DNA of 56,535 nt. It comes from Acidobacteriota bacterium (lineage in GTDB: Bacteria > Acidobacteriota > Terriglobia > Bryobacterales > Bryobacteraceae). Positions 1-56,535 of this stretch are shown piece by piece; the stretch's first letter is position 1; the number at the start of each line of letters is the position of its first letter. The position numbers were made by a program, and so were the translations under genes. The stretch lies in contig QHXW01000011.1 in the NCBI GenBank assembly GCA_003223115.1, forward strand, positions 1 to 56,535. The letters are read 5' to 3'. The notes beneath the pieces were generated by a model that was not told the origin of the DNA, did not search any database, and was given only the letters and a program-made list of their open reading frames with translations.

Positions 1-168
1 CCGACGATCCGACATCACCGTCCGGCTCGCCGTGCAACCCTGTTCCCAGCCGAACTCACCCCGACGGCACCCCCAGTGTCTGAATCGCAGAAGTGGGATA
101 TGTGGGACACGTCACGCCGCGCGTTGTAATGATATAATTTCGGTCAGCCAGCGCAGAGGGGAAACCGC
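1..168. other. window edge and leader of the transaldolase gene
   Basis: This is the upstream edge of the window. All three plus-strand frames stay open for part of it: frame 1 runs to TAA at 127-129 and frame 3 to TGA near 110. It may hold the 3' end of an upstream gene, but no frame shows a recognisable domain. A promoter-like element lies at 130-138 and the purine-rich GAGGGGAAA just before the ATG at 169 is a usable ribosome binding site. Confidence 0.3.
130..138 (+). promoter_or_regulatory. extended -10 promoter of the transaldolase gene
   Basis: A perfect TATAAT sits at 133-138 and is preceded by TGA at 130-132, so it fits the extended -10 form TGnTATAAT. No good -35 hexamer is visible 16-18 bases upstream, which is tolerated by extended -10 promoters. 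It lies about 30 bases ahead of the ATG at 169. Assignment as a sigma-70-type promoter is inference from sequence alone. Confidence 0.55.
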
Positions 169-831
169 ATGAAGTTTTTTCTTGACACCGCTAATCTGGA
201 TGAGTTGAAAAAAGGCGCGGCGTGGGGAATCGTGGATGGTGTCACGACGAACCCATCGCTGATCGCCAAGGAAGGGCGTCCGATTGCCCATCAGATTCGT
301 CTGATCTGCGACATCGTGGATGGCGACATCAGCGCCGAGGTGGTGGCCACCGAAGCCAAGGAGATGATCCGCGAGGGGCGCGAACTCGCCCGCCTTCATA
401 AAAATGTAGTTGTGAAGTGCCCGCTCACGCGGGAAGGCATCAAAGCAACCGCCGCTCTTAGCAAAGAAGGCTTGCGCGTCAACGTGACGTTATGTTTCTC
501 GGCAGGGCAGGCGTTACTGGCAGCAAAAGCCGGAGCTTACATCATCAGTCCGTTTGTGGGCCGGCTTGATGATATCGGCTGGACCGGCATGGATCTGATC
601 CGAAGCCTGACGACGATCTACAAGAATTATGGTTTTAAGACTCAGATTCTGGCGGCTTCTCTGCGGTCGCCGACGCACGTGATCGATGCGGCGATGGCGG
701 GAGCGCATATTGGAACGATGCCGTTCAAAGTTCTGGACATGCTTTTCAATCATCCGCTCACAGATAAGGGTCTGGAACAATTCCTGAAGGATTACAACAA
801 GGTCTTTCAGGAGACTCCGGTCGCGGGCTAA
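169..831 (+). CDS. tal: transaldolase, small TalC/MipB type
   Basis: The 220-residue protein has the length of the single-domain transaldolase/fructose-6-phosphate aldolase subfamily, a TIM barrel acting in the non-oxidative pentose phosphate pathway. The Schiff-base lysine is K83 in VVVKCPLT, and DTAN (6-9) and TTNPSL (26-31) are the usual N-terminal motifs. F129 in ISPFVGR occupies the position where E. coli FsaA has Tyr131 and TalB has Phe178. A Phe there is associated with transaldolase rather than aldol-addition activity, so transaldolase is preferred. It starts at the ATG after GAGGGGAAA and is followed 13 bases later by a small membrane protein gene, possibly in the same transcript. 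Confidence 0.93.
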
Positions 832-844
832 TCCGCTTGCGAAT

Positions 845-1255
845 ATGAACGCGCCGCTGGCGAATTTCCTTTCGTCTGGCGAGATCAGTTGGGTCATCCT
901 CGGGAGCGCCGTGGTCGCTGGGCTCGCGGGCTGGGGCGTCTATGTCTATATCAAAAGCCGTCCCACACCAGCCGAGCTTGAGCGCCGCCGGCGCACCGCA
1001 CTCCACACCAAGGGGAAAATGGCCGACGCAACTCTAGTGGAGTACCGGGAAAACATCATTATGTATTCCTACGCCGTGGGCGGCGTGCACTATACGGCGT
1101 GCCAGGACCTGGCGGATCTACAGTCAGTACTGCCCGCCGAGATGTGGAAGACCATCGGCCCTGTTTCTGTCAAATACGATCCCCGAAATCCGGCCAACTC
1201 GATCGTACTGTCTGAAGCGTGGAGCGGGTTGCGAACCACCGAGCCTCGAAACTAA
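845..1255 (+). CDS. small membrane-anchored protein, DUF3592-like
   Basis: Predicted 136 residues. One transmembrane helix is visible at about 15-36, followed by a charged stretch with several Arg and Glu (about 43-52), then a compact soluble domain. The layout 'YSYAVGGVHYTA ... VSVKYDPRNPANS' (about 74-120) resembles DUF3592-type domains, in which a Y-x-Y segment is followed by a YDPxNPxxS motif. That family has no settled biochemical role. The gene is 13 bases after the transaldolase stop and has no strong ribosome binding site, so translational coupling is possible. The family assignment rests on the motif pattern only. Confidence 0.7.
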   Translation: MNAPLANFLSSGEISWVILGSAVVAGLAGWGVYVYIKSRPTPAELERRRRTALHTKGKMADATLVEYRENIIMYSYAVGGVHYTACQDLADLQSVLPAEMWKTIGPVSVKYDPRNPANSIVLSEAWSGLRTTEPRN

Positions 1256-1391
1256 TATTGAAGATTCCCTAAGTGGAAGCAGCCTCGAAGACCACGCCGG
1301 CTGTACGGGATTATCCCGCCGCGACCCTGAGTTCTCGAGAGCGTTGCCTCCGCTACTGGCAGGCGCCTATTCCACGAACCAGGAGAATTCT

Positions 1392-1784
1392 ATGACACGA
1401 TCGAAAATGTTCAAGACTGGGATGGTGACGGTTGCAGCGGCGGCTCTGTTCGGCGCTGGTGTGCTGACGGGTAAAAATACGTACCACGAACCCACGTCCA
1501 TCCTTCACGTAGTCACGGTACAGTGGACGCCGGAGGCGACGCCCGAACAGCAACAGCAGACACTCGATGGCATCAAAGCCATGGCTGCCGAAATTCCCGG
1601 CATTAAGAACATCTGGATCAAGCCCGTCCGCGTGCAACCGCGGGAATACAACGCCGCCTTCGCTTTAGAATTCGAAGACAAAGCCGCGGCTGAGCGCTAT
1701 GCGGAGCATCCGGCGCACCTGGCCTGGAAGAAGCTGTACGATCCCATCCATAAAGAGAGCCGGTCGCAGCAGATAACGAACTGA
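1392..1784 (+). CDS. exported Dabb (stress-responsive A/B barrel) domain protein
   Basis: Predicted 130 residues from the ATG at 1392, chosen because AGGAGAA lies directly upstream; a longer open frame from 1344 has no such site. A hydrophobic signal or anchor segment spans about 8-26. The rest (about 37-120) reads as a ferredoxin-like alpha+beta barrel of the Dabb type: a first strand ILHVVTVQW, a helix, the segment GIKNIWI, then FALEFEDKAAAERYAEHPAH, which is the characteristic helix with 'YxxHPxH'. Dabb proteins are small dimeric barrels, some induced by stress and some enzymatic. A covalently anchored or periplasmic location is inferred from the N terminus. Confidence 0.75.
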   Translation: MTRSKMFKTGMVTVAAAALFGAGVLTGKNTYHEPTSILHVVTVQWTPEATPEQQQQTLDGIKAMAAEIPGIKNIWIKPVRVQPREYNAAFALEFEDKAAAERYAEHPAHLAWKKLYDPIHKESRSQQITN

Positions 1785-1844
1785 CACCGCCACCCGCGCG
1801 GTAGCGATGCCGGCGGATGGAATCGATGGCCGCTGCTATCATGA

Positions 1845-3311
<1,467 letters not shown>

Positions 3312-3395
3312 GAAGATGGGAGACAGAATACCGGAAGCATTTACCCGGTCTCTGGCGGACCCTCCTGAGTTCCGGCGCCTGACTGCTTCATTTCC

Positions 3396-4910
3396 ATGTT
3401 CCGCAAAGTTCTCATCGCCAATCGCGGCGAAATCGCTGTCCGCGTGATCCGTACCCTGCGCGAAATGGACATCCGGTCCGTGGCAGTCTACTCGGACGCC
3501 GACCGCGCCTCGCTCCACGTCCGCATGGCCGATGAAGCCGCACACGTCGGCTCCTCGCCCTCGGCTGAAAGCTATCTACGGATCGACCGGATTCTCGAGG
3601 CCGCCCGCAAACATGGCGCCGAAGCGATTCATCCCGGCTATGGATTCTTGAGCGAAAACGCGGAATTCGCCGCGGCTTGTGAAGCGGCCGGCATGGTGTT
3701 CATCGGCCCGCCGGCTGATGCCATCCGCAAGATGGGATCGAAGACCGCGGCCCGGGAGTTGGCCGTGGCGGCTCGAGCACCTGTAGTGCCGGGAATGCAA
3801 AACGGAGCGCGTGATGCGGCCGAAGCACGGGAGTTCGCGCGCCAATGCGGTTATCCTGTGTTGCTCAAAGCCGTGGCCGGTGGCGGTGGCAAAGGCATGC
3901 GGCGCGTAGAACGCGATCAGGATCTGGCTTCGGCTTTCCGCGATGCGTCGAGCGAAGCCGAGCGGGCATTTGGGGATTCGTCAGTCTATGTCGAAAAGCT
4001 CATCGACCGGCCGCGGCACATCGAGATCCAATTAATGGGTGACCGGCATGGAAACCTCATACACCTGGGGGAGCGTGAATGCTCGCTGCAACGGCGGCAT
4101 CAGAAGATCATGGAGGAATGTCCCTCACCGCTGGTGGCCGCACATCCTGAAATGCGGAAACAAATGGGCGAGACTGCCATCCGCATCGCAAAAGCCGCTG
4201 GTTATTCGAATGCGGGCACCATCGAGTTTCTCGTGGAAGCGAATCGCAAATTCTACTTCCTCGAGATGAACACACGGCTGCAGGTGGAACATCCGGTGAC
4301 CGAATTGGTGGCGGGGCTCGATCTGGTGAAGATGCAGGTCGAAATTGCCGCCGGTGAAAAGCTGCGGATCCGGCAGGAAGACCTCACCTGGCACGGAGCA
4401 GCCATAGAATGCCGCGACTATGCTGAAGATCCGGACGACAATTTTTCCCCGTCACCCGGGCGTATCACGCATCTCGACCGGCCTTCGGGTCCCGGCATAC
4501 GGCTGGATTCCGGAGTCTATCCGGGCTGGACGGTGCCGCTCGATTATGACCCCTTACTGGCCAAGCTCGCCGTGTGGGCCGCTACACGTGAAGAAGCCAT
4601 CGCGCGCATGATCCGTGCGCTCGACGAGTATCACGTGGTGGGGATCAAGACCAACCTCGGCTTTTTCCGTCAGTTACTCGCGGATGACGAATTCCAGCGT
4701 GGCGCACTCCACACGGGATTCATCGACGAGTTCTTCAATCGACGCCGGCCGGAGCGGGAGCAGCCCGCAGAATTAGACGCCGTGGCGGCGCTCGTGGCGT
4801 ATGCGTATCTCTCAGAGCGGCGCGACGGTGCGAATAACCAGACGGCGGCCGGCGCGGATGGCAACGTCAACCCCTGGCTCGCGGCCGGCAGGGATGAACT
4901 GCTGCGATGA
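3396..4910 (+). CDS. accC: biotin carboxylase subunit of an acyl-CoA carboxylase
   Basis: The 504-residue protein carries the complete biotin carboxylase fold: N-terminal domain FRKVLIANRGEIA, ATP-grasp domain with the glycine-rich loop GGGGKGM (162-168), the catalytic region EMNTRLQVEHPVTE, and a C-terminal domain. It uses ATP and bicarbonate to carboxylate biotin. The tail beyond residue about 450 is longer than in plain AccC and looks like the linker that leads into a biotin-transfer domain in single-chain acetyl/propionyl-CoA carboxylase alpha subunits. Its TGA overlaps the ATG of the next gene (ATGA), so the carrier domain is made by translational coupling. Confidence 0.93.
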   Translation: MFRKVLIANRGEIAVRVIRTLREMDIRSVAVYSDADRASLHVRMADEAAHVGSSPSAESYLRIDRILEAARKHGAEAIHPGYGFLSENAEFAAACEAAGMVFIGPPADAIRKMGSKTAARELAVAARAPVVPGMQNGARDAAEAREFARQCGYPVLLKAVAGGGGKGMRRVERDQDLASAFRDASSEAERAFGDSSVYVEKLIDRPRHIEIQLMGDRHGNLIHLGERECSLQRRHQKIMEECPSPLVAAHPEMRKQMGETAIRIAKAAGYSNAGTIEFLVEANRKFYFLEMNTRLQVEHPVTELVAGLDLVKMQVEIAAGEKLRIRQEDLTWHGAAIECRDYAEDPDDNFSPSPGRITHLDRPSGPGIRLDSGVYPGWTVPLDYDPLLAKLAVWAATREEAIARMIRALDEYHVVGIKTNLGFFRQLLADDEFQRGALHTGFIDEFFNRRRPEREQPAELDAVAALVAYAYLSERRDGANNQTAAGADGNVNPWLAAGRDELLR

Positions 4911-5404
4911 TTTTCGACTGCCGAATCAGCCAGCATGTCGCCAAGGTCGATATCGAGCGAGAGGGCGATGTCTACAGGTTGCGGCTCGGCGCGGCCAACC
5001 AGCAGAGCGCGCACCTGTTGGAAGTTGAGCCCGGACTATTCTCGGTGCTGATCGGCGGCCACAGTTATGAAGTGCGAGTAGAACCATCGAGCGATGGCGT
5101 CTGGATCTCGATGCGTGGCAAACGCCTGCACGTGTCCCTTACCGATCCGCGTCAATGGAGCCCGAACAACACAGGAGCGCGTGGCGAAGAACGCGAGAGT
5201 ATCGTGGCAGCCATGCCGGGAAAAATCGTGCGCATCCTGGTGTCTCCGGGCGACGTTGTCGAACCCGGAGAGGGCGTCCTCGTGGTGGAGGCCATGAAGA
5301 TGCAAAATGAGATGAAGTCCAGGCGGCACGGGCACGTGGTTTCGATTCCGGTTCGGGAAGGTGAAACCGTAAGCGCGGGAGCAGTGCTGGCAATCATCGA
5401 GTAG
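4907..5404 (+). CDS. biotin carboxyl carrier protein with an N-terminal linker domain
   Basis: Predicted 165 residues. The C-terminal 70 residues form a biotinyl domain: 'MPGKIVRILVSPGDVVEPGE' and the biotinylation motif EAMKM with the acceptor Lys at K131. The first 95 residues are a beta-rich segment resembling the biotin-transfer domain found between the carboxylase and carrier parts of alpha-subunit acyl-CoA carboxylases. It overlaps accC by four bases. Together the two genes equal one alpha subunit divided at the domain boundary. The carboxyltransferase beta subunit is not in the window, so whether acetyl- or propionyl-CoA is the substrate cannot be told. Ends in TAG. Confidence 0.9.
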   Translation: MIFDCRISQHVAKVDIEREGDVYRLRLGAANQQSAHLLEVEPGLFSVLIGGHSYEVRVEPSSDGVWISMRGKRLHVSLTDPRQWSPNNTGARGEERESIVAAMPGKIVRILVSPGDVVEPGEGVLVVEAMKMQNEMKSRRHGHVVSIPVREGETVSAGAVLAIIE

Positions 5405-5447
5405 CCCCGCGCGCACCGTCAGCCGCTCGACGATAATAAGAGAGGTC

Positions 5448-6236
5448 ATGGCCGAACAGGTTTGCCCGCACTGCAACGGAACCGGATGGAAAATCGTGGA
5501 GCGCGAAGGCGTTTCAGGCGCCGAACGTTGTGAATGCACGCGCGAGATGCGGTCCGAGAAGCTGCTGGAACTCGCAGGCATCCCTGCACGGTACGAAAAG
5601 GCCACCTTCACGAGTTTCGAATGCCCCAAAGACAACGACATGGCGGCGCGTGAGCTATTCGCGATTCGGCAGAACGTACTCGACTTTGCGCACAAGTTTC
5701 CGGTCCTGGATAAGCCCGGGCTATTGCTGATCGGCGATAACGGCACCGGGAAGACACATCTCGCAGTGGCGGCACTACGCAGGATTATCGAGAAAGGTTT
5801 TGCCGGCGTTTTTTTTGATTACCAGAACCTGATCGATCGCATCCGATCGGGATTCGATCCGACATCCGGGTCGAGCGACCGCGAGGCCTACCGGATTGCC
5901 ATTGATGCCGAAGTGCTGCTGATAGACGATCTCGGCTCCCATCGCGTGCTCGAATGGATTGAAGATGTGGTGACTTCGATTATCACGCAGCGCTATAACC
6001 ACCGCCGGCCGCTGATCGCTACCACGAATTTGCCGGACCCCGATGCGGGTTACGGAATAAAGAAAAAGCAAAGACAAAGTGTGGGAGACCAGCGGTTGGA
6101 TTCTCCGCCCGAGTACCGGCGCACGCTGGCTGATCAAATTGGGATGCGCGCCCGCTCACGGCTGTTCGAGATGTGCAACGTTGTGAAGATGCCTCTGGTT
6201 CAGGATTACCGGCTTCGCAAGACTACAGCACAGTGA
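5448..6236 (+). CDS. DnaC/IstB-like AAA+ ATPase
   Basis: The 262-residue protein has an N-terminal cysteine cluster (C6, C9, C28, C30) that could bind zinc, then an AAA+ core with Walker A GDNGTGKT (96-103) and Walker B VLLIDDLG (156-163). The segment IATTNL (about 190) is the sensor-1 region. This is the architecture of DnaC/DnaI-type helicase loaders and of the transposon helper IstB. No insertion sequence or IstA is next to it, so a replication or repair loader role is more likely. AGAGAGG precedes the ATG. Its TGA overlaps the ATG of the next gene. Confidence 0.87.
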   Translation: MAEQVCPHCNGTGWKIVEREGVSGAERCECTREMRSEKLLELAGIPARYEKATFTSFECPKDNDMAARELFAIRQNVLDFAHKFPVLDKPGLLLIGDNGTGKTHLAVAALRRIIEKGFAGVFFDYQNLIDRIRSGFDPTSGSSDREAYRIAIDAEVLLIDDLGSHRVLEWIEDVVTSIITQRYNHRRPLIATTNLPDPDAGYGIKKKQRQSVGDQRLDSPPEYRRTLADQIGMRARSRLFEMCNVVKMPLVQDYRLRKTTAQ

Positions 6237-8530
6237 TGCGTCTACTCGTCCTGCTCCTGGTGACGGCAGGTTTGGCGCCCGCGCCGGAGATGAGGCCGCA
6301 CTTCGTGCAGGCGGTCGAGTTCCCCTACTACTCTTATCCGAAATGGCTGTGGGAACGGGAACTGGTCTGGCTGAAAAATCTCGGAATCGATACCGTGGAG
6401 TTTTCGGTGCCATGGAACTGGCACCAGGTGGACCCGGACACCCTCGATCTGACAGGCCAGACGCGTCCGGGCCGCGATCTCATTGGCTTCTTACGGCTTC
6501 TCAAACGTGTGGGTCTGCGCGCCTGGATGCGGCCGGTGCCTCCGGTAAAGGGATGGATCCGTGCGGGCTATCCGCGGGGCATGGAAGGTGATCAGCGCGG
6601 GTTGCGTAAGTGGCTCTGGGATCTTGAAAGCGTGCTCAGTCCGCTGGAAGCGTCGCACGGCGGCCCCATTGCGATGGTCGAAGGCGGCGGAGGTATTTTC
6701 GATGCGCCCGCGCCGCCGCAGCCGGTAAGGGAAGTGCCGGCTCGAGATTCCCGCGCGCTGATCGAAAGCCGGGAGGCATTTGCCGCCGGCCGCGGCTCTC
6801 TGGTTTGGACCGATGTGGAAGACACGCTCGTGCCTGCGGGCTGGGAGCCTGCGGCTGGCGCAGTTTTCCGGCCCGGCGCTGTCTCGTTTGCCGGTGATGA
6901 ACGCGTCAGCGTAACTCCGTTGCGCCGCGACGCGCTACTTTCGCGTTACTGGGGTGCGGCTCTGGGTTCGATGCACGCTGCAGCGGCCGTCCGTCCGGTC
7001 CCGGGCAGGCTGAGTCCGGGAATCACGGCGCAGCAGTTGGTTTCGCCAAGCGATTTTTCAGTGCTCAGCGTGGTGAATGCGAGCTCGAATCCCGTGCACC
7101 AGCAGTTGCGCGTGATTTACCCACCTTCGCACCGCCGCATCGAACTGCCGGAGCTCTCGCTCGCGCCCGGCGAGGTACTGTGGCTGCCCGTGCACTTGCC
7201 GCTGAATTCGACGGAGTTCTGCCGCGATTGCTCGGTCTTTTCGAATCTCGACCACATCGTGTACTCGACCGCCGAGCTGAATGCGGTCGAATATGAAAAT
7301 GGGATACTCGCCATGGAATTTGCGGCGCCGCAACCGGGCGAAGTGCTGCTGCAACTCTCCAGAACTCCGAGCGGTCCACTGCTGGCCGCGGGCCATCCCA
7401 CGAAATTCGACTGGGACGAAAAATCCATGCGCGCGCGCCTCCCCGTTCCCGCGGGCAAAGGGCCGGCTTTCCGAGTGCGCATTGGCTTCGCGATCCAGCC
7501 GCCCGAAACTTCAGCCTTCTTTGCGAACGCGTCGCGCTTGATCATCGGCGCGCAGAACAGCATCCTGACCTCGTACTCATCCGAGCAGGTAGCTCAACGC
7601 TCGCGGCTGACCGTTCCAGAAAGCTTTCGAGTGGCCAGTACGGTCAAATCGCCGCTCGAGATCGAATACGAGATTGATGTCCCGACGGACGCCGTACACG
7701 GTGAGTGGGCACAACTCGCGCTCGAATCCGATGGCGTGCTGATGAGCCGCGCCCGGTTGCAAGTGCTGCGTCCGGCGGCATTGCGGGTGCGCGAGGCCAT
7801 TAACCTGCACTTCGGATCTCAAGCCCAGCTTGCGCCCTCGCCGCCTCTGGTGCCGATTGAGGCTACGGGCCGCGAGATCAGCGTGGTGGTGCATAACAAC
7901 TTCCCGGAGATTCGGAATTACACGCTCACGGCAGCGGGCGATGGTCTCGAATTTTCGCCCCAGCACGCTGAGGTCAGCATCGGGGCCGGCATGGAACGTG
8001 ATGTTTCCATCCGCATCTTTCCGAAGGGCGGCGGGCAGGGATTGGTCTCCGCACGCCTCGAACTTTCCGGCGCCGCTGACGTCGACTTGCCACTGCGGCT
8101 GGTGGTGATTCCCCGCGGACAGGCTGTGGCGTACACCACCGATCTGGATGGCGACGGACGGCCGGAGTGGGTTCTCGAAAATCACAAAGCGCGTGCCGTG
8201 TTTTCGAGTGAGGATGGCGGGCGGTGGCTCGAATTTGTGTGGAAAGATTCGAACACCAACGTCCTCGCGGACACCGGAGCATTGGTAGGCACCGGAGCTG
8301 TGATGGCTCAGGTCTCCGGCGACGGCCCTGAGGCAGTACTCGAGTTCAGCGCCAAAGACTGGCGCCGCACCGTTCGGCTGGACGGAAACAACGCCCGGCT
8401 GATTGTGGAGCAGACAACTCCCGTTGCGGCGGTAAATCTCAAGTCCGATAAGAAAAACGAAGTCTTGTTTCGCGCCATCACGGAATCAGCGCAGCGCGCG
8501 GTTTATTCCTTGGAACGAGCGGCCGAGTAA
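6236..8530 (+). CDS. secreted GH35/GH42-like protein, catalytic acid region apparently lost
   Basis: Predicted 764 residues from the ATG at 6236, which overlaps the preceding stop as TGATG; an earlier in-frame ATG at 6173 would lie inside the ATPase gene. A short signal peptide (1-17) is followed by the first half of a TIM barrel like GH35 beta-galactosidases (FPYYSYPKWLWERELVWL, VEFSVPWNWHQ). At the strand where GH35 enzymes have GGPIIxVQxENEYG, this protein reads GGPIAMVEGGGG, so the Asn-Glu acid/base pair is not visible. The remaining 550 residues are beta-sandwich-like with no recognised catalytic motif. It may be a binding protein or a diverged enzyme. Confidence 0.65.
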   Translation: MRLLVLLLVTAGLAPAPEMRPHFVQAVEFPYYSYPKWLWERELVWLKNLGIDTVEFSVPWNWHQVDPDTLDLTGQTRPGRDLIGFLRLLKRVGLRAWMRPVPPVKGWIRAGYPRGMEGDQRGLRKWLWDLESVLSPLEASHGGPIAMVEGGGGIFDAPAPPQPVREVPARDSRALIESREAFAAGRGSLVWTDVEDTLVPAGWEPAAGAVFRPGAVSFAGDERVSVTPLRRDALLSRYWGAALGSMHAAAAVRPVPGRLSPGITAQQLVSPSDFSVLSVVNASSNPVHQQLRVIYPPSHRRIELPELSLAPGEVLWLPVHLPLNSTEFCRDCSVFSNLDHIVYSTAELNAVEYENGILAMEFAAPQPGEVLLQLSRTPSGPLLAAGHPTKFDWDEKSMRARLPVPAGKGPAFRVRIGFAIQPPETSAFFANASRLIIGAQNSILTSYSSEQVAQRSRLTVPESFRVASTVKSPLEIEYEIDVPTDAVHGEWAQLALESDGVLMSRARLQVLRPAALRVREAINLHFGSQAQLAPSPPLVPIEATGREISVVVHNNFPEIRNYTLTAAGDGLEFSPQHAEVSIGAGMERDVSIRIFPKGGGQGLVSARLELSGAADVDLPLRLVVIPRGQAVAYTTDLDGDGRPEWVLENHKARAVFSSEDGGRWLEFVWKDSNTNVLADTGALVGTGAVMAQVSGDGPEAVLEFSAKDWRRTVRLDGNNARLIVEQTTPVAAVNLKSDKKNEVLFRAITESAQRAVYSLERAAE

Positions 8531-8608
8531 GCCGCGCACCATCCGCAGATGCCTTCCTCGCCCTCTAAGTCATTCATAACGCTCGTGTTTTAGTTTGCCA
8601 CTTTTTTC

Positions 8609-8653
8609 TTGTAACCTATTGCAATTTGCGATATAAATATAGCTGATCGCAAT
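8609..8653 (+). promoter_or_regulatory. promoter and overlapping palindromic operator of the XRE/NfeD/flotillin/PspA genes
   Basis: TTGTAA (8609-8614) and TATAAA (8632-8637) are spaced by 17 bases and form a good sigma-70-type promoter. Two dyads overlap it: a perfect 8-base palindrome ATTGCAAT at 8618-8625, and the inverted repeat TTGCGAT (8626-8632) with ATCGCAA (8646-8652), which flanks the -10 box. Such placement is typical of an autorepressor site, and the first gene downstream encodes an XRE-type DNA-binding protein. The link between that protein and this site is inference. Confidence 0.55.
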
Positions 8654-8656
8654 AAC

Positions 8657-9157
8657 ATGAAACTAGGCGATAAAATCCGTTACCTGCGGGAGGTGGAGGG
8701 CGCGCTCCGCGGTCTGGGCCGGGAGATGACGCAGCAGGAGGTCGTCCGCGCGGTCAAGAAAGAATTGCGCAAGACCATCAGCCAATCCTACGTGTCGCAG
8801 ATTGAAAACGGCGCACGGCCGCATATGAGCAATTCGACCCGTATGCTGCTTGCCCGATTTTTCAAGGTGCATCCGGGCTACCTGGTGGACGATCCGGAGG
8901 GATTTCAGACGGAACTGGTTTCTGACGTCGGCGCGCTCGAGGACAAGCTCGACCTTTGGCTGATTTCGGGCGCCGAGAGATTCCAGCGCGATCCGGAATT
9001 GGGCCATGCGCTGCTCCACGTGGCGAGGCACGAGGATTCGCGCAGGTGCCTGGTATTGTTGGACGCGATTCTCGAAACGCCGGGCCTGGCGGACAGGCTG
9101 TTGCAAGTGCTGCGGCCCACCGCGGCCGGGGCGCGCAACGGGAGGCAGATCACGTGA
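8657..9157 (+). CDS. XRE-family transcriptional regulator
   Basis: The 166-residue protein begins with a helix-turn-helix domain of the XRE/Cro type (about 4-80). The recognition region TISQSYVSQIENGARPHMSN is the standard 'S-x-xY-x-S-x-I-E-N-G' pattern, and TQQEVV marks the preceding helix. A 17-residue insertion-like stretch separates helix 1 from the turn. The C-terminal half is helical with no sensor domain I can name. It is the first gene of a probable operon, overlaps the NfeD-like gene as GTGA, and sits just after a promoter with internal dyads, so autoregulation is likely. A role as the local regulator of the flotillin/PspA genes is inferred from position. Confidence 0.85.
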   Translation: MKLGDKIRYLREVEGALRGLGREMTQQEVVRAVKKELRKTISQSYVSQIENGARPHMSNSTRMLLARFFKVHPGYLVDDPEGFQTELVSDVGALEDKLDLWLISGAERFQRDPELGHALLHVARHEDSRRCLVLLDAILETPGLADRLLQVLRPTAAGARNGRQIT

Positions 9158-9786
9158 CTTGGGCTAATGTGTATCTGGTTTGCTTTCTGGTGGGTTTCAC
9201 TTTCAGCCTCCTATCGGTGCTGGCGGGAGCGTTGCATGTACATCCGCCGCACCTCGATTTGCATCACGGTCTGCACTTGCACGTGGGTCACGGGGGGCAT
9301 GCGGGCAGCGGAAGATCCGGCCCACCGATGATTAATTTGGGTACGATCGCTGCATTTCTCGCGTGGTTCGGCGGCACAGGCTACCTGCTGACCGAGTACT
9401 CCACCCTGTGGTTCCTGACCGCGCTTGGAGTGGCGTCGGCTAGCGGGCTGGTTGGCGCAGCGCTGGTGTTCTGGTTTCTGGCGAAGGTGCTGATCGCGCA
9501 TGAGCGGCCGCTCGATCCTGAGGACTATCGGATGGCCGGAGTGCTGGGCCACGTGACGAGCGGTATTCGACCCAACGGCATGGGCGAAATGATGTATACG
9601 CAGGATGGCGCCCGTCACAGCGTGGCCGTGCGCAGCGAAGATGGGACGGCAATCGCCAAAGGCACCGAAGTTGTCGTGACACGGTACGAAAAAGGAATCG
9701 CGTTTGTCCGCCGGTGGGATGAGCTCACCGGCGATGGAGAAGACCTTTCGGGTAAGAGCGACACAAGTCAAGGCGCGCAAGCCTGA
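9154..9786 (+). CDS. NfeD-like membrane protein with a histidine-rich loop
   Basis: Predicted 210 residues from the GTG at 9154, which overlaps the regulator stop (GTGA). Helix 1 spans about 4-27; then comes a loop with nine His in 23 residues (about 28-50); two further membrane helices lie at about 60-110. The C-terminal 90 residues form a small beta domain (GHVTSGIRPNGMGEMMY ... GTEVVVTRYEKGIAFVRRW) that resembles the OB-fold of NfeD proteins. NfeD proteins pair with flotillin/SPFH proteins, and a flotillin gene follows 25 bases downstream, which supports the call. The His-rich loop is not a usual NfeD feature and could bind metal. Confidence 0.78.
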   Translation: MTWANVYLVCFLVGFTFSLLSVLAGALHVHPPHLDLHHGLHLHVGHGGHAGSGRSGPPMINLGTIAAFLAWFGGTGYLLTEYSTLWFLTALGVASASGLVGAALVFWFLAKVLIAHERPLDPEDYRMAGVLGHVTSGIRPNGMGEMMYTQDGARHSVAVRSEDGTAIAKGTEVVVTRYEKGIAFVRRWDELTGDGEDLSGKSDTSQGAQA

Positions 9787-9811
9787 CTGCGCGCGCCACT
9801 GAGGAGAACGT

Positions 9812-11266
9812 ATGCATATCACAGCAGGCGTTTGGGTGATCGCGGGGCTGATGGTCCTCAGCGTAATTTTGCTGATGAGCATGTTTGCCAAACTGTTCCG
9901 CAAAGCCGGGCCGCACGAAGCGCTCGTGGTGTACGGATTTCGCGGCACGCGCATTGTCAAAGGCCGGGGCACGGTGATTTTTCCCATGATCGAAAACTGC
10001 CGCTGGCTTTCGCTCGAATTGATGTCATTCGACGTGGCGCCGCAGCAGGATCTGTATACCAAACAGGGAGTCGCGGTGACGGTGGAAGCTGTGGCGCAGA
10101 TCAAGGTGAAGAGCGATCCGGAATCGATTCTCACCGCAGCCGAGCAGTTTCTGACCAAATCACCGCAGGATCGCGACGGCCTGATCCGGCTGGTGATGGA
10201 AGGTCACCTGCGCGGCATCATCGGCCAGCTCACTGTGGAAGAGATTGTGAAGCAGCCGGAGATGGTGGGAGAGCGCATGCGCTCCACCTGCGCCACCGAT
10301 ATGAACAAGATGGGTCTCGAAGTGGTGTCCTTCACCATCAAGGAAGTGCGCGACAAGAACGAATACATCACCAACATAGGTAAACCGGATGTCGCCCGCA
10401 TCAAGCGCGATGCTGACGTGGCCGCCGCCGAAGCCTCGCGCGATACCGTGGTTGCGACCGCCGCCGCACAGCTCTCAGCCGCCGTGGCTACCGCGGAAGC
10501 GGATCAAAAGCGCATTGAAGCCCAGACGCTGTCGCTGGCCAAACAGGCCGAAGCGCAGCGGGAGCTGGATATCAAGAAGGCTACATATCTCGAGACCGTG
10601 AAAAAGCAACAGGCGCAGGCCGATAAAGCCTATGAAATTCAGACCAACGTCATGCAGCAGCAAGTGGTCATCGAACAGGTAAAAGTGCAGCAGGTGGAAA
10701 AGGAACAGCAGATCAAGGTTCAGGATGCCGAGATCCAACGCCGCCAGCGCGAGCTGGTCGCGACCGTCCTGAAGCAGGCGGAAGTCGAGCGCCAACGGAT
10801 CGAGACGCTGGCTTCGGCGGAACGGCAGCGGTTGATCACCGAAGCCGAAGGCAAGGCCAGCGCCATACGTGCGCAAGGCGAGGCTGAGGCCGAAATCATT
10901 TTCAAGAAGGGCGAAGCCGAAGCCAAGGCCATGAACGTGAAAGCGGAGGCGTACCAGGAATACAACCAGGCCGCGGTCGTGGACAAGTTGATCAGCAGCA
11001 TGCCGGAAGTGGTGAAAGCTTTGGCAGCACCGCTGGCCAACGTGGACAAGATCACGATCGTATCGACCGGCAACGGCGACGCCGCGGGTTTGCACAAAAT
11101 CACCGGTGACATAACCAAGATGGCGGCACAGATCCCGGCGCTGTTCGAGACGCTTTCGGGCATGAGCGTGCCTGAGCTGCTCTCGAAGGTCCGGCTGATC
11201 GGGGACAAAAGCCCGAAACCGGACACCGGCGGGGATGGGAAGAGCAAGAGCGCAGGAGCGGACTGA
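9812..11266 (+). CDS. flotillin-like SPFH-domain protein
   Basis: The 484-residue protein has an N-terminal membrane segment (about 5-27), an SPFH/band-7 domain (about 35-200; HEALVVYGFRGTRIVKGRG, LMSFDVAPQQDLYTKQGVAV) and a long Ala/Glu/Lys/Gln-rich coiled coil (about 200-390), then a C-terminal assembly domain. This is the YuaG/FloT layout of bacterial flotillins, which form membrane microdomain scaffolds. GAGGAGAA precedes the ATG. It lies between an NfeD-like gene and a PspA gene, which matches the conserved flotillin-NfeD partnership. Gene symbol left blank because floT and yqiK-type members are hard to separate by eye. Confidence 0.92.
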   Translation: MHITAGVWVIAGLMVLSVILLMSMFAKLFRKAGPHEALVVYGFRGTRIVKGRGTVIFPMIENCRWLSLELMSFDVAPQQDLYTKQGVAVTVEAVAQIKVKSDPESILTAAEQFLTKSPQDRDGLIRLVMEGHLRGIIGQLTVEEIVKQPEMVGERMRSTCATDMNKMGLEVVSFTIKEVRDKNEYITNIGKPDVARIKRDADVAAAEASRDTVVATAAAQLSAAVATAEADQKRIEAQTLSLAKQAEAQRELDIKKATYLETVKKQQAQADKAYEIQTNVMQQQVVIEQVKVQQVEKEQQIKVQDAEIQRRQRELVATVLKQAEVERQRIETLASAERQRLITEAEGKASAIRAQGEAEAEIIFKKGEAEAKAMNVKAEAYQEYNQAAVVDKLISSMPEVVKALAAPLANVDKITIVSTGNGDAAGLHKITGDITKMAAQIPALFETLSGMSVPELLSKVRLIGDKSPKPDTGGDGKSKSAGAD

Positions 11267-11443
11267 GACAGAAGTCAGCCATGCCTCCGGCGGAGCCGGA
11301 TTGAACAGCCTGTGACTTCGACCGCAGCCGACTACCGGCTTCCCGCGCAGTTTTGCGGAGACAACCGATGTTGGAAATAGACGGCTTGACTGGAAGTCAC
11401 AGATCAGGAGACAGGAAAACAGGAGTCAGCAAGGAGGCTTCAT

Positions 11444-12106
11444 ATGGCATTACTGGAACGTGTGGCTACATTGATGCGGGCGAATCTCAACGACCTAATC
11501 GACAAGGCCGAAGATCCGGAAAAGATGATCAAGCAGGTGATTCTCGACATGCAGAACCAGCTTCTGCAGGTCAAGACGCAAGTGGCGATCTCGATTGCCG
11601 ACCAACACCTGCTCGAGAAGAAGCAAAAGGAAAGCCAGGACCGGGCGTCGGAATGGATGCGCAAGGCGGAGCTGGCCGTGGACAAGAAACAGGACGATTT
11701 GGCACGCGGCGCACTCGAACGATCGATGAGCTATAAGCAAATGGCAGAAAGCTTCGAGCAGCAGATTGCTGATCAAAAGACGCAGGTGGAGAACCTGAAG
11801 ACAGCGCTGCGCAAACTGGAGCAGAAGCTGGCCGAGGCCGAAGCCAAGAGCGACGTATTGGTCGCGCGGCATCGGCGATCGCGCGCCTTGAGCAAGACCA
11901 GCGATGCACGCCTCTCGATGGGCGACAGCTCGAAGGCCGCTGCTTTCGATCGCATGAAAGGCAAGGTGATGCACGCCGAAGCAGTGAGCCAGGCGAAATC
12001 GGAGATGGCCAGCGATAATCTCGAAGAACGTCTGGCCGCTCTGGAAAAAGAAGAGCACATCGATAAACTGCTGGCTGACCTGAAAACCCGGCGCGGCGTC
12101 TCGTAG
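11444..12106 (+). CDS. pspA: PspA/IM30-family membrane-stress protein
   Basis: The 220-residue protein is almost entirely coiled coil, beginning with the amphipathic helix 'LLERVATLMRANLNDLIDKAEDP' type start that is the signature of PspA/Vipp1 and continuing with PEKMIKQVILDMQNQLLQVK. PspA binds stressed membranes and forms ESCRT-III-like assemblies. AAGGAGG lies 6 bases before the ATG, the best ribosome binding site in the window, suggesting high expression. It follows flotillin after a 177-base gap with no recognised element. Other psp genes (pspB/C/F) are absent. Ends in TAG. Confidence 0.92.
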   Translation: MALLERVATLMRANLNDLIDKAEDPEKMIKQVILDMQNQLLQVKTQVAISIADQHLLEKKQKESQDRASEWMRKAELAVDKKQDDLARGALERSMSYKQMAESFEQQIADQKTQVENLKTALRKLEQKLAEAEAKSDVLVARHRRSRALSKTSDARLSMGDSSKAAAFDRMKGKVMHAEAVSQAKSEMASDNLEERLAALEKEEHIDKLLADLKTRRGVS

Positions 12107-12155
12107 TGCGATCCAACCGGCGAGTCGCAAGGGCCGGCCTTTCGAGGAGAAATCG

Positions 12156-12575
12156 ATGCAAGAAACTTTCTATTTCGATTCGGCCCCGCAGCCGTACCGG
12201 GCTGAGGCCGCCGTCGTGTGGCGCTTCGATGACCGCATCACGCTGGCGGTGCAGAAATTCCTGAAGCGGCGTAATTTCTTGCACGTCGATTCGTTCCGTG
12301 TAGCCGGAGGAGCCAAAGCGTTGGCTTCGCCCGGCAATGAAGCGGAGCACCAGTTCTTAATCGACCAGACCGGGCTTTCGCGGAAACTGCACGGCATTGA
12401 GCGCTTCGCCGGAGATGTGGGTGCAGAGAGAGCGCACCATTGCGCCGAGCTGGCGCGCGCGGCAGCGTCGCTTCGCGTAGCCGTTCCGGATCTCGAGGTG
12501 GAGAGTTTCTTCGTTGATTTTAGCGGCGTCTCGAGGGTGGAGATACAGCGAGCGCGTTCATCGGGCGCCGACTAA
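12156..12575 (+). CDS. unknown protein downstream of pspA
   Basis: Predicted 139 residues, starting at an ATG behind GAGGAGAAA. I do not recognise the family. The sequence is soluble, mixed alpha/beta, with no signal peptide or membrane helix. It opens with MQETFYFDSAPQPYR and has a charged helix-rich middle (residues about 70-100). It follows pspA by 50 bases on the same strand with a strong ribosome binding site, so it is probably translated in the same transcript. Its last 18 bases overlap tail-to-tail with the DUF421 gene on the other strand. A PspA or flotillin accessory role is only a guess from position. Confidence 0.6.
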   Translation: MQETFYFDSAPQPYRAEAAVVWRFDDRITLAVQKFLKRRNFLHVDSFRVAGGAKALASPGNEAEHQFLIDQTGLSRKLHGIERFAGDVGAERAHHCAELARAAASLRVAVPDLEVESFFVDFSGVSRVEIQRARSSGAD

Positions 12576-13130
12576 TCCGCGCAGGTCGTCCATCTGCCGG
12601 CTGAGCTCCCCCAGACGGGCCATCACCTCGGCGTGCTGTTTTTCATCGGACCGGGGCTCCTTAGGCTCGAAAAAGAAAATCCCGCCCGGCTCCAGTCTGC
12701 AGGTGTTGACCTCGTTCAGATTTGCGAAACCCTGACGGTGGGCCACACTCAGCACCTCCGATTCGGTCAGCAGCTCTTTGGCCAGCTCCTTGCGTTGCAA
12801 CTCGCCGTTCTTGACGAGGACGGCAGGCGTGCCTTCCAAGATTTCGTCCAGCCTGCGGTGCTTGAACAGAAACCGCACGACCAGATAATTCACGGCAAAA
12901 AGCGTGAAGGCGCCTATTAGCCCGCCAATGAGGGAATTATCCTCGCCGATGATCGCGTTCTGTACGGTGTTGGAGACCGAGAGCAGCACCACCAGGTCGA
13001 ATGGATTGAGCTGCGCCAATTCCCGTTTGCCGAAAATGCGCAGCATGACCACAACAAACACATAAACAATGGTGGGCCGTAGCATTTTTTCGGCCACTGG
13101 AAGCGTAAGCGTAAACATGTGGTCCCACAT
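12558..13130 (-). CDS. DUF421 (YetF-type) membrane protein
   Basis: The 190-residue protein has three membrane helices in the first 90 residues (about 15-32, 42-58, 66-88) with the family hallmark GKRELAQLNPFDLVVLLSVS and NAIIG between them, then a cytosolic domain (about 95-190). This is the layout of the YetF/YkjA/YrbG group, of unknown function. GAGGAGA precedes the ATG on the minus strand. It converges on the unknown gene downstream of pspA with an 18-base 3' overlap. The C-terminal 40 residues are charged and probably helical. Confidence 0.88.
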   Translation of the reverse strand: MWDHMFTLTLPVAEKMLRPTIVYVFVVVMLRIFGKRELAQLNPFDLVVLLSVSNTVQNAIIGEDNSLIGGLIGAFTLFAVNYLVVRFLFKHRRLDEILEGTPAVLVKNGELQRKELAKELLTESEVLSVAHRQGFANLNEVNTCRLEPGGIFFFEPKEPRSDEKQHAEVMARLGELSRQMDDLRGLVGAR

Positions 13131-13441
13131 GATTTGATCTCCTCAAAAATGATAGAGCACTCCGGCGTCCCGGGATAATTGCGTCCGCACGCTTTCGTAC
13201 TCGCTGGGAAGCTTTCCACTACCATAGAAGCGTGCCGCACCGGCTTGAGGGCATATCCCGCGTATCACGCTTACTCAGAGTTCTCAATCATCTATTGGCG
13301 ATCCACGGCCTCATGATCTGCCCGCTGGTCCTGTACAATCTTGGATCATGGAATCTCGCGGCACAACAGCGTGCTCCGCATACTGCGGCGGGGGGCGCAA
13401 CAAATCCGGTGAAGCCGTCTGCTGACCGAAGGACAAAGCTC
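13131..13441. other. divergent intergenic region between the DUF421 and YyaL genes
   Basis: The region carries the leaders of two diverging genes. The YyaL frame stays open back to an ATG at 13232, but those extra 70 residues look non-homologous. A TACAAT at 13334-13339 is a possible -10 box for the plus strand without a clear -35. No RNA gene or repeat was seen. Confidence 0.35.
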
Positions 13442-15553
13442 ATGCACACCAACCGACTGATTCACGAAAAGAGTCCATACCTGCAGCAGCACGCGCACAA
13501 TCCAGTGGACTGGTACCCCTGGGGGCCCGACGCATTTAAAAAATCCCGCAAGGAGGATAAGCCCATCTTCCTCTCGATCGGCTACTCCACCTGTCACTGG
13601 TGCCACGTCATGGAGCGTGAGTCCTTCGAGAACGACACGATCGCGGCCGTTCTCAACAAGTATTTCGTGCCCATTAAAGTAGATCGGGAGGAGCGTCCGG
13701 ATATCGATCGCATCTATATGAGTTACGTCCAGGCGACCACGGGCGGCGGCGGCTGGCCCATGTCGGTATGGCTGACGCCGGACTTGAAACCGTTCATCGG
13801 CGGAACATATTTCCCTCCCGAGAATCGCTATGGGCGCGCGGGCCTTCCAGTGCTGCTCGAGCGAATCGCGGATGCCTGGCGCTCCGACCGGCAAAAGATT
13901 ATTCAATCCAGCAGCGAAGTCCTGGAGCAACTCGCGAAGCAGGAGCAAGTAACGGCTTCGACGGCGGGACTGCCCGATCAATCGGTGTTGGAGAGTGGTT
14001 TTTTCCAATTCCGGCGCAGCTTTGATGTGAAGCTGGGCGGTTTCGGCGACGCGCCGAAGTTTCCGCGCCCTGTGGTTCACAATTTTCTGCTGCGCTACTT
14101 CGCACGCACGAAGAAAGAGGAAGCGCGAGACATGGTGCTGGCCACATTACACTCCATGGCCAAAGGTGGAATGAACGACCAGTTGGGCGGCGGATTCCAT
14201 CGCTACTCCGTGGACGGGCGCTGGTTTGTGCCGCACTTCGAAAAGATGCTCTATGATCAGGCGCAACTCGGCACGTCTTATCTCGAAGCTTACCAGATCA
14301 CACGCGATCCATATTTCGCCGGCGTAGCCCACCGGATTTTCGATTACGTGCTGCGCGACATGACCGATAAAGACGGCGGATTCTATTCGGCCGAGGACGC
14401 CGACAGCGTGATTGACCCGGCCAAGCCAGAGGAAAAAGGCGAGGGCGCTTTCTATGTTTGGAAGCAGGAGGAAATCGGGCAAATCGCGGGCCAGCCGGCG
14501 GCGGCATGGTTCTCTCACCGGTACGGCGTCGAGCTGCACGGAAACGTCGCCAACGATCCGCAGGAAGAATTCAAGGGGAAAAATATTCTCTTCGAAGCGC
14601 ACAGCGTCGAGGAAACGGCGCGGCATTTTGATAAGCCCGCGGATGAAGTGCGTACGGCGTTGGCGGAGGTTGCGCGAAAACTTCTGGCGACGCGATCGAA
14701 GCGCGTCCGGCCGCATCTCGACGACAAAGTACTCAGCGCCTGGAACGGGCTGATGATTTCGGCATTCGCCAAAGGCGGCGCCATCCTGGATGAGCCACGC
14801 TACTCCGTTGCTGCCGCGCGCGCTGCCCATTTCATTCTGGGGCGTATGTATGATCCGAAAACCGGTACGCTGCTGAGGCGCTATCGTCAGCAGGAAGCGG
14901 CTATCCCTGGCTTTCTCGACGATTACGCGTTCTTCGCGCAAGGCCTTCTGGACCTTTACGAAACGCAATTCGATCTGCAACACCTTGAGTCCGCCGTGAA
15001 GCTCACCGAAAAAATGAGCGAGCTGTTTGAGGATCGCCAGAACGGCGGGTTTTTCAGCTCGCCCTCGGGAGACGCCAGTCTGGTGATGCGCATGAAAGAT
15101 GATTACGATGGCGCGGAGCCCTCGGGCAACTCGATTGCCGTGTTGAACCTGCTCCGCCTCGCCGAAATGACAAATCGGGAAGAGTTCCGGGAGGCTGCGC
15201 AAAAAAGTTTGCGCGCGTTCGCGTCGCGCATGGCCGGCATCCCCTCTGGTGTTCCGCAGATGCTGGTGGCTTATGACTTCAGTCTGGCGAAACCGAAGCA
15301 GATCATTCTAGTGGGTGCGCGTTCCACACCCGATACCGCGGAGATGTTGCACAGGCTCCATGCGCGGTTTGTGCCGCACAAGATCGTGATGCTGGTGGGG
15401 GATGATCGCGAGCGCAAGACGCTGGCAGGCTGGATCCCGGTGATTGAGACGATGGGACGCCTCGGCGGAAAGGCCACAGCCTATGTGTGCGAAAACTATA
15501 CGTGTAAACTTCCAACTGCCGAACCGGCGAAGTTTGCCGAGTTGATACAATAA
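13442..15553 (+). CDS. YyaL/DUF255 protein: thioredoxin-like domain plus alpha/alpha barrel
   Basis: Predicted 703 residues from the ATG at 13442. That start gives the family's usual beginning, [21 protein letters not shown]. The N-terminal thioredoxin-like domain (about 1-165) has a CHWC pair at C51/C54 in [15 protein letters not shown]. The remainder is an (alpha/alpha)6 barrel related to N-acylglucosamine 2-epimerases, with [13 protein letters not shown] and FLDDYAF as family motifs. The family is widespread from bacteria to man (SPATA20) and is thought to act in redox or sugar metabolism, but its reaction is not established. It is followed after 29 bases by thiol peroxidase, which favours a redox role. 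Confidence 0.9.
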
Positions 15554-15582
15554 CTGTTTCGCACTCATTTGAAGGAGGAAAG

Positions 15583-16104
15583 ATGGAAAGACCAGGAGCA
15601 ACAACGCTGAAAGGCAACCCGTTGACGTTGATTGGACCCGCGTTGAAGCCGGGCGAAAAAGCGCCGGATTTCAAACTCGTGGACAACGGCCTGAAGGATG
15701 TGACGCTGGCTGATACCGGCCGCAACGTGCGGATCATCAGCGTGGTGCCGTCGCTTGACACACCGGTTTGCGACGCACAAACCAAGCGCTTCAACGAAGA
15801 GGCGGCCAAACTGCCCAGTGTGGACATCATCACGGTGAGCATGGATCTTCCCTTTGCACAGAAGCGCTGGTGCGGAGCGTTCGGCGTGGATAAAGTGAAG
15901 ATGCTCTCGGACCATCGCGACGCATCGTTCGGCACTCATTACGGGACGCTGATCAAGGAACTGCGCATCGAGAGCCGGGCCATTTTCGTGCTGGACCGGA
16001 GTAACACGGTACGCCACGTGGAGTACGTCAAGGAAGTTGCCGAGCATCCCAATTACGATGCAGCGCTGTCCGCGGCGCGATCCGCGAGCGCGGCCACGGC
16101 CTAA
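15583..16104 (+). CDS. tpx: thiol peroxidase (Tpx-type peroxiredoxin)
   Basis: The 173-residue protein is full length. The peroxidatic cysteine is C63 in PSLDTPVCD and the resolving cysteine is C97 in RWCGAF, matching the C61/C95 pair of E. coli Tpx. Tpx reduces hydrogen peroxide and alkyl hydroperoxides at the expense of thioredoxin, in cytosol or periplasm. No signal peptide is present. GAAGGAGGAAAG lies right before the ATG. The upstream YyaL-type gene carries a thioredoxin-like domain, so the two may be one transcript. Confidence 0.95.
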   Translation: MERPGATTLKGNPLTLIGPALKPGEKAPDFKLVDNGLKDVTLADTGRNVRIISVVPSLDTPVCDAQTKRFNEEAAKLPSVDIITVSMDLPFAQKRWCGAFGVDKVKMLSDHRDASFGTHYGTLIKELRIESRAIFVLDRSNTVRHVEYVKEVAEHPNYDAALSAARSASAATA

Positions 16105-16260
16105 ATCGAGGGGCGGCCGCTCGATCAACGTTATCCGAGCGGCCCTTCCCGGTTACCCAGGTTTCAACTGGATACCGGTCAAAGAGTACCGACCCTGCCT
16201 TCAAATACCTCGAGCGGCCGTGCGGACGCGGCGCTGGGGTGGGGCGTCGGCAGCCCCATT

Positions 16261-17574
16261 GTGCGCGGCGGGCTTGCTATCGGCGTAGGCCTGGCCATCG
16301 GAAATCTCATCGGATTTTTCCGCGTTGCACTCACCGCGTATTTGTTGGGAACCCGCAGCAACGCCGACGCACTCGCTGTGGCTGTGGGGCCGGTGGACAC
16401 GCTGAATGGCGTCCTTATCAATACCATGCTGTTCGCCTTCGTGCCTATGCTCACTATGCGCGAAGGCGCCGAACGCAATGCGCTGTTTCGCAAACTGAGC
16501 CGGGTTTTCCTGGCGGCTTTTTTCCTCCTGTCACTCTCGATGGCGCTGTTAGCGCCTTGGCTGATTCATCTGCTGGCGCCAGGCCTCGATCCTAATTACC
16601 TCGGCATCGCCACAAAAATTCTGCGCATCGCGTCGGTTTCCTCCCTGGCTGCCGGCACTGCCGCATTGCATATGGCATTTCTCTACACACACCGGCGTTT
16701 TGCTCCCACCGCATTTCATCAGGCCTCATTGAATCTGTTCACGATCTTTGGCGCTCTGGCTCTGTGGAAGACTGTGGGCGTGTACGGATTCGCGATCGGC
16801 TATACAATCGGCGCGTGGGTACAACTGGCGATTGTCTATACCGCGTCTCAATCCAATCTGCGCGAGGGCGTCGGCCCGGAGCCAGGTGTCCACTGGCGCG
16901 AACTGCTCGCCAAACCAGCGTCATTCCTGATTTATGCGAGCCTCGTCGCTCTCAATTTGATTGTGACCCGCGCTTATGCCACGCATGCCGGCACAGGCAT
17001 GGCCGCGGCGCTCGACTACAGCCTGCGCTGTTTGACAGTACCGCTGGCCTACCTCATCAACCCGGTATCCAACTCGCTGCTTCCAGAAATCGCAAGACTG
17101 CGGACGCGGTTGCAATTGCCCGCGGCATTTCGATTGATTGATAGAACGCTGGCCCTGGTTGCGCTGGCGGCGGTGGCTGGCTGCGCGGCGGGAATTGCGT
17201 TGCGGCAACCCCTGATCGTGCTCTTGTTCCAACGCGGCAGTTTTACTGCGCATTCCACGCTGCTGGTTTCGGCGGTTTTCCTGAGCTTCGCTCCAAGCTT
17301 GATCGGCTGGAGCCTGCTTGAGCTCAATTCACGATCGCTATTCGCGCTGGAACGTCCCTGGCTCCCGGTGCTGACCGCGGCAATTCCGGTGATTTGCAAC
17401 CTGTCGTTCGTGCTGCTGGTTCGGGCACCGCGACCGGAGTGGATTGGCCTGGGCGCATCATCGGGATTCCTGATCGCGTTCGTGTTCTTGTTCTTGTCGG
17501 TCCGGGCAAACCGTCGGCGCTGGCTGTCAGTGGCGGGTACTCCAAAGATCCCGCTCGACCCTGACATCGACTGA
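16261..17574 (+). CDS. MurJ/MviN-family lipid flippase-like protein
   Basis: Predicted 437 residues of almost continuous membrane helices (about 12). The family's conserved beginning appears as GNLIGFFRVALTAYLLGTRSNADAL, followed by a helix pair ending in FAFVPMLT. MurJ flips lipid II across the inner membrane for peptidoglycan synthesis. At 437 residues it is shorter than the usual 500-530, so the last helices may be missing or it may be a specialised exporter in the same MOP superfamily. There is no ATG; GTG 16261 is the only standard start before the first helix. The same frame is open right back to the tpx stop. Confidence 0.75.
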   Translation: MRGGLAIGVGLAIGNLIGFFRVALTAYLLGTRSNADALAVAVGPVDTLNGVLINTMLFAFVPMLTMREGAERNALFRKLSRVFLAAFFLLSLSMALLAPWLIHLLAPGLDPNYLGIATKILRIASVSSLAAGTAALHMAFLYTHRRFAPTAFHQASLNLFTIFGALALWKTVGVYGFAIGYTIGAWVQLAIVYTASQSNLREGVGPEPGVHWRELLAKPASFLIYASLVALNLIVTRAYATHAGTGMAAALDYSLRCLTVPLAYLINPVSNSLLPEIARLRTRLQLPAAFRLIDRTLALVALAAVAGCAAGIALRQPLIVLLFQRGSFTAHSTLLVSAVFLSFAPSLIGWSLLELNSRSLFALERPWLPVLTAAIPVICNLSFVLLVRAPRPEWIGLGASSGFLIAFVFLFLSVRANRRRWLSVAGTPKIPLDPDID

Positions 17575-17600
17575 CATTTCGCCGTGAACGGTAGCGCTCG

Positions 17601-17626
17601 AGATTTTTCAAACCGGGCGAAAATCT
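17601..17626. terminator. AT-rich hairpin between convergent genes
   Basis: AGATTTT (17601-17607) and AAAATCT (17620-17626) form a 7-bp stem with a 12-base loop in the 72-base gap between two genes that converge. The symmetric A/T arms would work in either direction. The stem is weak and no long T-run follows, so this is tentative. Confidence 0.25.
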
Positions 17627-17646
17627 TGGCGCCGTGGTGAAGAAAA

Positions 17647-18252
17647 CTACATGCGGGACATTTCGACTACTTGAAAGTGGAAACGGTCCGGCGGGAAGAG
17701 CACGCTCGCATCTTCGGCCAGCGTTGCCCAGGTCTTGTAGGCGGTTCCCGTGACTGGTGAATTCAGGTAAATCAGAAACTGATTGGAGAAACAATCAATA
17801 GGTGGAGGCTGGCGAAACGTCAGTCGCAGGCCCACGGCGTTCTCGAGACGAACACCATGCGTGGGCACGCCCTTGTCGACCAGCAGGTCCACAAAACTCG
17901 AGCGGCCGGCATGCGGCCATACATCCGGATGTAAGAGACCGCGCAGTGTCTCGTCCATCCCGAATGTCGTTTCGCACTGGCGGATCCACTCGAGTATGGA
18001 ATCTCCCCATTGCCAGTGAGCTACCAGGTGTAAATACTGTTCGGCGAGGTTGAGCGCCAGATCAAATTTGCGTTGCTCAACGGAAGCCTCAGGCGCCTCG
18101 AGGTCCGGAATCATGTCCTCTGCCTCGATGATATGCGTGGCCATACCCACGACCTCCGCAAGGGGCGTGCCCTCCTGACCTGCGTGTACCAGAAGCGGGG
18201 GCAATTCATGCGTCGTGCTGCCGGGAATGTCGATGTAGTGGCGGTCTCCCAT
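17647..18252 (-). CDS. unknown soluble protein
   Basis: Predicted 201 residues; no family recognised. There is no signal peptide or membrane helix. The middle is aromatic and helical (residues about 64-100, HLVAHWQWGDSILEWIRQ), and the C-terminal third looks beta-rich (LRLTFRQPPP, FLIYLNSPVTG, FHFQVVEM). It reads away from a ROK kinase gene, sharing a 161-base divergent region that contains an inverted repeat. The coding call rests on length, composition and a clean ATG; the function is open. Confidence 0.6.
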   Translation of the reverse strand: MGDRHYIDIPGSTTHELPPLLVHAGQEGTPLAEVVGMATHIIEAEDMIPDLEAPEASVEQRKFDLALNLAEQYLHLVAHWQWGDSILEWIRQCETTFGMDETLRGLLHPDVWPHAGRSSFVDLLVDKGVPTHGVRLENAVGLRLTFRQPPPIDCFSNQFLIYLNSPVTGTAYKTWATLAEDASVLFPPDRFHFQVVEMSRM

Positions 18253-18294
18253 ATGTCCTACCCAATGCTATCGACGCAAATGAGCAACCATTCT

Positions 18295-18315
18295 GTTTCA
18301 TATGTATCATGAAAC
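18295..18315. promoter_or_regulatory. inverted repeat in a divergent promoter region
   Basis: GTTTCAT (18295-18301) and ATGAAAC (18309-18315) form a perfect 7-base inverted repeat with a 7-base spacer between the unknown minus-strand gene and the ROK kinase gene. The spacing between half-site centres (14 bases) is unusual for an HTH dimer but possible. A direct repeat AAACAGTT at 18355-18362 and 18371-18378 lies further downstream. Operator function is inferred. Confidence 0.4.
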
Positions 18316-18413
18316 CGCCATTAAAGTGGTAAGGAAAAATCCCTATTGGCCCATAAACAGTTGCTATCGGAAACAGTTACTTCTTTCTCAACCTTTGTTA
18401 TCATGCCCCTCGC

Positions 18414-19331
18414 ATGCCTGAGTACTCGATCGGTCTGGACCTCGGCGGCACGAATCTGCGGGCGGCCGCGGTCAGCCGGGAAGGTGACATCCTGGAGAAA
18501 ATCTCCGTCAGCGCCAGCCCTCAGAAAGGGCGGGAACACCTTCTGGGAGAGATGGTGGCGGTGATTGGTGACCTGCGATCGCGATGGGGTACGGGGCAGT
18601 TAGGCGGCATCGGCCTCGGTGTTCCGGGCTTTATTCTCCTGAAAGATGGCGTGATCCGCAACTCAAATAACCTCGCATGTCTCGAGGATTTCCCCTTTCG
18701 TGACGAAATGGAGCGGCGGCTTCAAACGCCGATCATTCTAGAAAACGACGGCAACGCAGCCGCTCTGGGTGAAAAGTGGAGAGGCGCCGGACGCGACGTT
18801 GACGACCTTGTCATGCTCACACTGGGCACGGGCATCGGAGGAGGCATCATCTCCCGGGGACGCGTGCTGCATGGATTTCTGGGGATGGCCGGCGAACTGG
18901 GGCATCTCACCGTGGTACCGAACGGCACTCCATGCGGCTGTGGTAACCGTGGGTGCCTGGAGAAACACGCGTCGGCCACTGCCATCACTTCGATGGCTCG
19001 CTTGCTGGGCCTGGGCGATGATCTGACATCCGCCGGCGTTTACTCGCTCGCCAGCAATGGAAACGAGCACGCGCAAACCGTTTTCCGCTGCATGGGAGAA
19101 GCTCTTGGAATAGCGTTGGCCATGATGGTGAATGTATTCAACTTTCCGCTTTACTTGCTGAGCGGGGGCGTCCTGCCGGCCTGGGATCGGTTCGCCCCGG
19201 CCATGTTGGAAGAAATGCAACGCCGTTCCTTCACTTTTCGGACGACGGAAACGAAAATCGAAAAGGCCATCCTGGGCAACGAAGCAGGGCTCTACGGAGC
19301 CGCTTATCTTCCCTGGATAGCGGCGAAGTGA
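18414..19331 (+). CDS. ROK-family sugar kinase (glucokinase-like)
   Basis: The 305-residue protein has the phosphate-binding motif GLDLGGTNLR (7-16), catalytic Asp in ENDGNAAALGE (D112), the ROK zinc site CGCGNRGCLE with C174, C176 and C181, and the sugar-binding ExGH at 161-164. There is no N-terminal HTH, so it is a kinase rather than a NagC/Mlc-type repressor. Glucose is the most common substrate of this branch, though others phosphorylate mannose, fructose or N-acetyl sugars. The xylulokinase gene starts 17 bases later, so both are likely co-transcribed as a sugar-phosphorylating pair. Confidence 0.9.
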   Translation: MPEYSIGLDLGGTNLRAAAVSREGDILEKISVSASPQKGREHLLGEMVAVIGDLRSRWGTGQLGGIGLGVPGFILLKDGVIRNSNNLACLEDFPFRDEMERRLQTPIILENDGNAAALGEKWRGAGRDVDDLVMLTLGTGIGGGIISRGRVLHGFLGMAGELGHLTVVPNGTPCGCGNRGCLEKHASATAITSMARLLGLGDDLTSAGVYSLASNGNEHAQTVFRCMGEALGIALAMMVNVFNFPLYLLSGGVLPAWDRFAPAMLEEMQRRSFTFRTTETKIEKAILGNEAGLYGAAYLPWIAAK

Positions 19332-19348
19332 TCACGGAGATCTGAGAA

Positions 19349-20839
19349 ATGTGGATGGGAATTGATGTCGGCACCGGGGGTACGCGCGCGCTACTGGTGG
19401 ATGAGCGGGGAAAAATCTGCGCGGGCTTCACGTCGCCGCACGACGAAATGCGCATGGAACGCCCGCTCTGGGCGGAACAGCATCCCGAGAATTGGTGGGA
19501 AGCGACGGTGAAAGCCATTCGCGGCGTACTGGCAGAATCGCGCATTTCCAGCTCCGACGTGTGCGGCATCGGGTTGTCAGGCCAGATGCACGGCCTTGTC
19601 ATTTTGGACAAGAGCAACCAGGTCATCCGTCCGGCTCTGATCTGGTGCGATCAGCGCAGCCAGGAACAAGTGGATGCCGTCAACCGGCGCATCGGCCGCG
19701 CCAGTATTCTGAACTACACAGCCAATCCGGTGCTCACGGGTTTCACGCTACCAAAATTGATGTGGGTGCGGGACCACGAGCCGAAACATTTCGAGCGCGT
19801 GCACAAAATGCTCCTGCCTAAGGATTATCTTCGCTTCCGGCTGACTGGCGAATTCGCCACTGAAGTTTCGGACGCATCCGGGACCGCTTTGTTCGATGTC
19901 ATACGGCGTGAATGGTCCGCGCCGATGCTGGAAGCTCTAGGCATCGACCTGGCGATTCTGCCCCGCTGTTACGAATCAAGCGATGTGACGGGAATCGTGA
20001 CGCCGGCAGGGGCGGGTTCAACCGGACTCGCGCCGGGCACACCGGTGATCGGTGGCGGCGGCGACCAGGCGGCCAGCGCAGTAGGTAATGGCATCGTCGA
20101 GCCAGGGATCGTTTCCTGCACGCTGGGTACATCCGGTGTTGTGTTCGCTCACATGGAGCAGGTGGCCTACGATCCCTCCGGCCGGGTGCACACGTTCTGC
20201 CACGCGGTTCGCGATAAGTGGCACGTCATGGGCGTTACACAGGGCGCGGGCCTGAGCCTGCAATGGTTCAGGAATCAGCTAGCGCCGGGCGAGGACTACG
20301 ACGCGCTGATGACTGTAGCCGCGAAAGCGCCCGCCGGTTCACAAGGTTTGTTCTGGCTCCCCTATCTCATGGGCGAACGCACTCCCCACCTGGATGCCAG
20401 GGCGCGCGGCGGCTGGATCGGCTTAACGGCAAGACACCAACGGGCAGATTTGGTTCGTGCCCTCATTGAAGGCGTCAGCTACAGTCAAAAAGATTGCCTG
20501 GACATCATCGAGCAACTTGGTGTCCCAGTACATTCGGTACGCGTCTCCGGTGGCGGCGGCCGCAGCCCGTTCTGGCGGCAGTTACTGGCCGATGTGCTCG
20601 CAAAGCCGGTGGTAACTCTGGCGACTCAGGAAGGTTCCGCATACGGTGCGGCCCTACTGGCTCTGGTCGGCACAGGAACGTACAGCTCGGTTCCCGAGGT
20701 GTGCCGCGCCGCGATTCGCGAGACGGAAAAAGTAACGCCGCGCCCCGAGAATTCCGCCGTGTATCAGGACGGCCATTCCATTTTTCGCACTTTATATCCC
20801 GCGTTGAAGCCCGCTTACCACATGATTGCCCAACTGTAG
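19349..20839 (+). CDS. xylB: xylulokinase (FGGY family)
   Basis: The 496-residue protein is full length. It opens with GIDVGTGGTRALLVD (ATP-site loop), has the xylulose-specific SGQMHG (75-80 region), the DASGT motif, the catalytic Asp in GGGGDQA, and the C-terminal adenine site VSGGGGRSPFW. It converts D-xylulose to D-xylulose 5-phosphate, feeding the same pentose phosphate pathway as the transaldolase at the start of the window. It follows the ROK kinase closely. No xylose isomerase or sugar transporter is in view. Ends in TAG. Confidence 0.93.
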   Translation: MWMGIDVGTGGTRALLVDERGKICAGFTSPHDEMRMERPLWAEQHPENWWEATVKAIRGVLAESRISSSDVCGIGLSGQMHGLVILDKSNQVIRPALIWCDQRSQEQVDAVNRRIGRASILNYTANPVLTGFTLPKLMWVRDHEPKHFERVHKMLLPKDYLRFRLTGEFATEVSDASGTALFDVIRREWSAPMLEALGIDLAILPRCYESSDVTGIVTPAGAGSTGLAPGTPVIGGGGDQAASAVGNGIVEPGIVSCTLGTSGVVFAHMEQVAYDPSGRVHTFCHAVRDKWHVMGVTQGAGLSLQWFRNQLAPGEDYDALMTVAAKAPAGSQGLFWLPYLMGERTPHLDARARGGWIGLTARHQRADLVRALIEGVSYSQKDCLDIIEQLGVPVHSVRVSGGGGRSPFWRQLLADVLAKPVVTLATQEGSAYGAALLALVGTGTYSSVPEVCRAAIRETEKVTPRPENSAVYQDGHSIFRTLYPALKPAYHMIAQL

Positions 20840-21011
20840 CCGACGTTTGACCGAAAAACCGCAACGCGGTTACGACACGCCGACGTGATCCGCCGCGGTC
20901 ATGCGAGTTTTAAGACAGCTAAGCCGATTTGGTTGTGCCGAATTGTACAAGAGTGCATCCTGTTCACCTTTTGGCAGCGTAATTGCACCTTCCATGACAC
21001 CACGCGTTCTA

Positions 21012-21028
21012 GATTCGCGTCACGAATC
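21012..21028. promoter_or_regulatory. short inverted repeat in the leader of the fusion gene
   Basis: GATTCG (21012-21017) and CGAATC (21023-21028) are a perfect 6-base inverted repeat about 30 bases before the start codon. It could be an operator half-site pair or an mRNA hairpin. The rest of the 217-base gap after xylB shows one other small hairpin (20857-20871) and no RNA gene. Confidence 0.3.
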
Positions 21029-21056
21029 GAGTTGTCGCTATCCTTAGGAGAAAATT

Positions 21057-23855
21057 ATGGGCCACACACACACAATCATTGTTTTTTCACACCTTCGCTG
21101 GGACTTTGTGTATCAAAGGCCGCAGCATTTGCTGTCCCGCCTCGCGACGAAGTGCCGTGTAATCTTTATAGAGGAACCCATTTTTGACGAGAGCGGAACG
21201 CATTACTGGGAGAAGAAAAATCCTGAATCGAACGTGCTCGTCTGCCGTCCGCACACTGACATTCCGAGTCCAGGATATTCAGACAGCCAAATCCCTCTTC
21301 TAAAAACTTTGGTCCGCGAGCTCATCCACCAGGAGAACATCACAGATTACGTCTTGTGGTTTTACACACCGATGGCGCTTCCGCTGGCCGAGAACCTGCG
21401 GCCCCAAGCGGTGATCTATGACTGCATGGATGAGCTCTCGGCATTCTTGAACGCGCCGCCGGAGTTACTGGAGCGGGAAGCGGCATTATTGAAGCTCGCG
21501 GACCTGGTTTTCACGGGCGGCCCAAGCCTCTACCGCGCCAAGAAAGACCGCCATCCCGACGTCCATTGTTTCCCGAGCAGCGTGGATGCGCCACACTTCG
21601 GAAAAGCCCGTGGCTCGAGCTCCGAAGCGCCTGACCAAGCGGGTCTGCCTCACCCGCGGCTTGGCTTTTTTGGCGTTATCGACGAGAGGCTCGATCTGAA
21701 TCTGCTGGACCAGCTTGCCGCCTCACATCCTGAATGGCAGATCCTGATGGTGGGTCCGGTGGTGAAGATCGATCCGGCGACGTTACCGCGACACAAAAAT
21801 CTGCACTATTTTGGCCAGCGCGGGTACGCCGAGTTGCCTGGATTTCTGGCCGGCTGGGACGTGTGCCTGCTGCCGTTCGCCCGTAATCAATCGACTAAGT
21901 TCATCAGTCCCACTAAGACGCTGGAGTACATGGCGGCTGAAAAGCCCATCGTCAGCACGCCCATTACTGATGTCGCAGAGCCCTACGCCGATATCGTTTA
22001 TCTCGGCTCGACACCCGAGGCCTTCATCGCGGGCTGCGAAAAGGCGCTCGCTTCATCTCGTGCCGATCGCACTTCGCGGCTTGCGAAAATGCGCGACGTA
22101 CTGGCGCGAACGTCATGGGACCAAACCGCGAACGACATGGAGGAGTTGGTCTTGAAATCCATCAGCAAGAGCGCGAATCTTCCCGACGGCGTGTTCGCGC
22201 CGACCCACACGACTACGGCCAGCGGATCGGGCGAAGAATCGGTCCGCTGGGCGCCCTCGACGATCGTCGTTGGAGCCGGACCTACGGGCCTGAGTGCCGC
22301 TTACCACTTGGGCGAAGACGCTCTGCTGCTGGAGCAAAACGACGGCGTGGGCGGATGGTGCCGATCTGTTGAAGCCAGTGGGTTCACATTCGACTATGCC
22401 GGACACATCATGTTTTCGAATGAGCCGTACGTACACCAGCTCTATAAAATGCTGCTGGGCGACAACGTTCACTGGCAGGATCGCGAAGCCTGGATTTACA
22501 GCAAGGACGTTTATACGCGCTACCCGTTCCAGGGTTCGCTCTACGGCCTTCCGGCGAACGTGATCAAAGAATGCATAACCGGAGCGATTGAAGCCCGCTT
22601 CGGCAGTTTGAGGGCAAAGAAGGGTGATTCAGCCAATGCCGCATCGAACACCGTGCATGTAAACGGAACGCGGGGTGGCACCAACGGGCATGCCAATGGC
22701 AGCGACAAAGCCAATAGACATTTCAATGGAATTGGCCTGAAAGCCAATGGGTCCAACGGCCATTGCAAAGTCGAACCGGTGAACGATTGCTGTGCGGACG
22801 GGATTCTCGAAAGCACCGCTGCACTGGCACAACCCGCACCGGCGGAACGCATATCGGGCGAGCCGTGCAACTTCGAAGAGTTCATCTATAAGATCTGGGG
22901 CGCGGGAATCGCCAAACACTTTGCGATTCCGTACAACAAGAAACTGTGGGCGGTACCGCTCAGCGAGATGGAGACTTCATGGCTGGGTGGCCGCGTCCCC
23001 ATGCCTGATCTGGAAGAGCTGATCGAAGGCGCACTTTCGCCCTTATCCAAGCCCATGGGGCCGAACGCCCGTTTCGGATATCCGTTGCGAGGCGGGTTCC
23101 AGGCGCTTATGGAGGGGTTCCTGCCGCACTTGAAGGGGCAGCTCCGCTACAACAGCCGCGTGGAAAAAGTGTCGCCCAGCCGGCACGAGCTCACTTTGGA
23201 CGACGGGACAGAGATGAAATACGAGCATCTCATCAGTACCATGCCGCTGCCGGTTCTCATCCGTTCAATGAGCGATGAAGCTCCGCGCGAAATCCGCGAG
23301 GCTGCCCGGTCGCTGCGGCATGTGTCGGTACGCTGCGTCCACATCGGCGTGGGCCGCGAGAACATTACCGACAAGCACTGGATTTACTACCCCGAAGACA
23401 CGGTGTTCCATCGCATCTTTGTGCAAGGCAACGCCAGCCCCCACTGCAATCCGCCGGGCGGCTTCGGGTTCACATGCGAGATCACCTACTCGCCACACAA
23501 GCCTCTTCCCTGTGATGGCGATGCGCTCATCGAACGCTGCATCGACGATGCCCGCCGTGTGGGATTCATTGGGCAGGACGATCCGATTTGGGAAGCAATG
23601 CAGTGCGACTTGCCTTATGCCTACGTGGTTTATGACCACGGCCGGACAAAGAGCGTGGCGCGGATCCGTGAGTGGCTGGCCGAGCAGGACATCATTCTCG
23701 CCGGCCGCTACGGCGAGTGGGAATATTACAATTCAGACCACGCTTTCATCGCGGGCCAGAAGGCTGCCGACACAGTAATAGAACTCAAACAGGAACGGAT
23801 GAACGTAGGCGATCTGCTATCCAATTCCTGGGAGCTGAGTAGCAGCCAGGTCTGA
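21057..23855 (+). CDS. glycosyltransferase fused to a UDP-galactopyranose-mutase-like flavoprotein
   Basis: The 932-residue protein has two parts. Residues 1 to about 370 are a GT-B glycosyltransferase: DFVYQRPQHLLSRLA at the start, a linker strand CLLPFARN, and the donor-site motif SPTKTLEYMAAEKPIV. Residues about 400 to 915 start with a dinucleotide-binding motif VVGAGPTGLSAAYHL and continue with YPFQGSLYGLP, GIAKHFAIPYNKKLW and a C-terminal DHAFIAGQKAA, the pattern of UDP-galactopyranose mutase and related flavin oxidoreductases. An Asn/Gly/His-rich insert occupies about 521-595. The mutase makes UDP-galactofuranose; the transferase could use it. TTAGGAGAAA precedes the ATG. No frameshift is seen. 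Confidence 0.85.
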   Translation: MGHTHTIIVFSHLRWDFVYQRPQHLLSRLATKCRVIFIEEPIFDESGTHYWEKKNPESNVLVCRPHTDIPSPGYSDSQIPLLKTLVRELIHQENITDYVLWFYTPMALPLAENLRPQAVIYDCMDELSAFLNAPPELLEREAALLKLADLVFTGGPSLYRAKKDRHPDVHCFPSSVDAPHFGKARGSSSEAPDQAGLPHPRLGFFGVIDERLDLNLLDQLAASHPEWQILMVGPVVKIDPATLPRHKNLHYFGQRGYAELPGFLAGWDVCLLPFARNQSTKFISPTKTLEYMAAEKPIVSTPITDVAEPYADIVYLGSTPEAFIAGCEKALASSRADRTSRLAKMRDVLARTSWDQTANDMEELVLKSISKSANLPDGVFAPTHTTTASGSGEESVRWAPSTIVVGAGPTGLSAAYHLGEDALLLEQNDGVGGWCRSVEASGFTFDYAGHIMFSNEPYVHQLYKMLLGDNVHWQDREAWIYSKDVYTRYPFQGSLYGLPANVIKECITGAIEARFGSLRAKKGDSANAASNTVHVNGTRGGTNGHANGSDKANRHFNGIGLKANGSNGHCKVEPVNDCCADGILESTAALAQPAPAERISGEPCNFEEFIYKIWGAGIAKHFAIPYNKKLWAVPLSEMETSWLGGRVPMPDLEELIEGALSPLSKPMGPNARFGYPLRGGFQALMEGFLPHLKGQLRYNSRVEKVSPSRHELTLDDGTEMKYEHLISTMPLPVLIRSMSDEAPREIREAARSLRHVSVRCVHIGVGRENITDKHWIYYPEDTVFHRIFVQGNASPHCNPPGGFGFTCEITYSPHKPLPCDGDALIERCIDDARRVGFIGQDDPIWEAMQCDLPYAYVVYDHGRTKSVARIREWLAEQDIILAGRYGEWEYYNSDHAFIAGQKAADTVIELKQERMNVGDLLSNSWELSSSQV

Positions 23856-23888
23856 TCCAACCTCCAAATTTCGTTTACGGTGAAAGAA

Positions 23889-23913
23889 GAGGCCTGGCGC
23901 TGAGCCGGGCCTC
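23889..23913 (+). terminator. GC-rich hairpin after the fusion gene
   Basis: A 10-bp stem, GAGGCCTGGC with GCCGGGCCTC (one G-T pair), encloses a 5-base loop 33 bases after the fusion gene's stop. There is no T-run, so it would be a weak or factor-assisted terminator or an mRNA-stabilising hairpin. Confidence 0.45.
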
Positions 23914-23970
23914 CGATTCGCCACGCAGATCGGCAATTCCGCCGCCGTTGCCTGCAATAGAATAGACCAC

Positions 23971-25287
23971 ATGCGAAGCAGGCTGGTGCTTGGTTTGGTG
24001 GTGTTGTCTGTTTTTCAAATCCTTTCTCGTGGGGACGACGTGCCGCTTCGCGCGGGTGTGGCGCGCATCGAAATCACTCCTTCGAGCTTCATGGATATGT
24101 ATGGCTATGCCAACCGCAAGTGCGGGCGCGCCAACGGAACGCATGACCCGCTATCCGCGAAGGTGCTGGTACTGGCAGCGGGCGATTCGCGCATGGCGAT
24201 CGTGACGCTAGACCTCGGCAGCATCGCTTCGGAAAATCTACGCCGCGAGGTGAAAGACAAGCTGGGCATACCGTTGCTGCTGCTCTCGGTTTCTCACACG
24301 CACTCCGGCCCTTCGTTCTTGCCCAGTTGGGAGGGCGCGCGCAGCATCACGCCTCCCACGTTCGAGCCGTCGCCTTACCAGGTTGAGCTCGAAGCAAAAA
24401 TCCTGGGCGCAATCCGGGAGGCTGCATCCAATCTGTTTCCAGCGCGGCTGGGCGTCGGATACGGATCGCTGCAATTGGGTTACAACCGGCTGCTGCTGCG
24501 CGACAACGGCCGCGCCAGAGCGCTGTTCGACAACATGGAGCGCGTCCCGTACGGCCCGCTCGATCCCGGATTCACTCTGCTGCGCGTGGAAGATACTTCG
24601 AGCGGCGCCACCCGAGCGCTTGTGGTGCATTACGCCTGTCACGCCGTGGTGCTCGGGCCCACAAGCTGCAAATATTCCGCCGATTATCCAGGCGAGCTTC
24701 AAGCCAAAGTGGAGAAGGCCATGCCGGGAACGCAATGTATGTTCGTTCAGGGGGGCGCGGGCGATATCAATCCCCTGTTTGAAGGACGGACGGGCGACGA
24801 AGCTAAAGATTTCGCCACCATGCAAACCATGGGCGATTTGCTGGCCGACGAAGTCCTGCGCCGAGTGAACGAGATCAGATCCACCTCACCCAACCGGTAT
24901 CCCATCGAATCCAACAGCGAGACGTTGAAATTTCCGGACCGCTGGCATAAAGACCGGGGCCTCGAGATCGGAATTACGACGGTACTGATCAACCGCGAAA
25001 TTGCCATTGCCGCTGTGCCGGGTGAACCCATGCACCGGCTGCAGACGTTCTGGAAAAAGCATGCCGGCCAGGACGTGCCGTATCCGCTGTTCTACGGTTA
25101 CACCTACAGTGCGGGAGGCGTGTGGCCCAGCTATATTCCGGACATCCGTTCGGCTGCGTACGGCGGTTACGGAGCGGACGTCAATACCGAGGTGGACCTT
25201 GGCGCAGGCGAGACCATCATGCAGCACCACCTGATCAATCTTTACCGGCTCCTGGGAATGTGGAAAGACAAGCCCGGACTCCCGTAG
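23971..25287 (+). CDS. exported neutral/alkaline ceramidase-like protein
   Basis: The 438-residue protein has a signal peptide (about 1-20) and the N-terminal domain of the neutral ceramidase family: 'AGVARIEITP' strand, SHTHSGP with two His (about 108-114), HYACHAVVLG, and the loop GGAGDINPL. These supply the zinc ligands and active site in ceramidases, which cut the amide bond of ceramide. The eukaryotic-type C-terminal immunoglobulin-like domain is missing, as in many short acidobacterial and planctomycetal members whose substrates are unknown. Ends in TAG; the following gene starts 59 bases on. Confidence 0.85.
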   Translation: MRSRLVLGLVVLSVFQILSRGDDVPLRAGVARIEITPSSFMDMYGYANRKCGRANGTHDPLSAKVLVLAAGDSRMAIVTLDLGSIASENLRREVKDKLGIPLLLLSVSHTHSGPSFLPSWEGARSITPPTFEPSPYQVELEAKILGAIREAASNLFPARLGVGYGSLQLGYNRLLLRDNGRARALFDNMERVPYGPLDPGFTLLRVEDTSSGATRALVVHYACHAVVLGPTSCKYSADYPGELQAKVEKAMPGTQCMFVQGGAGDINPLFEGRTGDEAKDFATMQTMGDLLADEVLRRVNEIRSTSPNRYPIESNSETLKFPDRWHKDRGLEIGITTVLINREIAIAAVPGEPMHRLQTFWKKHAGQDVPYPLFYGYTYSAGGVWPSYIPDIRSAAYGGYGADVNTEVDLGAGETIMQHHLINLYRLLGMWKDKPGLP

Positions 25288-25345
25288 CGTGCGGGCCAAT
25301 CCCAGGGGTGCTCCAGCGGCGCACCGCAGTATACTTGGATCACTT

Positions 25346-27037
25346 ATGGACGCAGAAAACTGGCACCGTTCACCGGCCGTCTTGCTGCTTGCTGCCGTCG
25401 TGCTTCCGCCGGCCGGAATCGTGCTGCTATGGATGCGCACAGGCACTGGCATCCTGAAGAAAATCTTTGGGTCGCTTCTGATGTTTGCCTGGGGCGTCAC
25501 GGCACTTGTGCTGTTTTTCGGCCTGCGCCTGGAACTGGACGGCAGCGGCTCCAGGCCGTTCGTCAATTTCTACCGGCCCGCGAGTCATTACGCAAAGCTC
25601 GAGCGCAGCCGCCAACTGCAGAAACTGCAGCCCGTGGTGGAGGTGAAAAAAAAGATCGCCGACACCGCAGTCGTCGCGGACCCGGCGCACGCGGAAGCAG
25701 AGCCTGCCCTACCCGGCCACACCCCTCGGAAGGAGACAGTCGCGCCCAGAAGCAAAGCCGGAAAGAATGCACAAGGCGTCTACTGGAGCGACTTCCTCGG
25801 GCCCCGCCGGGATGGCCACTACGATGGGATGCCGATCCTCACGACTTAGCCCACAGGAGGCTTGAAACCGCTTTGGCGACAGCCAATCGGCGGCGGCTAT
25901 GCCTCCTTTGTGGTGGCGGATGGTCACGCCTTCACCATTGAGCAACGACGCCAGCAGGAAGTGGTCACCGCGTACAACGTAGTCAGTGGACGTGAGTTGT
26001 GGGCGCACGGCTGGGATGCCTCGTTTCGCGAAGCACTGGGCGGTGATGGTCCGCGCGCCTGCCCTACCTGGCATGATGGGCGTGTGTACGCTCTGGGGGC
26101 GGCCGGAGAGCTTCGCTCGCTCGACGCAGAAACTGGCAAGCGCATCTGGTCGCGCAATATTCTTAGCGATAACGGCGCTCAGAACCTGCAGTGGGGCATG
26201 GCAGCCGCTCCGCTGGTGGTAGACGGCAAGGTGATTGTTCTCCCCGGCGGCTCTGCGGGCAAGTCTGTAGTCGCATACGACGAGCGTACCGGCGAGCCGT
26301 TGTGGAAGGTTCTCGGCAACGTACAAGCTTACACTTCTCCAATGCTGGTTACGCTCGCGGGAAAACGTCAGATCCTGGTGGTGAGCGCGCGGCGCATTCT
26401 AGGCCTGAATGTCGAGGACGGCTCGCTGATCTGGGAGTACCCGTGGGTGACCGGTATGGACATCAGCGTCGCCCAACCCATCGTGATCGGAGAGAACCGC
26501 GTATTCATTTCGGCGAGTTACGGCCATGGCGCGGCCGTGATTGAGGTCGCGCCCGCCGACAAGGGCTTTCGCGCGCAACAGGTATGGGCCAATGGCCGCA
26601 TAAAGAACAAGTTTTCGACTTCGGTTTTATACGAAGGTTACCTGTATGGACAGGTTCTTTTGGCCTCGGGCCATCTGGTTCTTACGACGGAAGAGGGTGA
26701 CGTAGTGCTGGTGAAGGCCACACCGGAACGTCATGAAGAGTTGGCGCGGTTCACGGCGATTTCCGGAAAAACCTGGAATGTGCCGGCAATCTCAGACGGC
26801 TATCTGTTGGTGCGCAACGCGCAGGAGATGGCCGGTTTTCGAATCGGTGTGAATTTAGGCAACAAAACGCCCAGCAGCCGGAACGCGTCTAATTCCCCTG
26901 CGCTTTCGCCTCCGCCGCAATGCGCTCATAGATGGCTTTGGCTTGCCGGTAGCGGTTCTGTGCTGGTTCCCGTTCATGGGGAAAATAATCGCTCCAAGCG
27001 CCGCCGAGCGAGGTCTGCCGGATCAGATGGTCGATAA
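25346..27037 (+). pseudogene. PQQ-type beta-propeller protein gene interrupted by an in-frame TAG
   Basis: From ATG 25346 the frame encodes two membrane helices (about 9-31 and 38-58), a polar linker and YWSDFLGPRRDGHYDGMPIL, then meets TAG at 25847-25849. The same frame continues without a shift as PTGGLKPLWRQPIGGGYASF and several propeller blades, the normal continuation in this family, where a Trp is expected at the stop position. A single G-to-A change (TGG to TAG) explains it. Downstream, TTG 25862 could restart a soluble fragment. The C terminus also runs on about 55 residues past the last blade, overlapping the opposite-strand gene. Possible readings are a nonsense pseudogene, readthrough, or a sequencing error. 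Confidence 0.75.
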
Positions 27038-28082
27038 AGCGCGCGAAAAATTCCGCGTCGGTGGAGCTGGCGCGCACTTTAGCACCATCCACAGACACAA
27101 ACACCGCCCCAGTGTGCACGCGGTGACCCTTTGCGTCCATACGCCGCGCGCATAGCCAGCCGCTCTGCGCAAACTCCTGGGAGACTTCGAGCAACGCGGG
27201 AGAACCCGGCACGGTTTTAGTATCCTGACTCGCAAGCACGACCCCGTTGCGCACCAGCTCGATTCTCCCGCTCATGGGCTTTGCCGCCAGCCAGCGGACC
27301 GAGACCCGAACCGTCCCTTTGTTTTTCAACCGGACTTCGTCGCCCGGCTGCGCGGTTCCATTCACATTGAAATCCAGAAACTCGTCATGTGCGCCGCGGG
27401 ACACCACCGTTCGGCCTTTGGCGAGGCCTTCAATCCAGCCGCTGTAGCTCAGTTTTCCTCCAGTAATCCGCACGTACGTCAACAGTGTTCCGGGCGCCTC
27501 GTGCCGGTTGCACGGGAAGTCTGTCGACGCGGTAAATCCCGGCCGGAACCCGCAGTTCAGCAACCTGTAATACGCCTGGATCGCGCTCTCGCCGCCATTC
27601 ACATCTTCCATAAGAAAGTCGATGGACTCGAGCGCAGTTTCCACCGGATATTCGAGCGGCGAACAGCAGTCCAGGTCCTTCGGAATGTCGATATGGAGAT
27701 ACTGCATGTGAGCGAGGCCCACGACGGCCCCCTGCTGTTTCGCCCACCCAATCACCGGGTAGGTGTATTCAGAGAATTTTTTCTCGCCATGCCGGAGCCC
27801 CAGCAGGATGAGATGCCCGCCGATGGCCTTCTGCTCGAAAGTCACCCCGCGTGGATCGTAGTGCCACTCGGCATCCCAATGCAGGATCTGCTGTCGCGTG
27901 GATTGAGGAACATCCTTTCCATTGATCTTCGGAAGATCTCGCGGCGCATCGCGCACCTCGGCATTGCCCATGTCGGCTAACAACCCGACAACCGCAAGAT
28001 GGTTTGTCTGCATGCGCGCGAAAATATCTTCGGGCGTGACCGTGAGACCTCCGGCGACACCGCAATCCAGGTGCACGTGCAC
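26889..28082 (-). CDS. CehA/McbA-type PHP-domain metallohydrolase, 5' end possibly lost
   Basis: Predicted 397 residues from GTG 28082. The first residues are already the PHP metal-binding motif HVHLD, normally preceded by a signal peptide and a leader domain. In-frame codons upstream (PPVWFAGVV) look homologous but end at a TGA at 28149-28151 with no usable start. Further PHP features are GLAHMQY (His ligand), and FRPGFTASTDFPCNRHE near residue 190. A beta-sandwich tail follows (about 250-350). The family includes carbaryl hydrolase CehA and other amide or ester hydrolases, usually exported. Ends in TAG; its last 149 bases overlap the extended end of the PQQ frame on the other strand. Confidence 0.7.
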   Translation of the reverse strand: MHVHLDCGVAGGLTVTPEDIFARMQTNHLAVVGLLADMGNAEVRDAPRDLPKINGKDVPQSTRQQILHWDAEWHYDPRGVTFEQKAIGGHLILLGLRHGEKKFSEYTYPVIGWAKQQGAVVGLAHMQYLHIDIPKDLDCCSPLEYPVETALESIDFLMEDVNGGESAIQAYYRLLNCGFRPGFTASTDFPCNRHEAPGTLLTYVRITGGKLSYSGWIEGLAKGRTVVSRGAHDEFLDFNVNGTAQPGDEVRLKNKGTVRVSVRWLAAKPMSGRIELVRNGVVLASQDTKTVPGSPALLEVSQEFAQSGWLCARRMDAKGHRVHTGAVFVSVDGAKVRASSTDAEFFARFIDHLIRQTSLGGAWSDYFPHEREPAQNRYRQAKAIYERIAAEAKAQGN

Positions 28083-28397
28083 AACACCGGCAAACCAAAC
28101 AGGCGGTTCAAGAAGTTGGGCCGCACTTGGCGGACTTGACGGGCCAACTCATTACATGCGGGCGGTGCATGGTTTCAAACGGTCTAGTGTACACCGAGTC
28201 GTCACGCCAGACGCGCGTATGCCGGAACAGTGCGTCGGCGCCGGCGCTCGCGCGTTCGCCCTTTCGAGTTCGCGAAGCGCTCCGCCAAAGATAAGTTGCT
28301 CCGAACTGGTATGTAACTCAATAATGTAGTCGTAGAAGAGTCCCTTCGGTGTATACTACTTCAACCAAGGACGCCAAAATCCTGGTGGGAGGGATCT
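28083..28397. other. divergent region between the PHP hydrolase and TonB receptor genes
   Basis: The first 66 bases are an open, homologous-looking extension of the minus-strand hydrolase that stops at 28149-28151. A TATACT at 28352-28357 is a possible -10 box for the receptor gene on the plus strand. GGGAGGGA at 28387-28394 is the receptor's ribosome binding site. Nothing else was recognised. Confidence 0.35.
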
Positions 28398-31300
28398 GTG
28401 AGTCGCACCGCAATGATATCAGCGCTTCTTATATATGTGTTTGTGGCGGGCTGCCTGAGTCTTGAAGCTCAGTCCACATTCGGAACCATTCTCGGTACGG
28501 TGAAGGACACCTCCGGCGCGGCGATTCCCGACGCGAAGTTAAAGATCACCAACACCGATGAGAACACCGCAAAAGTCTTGACCGCAGATGGCAACGGAGA
28601 TTACCAGGCTTTAAACATGTTGCCTGGTCATTACCAGATTGAAGTCACTGCCACAGGCTTTCAAACTTTCATTGCCACGGATGTGATCCTGATCGCGCGA
28701 CAGACGGCGCGAGTGGACCCGGTGTTGCAGGTGGGCCAGCAGGCACAGTCGGTGACGGTGGAAGGCGCCGCGGTGGGTGTGATTGCTTCCGAAACAAATA
28801 CCATCGCCTCCAGCTATGGCACGGAAAAGATCTTGAACCTGCCGACGAACCTGCGTGCATCCACCAGCACCAGCCCGTACCTGCTGATCACGACTTTGCC
28901 GGGAGTGCAGTCTGATGATAATAGCTACCTATCCATCCAGGGTGCTTTGCCCAACCAGACCGAATCTTCCATCGATGGAATATCGGCGCAAAGCGTACGT
29001 GCGAATCGGCCACTGGTGGAGATTTTTCCCTCGGTCGAGAACATTGCCGAGATGAAGGTGCAGGGCGTCGGCAACACCGCTGAATACGGCGCGGCGGGCG
29101 ACATCACGACCATTACCAAGAGCGGCACGAATGCATTTCACGGCTCGGGCGCCTGGTATTACCAAAACGCCGATCTCGACGCTTTTTCGTACGGTTCCAC
29201 AACGAAGCCGCAGAAAGAAGTCAACGATTATAGCTTCGCAGCCGGCGGTCCGGTGTGGATTCCGAAGGTTTACAACGGCAAGAACAAGACATTCTTTTAT
29301 GGTGACTACGAAGGGTTGCTCTATCCGCGCACTTCCACCATCCAGAACTGGGTTCCCACGGAGCTGATGAAAAAGGGCGATTTCACCAAGGAACCGGGCG
29401 CCCTGATCGACCCCACTACCGGCGAGCCCTTTGCGAATCGGTTAATTCCGTCAAACCGTATCAGCCCGATCGCGCAAAAATTGCTTTCCCAGTTTTGGCC
29501 CGCCGCGAACACCGGCGACCTGAACGTTTCGCACGATACCAATTATGTCGTGAACAAGGCGTCCGACATTAATTCGAAACAGTTCGATATCCGCAGCGAC
29601 CACTACCTAACGTCGAAGATGTCGGTCTTCGCGCGCTTTAGCTGGAAGAACGCCACCTCGCTCGGGCAGAACGATCTGCTACAGCCCACCACCAGCAATA
29701 CGCAACAGGATCACTCTTTGGTGGTCTCTCACAATTACGCGATCACGCCCCACGTCGTAAACGAATTCCGGCTGGGCTATACCTCCGACGCTCCCGGAAG
29801 CAACTTTGCATTTGACGGCAAGGCATTCGAGAAGTCTCTGGGATTTGTGGGTCTGCCCAATACGCCTTTCAATGGCTTGCCGGATATTTCATTCTCCAAC
29901 TTGACTGGCATGGGGGTCGGTCGCGTGCAGGGGGCCGACATTTACCGCACGGCCCAGTTTAATAACAACACCACTTGGACGTTTGGCCGGCACGCCGTGA
30001 AGTTTGGGTTCGATGTGCGCTTCCTGCGGACGAAAACCGCGCTCGGATTCATCGGCGCCGACAACTTTGGGAACTTTGACTTCAATGGCGCCTTCACCAA
30101 GAACGAGTTTGCCGACTTCCTGCTAGGTCTGCCCGATCAAACCTCCTACGGCGCCGTGCAGAAAGACAACGATGGGCGCTCCCGGTAGTACCATGCCTAT
30201 GTTCAAGACAGCTTCCGAGTGAGCCCGCAGTTAACCGTGGAGTATGGCCTGCGCTGGGATTGGCAGCCGCCGTTCGAAGATAAAGCCGGCAACATCGGTA
30301 ACTTCGACCGCACCATCCCGCGGACGGGCGCCGTGGTCTATCCGTCCTCGTCCGAGGCCGCCACTTTGCTGGCTCCCGAGTTTGAAATCGCAGTGAACGC
30401 TTGCCCCGGCACTCCGAATCTACCGGGCCCTGGTCCGGGCCTCCCCGGGGTTCCATGTACTCCCTTTCTGACCGCGAAACAGGCGCATTTGTCGGAGGGT
30501 TTGCGTAAAGACTATCGCTACAACTTCGTCCCTCGCGTTGGGTTCGCCTACCGCCCCTTCGGAAACGGGGATACCGTAATTCGCGCCGGCTTCGGTATGT
30601 TTACGGCACCGGTTCTCGGCGCCGTCTTCTATTCCCTGACCGGCACCTCGGGAACGGACGTCCGCCAATTCAACAACATCGGCGCCGACGGCCAGCCAAT
30701 TTTTGCGTGGCCCAACACGCACACCGGCGGAAGCGGCGTGTCGATCGACAATTACGGCACCGCGTACTTCGGGACGGCCAACGCCATCGACTTCAAGAAC
30801 CCGAAGATGTACCAGTGGAATGTTTCCGTGGATCGCAATATCGGCTTGAATACCGGCCTCCGCGTTTCTTACATCGGCGAGCACTCGATTCAACTTCCCT
30901 TTGCTCCGAACCTGAATCAGTCGTACTACTCGACAACATTCTTCGCGTTGCAGCCTCTTGCTCAGCGACCCTTCCCCTACTGGGGCCGCATCGAGAGCCG
31001 CGATTCAGGTGGCACCGGTTTCTATGACGCCCTCCAGGTTGAACTCAACCGCCGCTATAGGAATGGTTTAACCTTCACGGGCGCGTACACCTGGGCCAAA
31101 AACATCAACGATATAGGTGGTCCTAATCCCAACAGCTTCGCTGGAGAGACGGGTAATGGCCGCATCATGGATTCGCTCAATCGCAGCGAAAACCGGGCCA
31201 ACGATTACGCCACGCGCAGGCACCGTTTCATTAGCACGGCCGTTTACGAGTTGCCCTTCGGCAAAGGCCGAAAATATATGAACCATGCCAATCCGTTCGT

Positions 31301-31850
31301 AAACGCGACGTTCGGAGGATGGCGGATCAGCTCAATCCTGTTGCTTCAGACCGGTCCGTACATGACGCCTTACTTCAGCAACGGTGCGGGCGATCCCTCC
31401 GGTACGGGATCGGGCTTTTACCGTGCACAACGCCCGGACCGCATCGCCTCTGGAAACGTTTCCAACCAGAGCGTCACTCAGTGGATTGACCGCAATGCCT
31501 TTGTTTGTCCCGGACGGATCGCAGGCAGCGCCGACCAGTTCAACTGCAGTGTCGGCATTAACCCGGCGAGCGATCCGGCGCCAATCGGCCGGTTCGGAAA
31601 CTCGGGTATTGGCATTCTCACCGGTCCCGGAACTGTCAATCTCTCGATGAGCTTTGGTAAAGCGTTTCATATTACCGAGCGTTTTCTGGCCAAGATCGAA
31701 GGCAGCTACACCAACCTACCGAATCACATCAACTATGCAGATCCGGGCCTGAAAATCACCAGCAGTTCTTTCGGCAAGATCACTTCAGAGCGCTCATCCG
31801 AATTCGGCGGTCACCGCATCGGACAAGTCGGCGTTCGGCTGGAATTCTAA
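28398..31850 (+). pseudogene. Oar-like TonB-dependent receptor gene interrupted by an in-frame TAG
   Basis: From GTG 28398 the frame encodes a signal peptide, a carboxypeptidase-regulatory-like beta-sandwich (STFGTILGTVKDTSGAAIPD), a plug domain (YLSIQGALPNQTESSIDGIS) and the first strands of the outer-membrane barrel. TAG at 30186-30188 interrupts it after residue 596. The same frame resumes at once as YHAYVQDSFRVSPQLTVEYG and runs to 31850, ending in the expected aromatic barrel terminus RLEF. Intact length would be about 1150 residues, normal for this family. Oar-like receptors take up large substrates with TonB energy. A truncated 596-residue product would lack most of the barrel and could not function. 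Sequencing error is the main alternative. Confidence 0.8.
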
Positions 31851-31872
31851 AGCTTTCGATAGACTGCTTGTA

Positions 31873-31897
31873 GTGGGGTCATCTCCATAAACCCCAC
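31873..31897 (+). terminator. hairpin between the receptor and the microcompartment genes
   Basis: GTGGGGT (31873-31879) and ACCCCAC (31891-31897) pair perfectly with an 11-base loop, 22 bases after the receptor stop. No T-run follows. It may end the receptor transcript or act as a leader structure for the shell gene. Confidence 0.4.
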
Positions 31898-31945
31898 CCA
31901 AACTGCTCGCCGCTGACACCCCATGCTCGACTGTGATACCGTGAG

Positions 31946-31958
31946 TGTTCACTGAACA
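31946..31958. promoter_or_regulatory. 13-base palindrome just upstream of the shell gene
   Basis: TGTTCACTGAACA is a perfect 6-1-6 palindrome ending three bases before the GGAGGC ribosome binding site of the shell gene. Its compact form suggests a protein-binding operator rather than a terminator. Which regulator would bind is unknown. Confidence 0.4.
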
Positions 31959-31969
31959 TTGGAGGCGAA

Positions 31970-32263
31970 ATGGAAGCTCTCGGCCTGATTGAAACAAAGG
32001 GCTTGGTTGGCGCAATTGAAGCCGCGGACGCAACGGTGAAAACAGCCAACGTGGTGCTCACCGGCAAGGAGTTTATCGGCGCCGGCTACGTCACCATCAC
32101 CGTGCGTGGCGATGTGGGCGCCGTGAAGGCCGCGACCGAAGCCGGGGCTGCCGCCGCGCGGCGTGTAGGCGAACTGGTGAGCGTTCATGTGATTCCGCGG
32201 CCGCACGAAGAGGCTGAGAAAATTCTACCCGGCGCCGGTCCCATCAAAAAATCGCTCGGCTGA
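31970..32263 (+). CDS. bacterial microcompartment hexameric shell protein (BMC-H)
   Basis: The 97-residue protein is a complete single BMC domain of the PduA/CcmK/EutM type. It reads [19 protein letters not shown] at the start, keeps the edge lysine K24 in TVKTANVVL that joins hexamers into sheets, and has [23 protein letters not shown] core ([19 protein letters not shown]). The pore loop is FIGAG (35-39) where PduA has KIGSG, so the pore Ser is Ala. Such hexamers tile the facets of protein shells that enclose enzyme pathways. GGAGGC precedes the ATG. Its TGA overlaps the ATG of an acylating aldehyde dehydrogenase (TGATG), so the two are translationally coupled. No pentamer or trimer shell gene is in the window. 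Confidence 0.95.
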
Positions 32264-34119
32264 TGCTTCACGATAAGGACCTGGTCTCCGTTCAGGAGGC
32301 GAGGACAAAGGTGGAAAAGGCCTACGCGGCCTTTCAGAAGTTCCGTTCGTTCACCCAGGAGCAGGTGGACGCAATCGTGGAACGTATGGCCGCGGCCGGC
32401 CGTGCGCAGGCGCGCCGTCTGGCTGAGCTTGCCGTCGAAGAAACCGGCTACGGCAACGCCAAAGACAAACTCGCCAAGAATCTGCTTTGCGCCGACTTCC
32501 TCCCGCGCCGCATGCGTGGCCTCAAGACCGTCGGCATCATTCGCGAGTTGCCCGATGAACGTGTGGTTGAGATCGGCGTTCCCGTGGGTGTCGTCGCGGC
32601 CATCCTGCCCACCACAAATCCAACTTCTACCGCGATCTTCAAGATTCTGATTTCGCTCAAGGCCGGAAATGCCATTGTCTTAAGCCCTCACCCGAACGCG
32701 CGGCGATGCACTTGCGAGACCACCGAAGTGCTTTATCGTGCGGCTCTCGAGGCCGGCGCTCCCGAGGACATCATCGGGTGCGTCACCAGCCCCACTCTCG
32801 AAGCCACTCACGCGCTGATGCGCCACGAACGCACCGGTGTCATCCTTTCAACCGGCGGCCACGGCATAGTCAAGGCAGCGTATTCGAGCGGCAAACCGGC
32901 TTTTGGTGTAGGGCCGGGAAACGTTCCCGTGCTCATCGAGCGCTCCGCCGACATCCCCGATGCCGTTCAGAAGGTGATCGAAGGCAAATCCTTCGACTTC
33001 GGAACTGTGTGTTCGAGCGAGCAGGCCATCGTAGCTGAAGAAACTCAGCGGGAGCGCATCGTCGCGGAGCTGAAGGCACGACGCGCGTTTTTCTGCAACG
33101 CCCAGCAGAAAGATGCGCTAGCAAAGCTGCTGTTGACTCCCAACGGGACCGTGAATCCGAAGTGCGTGGGCCAGCCTGCGCCCAAGATTGCACAGATGGC
33201 CGGATTCGAAGTGCCGCCCGATACGCCCGTGCTGGTCGTGGAACTGAATGGCGTCGGCAAAGAGCATCCACTCTCGGCGGAGAAATTGTCGCCCGTTCTG
33301 GCGCTCTATTTCGTCAAAGATTTTTCGGCGGGCGTGGAAATCTGCCGGAGTTTGTTGCGCTTCGGCGGCCTGGGTCACACCTGTGTGATTCATTGCCGCG
33401 ACGACGCGAAGATTCGTCACTACGCACTCGAAATGCCCGCGTTTCGCGTTTTGGTGAACACGTCCGCACCACAAGGGTCAACCGGCATTACGACCAACGT
33501 CTTTCCCTCGATGACGCTGGGCTGCGGCGCGATCGCCGGCAACATCACCAGTGACAACATCGGCCCTCTGAACCTCATCAATGTCAAACGGCTCGCCTAT
33601 GCCGTGCGCAAGCCCGAAGAGGCGCTCGCGATCCCGAATGTTCAGACGCCGACGACGGTCTCCAGCCCTTCATCTGCGGCATCCGCATCTCCGGAGCTCG
33701 CAACCAGCCAAAGCCTCGATCGCGGGACGCTGGTCAGCGCTGTTGAACGATATCTCAATGCCCGAGGTTTCGTTTTTGGAGCCACGCCGCAGGAGCCACT
33801 GCCCACCGTCCCAATGACTGCTCCCGTTGCGCAACCGGGTCTTGCCGCGGGCGTCGTGGATCGATTCCTCTCCTCCAGGCGAGCGCCCGGTTCCCAAGTT
33901 CAAGCGCCGTCTCCGGAACCTGCCCAATGCCCGCCTGCTTCCACCAATCCTGAACCCCCGGCAGCCAATATCGCCCTTGTGGATTTCGTTTGCGAAGCTG
34001 ACGTTCGCGCCGCGATTGACGCAGGCCGCAAGATCTATATCGGTCCCAAGGCCATCATTACTCCCTCGGCCCGCGAGCTTGCCGACCGCTTTGATATTCT
34101 GGTTCTGGCGCAGCGCTAA
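32263..34119 (+). CDS. CoA-acylating aldehyde dehydrogenase with a long microcompartment-targeting tail
   Basis: The 618-residue protein has a PduP/EutE-type acylating aldehyde dehydrogenase core (about 8-455): [24 protein letters not shown], and the catalytic C250 in [14 protein letters not shown]. It would turn an aldehyde and CoA into acyl-CoA with NAD+. The tail of about 160 residues is Pro/Ser/Ala-rich and holds two short amphipathic helices, [15 protein letters not shown] (about 489-503) and [15 protein letters not shown] (about 527-541), resembling encapsulation peptides, and a terminal domain (about 570-618) with [18 protein letters not shown] as in other microcompartment enzymes. The shell gene is directly upstream. 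Confidence 0.93.
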
Positions 34120-34127
34120 GGACTCGT

Positions 34128-34622
34128 GTGGATCTAAACCTCGACACTCTGAAACATGAAATCCTCGAATATCTCGAGCGCAGCGGCTTTGCGGTATTTC
34201 AAAGCCGTGCCGGCGGGCTGGCGGGCTTGCCCATGGTCACATGGGATTGCGACCGATATCCCGATTATCAGATGTTCCTCGAAACCGCCAAAAAAGTGGG
34301 CTGCAAGATGATTCTGTTCGCCTCACGCGGCTTCGACGAAAGTGAGGTGGATGAAGCGCTCGAGCAATTGGAGGACTGCGAACTGGATCCTGACGAGAAT
34401 CAGGAGTATGAACGCCGCCTGCGTGGTACGCGTGGCTATGATGGCGTCACCTGCGCCCTCGAGTTGGCCTTCGATCATCATGCGCGCATGTACGTCTACG
34501 AGCTTCGCCCCGACTGGTACCAGGAATTTCTCGGCATCTGCGAAGAAATCGCCACCCACCTCCCTGAATCCGATGAAGGCGAGGAGGATGGCTCGTTCGG
34601 CGACCTCTATTCGCAGAATTGA
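34128..34622 (+). CDS. unknown acidic protein
   Basis: Predicted 164 residues from GTG 34128, eight bases after the aldehyde dehydrogenase stop. No family recognised. It is soluble and acidic, with a Glu/Asp-rich C terminus (PESDEGEEDGSF). The N-terminal half alternates helix and strand (LKHEILEYLERSGFAVFQSR, KMILFASRGFDE) in a way that could be a small nuclease-like or Rossmann-like fold, but this is not secure. Its short distance to the neighbours on both sides suggests one transcript running from the shell gene into recJ. Whether it serves the microcompartment or recJ is unknown. Confidence 0.65.
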   Translation: MDLNLDTLKHEILEYLERSGFAVFQSRAGGLAGLPMVTWDCDRYPDYQMFLETAKKVGCKMILFASRGFDESEVDEALEQLEDCELDPDENQEYERRLRGTRGYDGVTCALELAFDHHARMYVYELRPDWYQEFLGICEEIATHLPESDEGEEDGSFGDLYSQN

Positions 34623-34634
34623 GCCCGGCGTCGC

Positions 34635-36392
34635 ATGACCCGGCCCGCGCGTTGGATCCTGCCGCAGTTAGATTCGAGCGAAGTCGAGGCCTTCGCCCGG
34701 ACCCTGGGAATTTCTGTTCCCGCAGCCAGCGTTCTGTACGGCCGCGGCATTCGGGACGCTTCCACGGCACGCCGGTTTCTCCATCCCTCGCTCGAAGATC
34801 TGCACAATCCGTTCGCCCTCTGTGATATGGATCGCGCCGTCGCGCGCCTGAAGCACGCCATCGAGACGGGTGAGAAAATTCTGATCTACGGCGATTATGA
34901 CGTGGACGGCACAACGTCTGTAGTGATTCTAAAACGAGCCATCGAGATGGCGGGCGGCATGGCCGACTTTCACGTTCCGGATCGATTCAAGGAAGGCTAC
35001 GGTATGCGTTCGGAGGTGGTTGAAGCCGCCGCTCGATCCGGCGTCTCCCTCATCATCAGCGTGGATACCGGGATTCGTGCGGCTGAAGTGGTGCGCCGCG
35101 CCAGCGAGCTTTCGATCGACGTGATCATCACCGATCACCATCTGCCTGAGTCGGATCTGCCGCCTGCGCTGGCCGTTCTCAATCCCAACCGTCCAGACTG
35201 TTCCTATCCAGAGAAAAATCTCTGTGGCGCAGGCGTGGCTTTCAAACTGGTGCAGGCGCTTTTGGGAACGCTTGGCTGGCCGGCCGAAAAGCTGCGGAGG
35301 GTGCTCGAATCCTTTCTCAAGTTAGTGGCCATCGGCACCGTCGCCGACGTGGTTCCTCTTACCGGCGAAAATCGCATCATCGTGAAGCATGGATTGAAAG
35401 GTTTGGGCGCTGTACGCAATCCGGGCCTGCGCGCCCTGCTGGATGTTGCCGGATTCTCGGGTAACAGCGTGCCCTCCGCCACGCAGGTAGCATTCCGCAT
35501 CGCTCCACGCATGAACGCCGCCGGACGCATGTCCACGGCCAACGACGTCATCGAACTTTTTCTCACTCCCGATCACGATCGCGCCCGCACTCTCGCGAAT
35601 CAATTGCATGAGCTCAATACCGACCGGCAAAAGACCGAAACGGATATCGTGGAAACAATCCTCGATCAATGCGAGCGGGTGCCGGTGGATGATTCGCAGG
35701 CCGCCCTGATTTTTTGCGCCGAGCAGTGGCATCGCGGCGTTCTGGGCATTGTAGCCAGCCGCCTGGTAGAGCGCTTCCACCGCCCCGTATTCGTGCTGAG
35801 TCATACCCTCGACGACGGCCTGGCACAAGGTTCAGGCCGCAGCATCACGCAATTCCACTTGCTGGAGGCGCTCGAAAGCATGCCCGAGCTGTTCGTGAAG
35901 TTTGGCGGTCACCGGCATGCGGCGGGCCTCACCATGGCCGCGAAGGATCTGAACGAATTCCGGCGGCGCTTTCAAGCGTATGCGGCCGAGCGGCTCAAGC
36001 CTTACGATTTTGCTCGAGAGCTGGAGATCGACGCGGCAATTGACTTGCGCGACATCAACGACAGAAGCGTTGCCGGAATCGGCGCCCTGGCGCCATTCGG
36101 CTGTGGATACCCGACGCCCGTTTTCGCGGTACTGGACGCCGAGGTGGCAGGTCCTCCCGTGCTCTGGAAAGAAAAACATCTGCGTGTGCCGCTACGCCAG
36201 AACGGCCGCACGATCTGGCTGAAGGCCTGGAACTTTGCGGAACGGGCGAGCGAACTGGCGCGTGGTTCACGGTTGGATGCGGCCGTCACGCTGGAGGAGG
36301 ATGCCTATGCCGCTGCCGGCGGTTATCCCTCCTGGAGTGTGGTGTTGCGGGATGTGCGTCCGGCCACCACCGCGGCGAAAGCATCAGCGTGA
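34635..36392 (+). CDS. recJ: single-stranded-DNA exonuclease RecJ
   Basis: The 585-residue protein is full length for bacterial RecJ, a 5'-3' exonuclease in recombination and mismatch repair. The DHH phosphoesterase domain carries IYGDYDVDGTTS (about 84-95), SVDTGI and the DHH itself in IITDHHLPE. The DHHA1 domain has KFGGHRHAAGLTM. A C-terminal OB-like domain (about 460-575) completes the family layout. It starts 12 bases after the preceding stop. Ends in TGA. Confidence 0.95.
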   Translation: MTRPARWILPQLDSSEVEAFARTLGISVPAASVLYGRGIRDASTARRFLHPSLEDLHNPFALCDMDRAVARLKHAIETGEKILIYGDYDVDGTTSVVILKRAIEMAGGMADFHVPDRFKEGYGMRSEVVEAAARSGVSLIISVDTGIRAAEVVRRASELSIDVIITDHHLPESDLPPALAVLNPNRPDCSYPEKNLCGAGVAFKLVQALLGTLGWPAEKLRRVLESFLKLVAIGTVADVVPLTGENRIIVKHGLKGLGAVRNPGLRALLDVAGFSGNSVPSATQVAFRIAPRMNAAGRMSTANDVIELFLTPDHDRARTLANQLHELNTDRQKTETDIVETILDQCERVPVDDSQAALIFCAEQWHRGVLGIVASRLVERFHRPVFVLSHTLDDGLAQGSGRSITQFHLLEALESMPELFVKFGGHRHAAGLTMAAKDLNEFRRRFQAYAAERLKPYDFARELEIDAAIDLRDINDRSVAGIGALAPFGCGYPTPVFAVLDAEVAGPPVLWKEKHLRVPLRQNGRTIWLKAWNFAERASELARGSRLDAAVTLEEDAYAAAGGYPSWSVVLRDVRPATTAAKASA

Positions 36393-36409
36393 GAGGAGCG
36401 TCTTAATTT

Positions 36410-37657
36410 ATGCATACGAAGCTTCTGCGGACATGCGCTTTACTCGGAGTCCTTTCCTTTTTGCTGACGGCTGCGGTGGCGCCTTCATTTGACTGGCCTC
36501 AATGGCGCGGGCCGCATCGCGACGGATCAATTTCCGCTTCGGCCGAGCCAAAGTCCTGGCCCGAAAAGTTGAAGCCTCGCTGGAAGATTCAGGTTGGCGA
36601 AGGGCACTCGTCCCCGATTCTCGCGGACGGCCGCATTTTCGTCTTCACACGGCAGCGCGATTGGGAAACTGTGTCCGCGATCGATCCACGCACCGGCAAG
36701 GTGCTCTGGCAGCAGTCGTATCCTGCTCCTTACAGCATCAACTTTGCAGCCGTGAGACATGGCGCAGGCCCGAAATCCACGCCGGCGTTCGACACGGGCA
36801 GGCTTTACACTTTTGGCATCAGCGGAATTCTCACGTCCTGGAATGCCGGTACCGGCACCATCCGCTGGCAGAAGGAGTTCTCCAAGCGCTTCCCAGAAAC
36901 CTCGCCGTTGTTTGGCACCGCGATGTCACCGCTGGTCGACAGCGGCCTGGTCATCATTCACTCTGGCGGCAACAACCATGGAGCACTCACCGCGTTCGAT
37001 GCCGAATCAGGCGCCGTGAAGTGGCAATGGGATGGTGACGGCCCCGGGTACGCGTCGCCGGTTGTGGCGAATTTCGGCGGCACGCGCCAGGTCATTACAG
37101 AAACGCAAAGCAATGTCATTGGCGTGTCCGAGCTGGATGGCCGGTTGCTCTGGCGAATTCCGTTCACTACGCAATATGTACAGAACATTCCCACGCCGCT
37201 CATCGCCGGTGATCGGGTTATTGTGTCGGGTCTCTCGAAGGGAGTGATGGCGGTAAAACCTAAATTGAAAGACGGCAAGTGGTCCGTAGAAACCATCTGG
37301 CGAAACCAGTCATTCTCAATTTACATGAGCTCGCCAGTGCGCGAGGGCCATCTTCTGTTTGGCTTCTCGCACACTAAGAAAGGCCAATTCTTCTGCTTGA
37401 ACGCCGCCGATGGCCATACAATCTGGTCGAGTGATCCACGTCAGGGCGACAATGCGGCACTCGTCGTCACGGGCGGAAATCTGATTGCGTTGAAGGACGA
37501 CGGTGAATTGATTGTGGCACACGCCGGCGGAAAGGGATTTGAGCCGCTGCGCCGCTACACCGTTGCCGACAGCCCGACCTGGGCACATCCCCTGCTGCTG
37601 CCGGACGGAGTCGTGATCAAAGACGCAACCACGCTGGCGCTGTTGAAAACGGAGTAG
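36410..37657 (+). CDS. exported PQQ-type beta-propeller protein
   Basis: The 415-residue protein has a signal peptide (about 1-27), then the family's opening FDWPQWRGPHRDGSI and seven to eight blades with the repeated pattern 'A-x-x-x-x-T-G-x-x-x-W' (AIDPRTGKVLW, SWNAGTGTIRW, AFDAESGAVKW, VSELDGRLLW, LNAADGHTIW). PQQ-binding residues of true quinoprotein dehydrogenases are not obvious, so a binding or scaffold role is as likely as an enzyme. It follows recJ by 17 bases but has its own ribosome binding site. Ends in TAG and converges on an aminotransferase gene. Confidence 0.88.
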   Translation: MHTKLLRTCALLGVLSFLLTAAVAPSFDWPQWRGPHRDGSISASAEPKSWPEKLKPRWKIQVGEGHSSPILADGRIFVFTRQRDWETVSAIDPRTGKVLWQQSYPAPYSINFAAVRHGAGPKSTPAFDTGRLYTFGISGILTSWNAGTGTIRWQKEFSKRFPETSPLFGTAMSPLVDSGLVIIHSGGNNHGALTAFDAESGAVKWQWDGDGPGYASPVVANFGGTRQVITETQSNVIGVSELDGRLLWRIPFTTQYVQNIPTPLIAGDRVIVSGLSKGVMAVKPKLKDGKWSVETIWRNQSFSIYMSSPVREGHLLFGFSHTKKGQFFCLNAADGHTIWSSDPRQGDNAALVVTGGNLIALKDDGELIVAHAGGKGFEPLRRYTVADSPTWAHPLLLPDGVVIKDATTLALLKTE

Positions 37658-37670
37658 CCCCGTCACGCCG

Positions 37671-38792
37671 TTATAGAACTTGCTTCAACGCAGCTTCAAA
37701 TCTCTCTAAGTCTGTTTCGTCGTTGTAGAAATGCGGCGAAACGCGCAGGTTGCCATGACGTGCCGCCACCAGCACCTTGCGTGATTTCAATTCGTGAGCC
37801 AGCACGCCCGCATCCTTTTCCTCGAAGCGAGCGGTCACGACAGGTGAAATGTAGAGCGAATCGCTGTCCGCGCGAAGCACCCCGCCCGCCCGGCGCAGAA
37901 TGTCGCGCACCGAACCTGCCAGTTGCATCACACGCTCGTCGATGACCTCGGGGCCGATCTCCAGCATCATCTCGACAGAGGCCGCCATGCCGTAAATGGG
38001 CCCGAAGGACAGCATCCCGCCTTCGTATTTTTCCGCCTCCGTTCCGAACTCCGGTGTGCCGTGATGCAGATTTTCATGATTGCGCCAGTCCCGATGACTG
38101 CGCCAGCCGATGATGTTGGGCCGCAGATGCCGGCGCAACTCCGAATCCACATAAATGAAACCCCCGCCGGTCGGCGCGAGTAGCCATTTATAACCATCCA
38201 CGGAAAGCATCGCCGGACGAATCGCCGAAATGTCCAGTTGCAGTGCTCCCAAGCCTTGCGTCCCATCAAGATAGAGCATTACGCCGCGTTCACGCAGAAA
38301 CCCTGAGATTTCCTCTAACGGCGGCCGGAAGCCTGTCGAATAATTCACCATGCTGAGGGCCACCAGACGCGTGCGCTGGTTGATCGCGTCGTAAAACCGC
38401 TCGAACGGTGTTTCGATAAACTCGACGCCCTGCGCGGCCAAATAGCCCGGGTAGTAATAGTGATTCGGGAATTCGTCTTCGAGCGTCACAATGCGGTCGC
38501 CCGGCTTCCAATCCATTCCGCCCATCATCAACGACAGTCCCGTGCACGCGTTTGGGATGAAAGCGATGTCGTCCGCCGCCGCATGGATCAACCGGGCAAT
38601 GGTCGCGCGGACGGAGTCCGCGTCCTCAAACCAACCCATGAAATCAGAACAGGCGTAGCGGTCCCGGCGCGCGAAGTGGCAGGCCACAGCTTCTGTCGCG
38701 CGTTTCGGAAGTTGGCCGAAAGTCGCGGTATTGAGGAAAATCCAGTTCTCGAGCGCGGGAAATTCGGCGCGGATTTTTTTCCAGTCCGTCAC
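37671..38792 (-). CDS. class V aminotransferase (cysteine-desulfurase-like, PLP)
   Basis: The 373-residue protein is a fold-type I PLP enzyme of the class V/NifS branch. NTATFGQLPKRA marks the N terminus, LDGTQGLGALQLD contains the PLP-nitrogen Asp, and the Schiff-base Lys lies in SVDGYKWLLAPTGGGFIYV. The active-site Cys loop of true cysteine desulfurases is not visible, so an isopenicillin-N-epimerase-like or kynureninase-like reaction is possible. The GTG start (38790-38792) lies one base after the proS stop, so it is coupled to that gene. Confidence 0.85.
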   Translation of the reverse strand: MTDWKKIRAEFPALENWIFLNTATFGQLPKRATEAVACHFARRDRYACSDFMGWFEDADSVRATIARLIHAAADDIAFIPNACTGLSLMMGGMDWKPGDRIVTLEDEFPNHYYYPGYLAAQGVEFIETPFERFYDAINQRTRLVALSMVNYSTGFRPPLEEISGFLRERGVMLYLDGTQGLGALQLDISAIRPAMLSVDGYKWLLAPTGGGFIYVDSELRRHLRPNIIGWRSHRDWRNHENLHHGTPEFGTEAEKYEGGMLSFGPIYGMAASVEMMLEIGPEVIDERVMQLAGSVRDILRRAGGVLRADSDSLYISPVVTARFEEKDAGVLAHELKSRKVLVAARHGNLRVSPHFYNDETDLERFEAALKQVL

Positions 38793-38793
38793 G

Positions 38794-40521
38794 TTAACCT
38801 TGGGCCAGAGCAGGCATGGCGCCCGCTATGCGGCTCCTCACTTCTGAAGCGGCATCGGCCACCACGACTTCGCTCAACTTCTTTCCGCGCCGCTCGATCA
38901 GCTCGACTTTGCCTTGTGCCAGTTTTTTCCCCACCGTAATGCGGAACGGCACGCCAATGAGATCGGCGTCTTTGAATTTCACGCCAGGACGCTCATCGCG
39001 GTCGTCCAACAGCGCATCCAGACCCAGCGCGAGGCAGTTCTGATAGATGTCGTCTGCCGCCTGGCGCTGTGCCGTATCGCCGCTGTTGACAGGCGTAACT
39101 ACAACCGCAAACGGCGCAATCGGCACCGGCAATGCCATGCCATCACCATCGTGATCCTGCTCTACCGCGGCGCTCAGAATGCGCTCGATTCCGATGCCGT
39201 AAGATCCCATGATCACCGGCACCTCTTCGCCGGCCGTATTCAGCACGCGCAGCCCCATGGATTCCGAATACTTGTAGCCGAGCTTAAAAATGTGGCCGAT
39301 CTCGATGGTTTTCTTCAACTCCACCGCCGCGCCGCATTGAACGCAGGTATCGCCTGGTGCGACTTGCCGCAACTCGTGAAACTCGGCCGTGAAATCCTCC
39401 CCGGGCGTCACATTTCGTAAGTGATAATCATCGCGGTTGGCGCCCGCGATCATATTGCGGCGTTTTTCCAACGCGCTGTCCGCCAAAATGCGGACGTTCT
39501 TCACTCCCACCGGTCCAAGCGAACCGGCATCAGCACCCAGCAACTTGCGCATCTCTTCGGGATGCGCCGGCCGGATCTCAACCGCGCCCAGCACTCCAGC
39601 CAATTTGGTTTCGCTCAACTGGTGGTCTCCACGCAGCAGCACCAGCAGCAGCGCACCGTCCGCCGTCATCACCAGACTCTTGATTTGCGAAGTGTCGGGA
39701 AGCCTGGTGAATTCCGACACTTCGGCAATCGTTTTACGGCCCGGCGTGTGAAACTGTTCCGGCTCAAGATCGCCCGCGGGATCGCCCTCTTGGGGCGCCG
39801 AGGAGTGCGCAAGAGCCTTTTCCAGGTTCGCCGAGTAGCCGCACTTCCCGCACAGCACCACGAAATCCTCGCCTGCGTCCGATGCCAGCATGAACTCGTG
39901 CGACTGGCTGCCGCCCATCGCGCCTGAATGCGCTTCCACCACGAGATACCTCAAGCCGCAGCGGTCGAAAATTCGCCGGTAAGCACGGTAATGCTTTTCA
40001 TACGACACATCCAACCCCGCCGGATCGAGATCGAAGCTGTAAGAATCCTTCATGATGAACTGGCGCACACGCAGCAGCCCGGATTTCGGCCTGAGCTCGT
40101 CGCGAAACTTGGTCTGGACCTGATACCAGATCTGAGGAAGCTGCTTGTAGCTGCGTAACTCGCCGCGCGCGATGGACGTCATCACTTCTTCGTGCGTCAT
40201 GCCCAGACACAGATCCCGCTGCCAGCGGTCCTTGAGCCGGAACATGTTGTCGCCCATCACATCCCAGCGGCCCGATTCCTGCCAAAGTTCCGCGGGATTC
40301 AGCGCCGGCAACAACATTTCCTGCGCGCCGATGGCGTCCATCTCTTCACGCACAATCTGAGTGATTTTCAATAGCGAGCGTTGCGCCAGGAAAAGATAAC
40401 TGTAGATGCCCGCCGCGAGCTGCCGGATGTATCCGGCGCGCACCAATAGCTGATGGCTCGCAACTTCCGCTTCCGCGGGATTTTCGCGCAATGTAGGGAT
40501 AAAGAGTTGGCTCCAACGCAT
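38794..40521 (-). CDS. proS: prolyl-tRNA synthetase, bacterial type
   Basis: The 575-residue enzyme is full length. Class II motifs are present: motif 1 around [18 protein letters not shown], motif 2 in [19 protein letters not shown], and motif 3 near [15 protein letters not shown]. Between motifs 2 and 3 (about 224-405) is the INS editing domain that removes mischarged alanine. A C-terminal anticodon-binding domain follows. It charges tRNA-Pro. It diverges from glyA across a 362-base region that holds repeated palindromic sequence. Confidence 0.97.
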
Positions 40522-40883
40522 AATTCTGGTCGCTGACTTGTTGGGAAGTTCTTATTCTAGCAGATGGAGAGGGTAGTCCCCGTTGATCAGGAATGAGGAC
40601 CTTTCAGCTCGCTCAAACGCAAACAATTTCTGGTAAAGTTCTGGAGGTGTTATTCATATTCAAGTTAAATGGGGTCAAACTTGAATATGATTGAATATGG
40701 ATTGATCATCTGCTCTATATTCACTTCAGACTTGAATATGACATTTCATCAGACCTGAGATCCCCCACAATCAGTACAACGCCGCACCCAAATTGCGAAG
40801 ACGCGGATCGAGTATCATCGAGCATCACTCCGAACTATCGCGCCGCTCACCATCCCGGCCTGTCAGCGTGGCTCGGTGTTAGA
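40522..40883. other. divergent proS/glyA intergenic region
   Basis: The gap is richer in A+T than its surroundings near 40620-40760, where an 11-base repeat family is found (listed separately). An extended -10-like TGTTAGAAT at 40877-40885 lies so close to the first glyA ATG that, if used, translation would begin at a later ATG. No riboswitch or RNA gene was recognised. Confidence 0.4.
40654..40741. repeat. REP-like repeat cluster (CTTGAATATGA)
   Basis: The 11-mer CTTGAATATGA occurs at 40680-40690 and 40731-40741 in direct orientation and at 40654-40664 inverted; a shorter copy TTGAATATG follows immediately at 40691-40699. The inverted pair 40654-40664/40680-40690 could form an 11-bp hairpin around a 15-base loop holding ATGGGGTCAAA. 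The arrangement recalls REP elements mobilised by RAYT transposases, whose units often carry a GGGGTCA-type core, but that identity is inferred. No transposase is adjacent. Confidence 0.6.
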
Positions 40884-42179
40884 ATGACCTTCTCCCTCAT
40901 GTCCAATCGGATGTCGCAGCCCCTGGCCGAAGTTGATCCCGAAGTCTACGATGCCATTCGTCACGAGACGGAGCGCCAGAACGCGCAACTGGAGCTCATC
41001 GCGAGCGAGAATTTCACCTCCGAAGCCATTCTCGAGGCCACGGCCAGCGTCTTCACCAATAAGTACGCTGAAGGCTATCCCGGCAAGCGTTATTACGGTG
41101 GCTGCGAATTCGTTGATGTAGTCGAGAACCTGGCGCGAGAGCGTGCCAAGAAAATCTTCGGGGCCGAGTATGTCAACGTGCAGCCGCACTCCGGTTCCCA
41201 GGCGAATCAGGCGGCCTACGCATCCGTGCTGCAGCCCGGCGACACCATCCTCGGTCTGAACCTGTCACACGGCGGCCACCTTACTCACGGCCATCACCTC
41301 AACTTTTCCGGTAAGACATATAAGGTGGTGCCTTACGGCGTCCGCAAAGACGACGAGCGCATCGACTATGAGGAGTTGCAGAAACTCGCCGAAGAGCACA
41401 AACCCAAATTGATCATCGCCGGCGGCAGCGCGTATTCCCGCATCTTGGATTTTCCGCGTTTTCGTCAGGTTGCGGACTCGGTGGGCGCGCTGCTGCTCGT
41501 CGATATGGCGCACTTCTCTGGTCTGGTTGCCGCGGGCGTTCATCCGAACCCGTGCCAATGGGCCGACATCGTCACTTCTACCACGCATAAGACTCTGCGC
41601 GGGCCGCGCTCCGGTCTGATCTTGGCGAAAGCGCAATACGGCCCGGCCATCGACAAGACCGTGTTCCCGGGGATTCAGGGTGGGCCGCTGGTTCATGTCA
41701 TCGCCGCCAAGGCGGTGTGCTTTCTCGAAGCCATGCAGCCGGAGTTCATCGAGTACCAGAAACAAGTAGTGGCCAACGCGCGCGCCCTGGCGCAGGGTAT
41801 GAGCGAACAAGGATATCGCGTGGTTTCCGGTGGCACCGACACGCACGTGATGCTGGTTGACGTGTTCTCGAAAGGCGTCCGCGGCAAGGAAGCCGAGCAA
41901 GCGCTTGACCGTGCGCGCATCACCGTCAACAAGAACACCATCCCCTTCGATCTGAATCCACCGCTTAACCCCAGCGGGATCCGGTTGGGCAGTCCCGCCG
42001 TGACCACTCGCGGGTTCCGCGAGCCCGAAATGCAGCGGACCGCAACCCTCATCGCCGAAGTCCTGGACAATATTTCGTCCGAAGACACCATTGCCCGTGT
42101 CCGGCGCGAGGTTCAGAAGCTCACCGATCGATTCCGGTTGTACAGTTGGAAGCTGGAACGGGCCCCGGCGGCAAAATAG
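40884..42179 (+). CDS. glyA: serine hydroxymethyltransferase
   Basis: The 431-residue enzyme interconverts serine and glycine with tetrahydrofolate. It keeps [26 protein letters not shown], the PLP lysine in [14 protein letters not shown], and the C-terminal [14 protein letters not shown]. The first ATG (40884) is reported, but ATGs at 40899 and 40911 are equally good, because no ribosome binding site separates them and a promoter-like box overlaps the first. The gene ends in TAG and is followed after 24 bases by a glycosyltransferase gene. Confidence 0.96.
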
Positions 42180-42203
42180 GCCGCGTGGCCTGCCGGCCCG
42201 CGC

Positions 42204-43364
42204 ATGATCAAAATCGTCATCGACGTCCGGCACCTGCGGGATTTCGGCATCGGAACGTACATTCGTAATCTGGTTCAGGCGCTGGCGCACGCGGATCGCG
42301 AAAACGAATACGTGCTGGTCTCGCTGCCGGATGAAGTCCGCCTGCTTGCGGGCCTTCCTCCAAATTTCAAAGTTTCGGTTTATAAAGCCGGGGACAGCCG
42401 GCCCGCGGAGCACATCGCGTTTCCGTTATTTCTACGGCAGTTCTCCGCCGACGTGCACCATATTCCGCTCAACCAGGTGCCACTGCTGATGCTCAAGCCT
42501 TACGTGGTGACCATTCACGACATGGCCAGCCTGGTGTTCAACGTGGAATCCGGCCTCAAAATGAGCGCGCGCCGGTTTCGCTTTCGCCGCGGTCTATTGC
42601 GGGCTGAGCAGGTGATGACGGTGTCCGCCGCCACCCGCCGCGATGTGGTCAATGTCCTTCAAATTCCAGCCGAACGCGTACGGCTGGTCTATGGGGCACC
42701 CGATCCCGAGTTTTTCCGGCACAGGCACGCGGCCGATGCTCGTGCCGCAGGACCGGCAACCGAGGATCAGGAGCGGCGCCGCATCATGGAGCGCTATCAG
42801 ATCCACTACCCCTTCCTGCTCTACGCCGGCAATATCCGCCCGCAGAAGAACATTCCGCGCCTGGTAGAGGCATTCGCCGTCGTCCGTAACGAGCTCGCCG
42901 GCCATCCCAAGTACCGCGACCTCCGCCTGGTGATCATCGGTGACGAAATCGCCCGTAATCCGGCCGTCCGCCATGCCGTCATTCACAGTCGAGTGGAAAA
43001 TTGCGCGCGCTTTCTGGGCTTCGTCCCCTTCGATACTCTGCGCGTATTTTACGAATGCGCCTCGGCATTCGTTTTTCCCTCGCTGTATGAAGGGTTCGGT
43101 CTGCCGCCACTCGAGGCCATGGCCTCCGGCACGCCCGTCGTCACCTCCAACGTCAGTTCGCTGCCCGAAGCAGTGGGCGACTCGGCCGTGCTTGTGAATC
43201 CGGAGAACGTTTTCGAAATTGCGCGTGGTATCCGCGAAGTGCTGCTCGACGATGACCTTCGTTCCCGGCTGGTGGTGAAGGGCAAAGAACAGGCGGCACG
43301 GTTTAACTGGGAACGTACCGCGCGCGAGATCATCAGTATCTATGAGGAGGTGGCAAGGAAATGA
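42204..43364 (+). CDS. GT4-family glycosyltransferase
   Basis: The 386-residue protein is a GT-B glycosyltransferase of the GT4 type. VIDVRHLRDFGIGTYIRNLV is the usual N-terminal beginning, PFLLYAGNIRPQKNIPRLVE starts the donor domain, and EGFGLPPLEAMASGTPVV contains the E-x7-E nucleotide-sugar motif. It retains the anomeric configuration. The acceptor is unknown; polysaccharide or glycolipid synthesis is typical. It has no membrane helix and overlaps the next gene by four bases (ATGA). Confidence 0.92.
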   Translation: MIKIVIDVRHLRDFGIGTYIRNLVQALAHADRENEYVLVSLPDEVRLLAGLPPNFKVSVYKAGDSRPAEHIAFPLFLRQFSADVHHIPLNQVPLLMLKPYVVTIHDMASLVFNVESGLKMSARRFRFRRGLLRAEQVMTVSAATRRDVVNVLQIPAERVRLVYGAPDPEFFRHRHAADARAAGPATEDQERRRIMERYQIHYPFLLYAGNIRPQKNIPRLVEAFAVVRNELAGHPKYRDLRLVIIGDEIARNPAVRHAVIHSRVENCARFLGFVPFDTLRVFYECASAFVFPSLYEGFGLPPLEAMASGTPVVTSNVSSLPEAVGDSAVLVNPENVFEIARGIREVLLDDDLRSRLVVKGKEQAARFNWERTAREIISIYEEVARK

Positions 43365-44965
43365 ACCCGCCAGGCAAAAGTTCCACGATGGTTCGTCAAA
43401 AACGGCGCTGGCTGACCGTTGGATATGTCCTCTTCACAGCCGGTCCCGTATTGCCGGCGAATGCAGCCGCGCCATCCATTGAGACGCTCAAGAAAGAAGC
43501 CCGCGAGATAGTACGCGCGAACACCACGCTCACGCAGCAAATGGTGGATTCGATCTTCAGCTTCTCGGAGCTGGGCTTCCAGGAGTTTGAAACTACCGCC
43601 TACGTCACCGGGATTCTCGAAAAAGAGGGCTTTAGCGTCACGCGAGGCGTGGCCGGAATGCCCACCGCGTTTGTAGCGAGTTGGGGCTCTGGGAAACCGT
43701 TCATCGGTTTCATGGCCGATATCGACGGACTGCCGGAGACCTCGCAAAAACCCGGTGTGGCGTATCATGCTCCGCTGATTCCCGGCGGTCCGGGCCACGG
43801 CGAAGGACATAATGCAGGCCAGGCCGTTAACGTCACGGCGGCCATAGCGGTCAAGCGCCTGATGCAGAAATACAATATTCCGGGCACCATCCGCGTTTAT
43901 CCCGGAGTCGCCGAAGAGCTGCTCGCCAGCCGCACCTACATGGTGAATACGGGCCTCTTTCATGATCTCGACGTGATGCTGAGCACGCACATTTCGAGCG
44001 ATTTCGGCACCAAATACGGTCCCGGCAATTCCGGTCTAGTTTCCACACAGTACAGTTTTCACGGGCAGAGCGCGCACGCATCGAGTTCACCGTGGAAAGG
44101 CCGCAGTGCGCTCGATGCCGTGGAGCTCATGGATGTAGCCTGGAACTTCCGCCGCGAGCATTTGCGGCCGGAACAGCGCTCGCACTATGTGATCGTGCAC
44201 GGCGGCGACCAGCCCAATGTCGTTCCACCCGAAGCTACCGTCTGGTATTTCTTCCGTGAGTGGGATTACGACCATATCCGCGAACTGCACGAACTCGGCA
44301 CCAGAATGGCCCAGGCCGCGGCCATGATGACCGATACCACCATGACCGAGCGCGTGCTTGCGGCGACCTGGCCCGGCTTCTTCAACAAGCCAGTGGCCAA
44401 AGCGCTTACGGCCAACGTCAAAGAGGTCGGAATGCCCGAGTGGTCCGAAGCGGATGAGACGCTTGCCCGCGGCGCGCAGACCGAGATGAAATCCACCGTC
44501 GAAGGCCTCAAGAAAAAGGTCGCGGATCTGAAGCCGGAAGCAGTCGATTACTCGAACGCCGGATCGGACGATATCGCGGAAGTCTCCTGGAATTTGCCCA
44601 CCGTGGTTTTACGCTATCCCGGCAACATTCCGGGCATGATCGCGCACCATTGGTCGAGCGGCATCGCCATGGCAACGCCCATCGCGCATAAGGGTGCAAC
44701 CGCGGGCGCAGAAGCACACGCCATGACGGCGCTCGATCTGTTGCTCAGGCCTGAGGTGTTGAGCGCCGCGCGAAGTTATTTCGAACAGCAGAGTAAAGCC
44801 ACCCGCTGGCAATCCCTGCTGCCTGCCGATGCCAAGGCGCCCATTGATCTGAACCGCGAGAAAATGGAGCGCTTTCGGCCGGAGCTCCGCAAGCTCCGCT
44901 ATGACCCGGAAAAGTACAAGAGCTACCTCGATCAGTTGGGAATTCACTATCCAACTGTGCGATAG
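43361..44965 (+). CDS. exported M20-family metallopeptidase/amidohydrolase
   Basis: The 534-residue protein has a signal sequence (about 15-35) and then an M20 peptidase domain like p-aminobenzoyl-glutamate hydrolase subunit B: FMADIDGLPE, GPGHGEGHNAG (metal-site His), PGVAEELLASRTYM (catalytic Glu pair), and HGQSAHASSSPWKGRSALDA in the dimerisation domain. Such enzymes cleave amide bonds of acyl-amino acids. Its ATG overlaps the glycosyltransferase stop, which is an unusual pairing. Ends in TAG, converging on the TonB receptor gene. Confidence 0.88.
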   Translation: MNPPGKSSTMVRQKRRWLTVGYVLFTAGPVLPANAAAPSIETLKKEAREIVRANTTLTQQMVDSIFSFSELGFQEFETTAYVTGILEKEGFSVTRGVAGMPTAFVASWGSGKPFIGFMADIDGLPETSQKPGVAYHAPLIPGGPGHGEGHNAGQAVNVTAAIAVKRLMQKYNIPGTIRVYPGVAEELLASRTYMVNTGLFHDLDVMLSTHISSDFGTKYGPGNSGLVSTQYSFHGQSAHASSSPWKGRSALDAVELMDVAWNFRREHLRPEQRSHYVIVHGGDQPNVVPPEATVWYFFREWDYDHIRELHELGTRMAQAAAMMTDTTMTERVLAATWPGFFNKPVAKALTANVKEVGMPEWSEADETLARGAQTEMKSTVEGLKKKVADLKPEAVDYSNAGSDDIAEVSWNLPTVVLRYPGNIPGMIAHHWSSGIAMATPIAHKGATAGAEAHAMTALDLLLRPEVLSAARSYFEQQSKATRWQSLLPADAKAPIDLNREKMERFRPELRKLRYDPEKYKSYLDQLGIHYPTVR

Positions 44966-45102
44966 CGCTGTGTCTGTTATGCCCCGGACGGAATCCAGCT
45001 CGGACTTGTCCCGCGGCCATGCACTACGTGGCCATTTGCGACACATCCGGAGAAAAAATGCAGGCGCCAAGACGCCACCCGCGATCACACTGGTCCGATT
45101 GG

Positions 45103-48100
45103 TCAGAAGTAGAACTTCATCCCGAGTTGCACCACGCGGGCGGCGGCCGCACTGCTGATTCTTCCGAAGTTCGCCTTGTCGCTGACATTCGTATTGGGGT
45201 TGTACAGGTTCACATGGTTCAACCCGTTAAACATCTCGGCACGGAACTGGAGGCTCTTGCCTTCAAGAATGCGGGTCGTCTTGAAGAATGAAAGGTCGAA
45301 GTTGCTAGACCCAGGTCCCATCACCACACCCTCGCCGGAATTGCCATACCGGGTGTACTGAGGGTCGACAAATGCGGCGGTGTTGAACCATTCGGCTTTG
45401 GTGCGCTGACCAGTCGGCAAATTCGCCGGCAGGCCCGTGGCATCTGCCTTGTTCGCGGCGCGGCTGCCCACGCCGTTGCTGACGCTAGAACCGATGCCCA
45501 GCCAGCCACCAGAACTGAATGTAGCGATACCGTTGAACTGCCAGCCGCCAATAATCCTGGCCAGAACCGGATTGGCGGTATTCGCCAGCGGCTTGCCCGG
45601 CCCGAAGGGCAGTTCGTACACCCAGCTAATGAGGGCACGGTGCGGACTGCCTGACGGTCCGTAGTTGTGCCGGATGTTGTTGATGTCCATAACCGTATAG
45701 TTGTCGTAGGACCGGATCCCCATCTGCTTCATCCAGGTGTAGTTGCCGATGACCGCCAAGCCGGCGCTGAAGCGGCGCTCCACGTGGACGTCGAGAGCGT
45801 TGTAGTTCGAGTAAGTGGAGGAAGTGTTCGCGCTCACAAACCCTAGGCGCTGGTGAGGACGGCGCTGGTTGATGGTCAAGGGGTTGGCTGGGTCAAAAGG
45901 GACAGCCTGGTTCGCATCGTAACGGTTGGGCAGGTTCACTCCTTTGTTGCCAACGTAGCCAATCTGGAACAGGATGTTGCGCGGCAGCTCGCGCTGGATA
46001 TTTACGTTGTATTGATAGACCAGCGGCAGGGATTTGTCCTTCAGGTAGTTCACCGTAGTACCGCTGAGGTCGGCTGACAGGTCCGTAATGGCCGGCCACC
46101 ACAGCGTCTGCATGGTGAAGCTGGGCTTCGGAACGTCGTTACCAATGAAGTTTTCGTTCACGTATGGCGGGTGGAAGTGCTGCAGACCCGACTCGTACTG
46201 GCGATAGTTGCCGTACATCATGCCGAAGCCGCCGCGGATCACGGTCTTCTTCGACCAGGTCGGATTGTATGCCAGACCCAGTCGCGGTCCAAAGTTCTTC
46301 TTGGGCGTGGGCAGCATGCGCCGCGGAATATCTTTGCCGGCGAAATCCATGTTGTGCTTGCTGAAATTCCAGTTTGCGAATGCATCGTGGATTTCGAGCG
46401 GGAACTGCACCAGTTCGTAGCGCAGGCCGAGGTTCAGGGTCAGTTGGGAATTGACCTTGAAGTCGTCCTGGGCGAAGAACGAGAACTCGCCCTGGCGCGT
46501 GTCGTAGCTGTACTTGCCGGTACCGCGCAGAGCCACCTGGGCCCACCACGGAATCCCGAACAGATAGTCGGCGATGTTGTTGCCGGTGTACTGGCCGTTG
46601 AAGTAGTAGTCGCCGTTCTGATTGGCCCAGCCAAGATCATCATATTCCAGCCAGCGCAGGTCCGTGCCAAATTTGAACTGATGGCGGCGCCGCGTCAGCA
46701 AGAATTGTTCGTTGAACTGCAGGTTGCCGTCGGTTGCACCTGTGGGCTGCCATTCCGGCGAACCGGCGCAGGCAAAGTTAGGCTGGATGCACATTTCGGG
46801 AGGCGAGTAGGCAAATGCCTCTGGGTTAACGTTCTTGATGCCGAATTCGGTGGCGGCCACGTTGCTGGTGGCGATCTTATCCTGACCGCCGTAGCGCACG
46901 TTCCTGTAGTACCCGCCGCGGAAGACGTTCAAAATCGTGGGGCTCAGCACGTGCGTATACTGCACAGCGAAGGTCGGCCTGCTTTTCGCCGTGGCGAGAC
47001 TGCCGGTGTACTCGTTGGCGCCTGGGTTCAGCGATTGAAAGTTATAGAACGTCACGAAACCGTCGAGGCGAATGTTGTTGTTGAAATTGTGGTCGATACG
47101 AGCCGTGCCCTGGTCGTCGTTTTCCGAATAGCCGGACGTATAGGTGTAGTTATACCCTGCCAGGGGCGAGTTGCCCGGAATGCGGAAGTACTTCGCGCCT
47201 GCTTTGCCGAATTGCGTGATCCGGCTGGCCGGAACGACATTGCCTGTGAAAGGAACGCCGGTGTCCGGATCCTTGGCGATCTGGGACATGGAGGAAAGAT
47301 CACCGCCCAATTGGGCTTGCGTCGGCATGTTGGTGTAGCCGATCGAGCCTCTGCGGACACGCTCACTCTCGTAATTGAGGAAGAAGAACGTTTTGTTGTG
47401 AATGATTGGACCGCCCACGCTGGTGCCGAACTGGTTCTGGCGCAGCGGAGACTTCGTGTTCGTGAAGTTGTACGAGTATCGCGCATCCAATTTTTCGTTG
47501 CGCAGAAACTCGAACACGGCGCCATGAAATTCGTTGCTGCCCGACTTGATGGTTGCATTGACAATCGTCGTGCCGCGGCCGTACTCCGCCGCGAAGGCGT
47601 TTTGCAGGATCTTGAACTCGCCCACCGCATCCACCGATATGCTGACACCGTAGCCGCCCTCGCGCTGCGTGCGGGTATCGATGCCGCCAATGAGAAAGCT
47701 GTTGCCGGTATAACGGTTACCCTCGCTGACGAAACTCGGGCCGGGCGACCTATCCGGTCCGCCCGTCGAAACCACGCCGTTGGTCAGCGTCGCGAGTTGC
47801 AGGTACGATCTGCCATTGAGGGGAAGATCGATGATCTGTCGGTTCTCGACCACTTGGCCGACGTCCGAGGTCTCGGTGGCTAATGTAGCCAGAGTTGCGA
47901 CTACCTCAACCTTCTCCGAAACCTGGCCGACCTGCATGATCAGATCGAATCGAGCCACCTGGTTTACCTGAAGCTGGATGCCGGTTATGTCCAACGGGCG
48001 GAAACCGGTCAACTCCCCGTGGATGCGGTATTTGCCTGGGAACAGCGTGGTGAACGCATAGGCGCCCAATTCATTCGTAACCGCGGTCTCGTTTGTGCTG

Positions 48101-48276
48101 GTCGCTTGGTTAGTGACCGTAACCGTCACTTGCGGAACCACGGCTCCGCTGGCGTCCCGTGCAGTGCCCACGATGCTGCCATACGTGGTCTGCGCCAAGC
48201 CGCGCGAAACAGCACCGGCGGCCAATAGCAGCGCGAAAGCTGCGACCGCGGCTTGGCGTGATGTTTGCACTCGCAT
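45103..48276 (-). CDS. Oar-like TonB-dependent receptor, intact
   Basis: Predicted 1057 residues from ATG 48276, chosen because AGAAAGGAAAAG lies just upstream; an earlier in-frame ATG at 48333 would add 19 residues ahead of the signal peptide. The signal peptide (about 1-27) is followed by a carboxypeptidase-regulatory-like domain ([20 protein letters not shown]), the plug ([29 protein letters not shown]) and a 22-strand-type barrel ending in the aromatic GMKFYF. It belongs to the same family as the broken receptor at 28.4-31.9 kb and shows what that gene would encode. Substrate unknown. Confidence 0.92.
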
Positions 48277-48603
48277 AACTTTTCCTTTCTTTAAACGTTT
48301 GCTGCGTGGAAATGAAATCAAGCCCGATCTCATGAATATGTTCGAGCGTGGCTTCTTCCGAGGTGCGGGATTCGCCGCGGAAAATGACCTTTACGATTGT
48401 CGAATGATCGTCGCGCATCCACGTCCGGTTCTGTGCACTGCGCGCCGTGATTTCGCCCTTTTCATGAGGAGCGGAACTAGTTCACCCAGTTAATTCTATA
48501 GGTTTGTATCACTGTTGGGGAGAGAAAACAAGGGTGGGAGTGGCGTCATGGGCTCAGATCGGATGCCGAGCTCGAATGGCAACAATTGCGGCGAACTTCA
48601 GGC
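48277..48603. other. leader region of the minus-strand receptor gene
   Basis: This holds the receptor's leader. A minus-strand frame from ATG 48418 (beginning MRDDHSTIVKVIFRGES) runs into the receptor gene in another frame; it is short, unlike any family I know, and may be a leader peptide or chance. No terminator, repeat or RNA gene was recognised. Confidence 0.3.
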
Positions 48604-49146
48604 CTAAATCAGTTGCTCCATCAGCGAGATCAGGTATTCTTCGTCGAAAGGCCCCGAGCGGTAGGTCCTCGCATCGAAGAAACGCCAGAGGTTGCGCTTC
48701 TTCTCAAGACAGAAGAAGAGGAACTGCTCCTCGATGACTGCCTCCTCGAGTTTTTCTTGATTGAAGCAGCGAACTGAACCCTCGAGGATGTGCGGGACGC
48801 GAAAGTTTTCTGTCGAGATCATGTCGTCGGTGGCTTGGAACTCAATTTGAAGAATGCGGCCCCGTGCGTTGATTTGCAGCAGGTTTAACCCTTCTTCATT
48901 AAATGACTCCAGCGTAAAATCCGGCGGGTCGAAGTTTACTTCCGTTTTCGAAAGATGCCGGTTGATGTGGTCCACAAAGCTCCGGCCGATGTGGTGCAGA
49001 TCTGCCGCCGCGAGCCGCCGCAACCCGGCGATTTCGTGCGTCTTGGTGATGAAAGCTTGATCTTTGTCGGCGAGTGCGTCAATCGAATCAGCCAGCTTCT
49101 TCAGTCGGTTTTTTCCCAATTGCGGCCTGCTCCAGTTGCCGGCCAA
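48604..49146 (-). CDS. unknown protein downstream of a broken XRE/S24 regulator
   Basis: Predicted 180 residues from TTG 49146; a stop lies just upstream in frame, so the start is TTG or an internal codon. No family recognised. It is soluble; the N-terminal 60 residues are helical (RLKKLADSIDALADKDQAFI) and the C-terminal half alternates strand and helix (ILQIEFQATDDMIS, FLFFCLEKKRNLWRFFDART). The 5' end overlaps the 3' end of the regulator pseudogene by about 59 bases, so the two were probably one operon. It appears intact while its partner is not. Confidence 0.6.
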   Translation of the reverse strand: MAGNWSRPQLGKNRLKKLADSIDALADKDQAFITKTHEIAGLRRLAAADLHHIGRSFVDHINRHLSKTEVNFDPPDFTLESFNEEGLNLLQINARGRILQIEFQATDDMISTENFRVPHILEGSVRCFNQEKLEEAVIEEQFLFFCLEKKRNLWRFFDARTYRSGPFDEEYLISLMEQLI

Positions 49147-49890
49147 TCCATACCACCCTGGCCTTCACAATATCACGCGCGAAAGCGCGACTAGAATATT
49201 CCGATCGTCAAGAGAAATCGAGTCCCACGACGCCGGATCGTCCAGAGAGTCTTCCGCCACCAGATACAGGCGGCTGGGTTCGCTATGGACGTGCCGGATG
49301 ATTCCTTGGCCGCCAATGTCGATGGCGAACAACGCTCGCGGCGTGAATTCGGTGCGTTGCCGTGCCGCGCGATCCAACAGCACCCGGTCATCCGCACCGA
49401 ATACAGTAGACATATGTGTGTCGGCGGCCAGCCGCATCATACCGGGTCCTCAAACTGGACCAGGTTCACGGCGGGAAATGGATAACGCTGTATTCTTGTC
49501 TAATCCAAACAGCGGCGCGAATGCTGTATAGGACTTTCAATTACTGGAAAGGGATAGCCAGTGCCGGCATAACCTTCGAGCATCGGAATGTGGCGAATCC
49601 GGCAGGTACCGCCCTCCCACTTGATTCTGGCATTTACGCCGCCACCTGCTGGCGCAGCCGGCCAGTTCCTTGGCAGAGAGCAAATCCACAACGGTGATTT
49701 GAAGCTGCCGCAGTAGCAGGTCAGCCATCACTTCGAACCCCATTGATGATGTTGTGGAGGTGAGGTTGGGAGATGCCCGTCAGGCGCGTCAGACACCGCT
49801 CGGTCATTTCGCCGCCCTGCACTCTTCCACGCACATCCGCGATCAATCTGAGCCGCAGCACTTGCCGCCAACGGAACGGCAACCGAGAGG
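49088..49890 (-). pseudogene. decayed XRE-type regulator with an S24 peptidase-like domain
   Basis: Reading the minus strand across frames rebuilds a regulator. An HTH (RLIADVRGRVQ ... LTGISQPHLHNIINGVRS) is followed by a shift near 49735 to EVMADLLLRQLQITVVDLLS, a second near 49650 to RIRHIPMLEGYAGTGYPFP, an in-frame TAG at 49500-49502, YPFPAVNLVQFEDPV, a shift near 49437 to RLAADTHMSTVFGADDRVLL and FAIDIGGQGIIRHV (S24/LexA-like fold), and a last shift near 49180 to DIVKARVVWIGRQLEQ. At least four frameshifts and one nonsense codon are needed, so the gene is certainly non-functional if the sequence is correct. The outer limits are approximate. Confidence 0.75.
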
Positions 49891-50086
49891 AACATTCAAT
49901 TCAATGGTGTGGAATCGATCAGAAACGATCGCTTTGGCGAAGCCTTCTTGTACGCACAGCCACGGTAATGATCTGCGTCCAGGGCGGAAAGGGCGGATGA
50001 GTCCCTGCAATTGCGTGCTGCGGGCGATTTTCCGCGCATGCTATTCCCGTTTCACGTATTGCTCTACTAGTACTAAAGAGAAGTAC

Positions 50087-50612
50087 ATGAGCAAGGTCAC
50101 GCTTACGTTCTGCGCCGGTAAAGAGCGCCAGTTGACCTGGGTGCGCAAAGATGAGGACTACTGCGCTAATTTCTTTCTGCCCAGCCGTATGCTCAGCGAT
50201 TTCGAATACAATGTGTTCCGCTTCCATTTCCTGCTGGAGCGGACTGGAGACTCTGCTGCAGAAGATGAACATCGATCGCGGAACTTTTTTCCACTGTGTT
50301 TATCGTGTGGAACAGAAGCTGGGCCGCACCTTCCGCGAGGTTCAACCTTACAGTCTCTATCCCCTGGACGAGTATTTCGGCGGCAGGCTGCGGAAAAGCC
50401 GGGTGTCGTCGCCCGCGGATCATATCATGGAATTGCCCATGACGTTTGAGGTGGAGCCGGTTCTGGAGAAAACTACTCAAAAACTTGCGGCCTTCGGTTC
50501 TCCGGCTGTGGCTGTCGTTATGGCGCTGGACATCAGCCGGAGCGCGAGGGCCGCAATCTCCAGCCACCCGCTAAATCGACCCAACGCCGTGTCCCATAGA
50601 ATAAGTACATGA
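50087..50612 (+). pseudogene. frameshifted gene of an unnamed conserved family
   Basis: From ATG 50087 the frame reads MSKVTLTFCAGKERQLTWV ... DFEYNVFRFHFLL, then must shift near 50240 to read ADWRLCCRR, and shift again near 50262 to read MNIDRGTFFHCVYRVEQKLG and PYSLYPLDEYFGG. The pattern 'DRGxFFHxVYRxEQKLGR...PLDEYF' recalls an uncharacterised conserved protein I have no name for. Both shifts are one-base changes. The frame runs on to 50612, overlapping the next gene's start by four bases; the homologous part ends near 50400. Confidence 0.6.
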
Positions 50613-51250
50613 TTTTTCGAACACGCACTGTTTCTCTGCTCAGTATCAGTTTGCTCGTGGCGCAAGCAGCTCCGGCCGCCTGGGTCAACCTTCTAAACGG
50701 TAAAAACCTGGATGGCTGGGAAGTCATCGGCGAGGGCTACTGGAATGTAATGAGCGATGGAACCGTCGTCGGCCAGCGCGACATACTGAAGCCGACGGAA
50801 CATCAATGCTGGCTGTACACCAAGAAGGATTTCGGCGAGTACGATCTGCATATCGAGTACTGGCTGCGTTATCGCGGTAATAGCGGCGTCTCCATCCGGG
50901 ACAATTCCCGGGCGCGTTACGCCGTTAGCGGGGCGTGGGATGCGAAGCGCACACCGTCCCACATCGGTTACGAGATCCAGATCAGCAACGGCGACGGCGA
51001 CGAGTACCCAACCGGCAGCGTCTACCTGTTTGCGAAAGCCAAAGCCGATGTGCAGCATGATTTCGACTGGAACTCGCTGGATATCGAATCCCGCAACGAT
51101 TTGATCCGGGTCAAGCTGAACGGCCAGGTGGTCGCGGAATATCCTGGCGAACCGGACCGCCCCAAAGCCGGTCCCATCGGCTTGCAGTTGCACGATCATA
51201 CGGCGCTGGCCATGTTCCGTAACATTCGCGTTCAGGAGATTGGAAAGTAG
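50609..51250 (+). CDS. exported DUF1080 (LamG-like beta-jelly-roll) protein
   Basis: The 213-residue protein has a signal peptide (about 1-23) and one DUF1080 domain: WVNLLNGKNLDGWEVIGEGY, FGEYDLHIEYWLRYRGNSGV and the C-terminal GPIGLQLHDHTALAMFRNIR. The domain is a concanavalin-like jelly roll, named 3-keto-disaccharide hydrolase in databases, and abundant in Acidobacteria and Planctomycetes. It is likely periplasmic and sugar-directed. Ends in TAG, with a cupin gene 51 bases on. Confidence 0.9.
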   Translation: MIFRTRTVSLLSISLLVAQAAPAAWVNLLNGKNLDGWEVIGEGYWNVMSDGTVVGQRDILKPTEHQCWLYTKKDFGEYDLHIEYWLRYRGNSGVSIRDNSRARYAVSGAWDAKRTPSHIGYEIQISNGDGDEYPTGSVYLFAKAKADVQHDFDWNSLDIESRNDLIRVKLNGQVVAEYPGEPDRPKAGPIGLQLHDHTALAMFRNIRVQEIGK

Positions 51251-51301
51251 CGGCCGGAACGCCCTATGATAGAATCCTCATTTCATTTTTGAGGAGCGTT
51301 C

Positions 51302-52228
51302 ATGTATCTCAAGGCGTCCGCACTCTTAATGGCGGCTCTGTCGATTGTGTGTGCCGGGTTGGCGCAGAAAAGCGGCGATTCTGAAGCGCCGTCGTGGGCG
51401 CCAAAGCCCGTTGAAATTCCGAAATACGTGCCGCCGCACAAGCCCGTCACGCGTCTCGCCGATCTGAAAAAACAGCACGCGGGCAAAGCCAATTGGAGCC
51501 AGGTGATCGTCGACGATAACACCCTCCATGGCGAGTACATCCAGTCCGCGCCGGGCACCAGCACGCCCAGGCGATTTCATCCGGATACTCGCGAGTTCTG
51601 GGCCGTGGTGGAAGGGCAGTTACGCGTAAACATTGAAGGGCAGGCGCCGTTCGTCGCCACGCGCGGATCTCTGGTGCAGGTCCCGGTGCAGACCATTTAC
51701 TCGATCGAAACCATCGGCGACAAACCGGCCCTGCGATATGAGGTCAACATCGCTCACGCGAAAACCTTCTATCCTATGGAGGAAAAGCCGCCCGAAATTC
51801 CCGGATTTCAGTGGCTCAAAACCCAGCTGAACCGCAAGCCGGGTGCTTACGACCGCGGAAATCAGCCCCATGTCAATCTGTTTGAACTCGCCAAGGACCC
51901 CAAGTTTCGCGGCAAACCATTCATGATCGACGACCGATCCTTCGCGAATATCATCTATGGTTACGAACGCGAGCTGCCGCCTCTCGATCCGAAAAATCGG
52001 GGCCACTATCATCCCGAGTGCGCCGAATCCTGGCTCGTCATGCTGGGCCAGATCCGTTATCCGATCGAAGGGCAAGGAGTGATCATCGCCAGCGAGGGCG
52101 ACGTGGTGTATGTTCCCATGTTCACCTTTCATGCGCCGCGCTACCACGGCGAAGGAGCCGCTTGCAGGCTGGCAATGAACGGGTATCCAAATATCGCGCA
52201 CGTGCGCGACGCTTTCCTGCCCGACTAA
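51302..52228 (+). CDS. exported two-cupin protein
   Basis: The 308-residue protein has a signal peptide (about 1-21) and two cupin-like domains. The first has RRFHPDTREFWAVVEGQLRV (about 80-99); the second has HYHPECAESWLVMLGQIRYP and PMFTFHAPRYHG, keeping the H-x-H and E metal ligands of cupin motif 1 and the His of motif 2. The first lacks the second His. It is probably a periplasmic metal-binding enzyme or sugar-binding protein. GAGGAGCG precedes the ATG. Substrate unknown. Confidence 0.82.
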   Translation: MYLKASALLMAALSIVCAGLAQKSGDSEAPSWAPKPVEIPKYVPPHKPVTRLADLKKQHAGKANWSQVIVDDNTLHGEYIQSAPGTSTPRRFHPDTREFWAVVEGQLRVNIEGQAPFVATRGSLVQVPVQTIYSIETIGDKPALRYEVNIAHAKTFYPMEEKPPEIPGFQWLKTQLNRKPGAYDRGNQPHVNLFELAKDPKFRGKPFMIDDRSFANIIYGYERELPPLDPKNRGHYHPECAESWLVMLGQIRYPIEGQGVIIASEGDVVYVPMFTFHAPRYHGEGAACRLAMNGYPNIAHVRDAFLPD

Positions 52229-52237
52229 GTTACTCAC

Positions 52238-53236
52238 TTGGACAACCTCACACACACGCTGACCGGGGTCATGCTGAGCCGGGCCGGACTTGAGCGCTTC
52301 ACTCCACGCGCCACCTGGATCCTGCTGCTGGCCGTGAACGCGCCCGACATGGACATTGTCAGCGCGCTTGGCGGCTCTCTCAATTACCTGCATTATCACC
52401 GGAACGTCACGCACTCCCTGATTCTTTTGCCGGTGCTGCCGCTGGTGTGCGTGTTGCTGGTTCGTTTTGTATTTCGGCAACCCCTTCATTGGGCCGGCGC
52501 GTATTTTGTCGGGTTCATCGGCGTGATCAGTCACCTGGTGCTCGATCTGACCAATATCTATGGCGTCCGCCTGTTCGCTCCCTTCTCGGGCCGCTGGATT
52601 CACTGGGACATCACCAGCGTGATTGATTTCTGGATTTGGGGCGTCCTGCTGATCGCGTTGCTTGCGCCACTGCTCGCGAGGCTGGTGAATGCGGAAATCG
52701 GGGCGCGGGCGCCTGCGCATGGCGGAGCAAGCCGCGGCTTCGCTATTGCGGCTCTAGGACTGGTTGCCCTCTATGACGGCGGACGCGCAGTCATGCACTC
52801 GCGCGCTCTGTCAACTCTCGATTCACGCATCTATGGCGGCTCTGCACCCTCGCGCGTGGCGGCGTTCCCCGAGGCAGCTAGTATCTTTCGATGGCGCGGC
52901 TTGGCCGAAACGCCGGAAGCCGTCAGTATTCTAACAATCGATGTACGCGAGCCTTTCGATCCCTCGGCTGGCCCCGTCTATTACAAGCCCGAGCCTTCGC
53001 CCGCACTCGAAGTAGCGCGCACGACGCCGGTTTTTCAGGAATTCCTGCGCTTCTCGCAATATCCATTCTGGCAGTTGATGCCTGCCGGGCACATTGAAAA
53101 CGCCACGCGCGTCGAGGCGCTGGATCTGCGCTTCGGCGATCCGCAAACTCCGAGCTTCGTGGCCACCGCCATTGTGAACGCGCAGCTTCAGGTTGTGCGC
53201 GCCTGGTTCCAGTTCGGCCGCGCCGCTCCGCGATAG
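52238..53236 (+). CDS. membrane-bound metal-dependent hydrolase, YdjM/DUF457 type
   Basis: The 332-residue protein starts at TTG 52238, ten bases after the cupin stop, and opens with the family signature DNLTHTLTGVMLSRAG. Conserved metal-site residues appear in NAPDMD, YHRNVTHSL and SHLVLDLTNIYG. Five or so membrane helices occupy the first 190 residues; a soluble C-terminal domain (about 195-332) follows. LexA-regulated YdjM is the best-known member; its substrate is unknown. Ends in TAG and converges on a PQQ propeller gene. Confidence 0.87.
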   Translation: MDNLTHTLTGVMLSRAGLERFTPRATWILLLAVNAPDMDIVSALGGSLNYLHYHRNVTHSLILLPVLPLVCVLLVRFVFRQPLHWAGAYFVGFIGVISHLVLDLTNIYGVRLFAPFSGRWIHWDITSVIDFWIWGVLLIALLAPLLARLVNAEIGARAPAHGGASRGFAIAALGLVALYDGGRAVMHSRALSTLDSRIYGGSAPSRVAAFPEAASIFRWRGLAETPEAVSILTIDVREPFDPSAGPVYYKPEPSPALEVARTTPVFQEFLRFSQYPFWQLMPAGHIENATRVEALDLRFGDPQTPSFVATAIVNAQLQVVRAWFQFGRAAPR

Positions 53237-53259
53237 TGCTTTTTGAAGCGGTCTTTTCT

Positions 53260-54378
53260 CTAAGAGCCCAGGCAGTATAGCTTGCCATCCTGCGAGCCGA
53301 TGACCAACCTGCCTTGGGCGATGGCGGGTGACGCCGAGAGTGGCGCGCCGGCATTGAACTCCCACAGCTTGTTGCCGGTCGCAAGATCCAGAACATAGAG
53401 ACGCCCGTCGTTTGAGCCAACATAAACGCTGCCGCCTGCAATCGCGGGTGAGGAATCCACTCGCGCCTGAGTCGTGAAGGTCCACAGCGGCTTGCCGGTG
53501 GCGGCGTTCAGACAGTGCACCAATTTGTCGCGCCCTCCCACAACCACTTTCCCGTCCGCGATCGCCGGAGAGGAGTAGAACGGGAAGTGCCGTTCGGGGC
53601 GTTCGTAGCGCCACAGGATCCGGTGGCGCGTCAGGCTCAGTCCCAGCACTTCGTTGTTGAAATTTCCAAAATACGCCGTGCTCTCCCCCAACGCCGGGGA
53701 GGCCGCGTTGTATCCGCCTGAGGAGACGCGGAACGCCTCTTTACCGTCCGCCAACCGAATGGCACGAAACATCTGATCGCACCCCGCGATAAACGCGAGT
53801 CCCCGGTCGACTGCCGGCGTGCAATGCACGTAGCTCGTTGTGAGCAATTTCCATCGGACCGCGCCCGTGCGCGCCGCCAGACAGTAGAGATTGCCGTCAT
53901 ACGATCCGATGAGCAGGCGATCGTCCACTACCACAGGCGAGGATTTGATCTCGGCCCCGGTCGTGTGGGTCCAGACCGCTTTGCCGCTGTGTACATCCAC
54001 CGCGTGCAGAACACCAGCGAGATCGCCGGCGTAAACGATGCCGTTACTCACCGCCGGGGATGATTCCTCGATTCCCTGGCCCACGTGGTATTTCCACAAC
54101 AGTTTTCCCGTGGCCAGGTCCAGCGAGATCAGATCAGCCGATTGAGACCCCACATACACAACGCCATTCACAATGGCAGCCGAAGATTCGATCGACTCAC
54201 CGGCGTCATATGTCCAAAGCAGTTTCAGATTTGCGGGCAGCGGCGCCGCCGCGACCCCGGTTAGCCGGGGGTTGCCGCGAAACTGAGGCCACTCATCTTT
54301 TGCGCGTGGTTGCGCTGCCGCACAGAAACACACGAGAGCAAACAGGAATAGCGGGCGCGTGACGGTTCGGCACAGCAA
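53260..54378 (-). CDS. exported PQQ-type beta-propeller protein
   Basis: The 372-residue protein has a signal peptide (about 5-22), then DEWPQFRGNPRLTG and about eight near-identical blades of 40 residues with the pattern 'SSPAIxxGxVYVGSxDGxLYxLDxxTGxxLW' in short pieces, for example YVGSNDGRLYVLDLATGNKLW. It resembles BamB-like or quinoprotein propellers; no dehydrogenase catalytic residues are visible. The TTG start (54376-54378) directly abuts the VOC stop, so translation is probably coupled to that gene. Confidence 0.88.
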   Translation of the reverse strand: MLCRTVTRPLFLFALVCFCAAAQPRAKDEWPQFRGNPRLTGVAAAPLPANLKLLWTYDAGESIESSAAIVNGVVYVGSQSADLISLDLATGKLLWKYHVGQGIEESSPAVSNGIVYAGDLAGVLHAVDVHSGKAVWTHTTGAEIKSSPVVVDDRLLIGSYDGNLYCLAARTGAVRWKLLTTSYVHCTPAVDRGLAFIAGCDQMFRAIRLADGKEAFRVSSGGYNAASPALGESTAYFGNFNNEVLGLSLTRHRILWRYERPERHFPFYSSPAIADGKVVVGGRDKLVHCLNAATGKPLWTFTTQARVDSSPAIAGGSVYVGSNDGRLYVLDLATGNKLWEFNAGAPLSASPAIAQGRLVIGSQDGKLYCLGS

Positions 54379-54783
54379 TCAGGCGGCCTCATCCACTTCG
54401 TATGTCGTCAGCTCGATCTCGTACCCGTCGAGATCCTGGAAATAAATCGACTGCGCAATGTCGTGATCTTCGAAGGTGAAGGGAATGCCGCGCGCGCTGA
54501 ACTCGATCTGTGCGCGGTCGAAATTTCTGCGGTCCACCTGAAACGCGAGGTGACGCATGACGGTGGCGTTTGAGTGCTCGGGCGCCGGGGCCGGATCTGA
54601 GCTTTCAGCCGGAAAAAGCGCAATGCCGGTTTCGCCTGCGAACATCATGGCCGGAACGCCGCCCCACACTTCCTCGTGCCGCCGTTCGAGCCCCAGCACG
54701 TCCCGGTACCAGGCCACGGCGCGCTCGACATCCTTCACCGTAAGCGCCACATGGTCGATCTGTTTAATGCGGAACATCGTCAA
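54379..54783 (-). CDS. VOC-superfamily (glyoxalase/dioxygenase-like) protein
   Basis: The 134-residue protein is a single VOC domain with the paired beta-alpha-beta-beta-beta modules. IDHVALTVKDVERAVAWYRDVLG begins the first; HLAFQVDRRNFDRAQ and YFQDLDGYEIELTTYE complete the second. Metal ligands could be H10, H74 region and the Glu in DGYEIEL. Members include glyoxalase I, fosfomycin resistance proteins and extradiol dioxygenases; the substrate cannot be told. It shares a transcript with the propeller gene downstream. Confidence 0.85.
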   Translation of the reverse strand: MTMFRIKQIDHVALTVKDVERAVAWYRDVLGLERRHEEVWGGVPAMMFAGETGIALFPAESSDPAPAPEHSNATVMRHLAFQVDRRNFDRAQIEFSARGIPFTFEDHDIAQSIYFQDLDGYEIELTTYEVDEAA

Positions 54784-54852
54784 TCACCCTCTCGGTGCAA
54801 TGCTGCCCTGGCCTCTCAGCGTTGCGGCCAACAGAAACCCAGCGTCAAGAAT

Positions 54853-56241
54853 TCACTTGCTTTCTGCCAACGCAAAAAGCTGGTTGCGGTTGGCAAGAAA
54901 CAACGTGCCGTGCGCAGGCACAGGAGTGGCGTAGACCGAGCTTCCCATATTGTTTTCCGCGACGAGCTTCTTTTCCTTGCTGGCTTCGAGCACCGCTACG
55001 TCACCGTCTTCGTCGGCCAGATAGACTTTCCCGTTAATGATGATCGGCGAACTCCAGATGGCGGCCAGCATGTCGTGTGTCCAATATGGCTTGCCGGTTT
55101 TCAAATCCAGACAGTGCAGAAAGCCGCTGAAATCCGCGTCGAACAGCAGGCCATTGTAGATTGCGGCGGTTGAAATAGAACGGCGAATTTTGTCGTAATG
55201 CCACACCCGCCCGGTCAAGGTAATGTCGCCGCGCTTGCTCGCATCGATGGCGTACAGGTGACCCACGCCTTCACCGTGCTCCGGGTCCTGGCCGTTGGCG
55301 ATATACACTCTGTTGTCGTAAATCACCGGTGTGCTGATCACTTCGTTGCGCGTCTTGGGCCACACCGAATCTTTCGGATTCAGATCGAATTCCCAAAGTT
55401 TCTTACCGCTTTCGGCTTCGTAACCGCGCACCCATCCATCGCCCTGGCCAATCACCGCCTGCATCACGTCGCCGATCTTTCCCACCGCGGCCGAAGACCA
55501 TTGCCCGTGTAGAATGCGATCGCCCACCGAGTTGTCTTCCCACGCCAGCTTTCCGGTTCGCTTGTTCACCGCAATGATGGACGGCGCGCGCGGCGATGGA
55601 ATGTGCACGTGGCTTTCGTCCTGGCCGTTAGATGTGCTGACGTAAATCAGATCGCCGTAGGAAACCGGCGACGAGTTCGACATGTTGTGCGGTTGAGAGC
55701 CGACTTCCTCCATCATGTCGAATTTCCAGAGCACCTTGGCATGCTTGTTCCCGTCACCGTGTACATCGAGAGCACGGACCTCCCCGCGGTTGGTCACGTA
55801 GTACAGCCGGTCGCCTTCCACCAGCGGTGACGAGCAGACGCCCTGAAATGGCCAGTCGTTGGCACGGCCCGAGGGCAGTTTGTCATTGACATCCTGCCAC
55901 AGGAATTCGCCATCCGACTCCTGGAAAGCCATGAGGATCCCCTTGTCGCCTGTGATTTTCGGATCCTTCATGGCTTCGTTGTTGGTGCCGACGAAAACCA
56001 TGCCGCCCGCGATCACCGGATTGCCGTAGCTCTGCGATCCGAGTTCCGCCATCCACTTCACATTCTTTTTTGTCTTCACGTCCCAGGTGGTGGGAATGCC
56101 CTTCATGTCCGAAACCATGTTCCGGTCAGGTGTGCCGCCCCACATGGGCCAGTCGCCTCCCGCGTTCGGATCGGAAGCCCACAGCACGACGAGCGCCGCC
56201 GGAATGGCCAGGGCGCCGCAGGCGATCAACTTTTTGCTCAT
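54853..56241 (-). CDS. exported PQQ-type beta-propeller protein
   Basis: Predicted 462 residues from ATG 56241, whose A overlaps the preceding stop (TAATG on the minus strand); an earlier in-frame ATG at 56352 would begin inside that gene. A signal anchor lies at about 5-23. GGDWPMWGGTPDRNMVSDMKG opens the propeller, and the blades include GILMAFQESDGEFLWQDV, IAVNKRTGKLAWED and GYEAESGKKLWEFD. The family is common in Acidobacteria; some members bind PQQ, others only share the fold. It is the fifth PQQ-type propeller in the window. Confidence 0.87.
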   Translation of the reverse strand: MSKKLIACGALAIPAALVVLWASDPNAGGDWPMWGGTPDRNMVSDMKGIPTTWDVKTKKNVKWMAELGSQSYGNPVIAGGMVFVGTNNEAMKDPKITGDKGILMAFQESDGEFLWQDVNDKLPSGRANDWPFQGVCSSPLVEGDRLYYVTNRGEVRALDVHGDGNKHAKVLWKFDMMEEVGSQPHNMSNSSPVSYGDLIYVSTSNGQDESHVHIPSPRAPSIIAVNKRTGKLAWEDNSVGDRILHGQWSSAAVGKIGDVMQAVIGQGDGWVRGYEAESGKKLWEFDLNPKDSVWPKTRNEVISTPVIYDNRVYIANGQDPEHGEGVGHLYAIDASKRGDITLTGRVWHYDKIRRSISTAAIYNGLLFDADFSGFLHCLDLKTGKPYWTHDMLAAIWSSPIIINGKVYLADEDGDVAVLEASKEKKLVAENNMGSSVYATPVPAHGTLFLANRNQLFALAESK

Positions 56242-56535
56242 TAGTTTGCCGTCACTTTCAGATTGTCGAAAAATACGCCGTAGGTTGCATCGCCGAACAG
56301 GCCGGGGCTCCCTTCTCGGTTGCCAATCGGATCCGCACGATCGATCAGCCACTTCTCGGGCTCACTCTCGGAGGTGGGCCACGCCTTGCCTTGAATGCGC
56401 GTCCCATCCTCCGTATTTTCCACTGGCAGCTTCAGGTGATACCAGGTGTCCGGCTTCCAGGAAAAAGGCACTGCTACATTGGTCGCCGTCTGGGGCTGCC
56501 ATGAATATAGTTCCAACTGCTGGTTGTTGCCGAAC
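56241..56535 (-). CDS. C-terminal part of a jelly-roll/propeller protein, truncated by the window end
   Basis: An open frame enters from the window edge and ends in TAA at 56241-56243. About 97 residues are visible: FGNNQQ, then AVPFSWKPDTWYHLKLPVEN, a charged linker and the last strand ATYGVFFDNLKVTAN. The end resembles a LamG/DUF1080-like jelly-roll domain, often found at the C terminus of PQQ propeller proteins. The N terminus lies outside the window. It is coupled to the next gene by the TAATG overlap. Confidence 0.6.
   Translation of the reverse strand, partial: FGNNQQLELYSWQPQTATNVAVPFSWKPDTWYHLKLPVENTEDGTRIQGKAWPTSESEPEKWLIDRADPIGNREGSPGLFGDATYGVFFDNLKVTAN

Follow-up and report, generated by a model that had tools for sequence, protein, structure and literature searches.

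Partner exchange around one family of GT4-like glycosyltransferases is the main new finding of this analysis and the strongest clue that the protein described here is concerned with galactofuranose (Galf). As judged from sequence, members of this family are joined to two deeply different types of UDP-galactopyranose mutase (UGM), the eukaryotic type (eUGM) and the canonical bacterial Glf, and also to a GH1-like glycosidase. In the window (the whole stretch of 56,535 nucleotides of acidobacterial DNA that was analysed), the transferase forms the N-terminal half of a fusion with a mutase of the eukaryotic type (Table 1).

Table 1 Features of the transferase-mutase fusion and its surroundings in the window.
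Feature	Position	Strand	Basis
GT - eukaryotic-type UGM fusion, 932 aa	21057..23855	+	ORF, Pfam, phmmer
GT-B (GT4-like) glycosyltransferase half, aa 1-371	21057..22169	+	Pfam Glyco_trans_1_4, structure match of model
Variable linker, aa 372-400	22170..22256	+	Linker comparison in 29 fusions; low pLDDT
Eukaryotic-type UGM half, aa 401-911	22257..23789	+	phmmer, VIA-align, UDP-Galp contacts
Low-complexity insert in mutase, aa 517-600	22605..22856	+	pLDDT <50 at 520-600
DCCADG in mutase insert, aa 577-582	22785-22802	+	Motif comparison across fusions
AGGAG, ribosome-binding-site-like, 6 nt 5' of ATG	21046..21050	+	Sequence reading

The fusion is encoded by an ORF that starts with ATG and contains no internal stop, and the two halves were found to share one frame in 38 loci, which bears out the claim of the earlier note that a mutase-like flavoenzyme and a GT-B transferase are joined in one chain. 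Since so many loci carry both halves in a single frame, the ORF is not an accident of assembly. Among the loci recovered by a scan of genome contigs, the one-frame fusion was present in 31 of 32, the exception (L052) being truncated by the end of its contig. Pfam analysis of the protein revealed a group-1 glycosyltransferase domain (PF13692, Glyco_trans_1_4; residues 218-331) followed by NAD_binding_8 (404-464) and Amino_oxidase (671-908), and a DCC[AG]DG-type motif was found inside the mutase in 35 of the 38 fusions. An AlphaFold2 model of the fusion, built with 28 sequences, had a mean pLDDT of 73.9 and a pTM of 0.46. Most 10-residue blocks of the transferase half exceeded a pLDDT of 85; values below 50 were obtained in the linker (376-397), in the insert and in mutase segments 470-498, 623-631, 635-649, 662-676 and 886-892, which are sites of substrate-contact residues. 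A promoter scan at the window returned 3 sites against a shuffled mean of 2.7, and 14 terminator-like sites were found against 6.2 in shuffled sequence.

The transferase half adopts a predicted GT-B fold. Alignment of the model with VIA-align gave a Z of 32.0 against sucrose-phosphate synthase 6KIH (rmsd 3.0 over 355 residues) and of 31.8 against MshA 3C4Q (rmsd 2.8 over 351), and the group-1 domain scored 32.4 bits, above its cut-off of 27. The first glutamate of EX7E, the motif of GT4-like GT-B glycosyltransferases, is replaced by F or Y in the 30-row alignment; the second (E290) is kept in at least 90% of the rows. TuaH is the nearest NCBIfam model, and a TuaH identity was rejected as NF047676 scored 83.9 against a cut-off of 550 bits. 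The window protein thus has its fold in common with TuaH and with the GT4-like GT-B transferases (the MshA and BshA fold), but, unlike TuaH and the MshA-type enzymes, it is joined to a mutase.

The mutase half is akin to eukaryotic-type UGM and not to bacterial Glf (PF03275). Its closest solved relatives by phmmer are the UGMs of A. fumigatus (AfUGM) and T. cruzi (E about 1e-50). It has in common with these enzymes (3UTE/3UKH and 4DSG) the fold, the FAD-binding glycine motif, the histidine of the flavin loop and every UDP-Galp contact, whereas identity is limited to 34% over 408 aligned residues and the window protein differs in being bacterial and fused to a transferase, in its insert with DCC[AG]DG and in reading AGH rather than GGH in the flavin loop. 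Membership of the canonical Glf family, represented by PF03275, TIGR00031 and the Deinococcus enzyme DrUGM (3HDQ), was rejected: Pfam matched PF03275 neither in the protein nor in the available sequence of its own genome, and TIGR00031 returned 20.6 bits against a cut-off of 303.75.

The substrate site was compared using the 13 UDP-Galp contacts of AfUGM as tabulated in Table 3 of PMC3624792, transferred to the window by way of the phmmer alignment. On that list, Y104, F106, Q107, F158 and N163 correspond to window residues Y489, F491, Q492, F622 and N627; W167, R182, N207 and Y317 to W631, R646, N670 and Y777; and R327, Y419, Y453 and N457 to R786, Y856, Y890 and N892, so that all 13 are identical. 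No variation at these positions was observed in the 30-sequence alignment, and the 13 contacts together with the flavin histidine are retained in 37 of the 38 fusions. The exception, from Noviherbaspirillum humi (L049), keeps 11 of 13 (Q107 to Glu, N207 to Ala) and is without the insert; this copy may therefore be diverged or decaying. In a control set of 14 other UGM-fold paralogues from relatives, 11 possessed 8-10 contacts, one possessed 11 and two possessed 13, with losses mostly at F106, Q107, N163 and N207. A complete set is therefore not inherent to the UGM fold. Two canonical Glf sequences, only loosely aligned at 18-20% identity, scored 6 and 7, and both an eUGM adjacent to its transferase (L100) and an orphan mutase (L021) scored 13.

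The flavin-stacking histidine is H450 in the window; within its AGH loop Gly62 of AfUGM is kept as G449 and Gly61 is replaced by A448. At the FAD contacts D38, S39, L46, V64, Q458 and S461, the window protein has E, Q, W, I, S and A, respectively. Of the NADPH-site residues given in PMC7662398, four of the seven that could be read are identical and three differ, N57 being left out owing to a misfit of register. Flavin-stacking and UDP-binding residues, the loss of which the earlier note had named as counting against a mutase, are accordingly in place (H450 and all 13 contacts), and we consider it very probable that the C-terminal half has mutase activity.

The family to which the window's transferase belongs was found with canonical Glf in 23 loci, at 45-57% identity to the window's copy. 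Canonical Glf there takes the place that the mutase has in the window, fused to or beside the transferase: the two are fused in four loci (L058 from Azospirillum, L090, L093 and L120) and directly adjacent in 19, with 26-229 bp separating the tblastn hits. PF03275 was confirmed by Pfam in L022, L058 and L128, and the Glf of L081 passes TIGR00031 (414 against 303.75); the remaining Glf calls are tblastn similarities to the Glf of L022. In an evenly drawn survey of 396 genomes of the phylum (E up to 1e-70), the transferase was detected in 22 genomes including the window's own, and in all 21 of the other loci a UGM was fused or adjacent (20 Glf, 1 eUGM). The pairing extends to a mutase of solved structure: a transferase of D. 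radiodurans, 50% identical to that of the window over 341 residues, is encoded by a gene overlapping glf, the product of which aligned with the solved DrUGM 3HDQ without a difference.

A transferase tree of 63 rows required two changes of partner type, and a four-state label required six (shuffled mean 22.0). Within the eUGM-fusion clade is nested a Comamonas locus (support 99/95 and 98/94) with a separate glf in place of the mutase. This careful tree is free of outgroups, because the branches to four outgroup transferases had proved very long in a quick tree. Loci of Runella and Azospirillum thermophilum have the transferase and a GH1-like gene but lack a UGM in the part covered, the Runella locus being cut by the start of its record, and a UGM was present in four of six further plasmid regions inspected. 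Two separate and unlinked genes in close relatives would, by the earlier note, count against its proposal, and on this the outcome is mixed. One related genome (G016) does hold an orphan mutase, its nearest transferase being only 29% identical, while in another (G035, locus L022) transferase and Glf are separate genes lying side by side. On the strength of this association with UGMs, UDP-Galf is quite likely to be the donor of the transferase half.

The full fusion is present in five of 61 genomes, the window's own included, and in the 396-genome survey (E up to 1e-70) its full-length form was confined to the own genome. Proteobacteria account for most of the 38 copies; those in scanned genome contigs came mostly from Oxalobacteraceae, Nitrosospira and Variovorax, and a single MAG each from Acidobacteria and Planctomycetota contributed the fusion as well. 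The closest named copy (L023) is the one in that Acidobacteria MAG and is 71% identical in the transferase half, in keeping with the Acidobacteriota of the earlier note. The suggestion that the fusion marks this lineage was therefore abandoned. Plasmids also carry it: in 17 of 72,556 plasmid records a match extended over at least 80% of the query, with Pantoea, Methylomagnum, Chimaeribacter and Ewingella among the carriers. Public records name the eUGM form an FAD-dependent oxidoreductase, and public plasmid records annotate the transferase-Glf form as 'glf'.

Genes of galactose metabolism and glycosidases recur around both kinds of locus. Most fusion loci were covered with about 8 kb of flank and most Glf loci with about 5 kb, and the neighbour counts are therefore lower bounds. 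Of the 38 eUGM-fusion loci, 14 had a GH2 glycosidase, 7 galK and 5 galT; the corresponding figures for the 23 Glf loci were 9, 8 and 5. In 24 of the 38 fusion loci, including the window, all three were absent from the covered stretch. Methylomagnum galK passes TIGR00131 and its galT passes TIGR00209. Counts by neighbour cluster include shadow ORFs and serve as leads only; the galE-like cluster, found in 11 loci, had its 11 members individually listed, and all three members tested passed the galE cut-off. A GH1-like domain was recognised from profile matches to beta-glycosidases (best E 7e-14). In 10 eUGM loci and 2 Glf loci it forms the N-terminal part of a fusion with the transferase, and at other loci it is a near neighbour. 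In total it was detected in 16 of 38 eUGM-fusion and 14 of 23 Glf loci (18 and 15 before the weak hits L032, L045 and L088, at 26%, 28% and 26%, were removed), a count that includes a 59-residue piece in L034 and a copy cut by the stretch edge in L093. An NE pair was conserved in 12 of 13 aligned GH1-like members (L025 lacks it) and a later glutamate in all 13; these are presumably the catalytic residues.

The best PDB hits of the cassette GH2 were 7XYR, 7SF2 and the beta-D-galactofuranosidase 9J6N. According to PMC12243196, 7XYR and 9J6M belong to GH2 group III, active on furanosides, a group that also takes in arabinofuranosidases, and 7XYR is uncharacterised. The cassette GH2 counts group III furanosidases (GH2_18 and GH2_19; the Streptomyces Galf-ase 9J6M) among its closest relatives of solved structure, the very nearest being 7XYR, a beta-glucuronidase by its PDB title. 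The cassette GH2 is probably a furanosidase. The GH2 of the window's own genome retains the NE motif; it lies side by side with a GH1-like gene (80% and 62% identity, respectively) on a contig other than that of the window, and galK (45%) and galT (39%) lie in other places of the genome. None of GH2, the GH1-like gene, galK or galT is inside the window, where the genes nearby encode sugar kinases of the ROK and FGGY (xylulokinase-like) families, upstream of the fusion, and a ceramidase-like protein. An operon with these kinases or with MurJ is not claimed, as no recurrence was seen among the top 30 and top 45 neighbour clusters of two lists (named by eye). An ABC exporter was rejected as a member of the cassette: it was present at 3 of the 38 fusion loci, at one of them with 31% identity and on the opposite strand, and at a single one of the 23 Glf loci. 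Together with the exchange of partners with Glf, these galactose and furanosidase-type neighbours uphold the link to galactofuranose proposed in the earlier note.

We consider it likely that the protein is a two-enzyme chain in which UDP-Galf made by the mutase is used by the tethered transferase to pass Galf to an acceptor, within a dispersed cassette of Leloir, GH2 and GH1-like functions. With its FAD reduced, the C-terminal half would turn UDP-Galp into UDP-Galf through the covalent flavin chemistry established for the UGM family, in which, according to PMC4192007, reduced FAD forms a sugar adduct from which UDP-Galf results. The N-terminal GT4-like (GT-B) transferase would then use UDP-Galf to add Galf to a putative acceptor. 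The equilibrium between UDP-Galp and UDP-Galf is given as 93:7 in PMC3308961, and a tethered transferase would be useful because UDP-Galp is so strongly favoured: a flexible linker may allow the scarce UDP-Galf to be drawn off at once. The linker region spans 17-67 residues across the 29 aligned fusions, with the frame kept in every one; linkers so long and variable fit tethering only and lend no support to the channelling suggested in the earlier note or to a rigid tunnel, which we do not invoke. The other members of the dispersed cassette would be the Leloir enzymes (galE, galK, galT), the probable-furanosidase GH2 and the GH1-like domain, and the GH2 may turn over the Galf product.

The flavin half might instead act as a mutase on a different UDP-sugar, such as UDP-GalNAc or UDP-arabinopyranose, with the transferase passing on that furanose. 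UGM-fold paralogues do vary at substrate positions, the window's neighbours are ROK and xylulokinase-like kinases in place of galactose genes, and GH2 group III, according to PMC12243196, accommodates arabinofuranosidases. However, the UDP-Galp contacts are kept in full, the transferase exchanges its partner with Glf (DrUGM included) and galK, galT and galE adjoin other copies; we therefore regard another sugar as unlikely. It is more improbable still that the two enzymes are both active but serve different products or work apart from each other, with the fusion a means of co-expression and an internal start releasing free mutase. An in-frame TTG at residue 366, 6 nt after GGAGGAG, the orphan mutase in G016 and the long, variable linker are all compatible with this, yet the pairing of the transferase with two UGM types, both adjacent and fused, is hard to explain without a common product.

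Fold by itself cannot decide the function of the mutase half, since protoporphyrinogen oxidase structures reach a Z of about 28 in VIA-align, a few units below UGM (Z 31.7, rmsd 5.9 over 376 residues against 4DSH; Z 31.0, rmsd 2.7 over 319 against 4DSG). A redox enzyme of the amine-oxidase or protoporphyrinogen-oxidase fold with no mutase role, as the Pfam Amino_oxidase match, the public name, the NCBIfam matches under cut-off and these oxidase scores might suggest, is nonetheless very improbable given that the UGM substrate contacts are intact and that UGM structures outrank the oxidases in VIA-align and in Foldseek (top hit 3ukh, E 1.9e-28).

With the two-enzyme chain as the preferred reading, the nature of its product was considered from the flanks of the 23 Glf loci, in which 100 ORFs of at least 200 residues within 6 kb of the transferase were scanned, some of these probably being shadow ORFs. 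Of the 118 Pfam families found, sugar-nucleotide epimerase and RmlD-like families were the commonest (11 members each), and the top 25 included no polymerase, flippase or outer-membrane exporter. No signal peptide was apparent by eye at the N-termini of the GH2 and GH1-like proteins. In L044 and L053 the fusion is followed by an ABC transporter of exporter type, as is the transferase-Glf fusion in L058. Because polymer-assembly families are not among the 25 commonest and no signal peptides were seen, it is possible, though less likely than not, that a widespread, unnamed Galf cassette round one GT4-like transferase with an exchangeable mutase both makes and recycles a small glycoside or glycolipid of Galf, conceivably in response to stress, in place of a surface polysaccharide. 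At L081, the one such case among the 20 surveyed Glf loci scanned, Poly_export and Polysacc_synt_2 genes are nearby; a polysaccharide role therefore fits there, and the small-glycoside reading is doubtful as a general rule.

Bacterial galactofuranose is known mainly from the polysaccharides of pathogens and from the mycobacterial wall. Both kinds of enzyme were already known; the fusion and the cassette are undescribed in the open-access literature searched. The analysis suggests that records labelled 'FAD-dependent oxidoreductase' are UDP-sugar mutase-transferases. A transferase family that sits beside the solved Deinococcus UGM and is fused to UGM in soil and plant-associated bacteria offers a defined pair in which to look for UDP-Galf transfer. 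Such pairs bear on what may be gained from a tether when the equilibrium of an enzyme is unfavourable and on why bacteria swapped one UGM type for another, and the exchange of partners points to a little-studied pathway of galactose.

The mutase half of the fusion carries a DCC[AG]DG-type motif within a low-complexity insert. Among the eukaryotic-type UDP-galactopyranose mutase (eUGM) fusions compared, a DCC motif was present in 35 of 38, the surrounding insert being otherwise variable; it was missing from L044, L053 and L049, and the stand-alone relatives L109, L117, L100 and L114 were also without it.

Coordinates of the motif, the upstream kinases and the compared loci.
Feature	Sequence	Position (nt)	Strand	Residues
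DCC[AG]DG-type motif	window	22785-22802	+	577-582
Sugar kinases	window	18414-20839		
GH1-like-GT chain and glf	L057	12741-16340		
GH1-like, GT and mutase pieces	L059	10811-14807		
Glf-type locus	L081	3-2809		

The fusion L049 (Noviherbaspirillum humi), which lacks the DCC insert, retains 11 of the 13 UDP-galactopyranose contacts of Aspergillus fumigatus UGM (AfUGM); its function may have diverged, or the copy may be decaying. On the Ewingella americana plasmid (L059), glycosidase-type GH1-like, glycosyltransferase (GT) and mutase pieces each occupy their own frame, and this copy is probably decaying. Stress-type genes lie close to some fusion copies: a short-chain dehydrogenase (L019), YetF/DUF421 (L039) and hemerythrin (L047) by Pfam, and manganese catalase and ferritin-like genes by annotation (L059). 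This provides only a hint of a stress role for the fusion.

In Comamonas antarctica (L057), a GH1-like-GT chain is followed by a separate canonical mutase gene (glf). The GT tree placed this chain within the eUGM-fusion clade, an apparent in-place replacement of the mutase.

Directly upstream of the fusion in the window lie ROK and FGGY (xylulokinase-like) sugar kinases. Beside the same GT family, all four proteins scanned (L129, L130, L131 and L132) combine GH1-like and RmlD-like sugar-nucleotide reductase domains in one chain. The Glf-type locus L081 adjoins Poly_export and Polysacc_synt_2 genes, a setting possibly concerned with surface polysaccharide.

Finally, the UGM-fold proteins L108 (from contig C554 of the window's own genome), L110-L113, L115, L118, L119 and L121 retain 9 of the 13 contacts, with the positions of F106, Q107, N163 and N207 (AfUGM numbering) altered. 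These proteins may act on another UDP-sugar.
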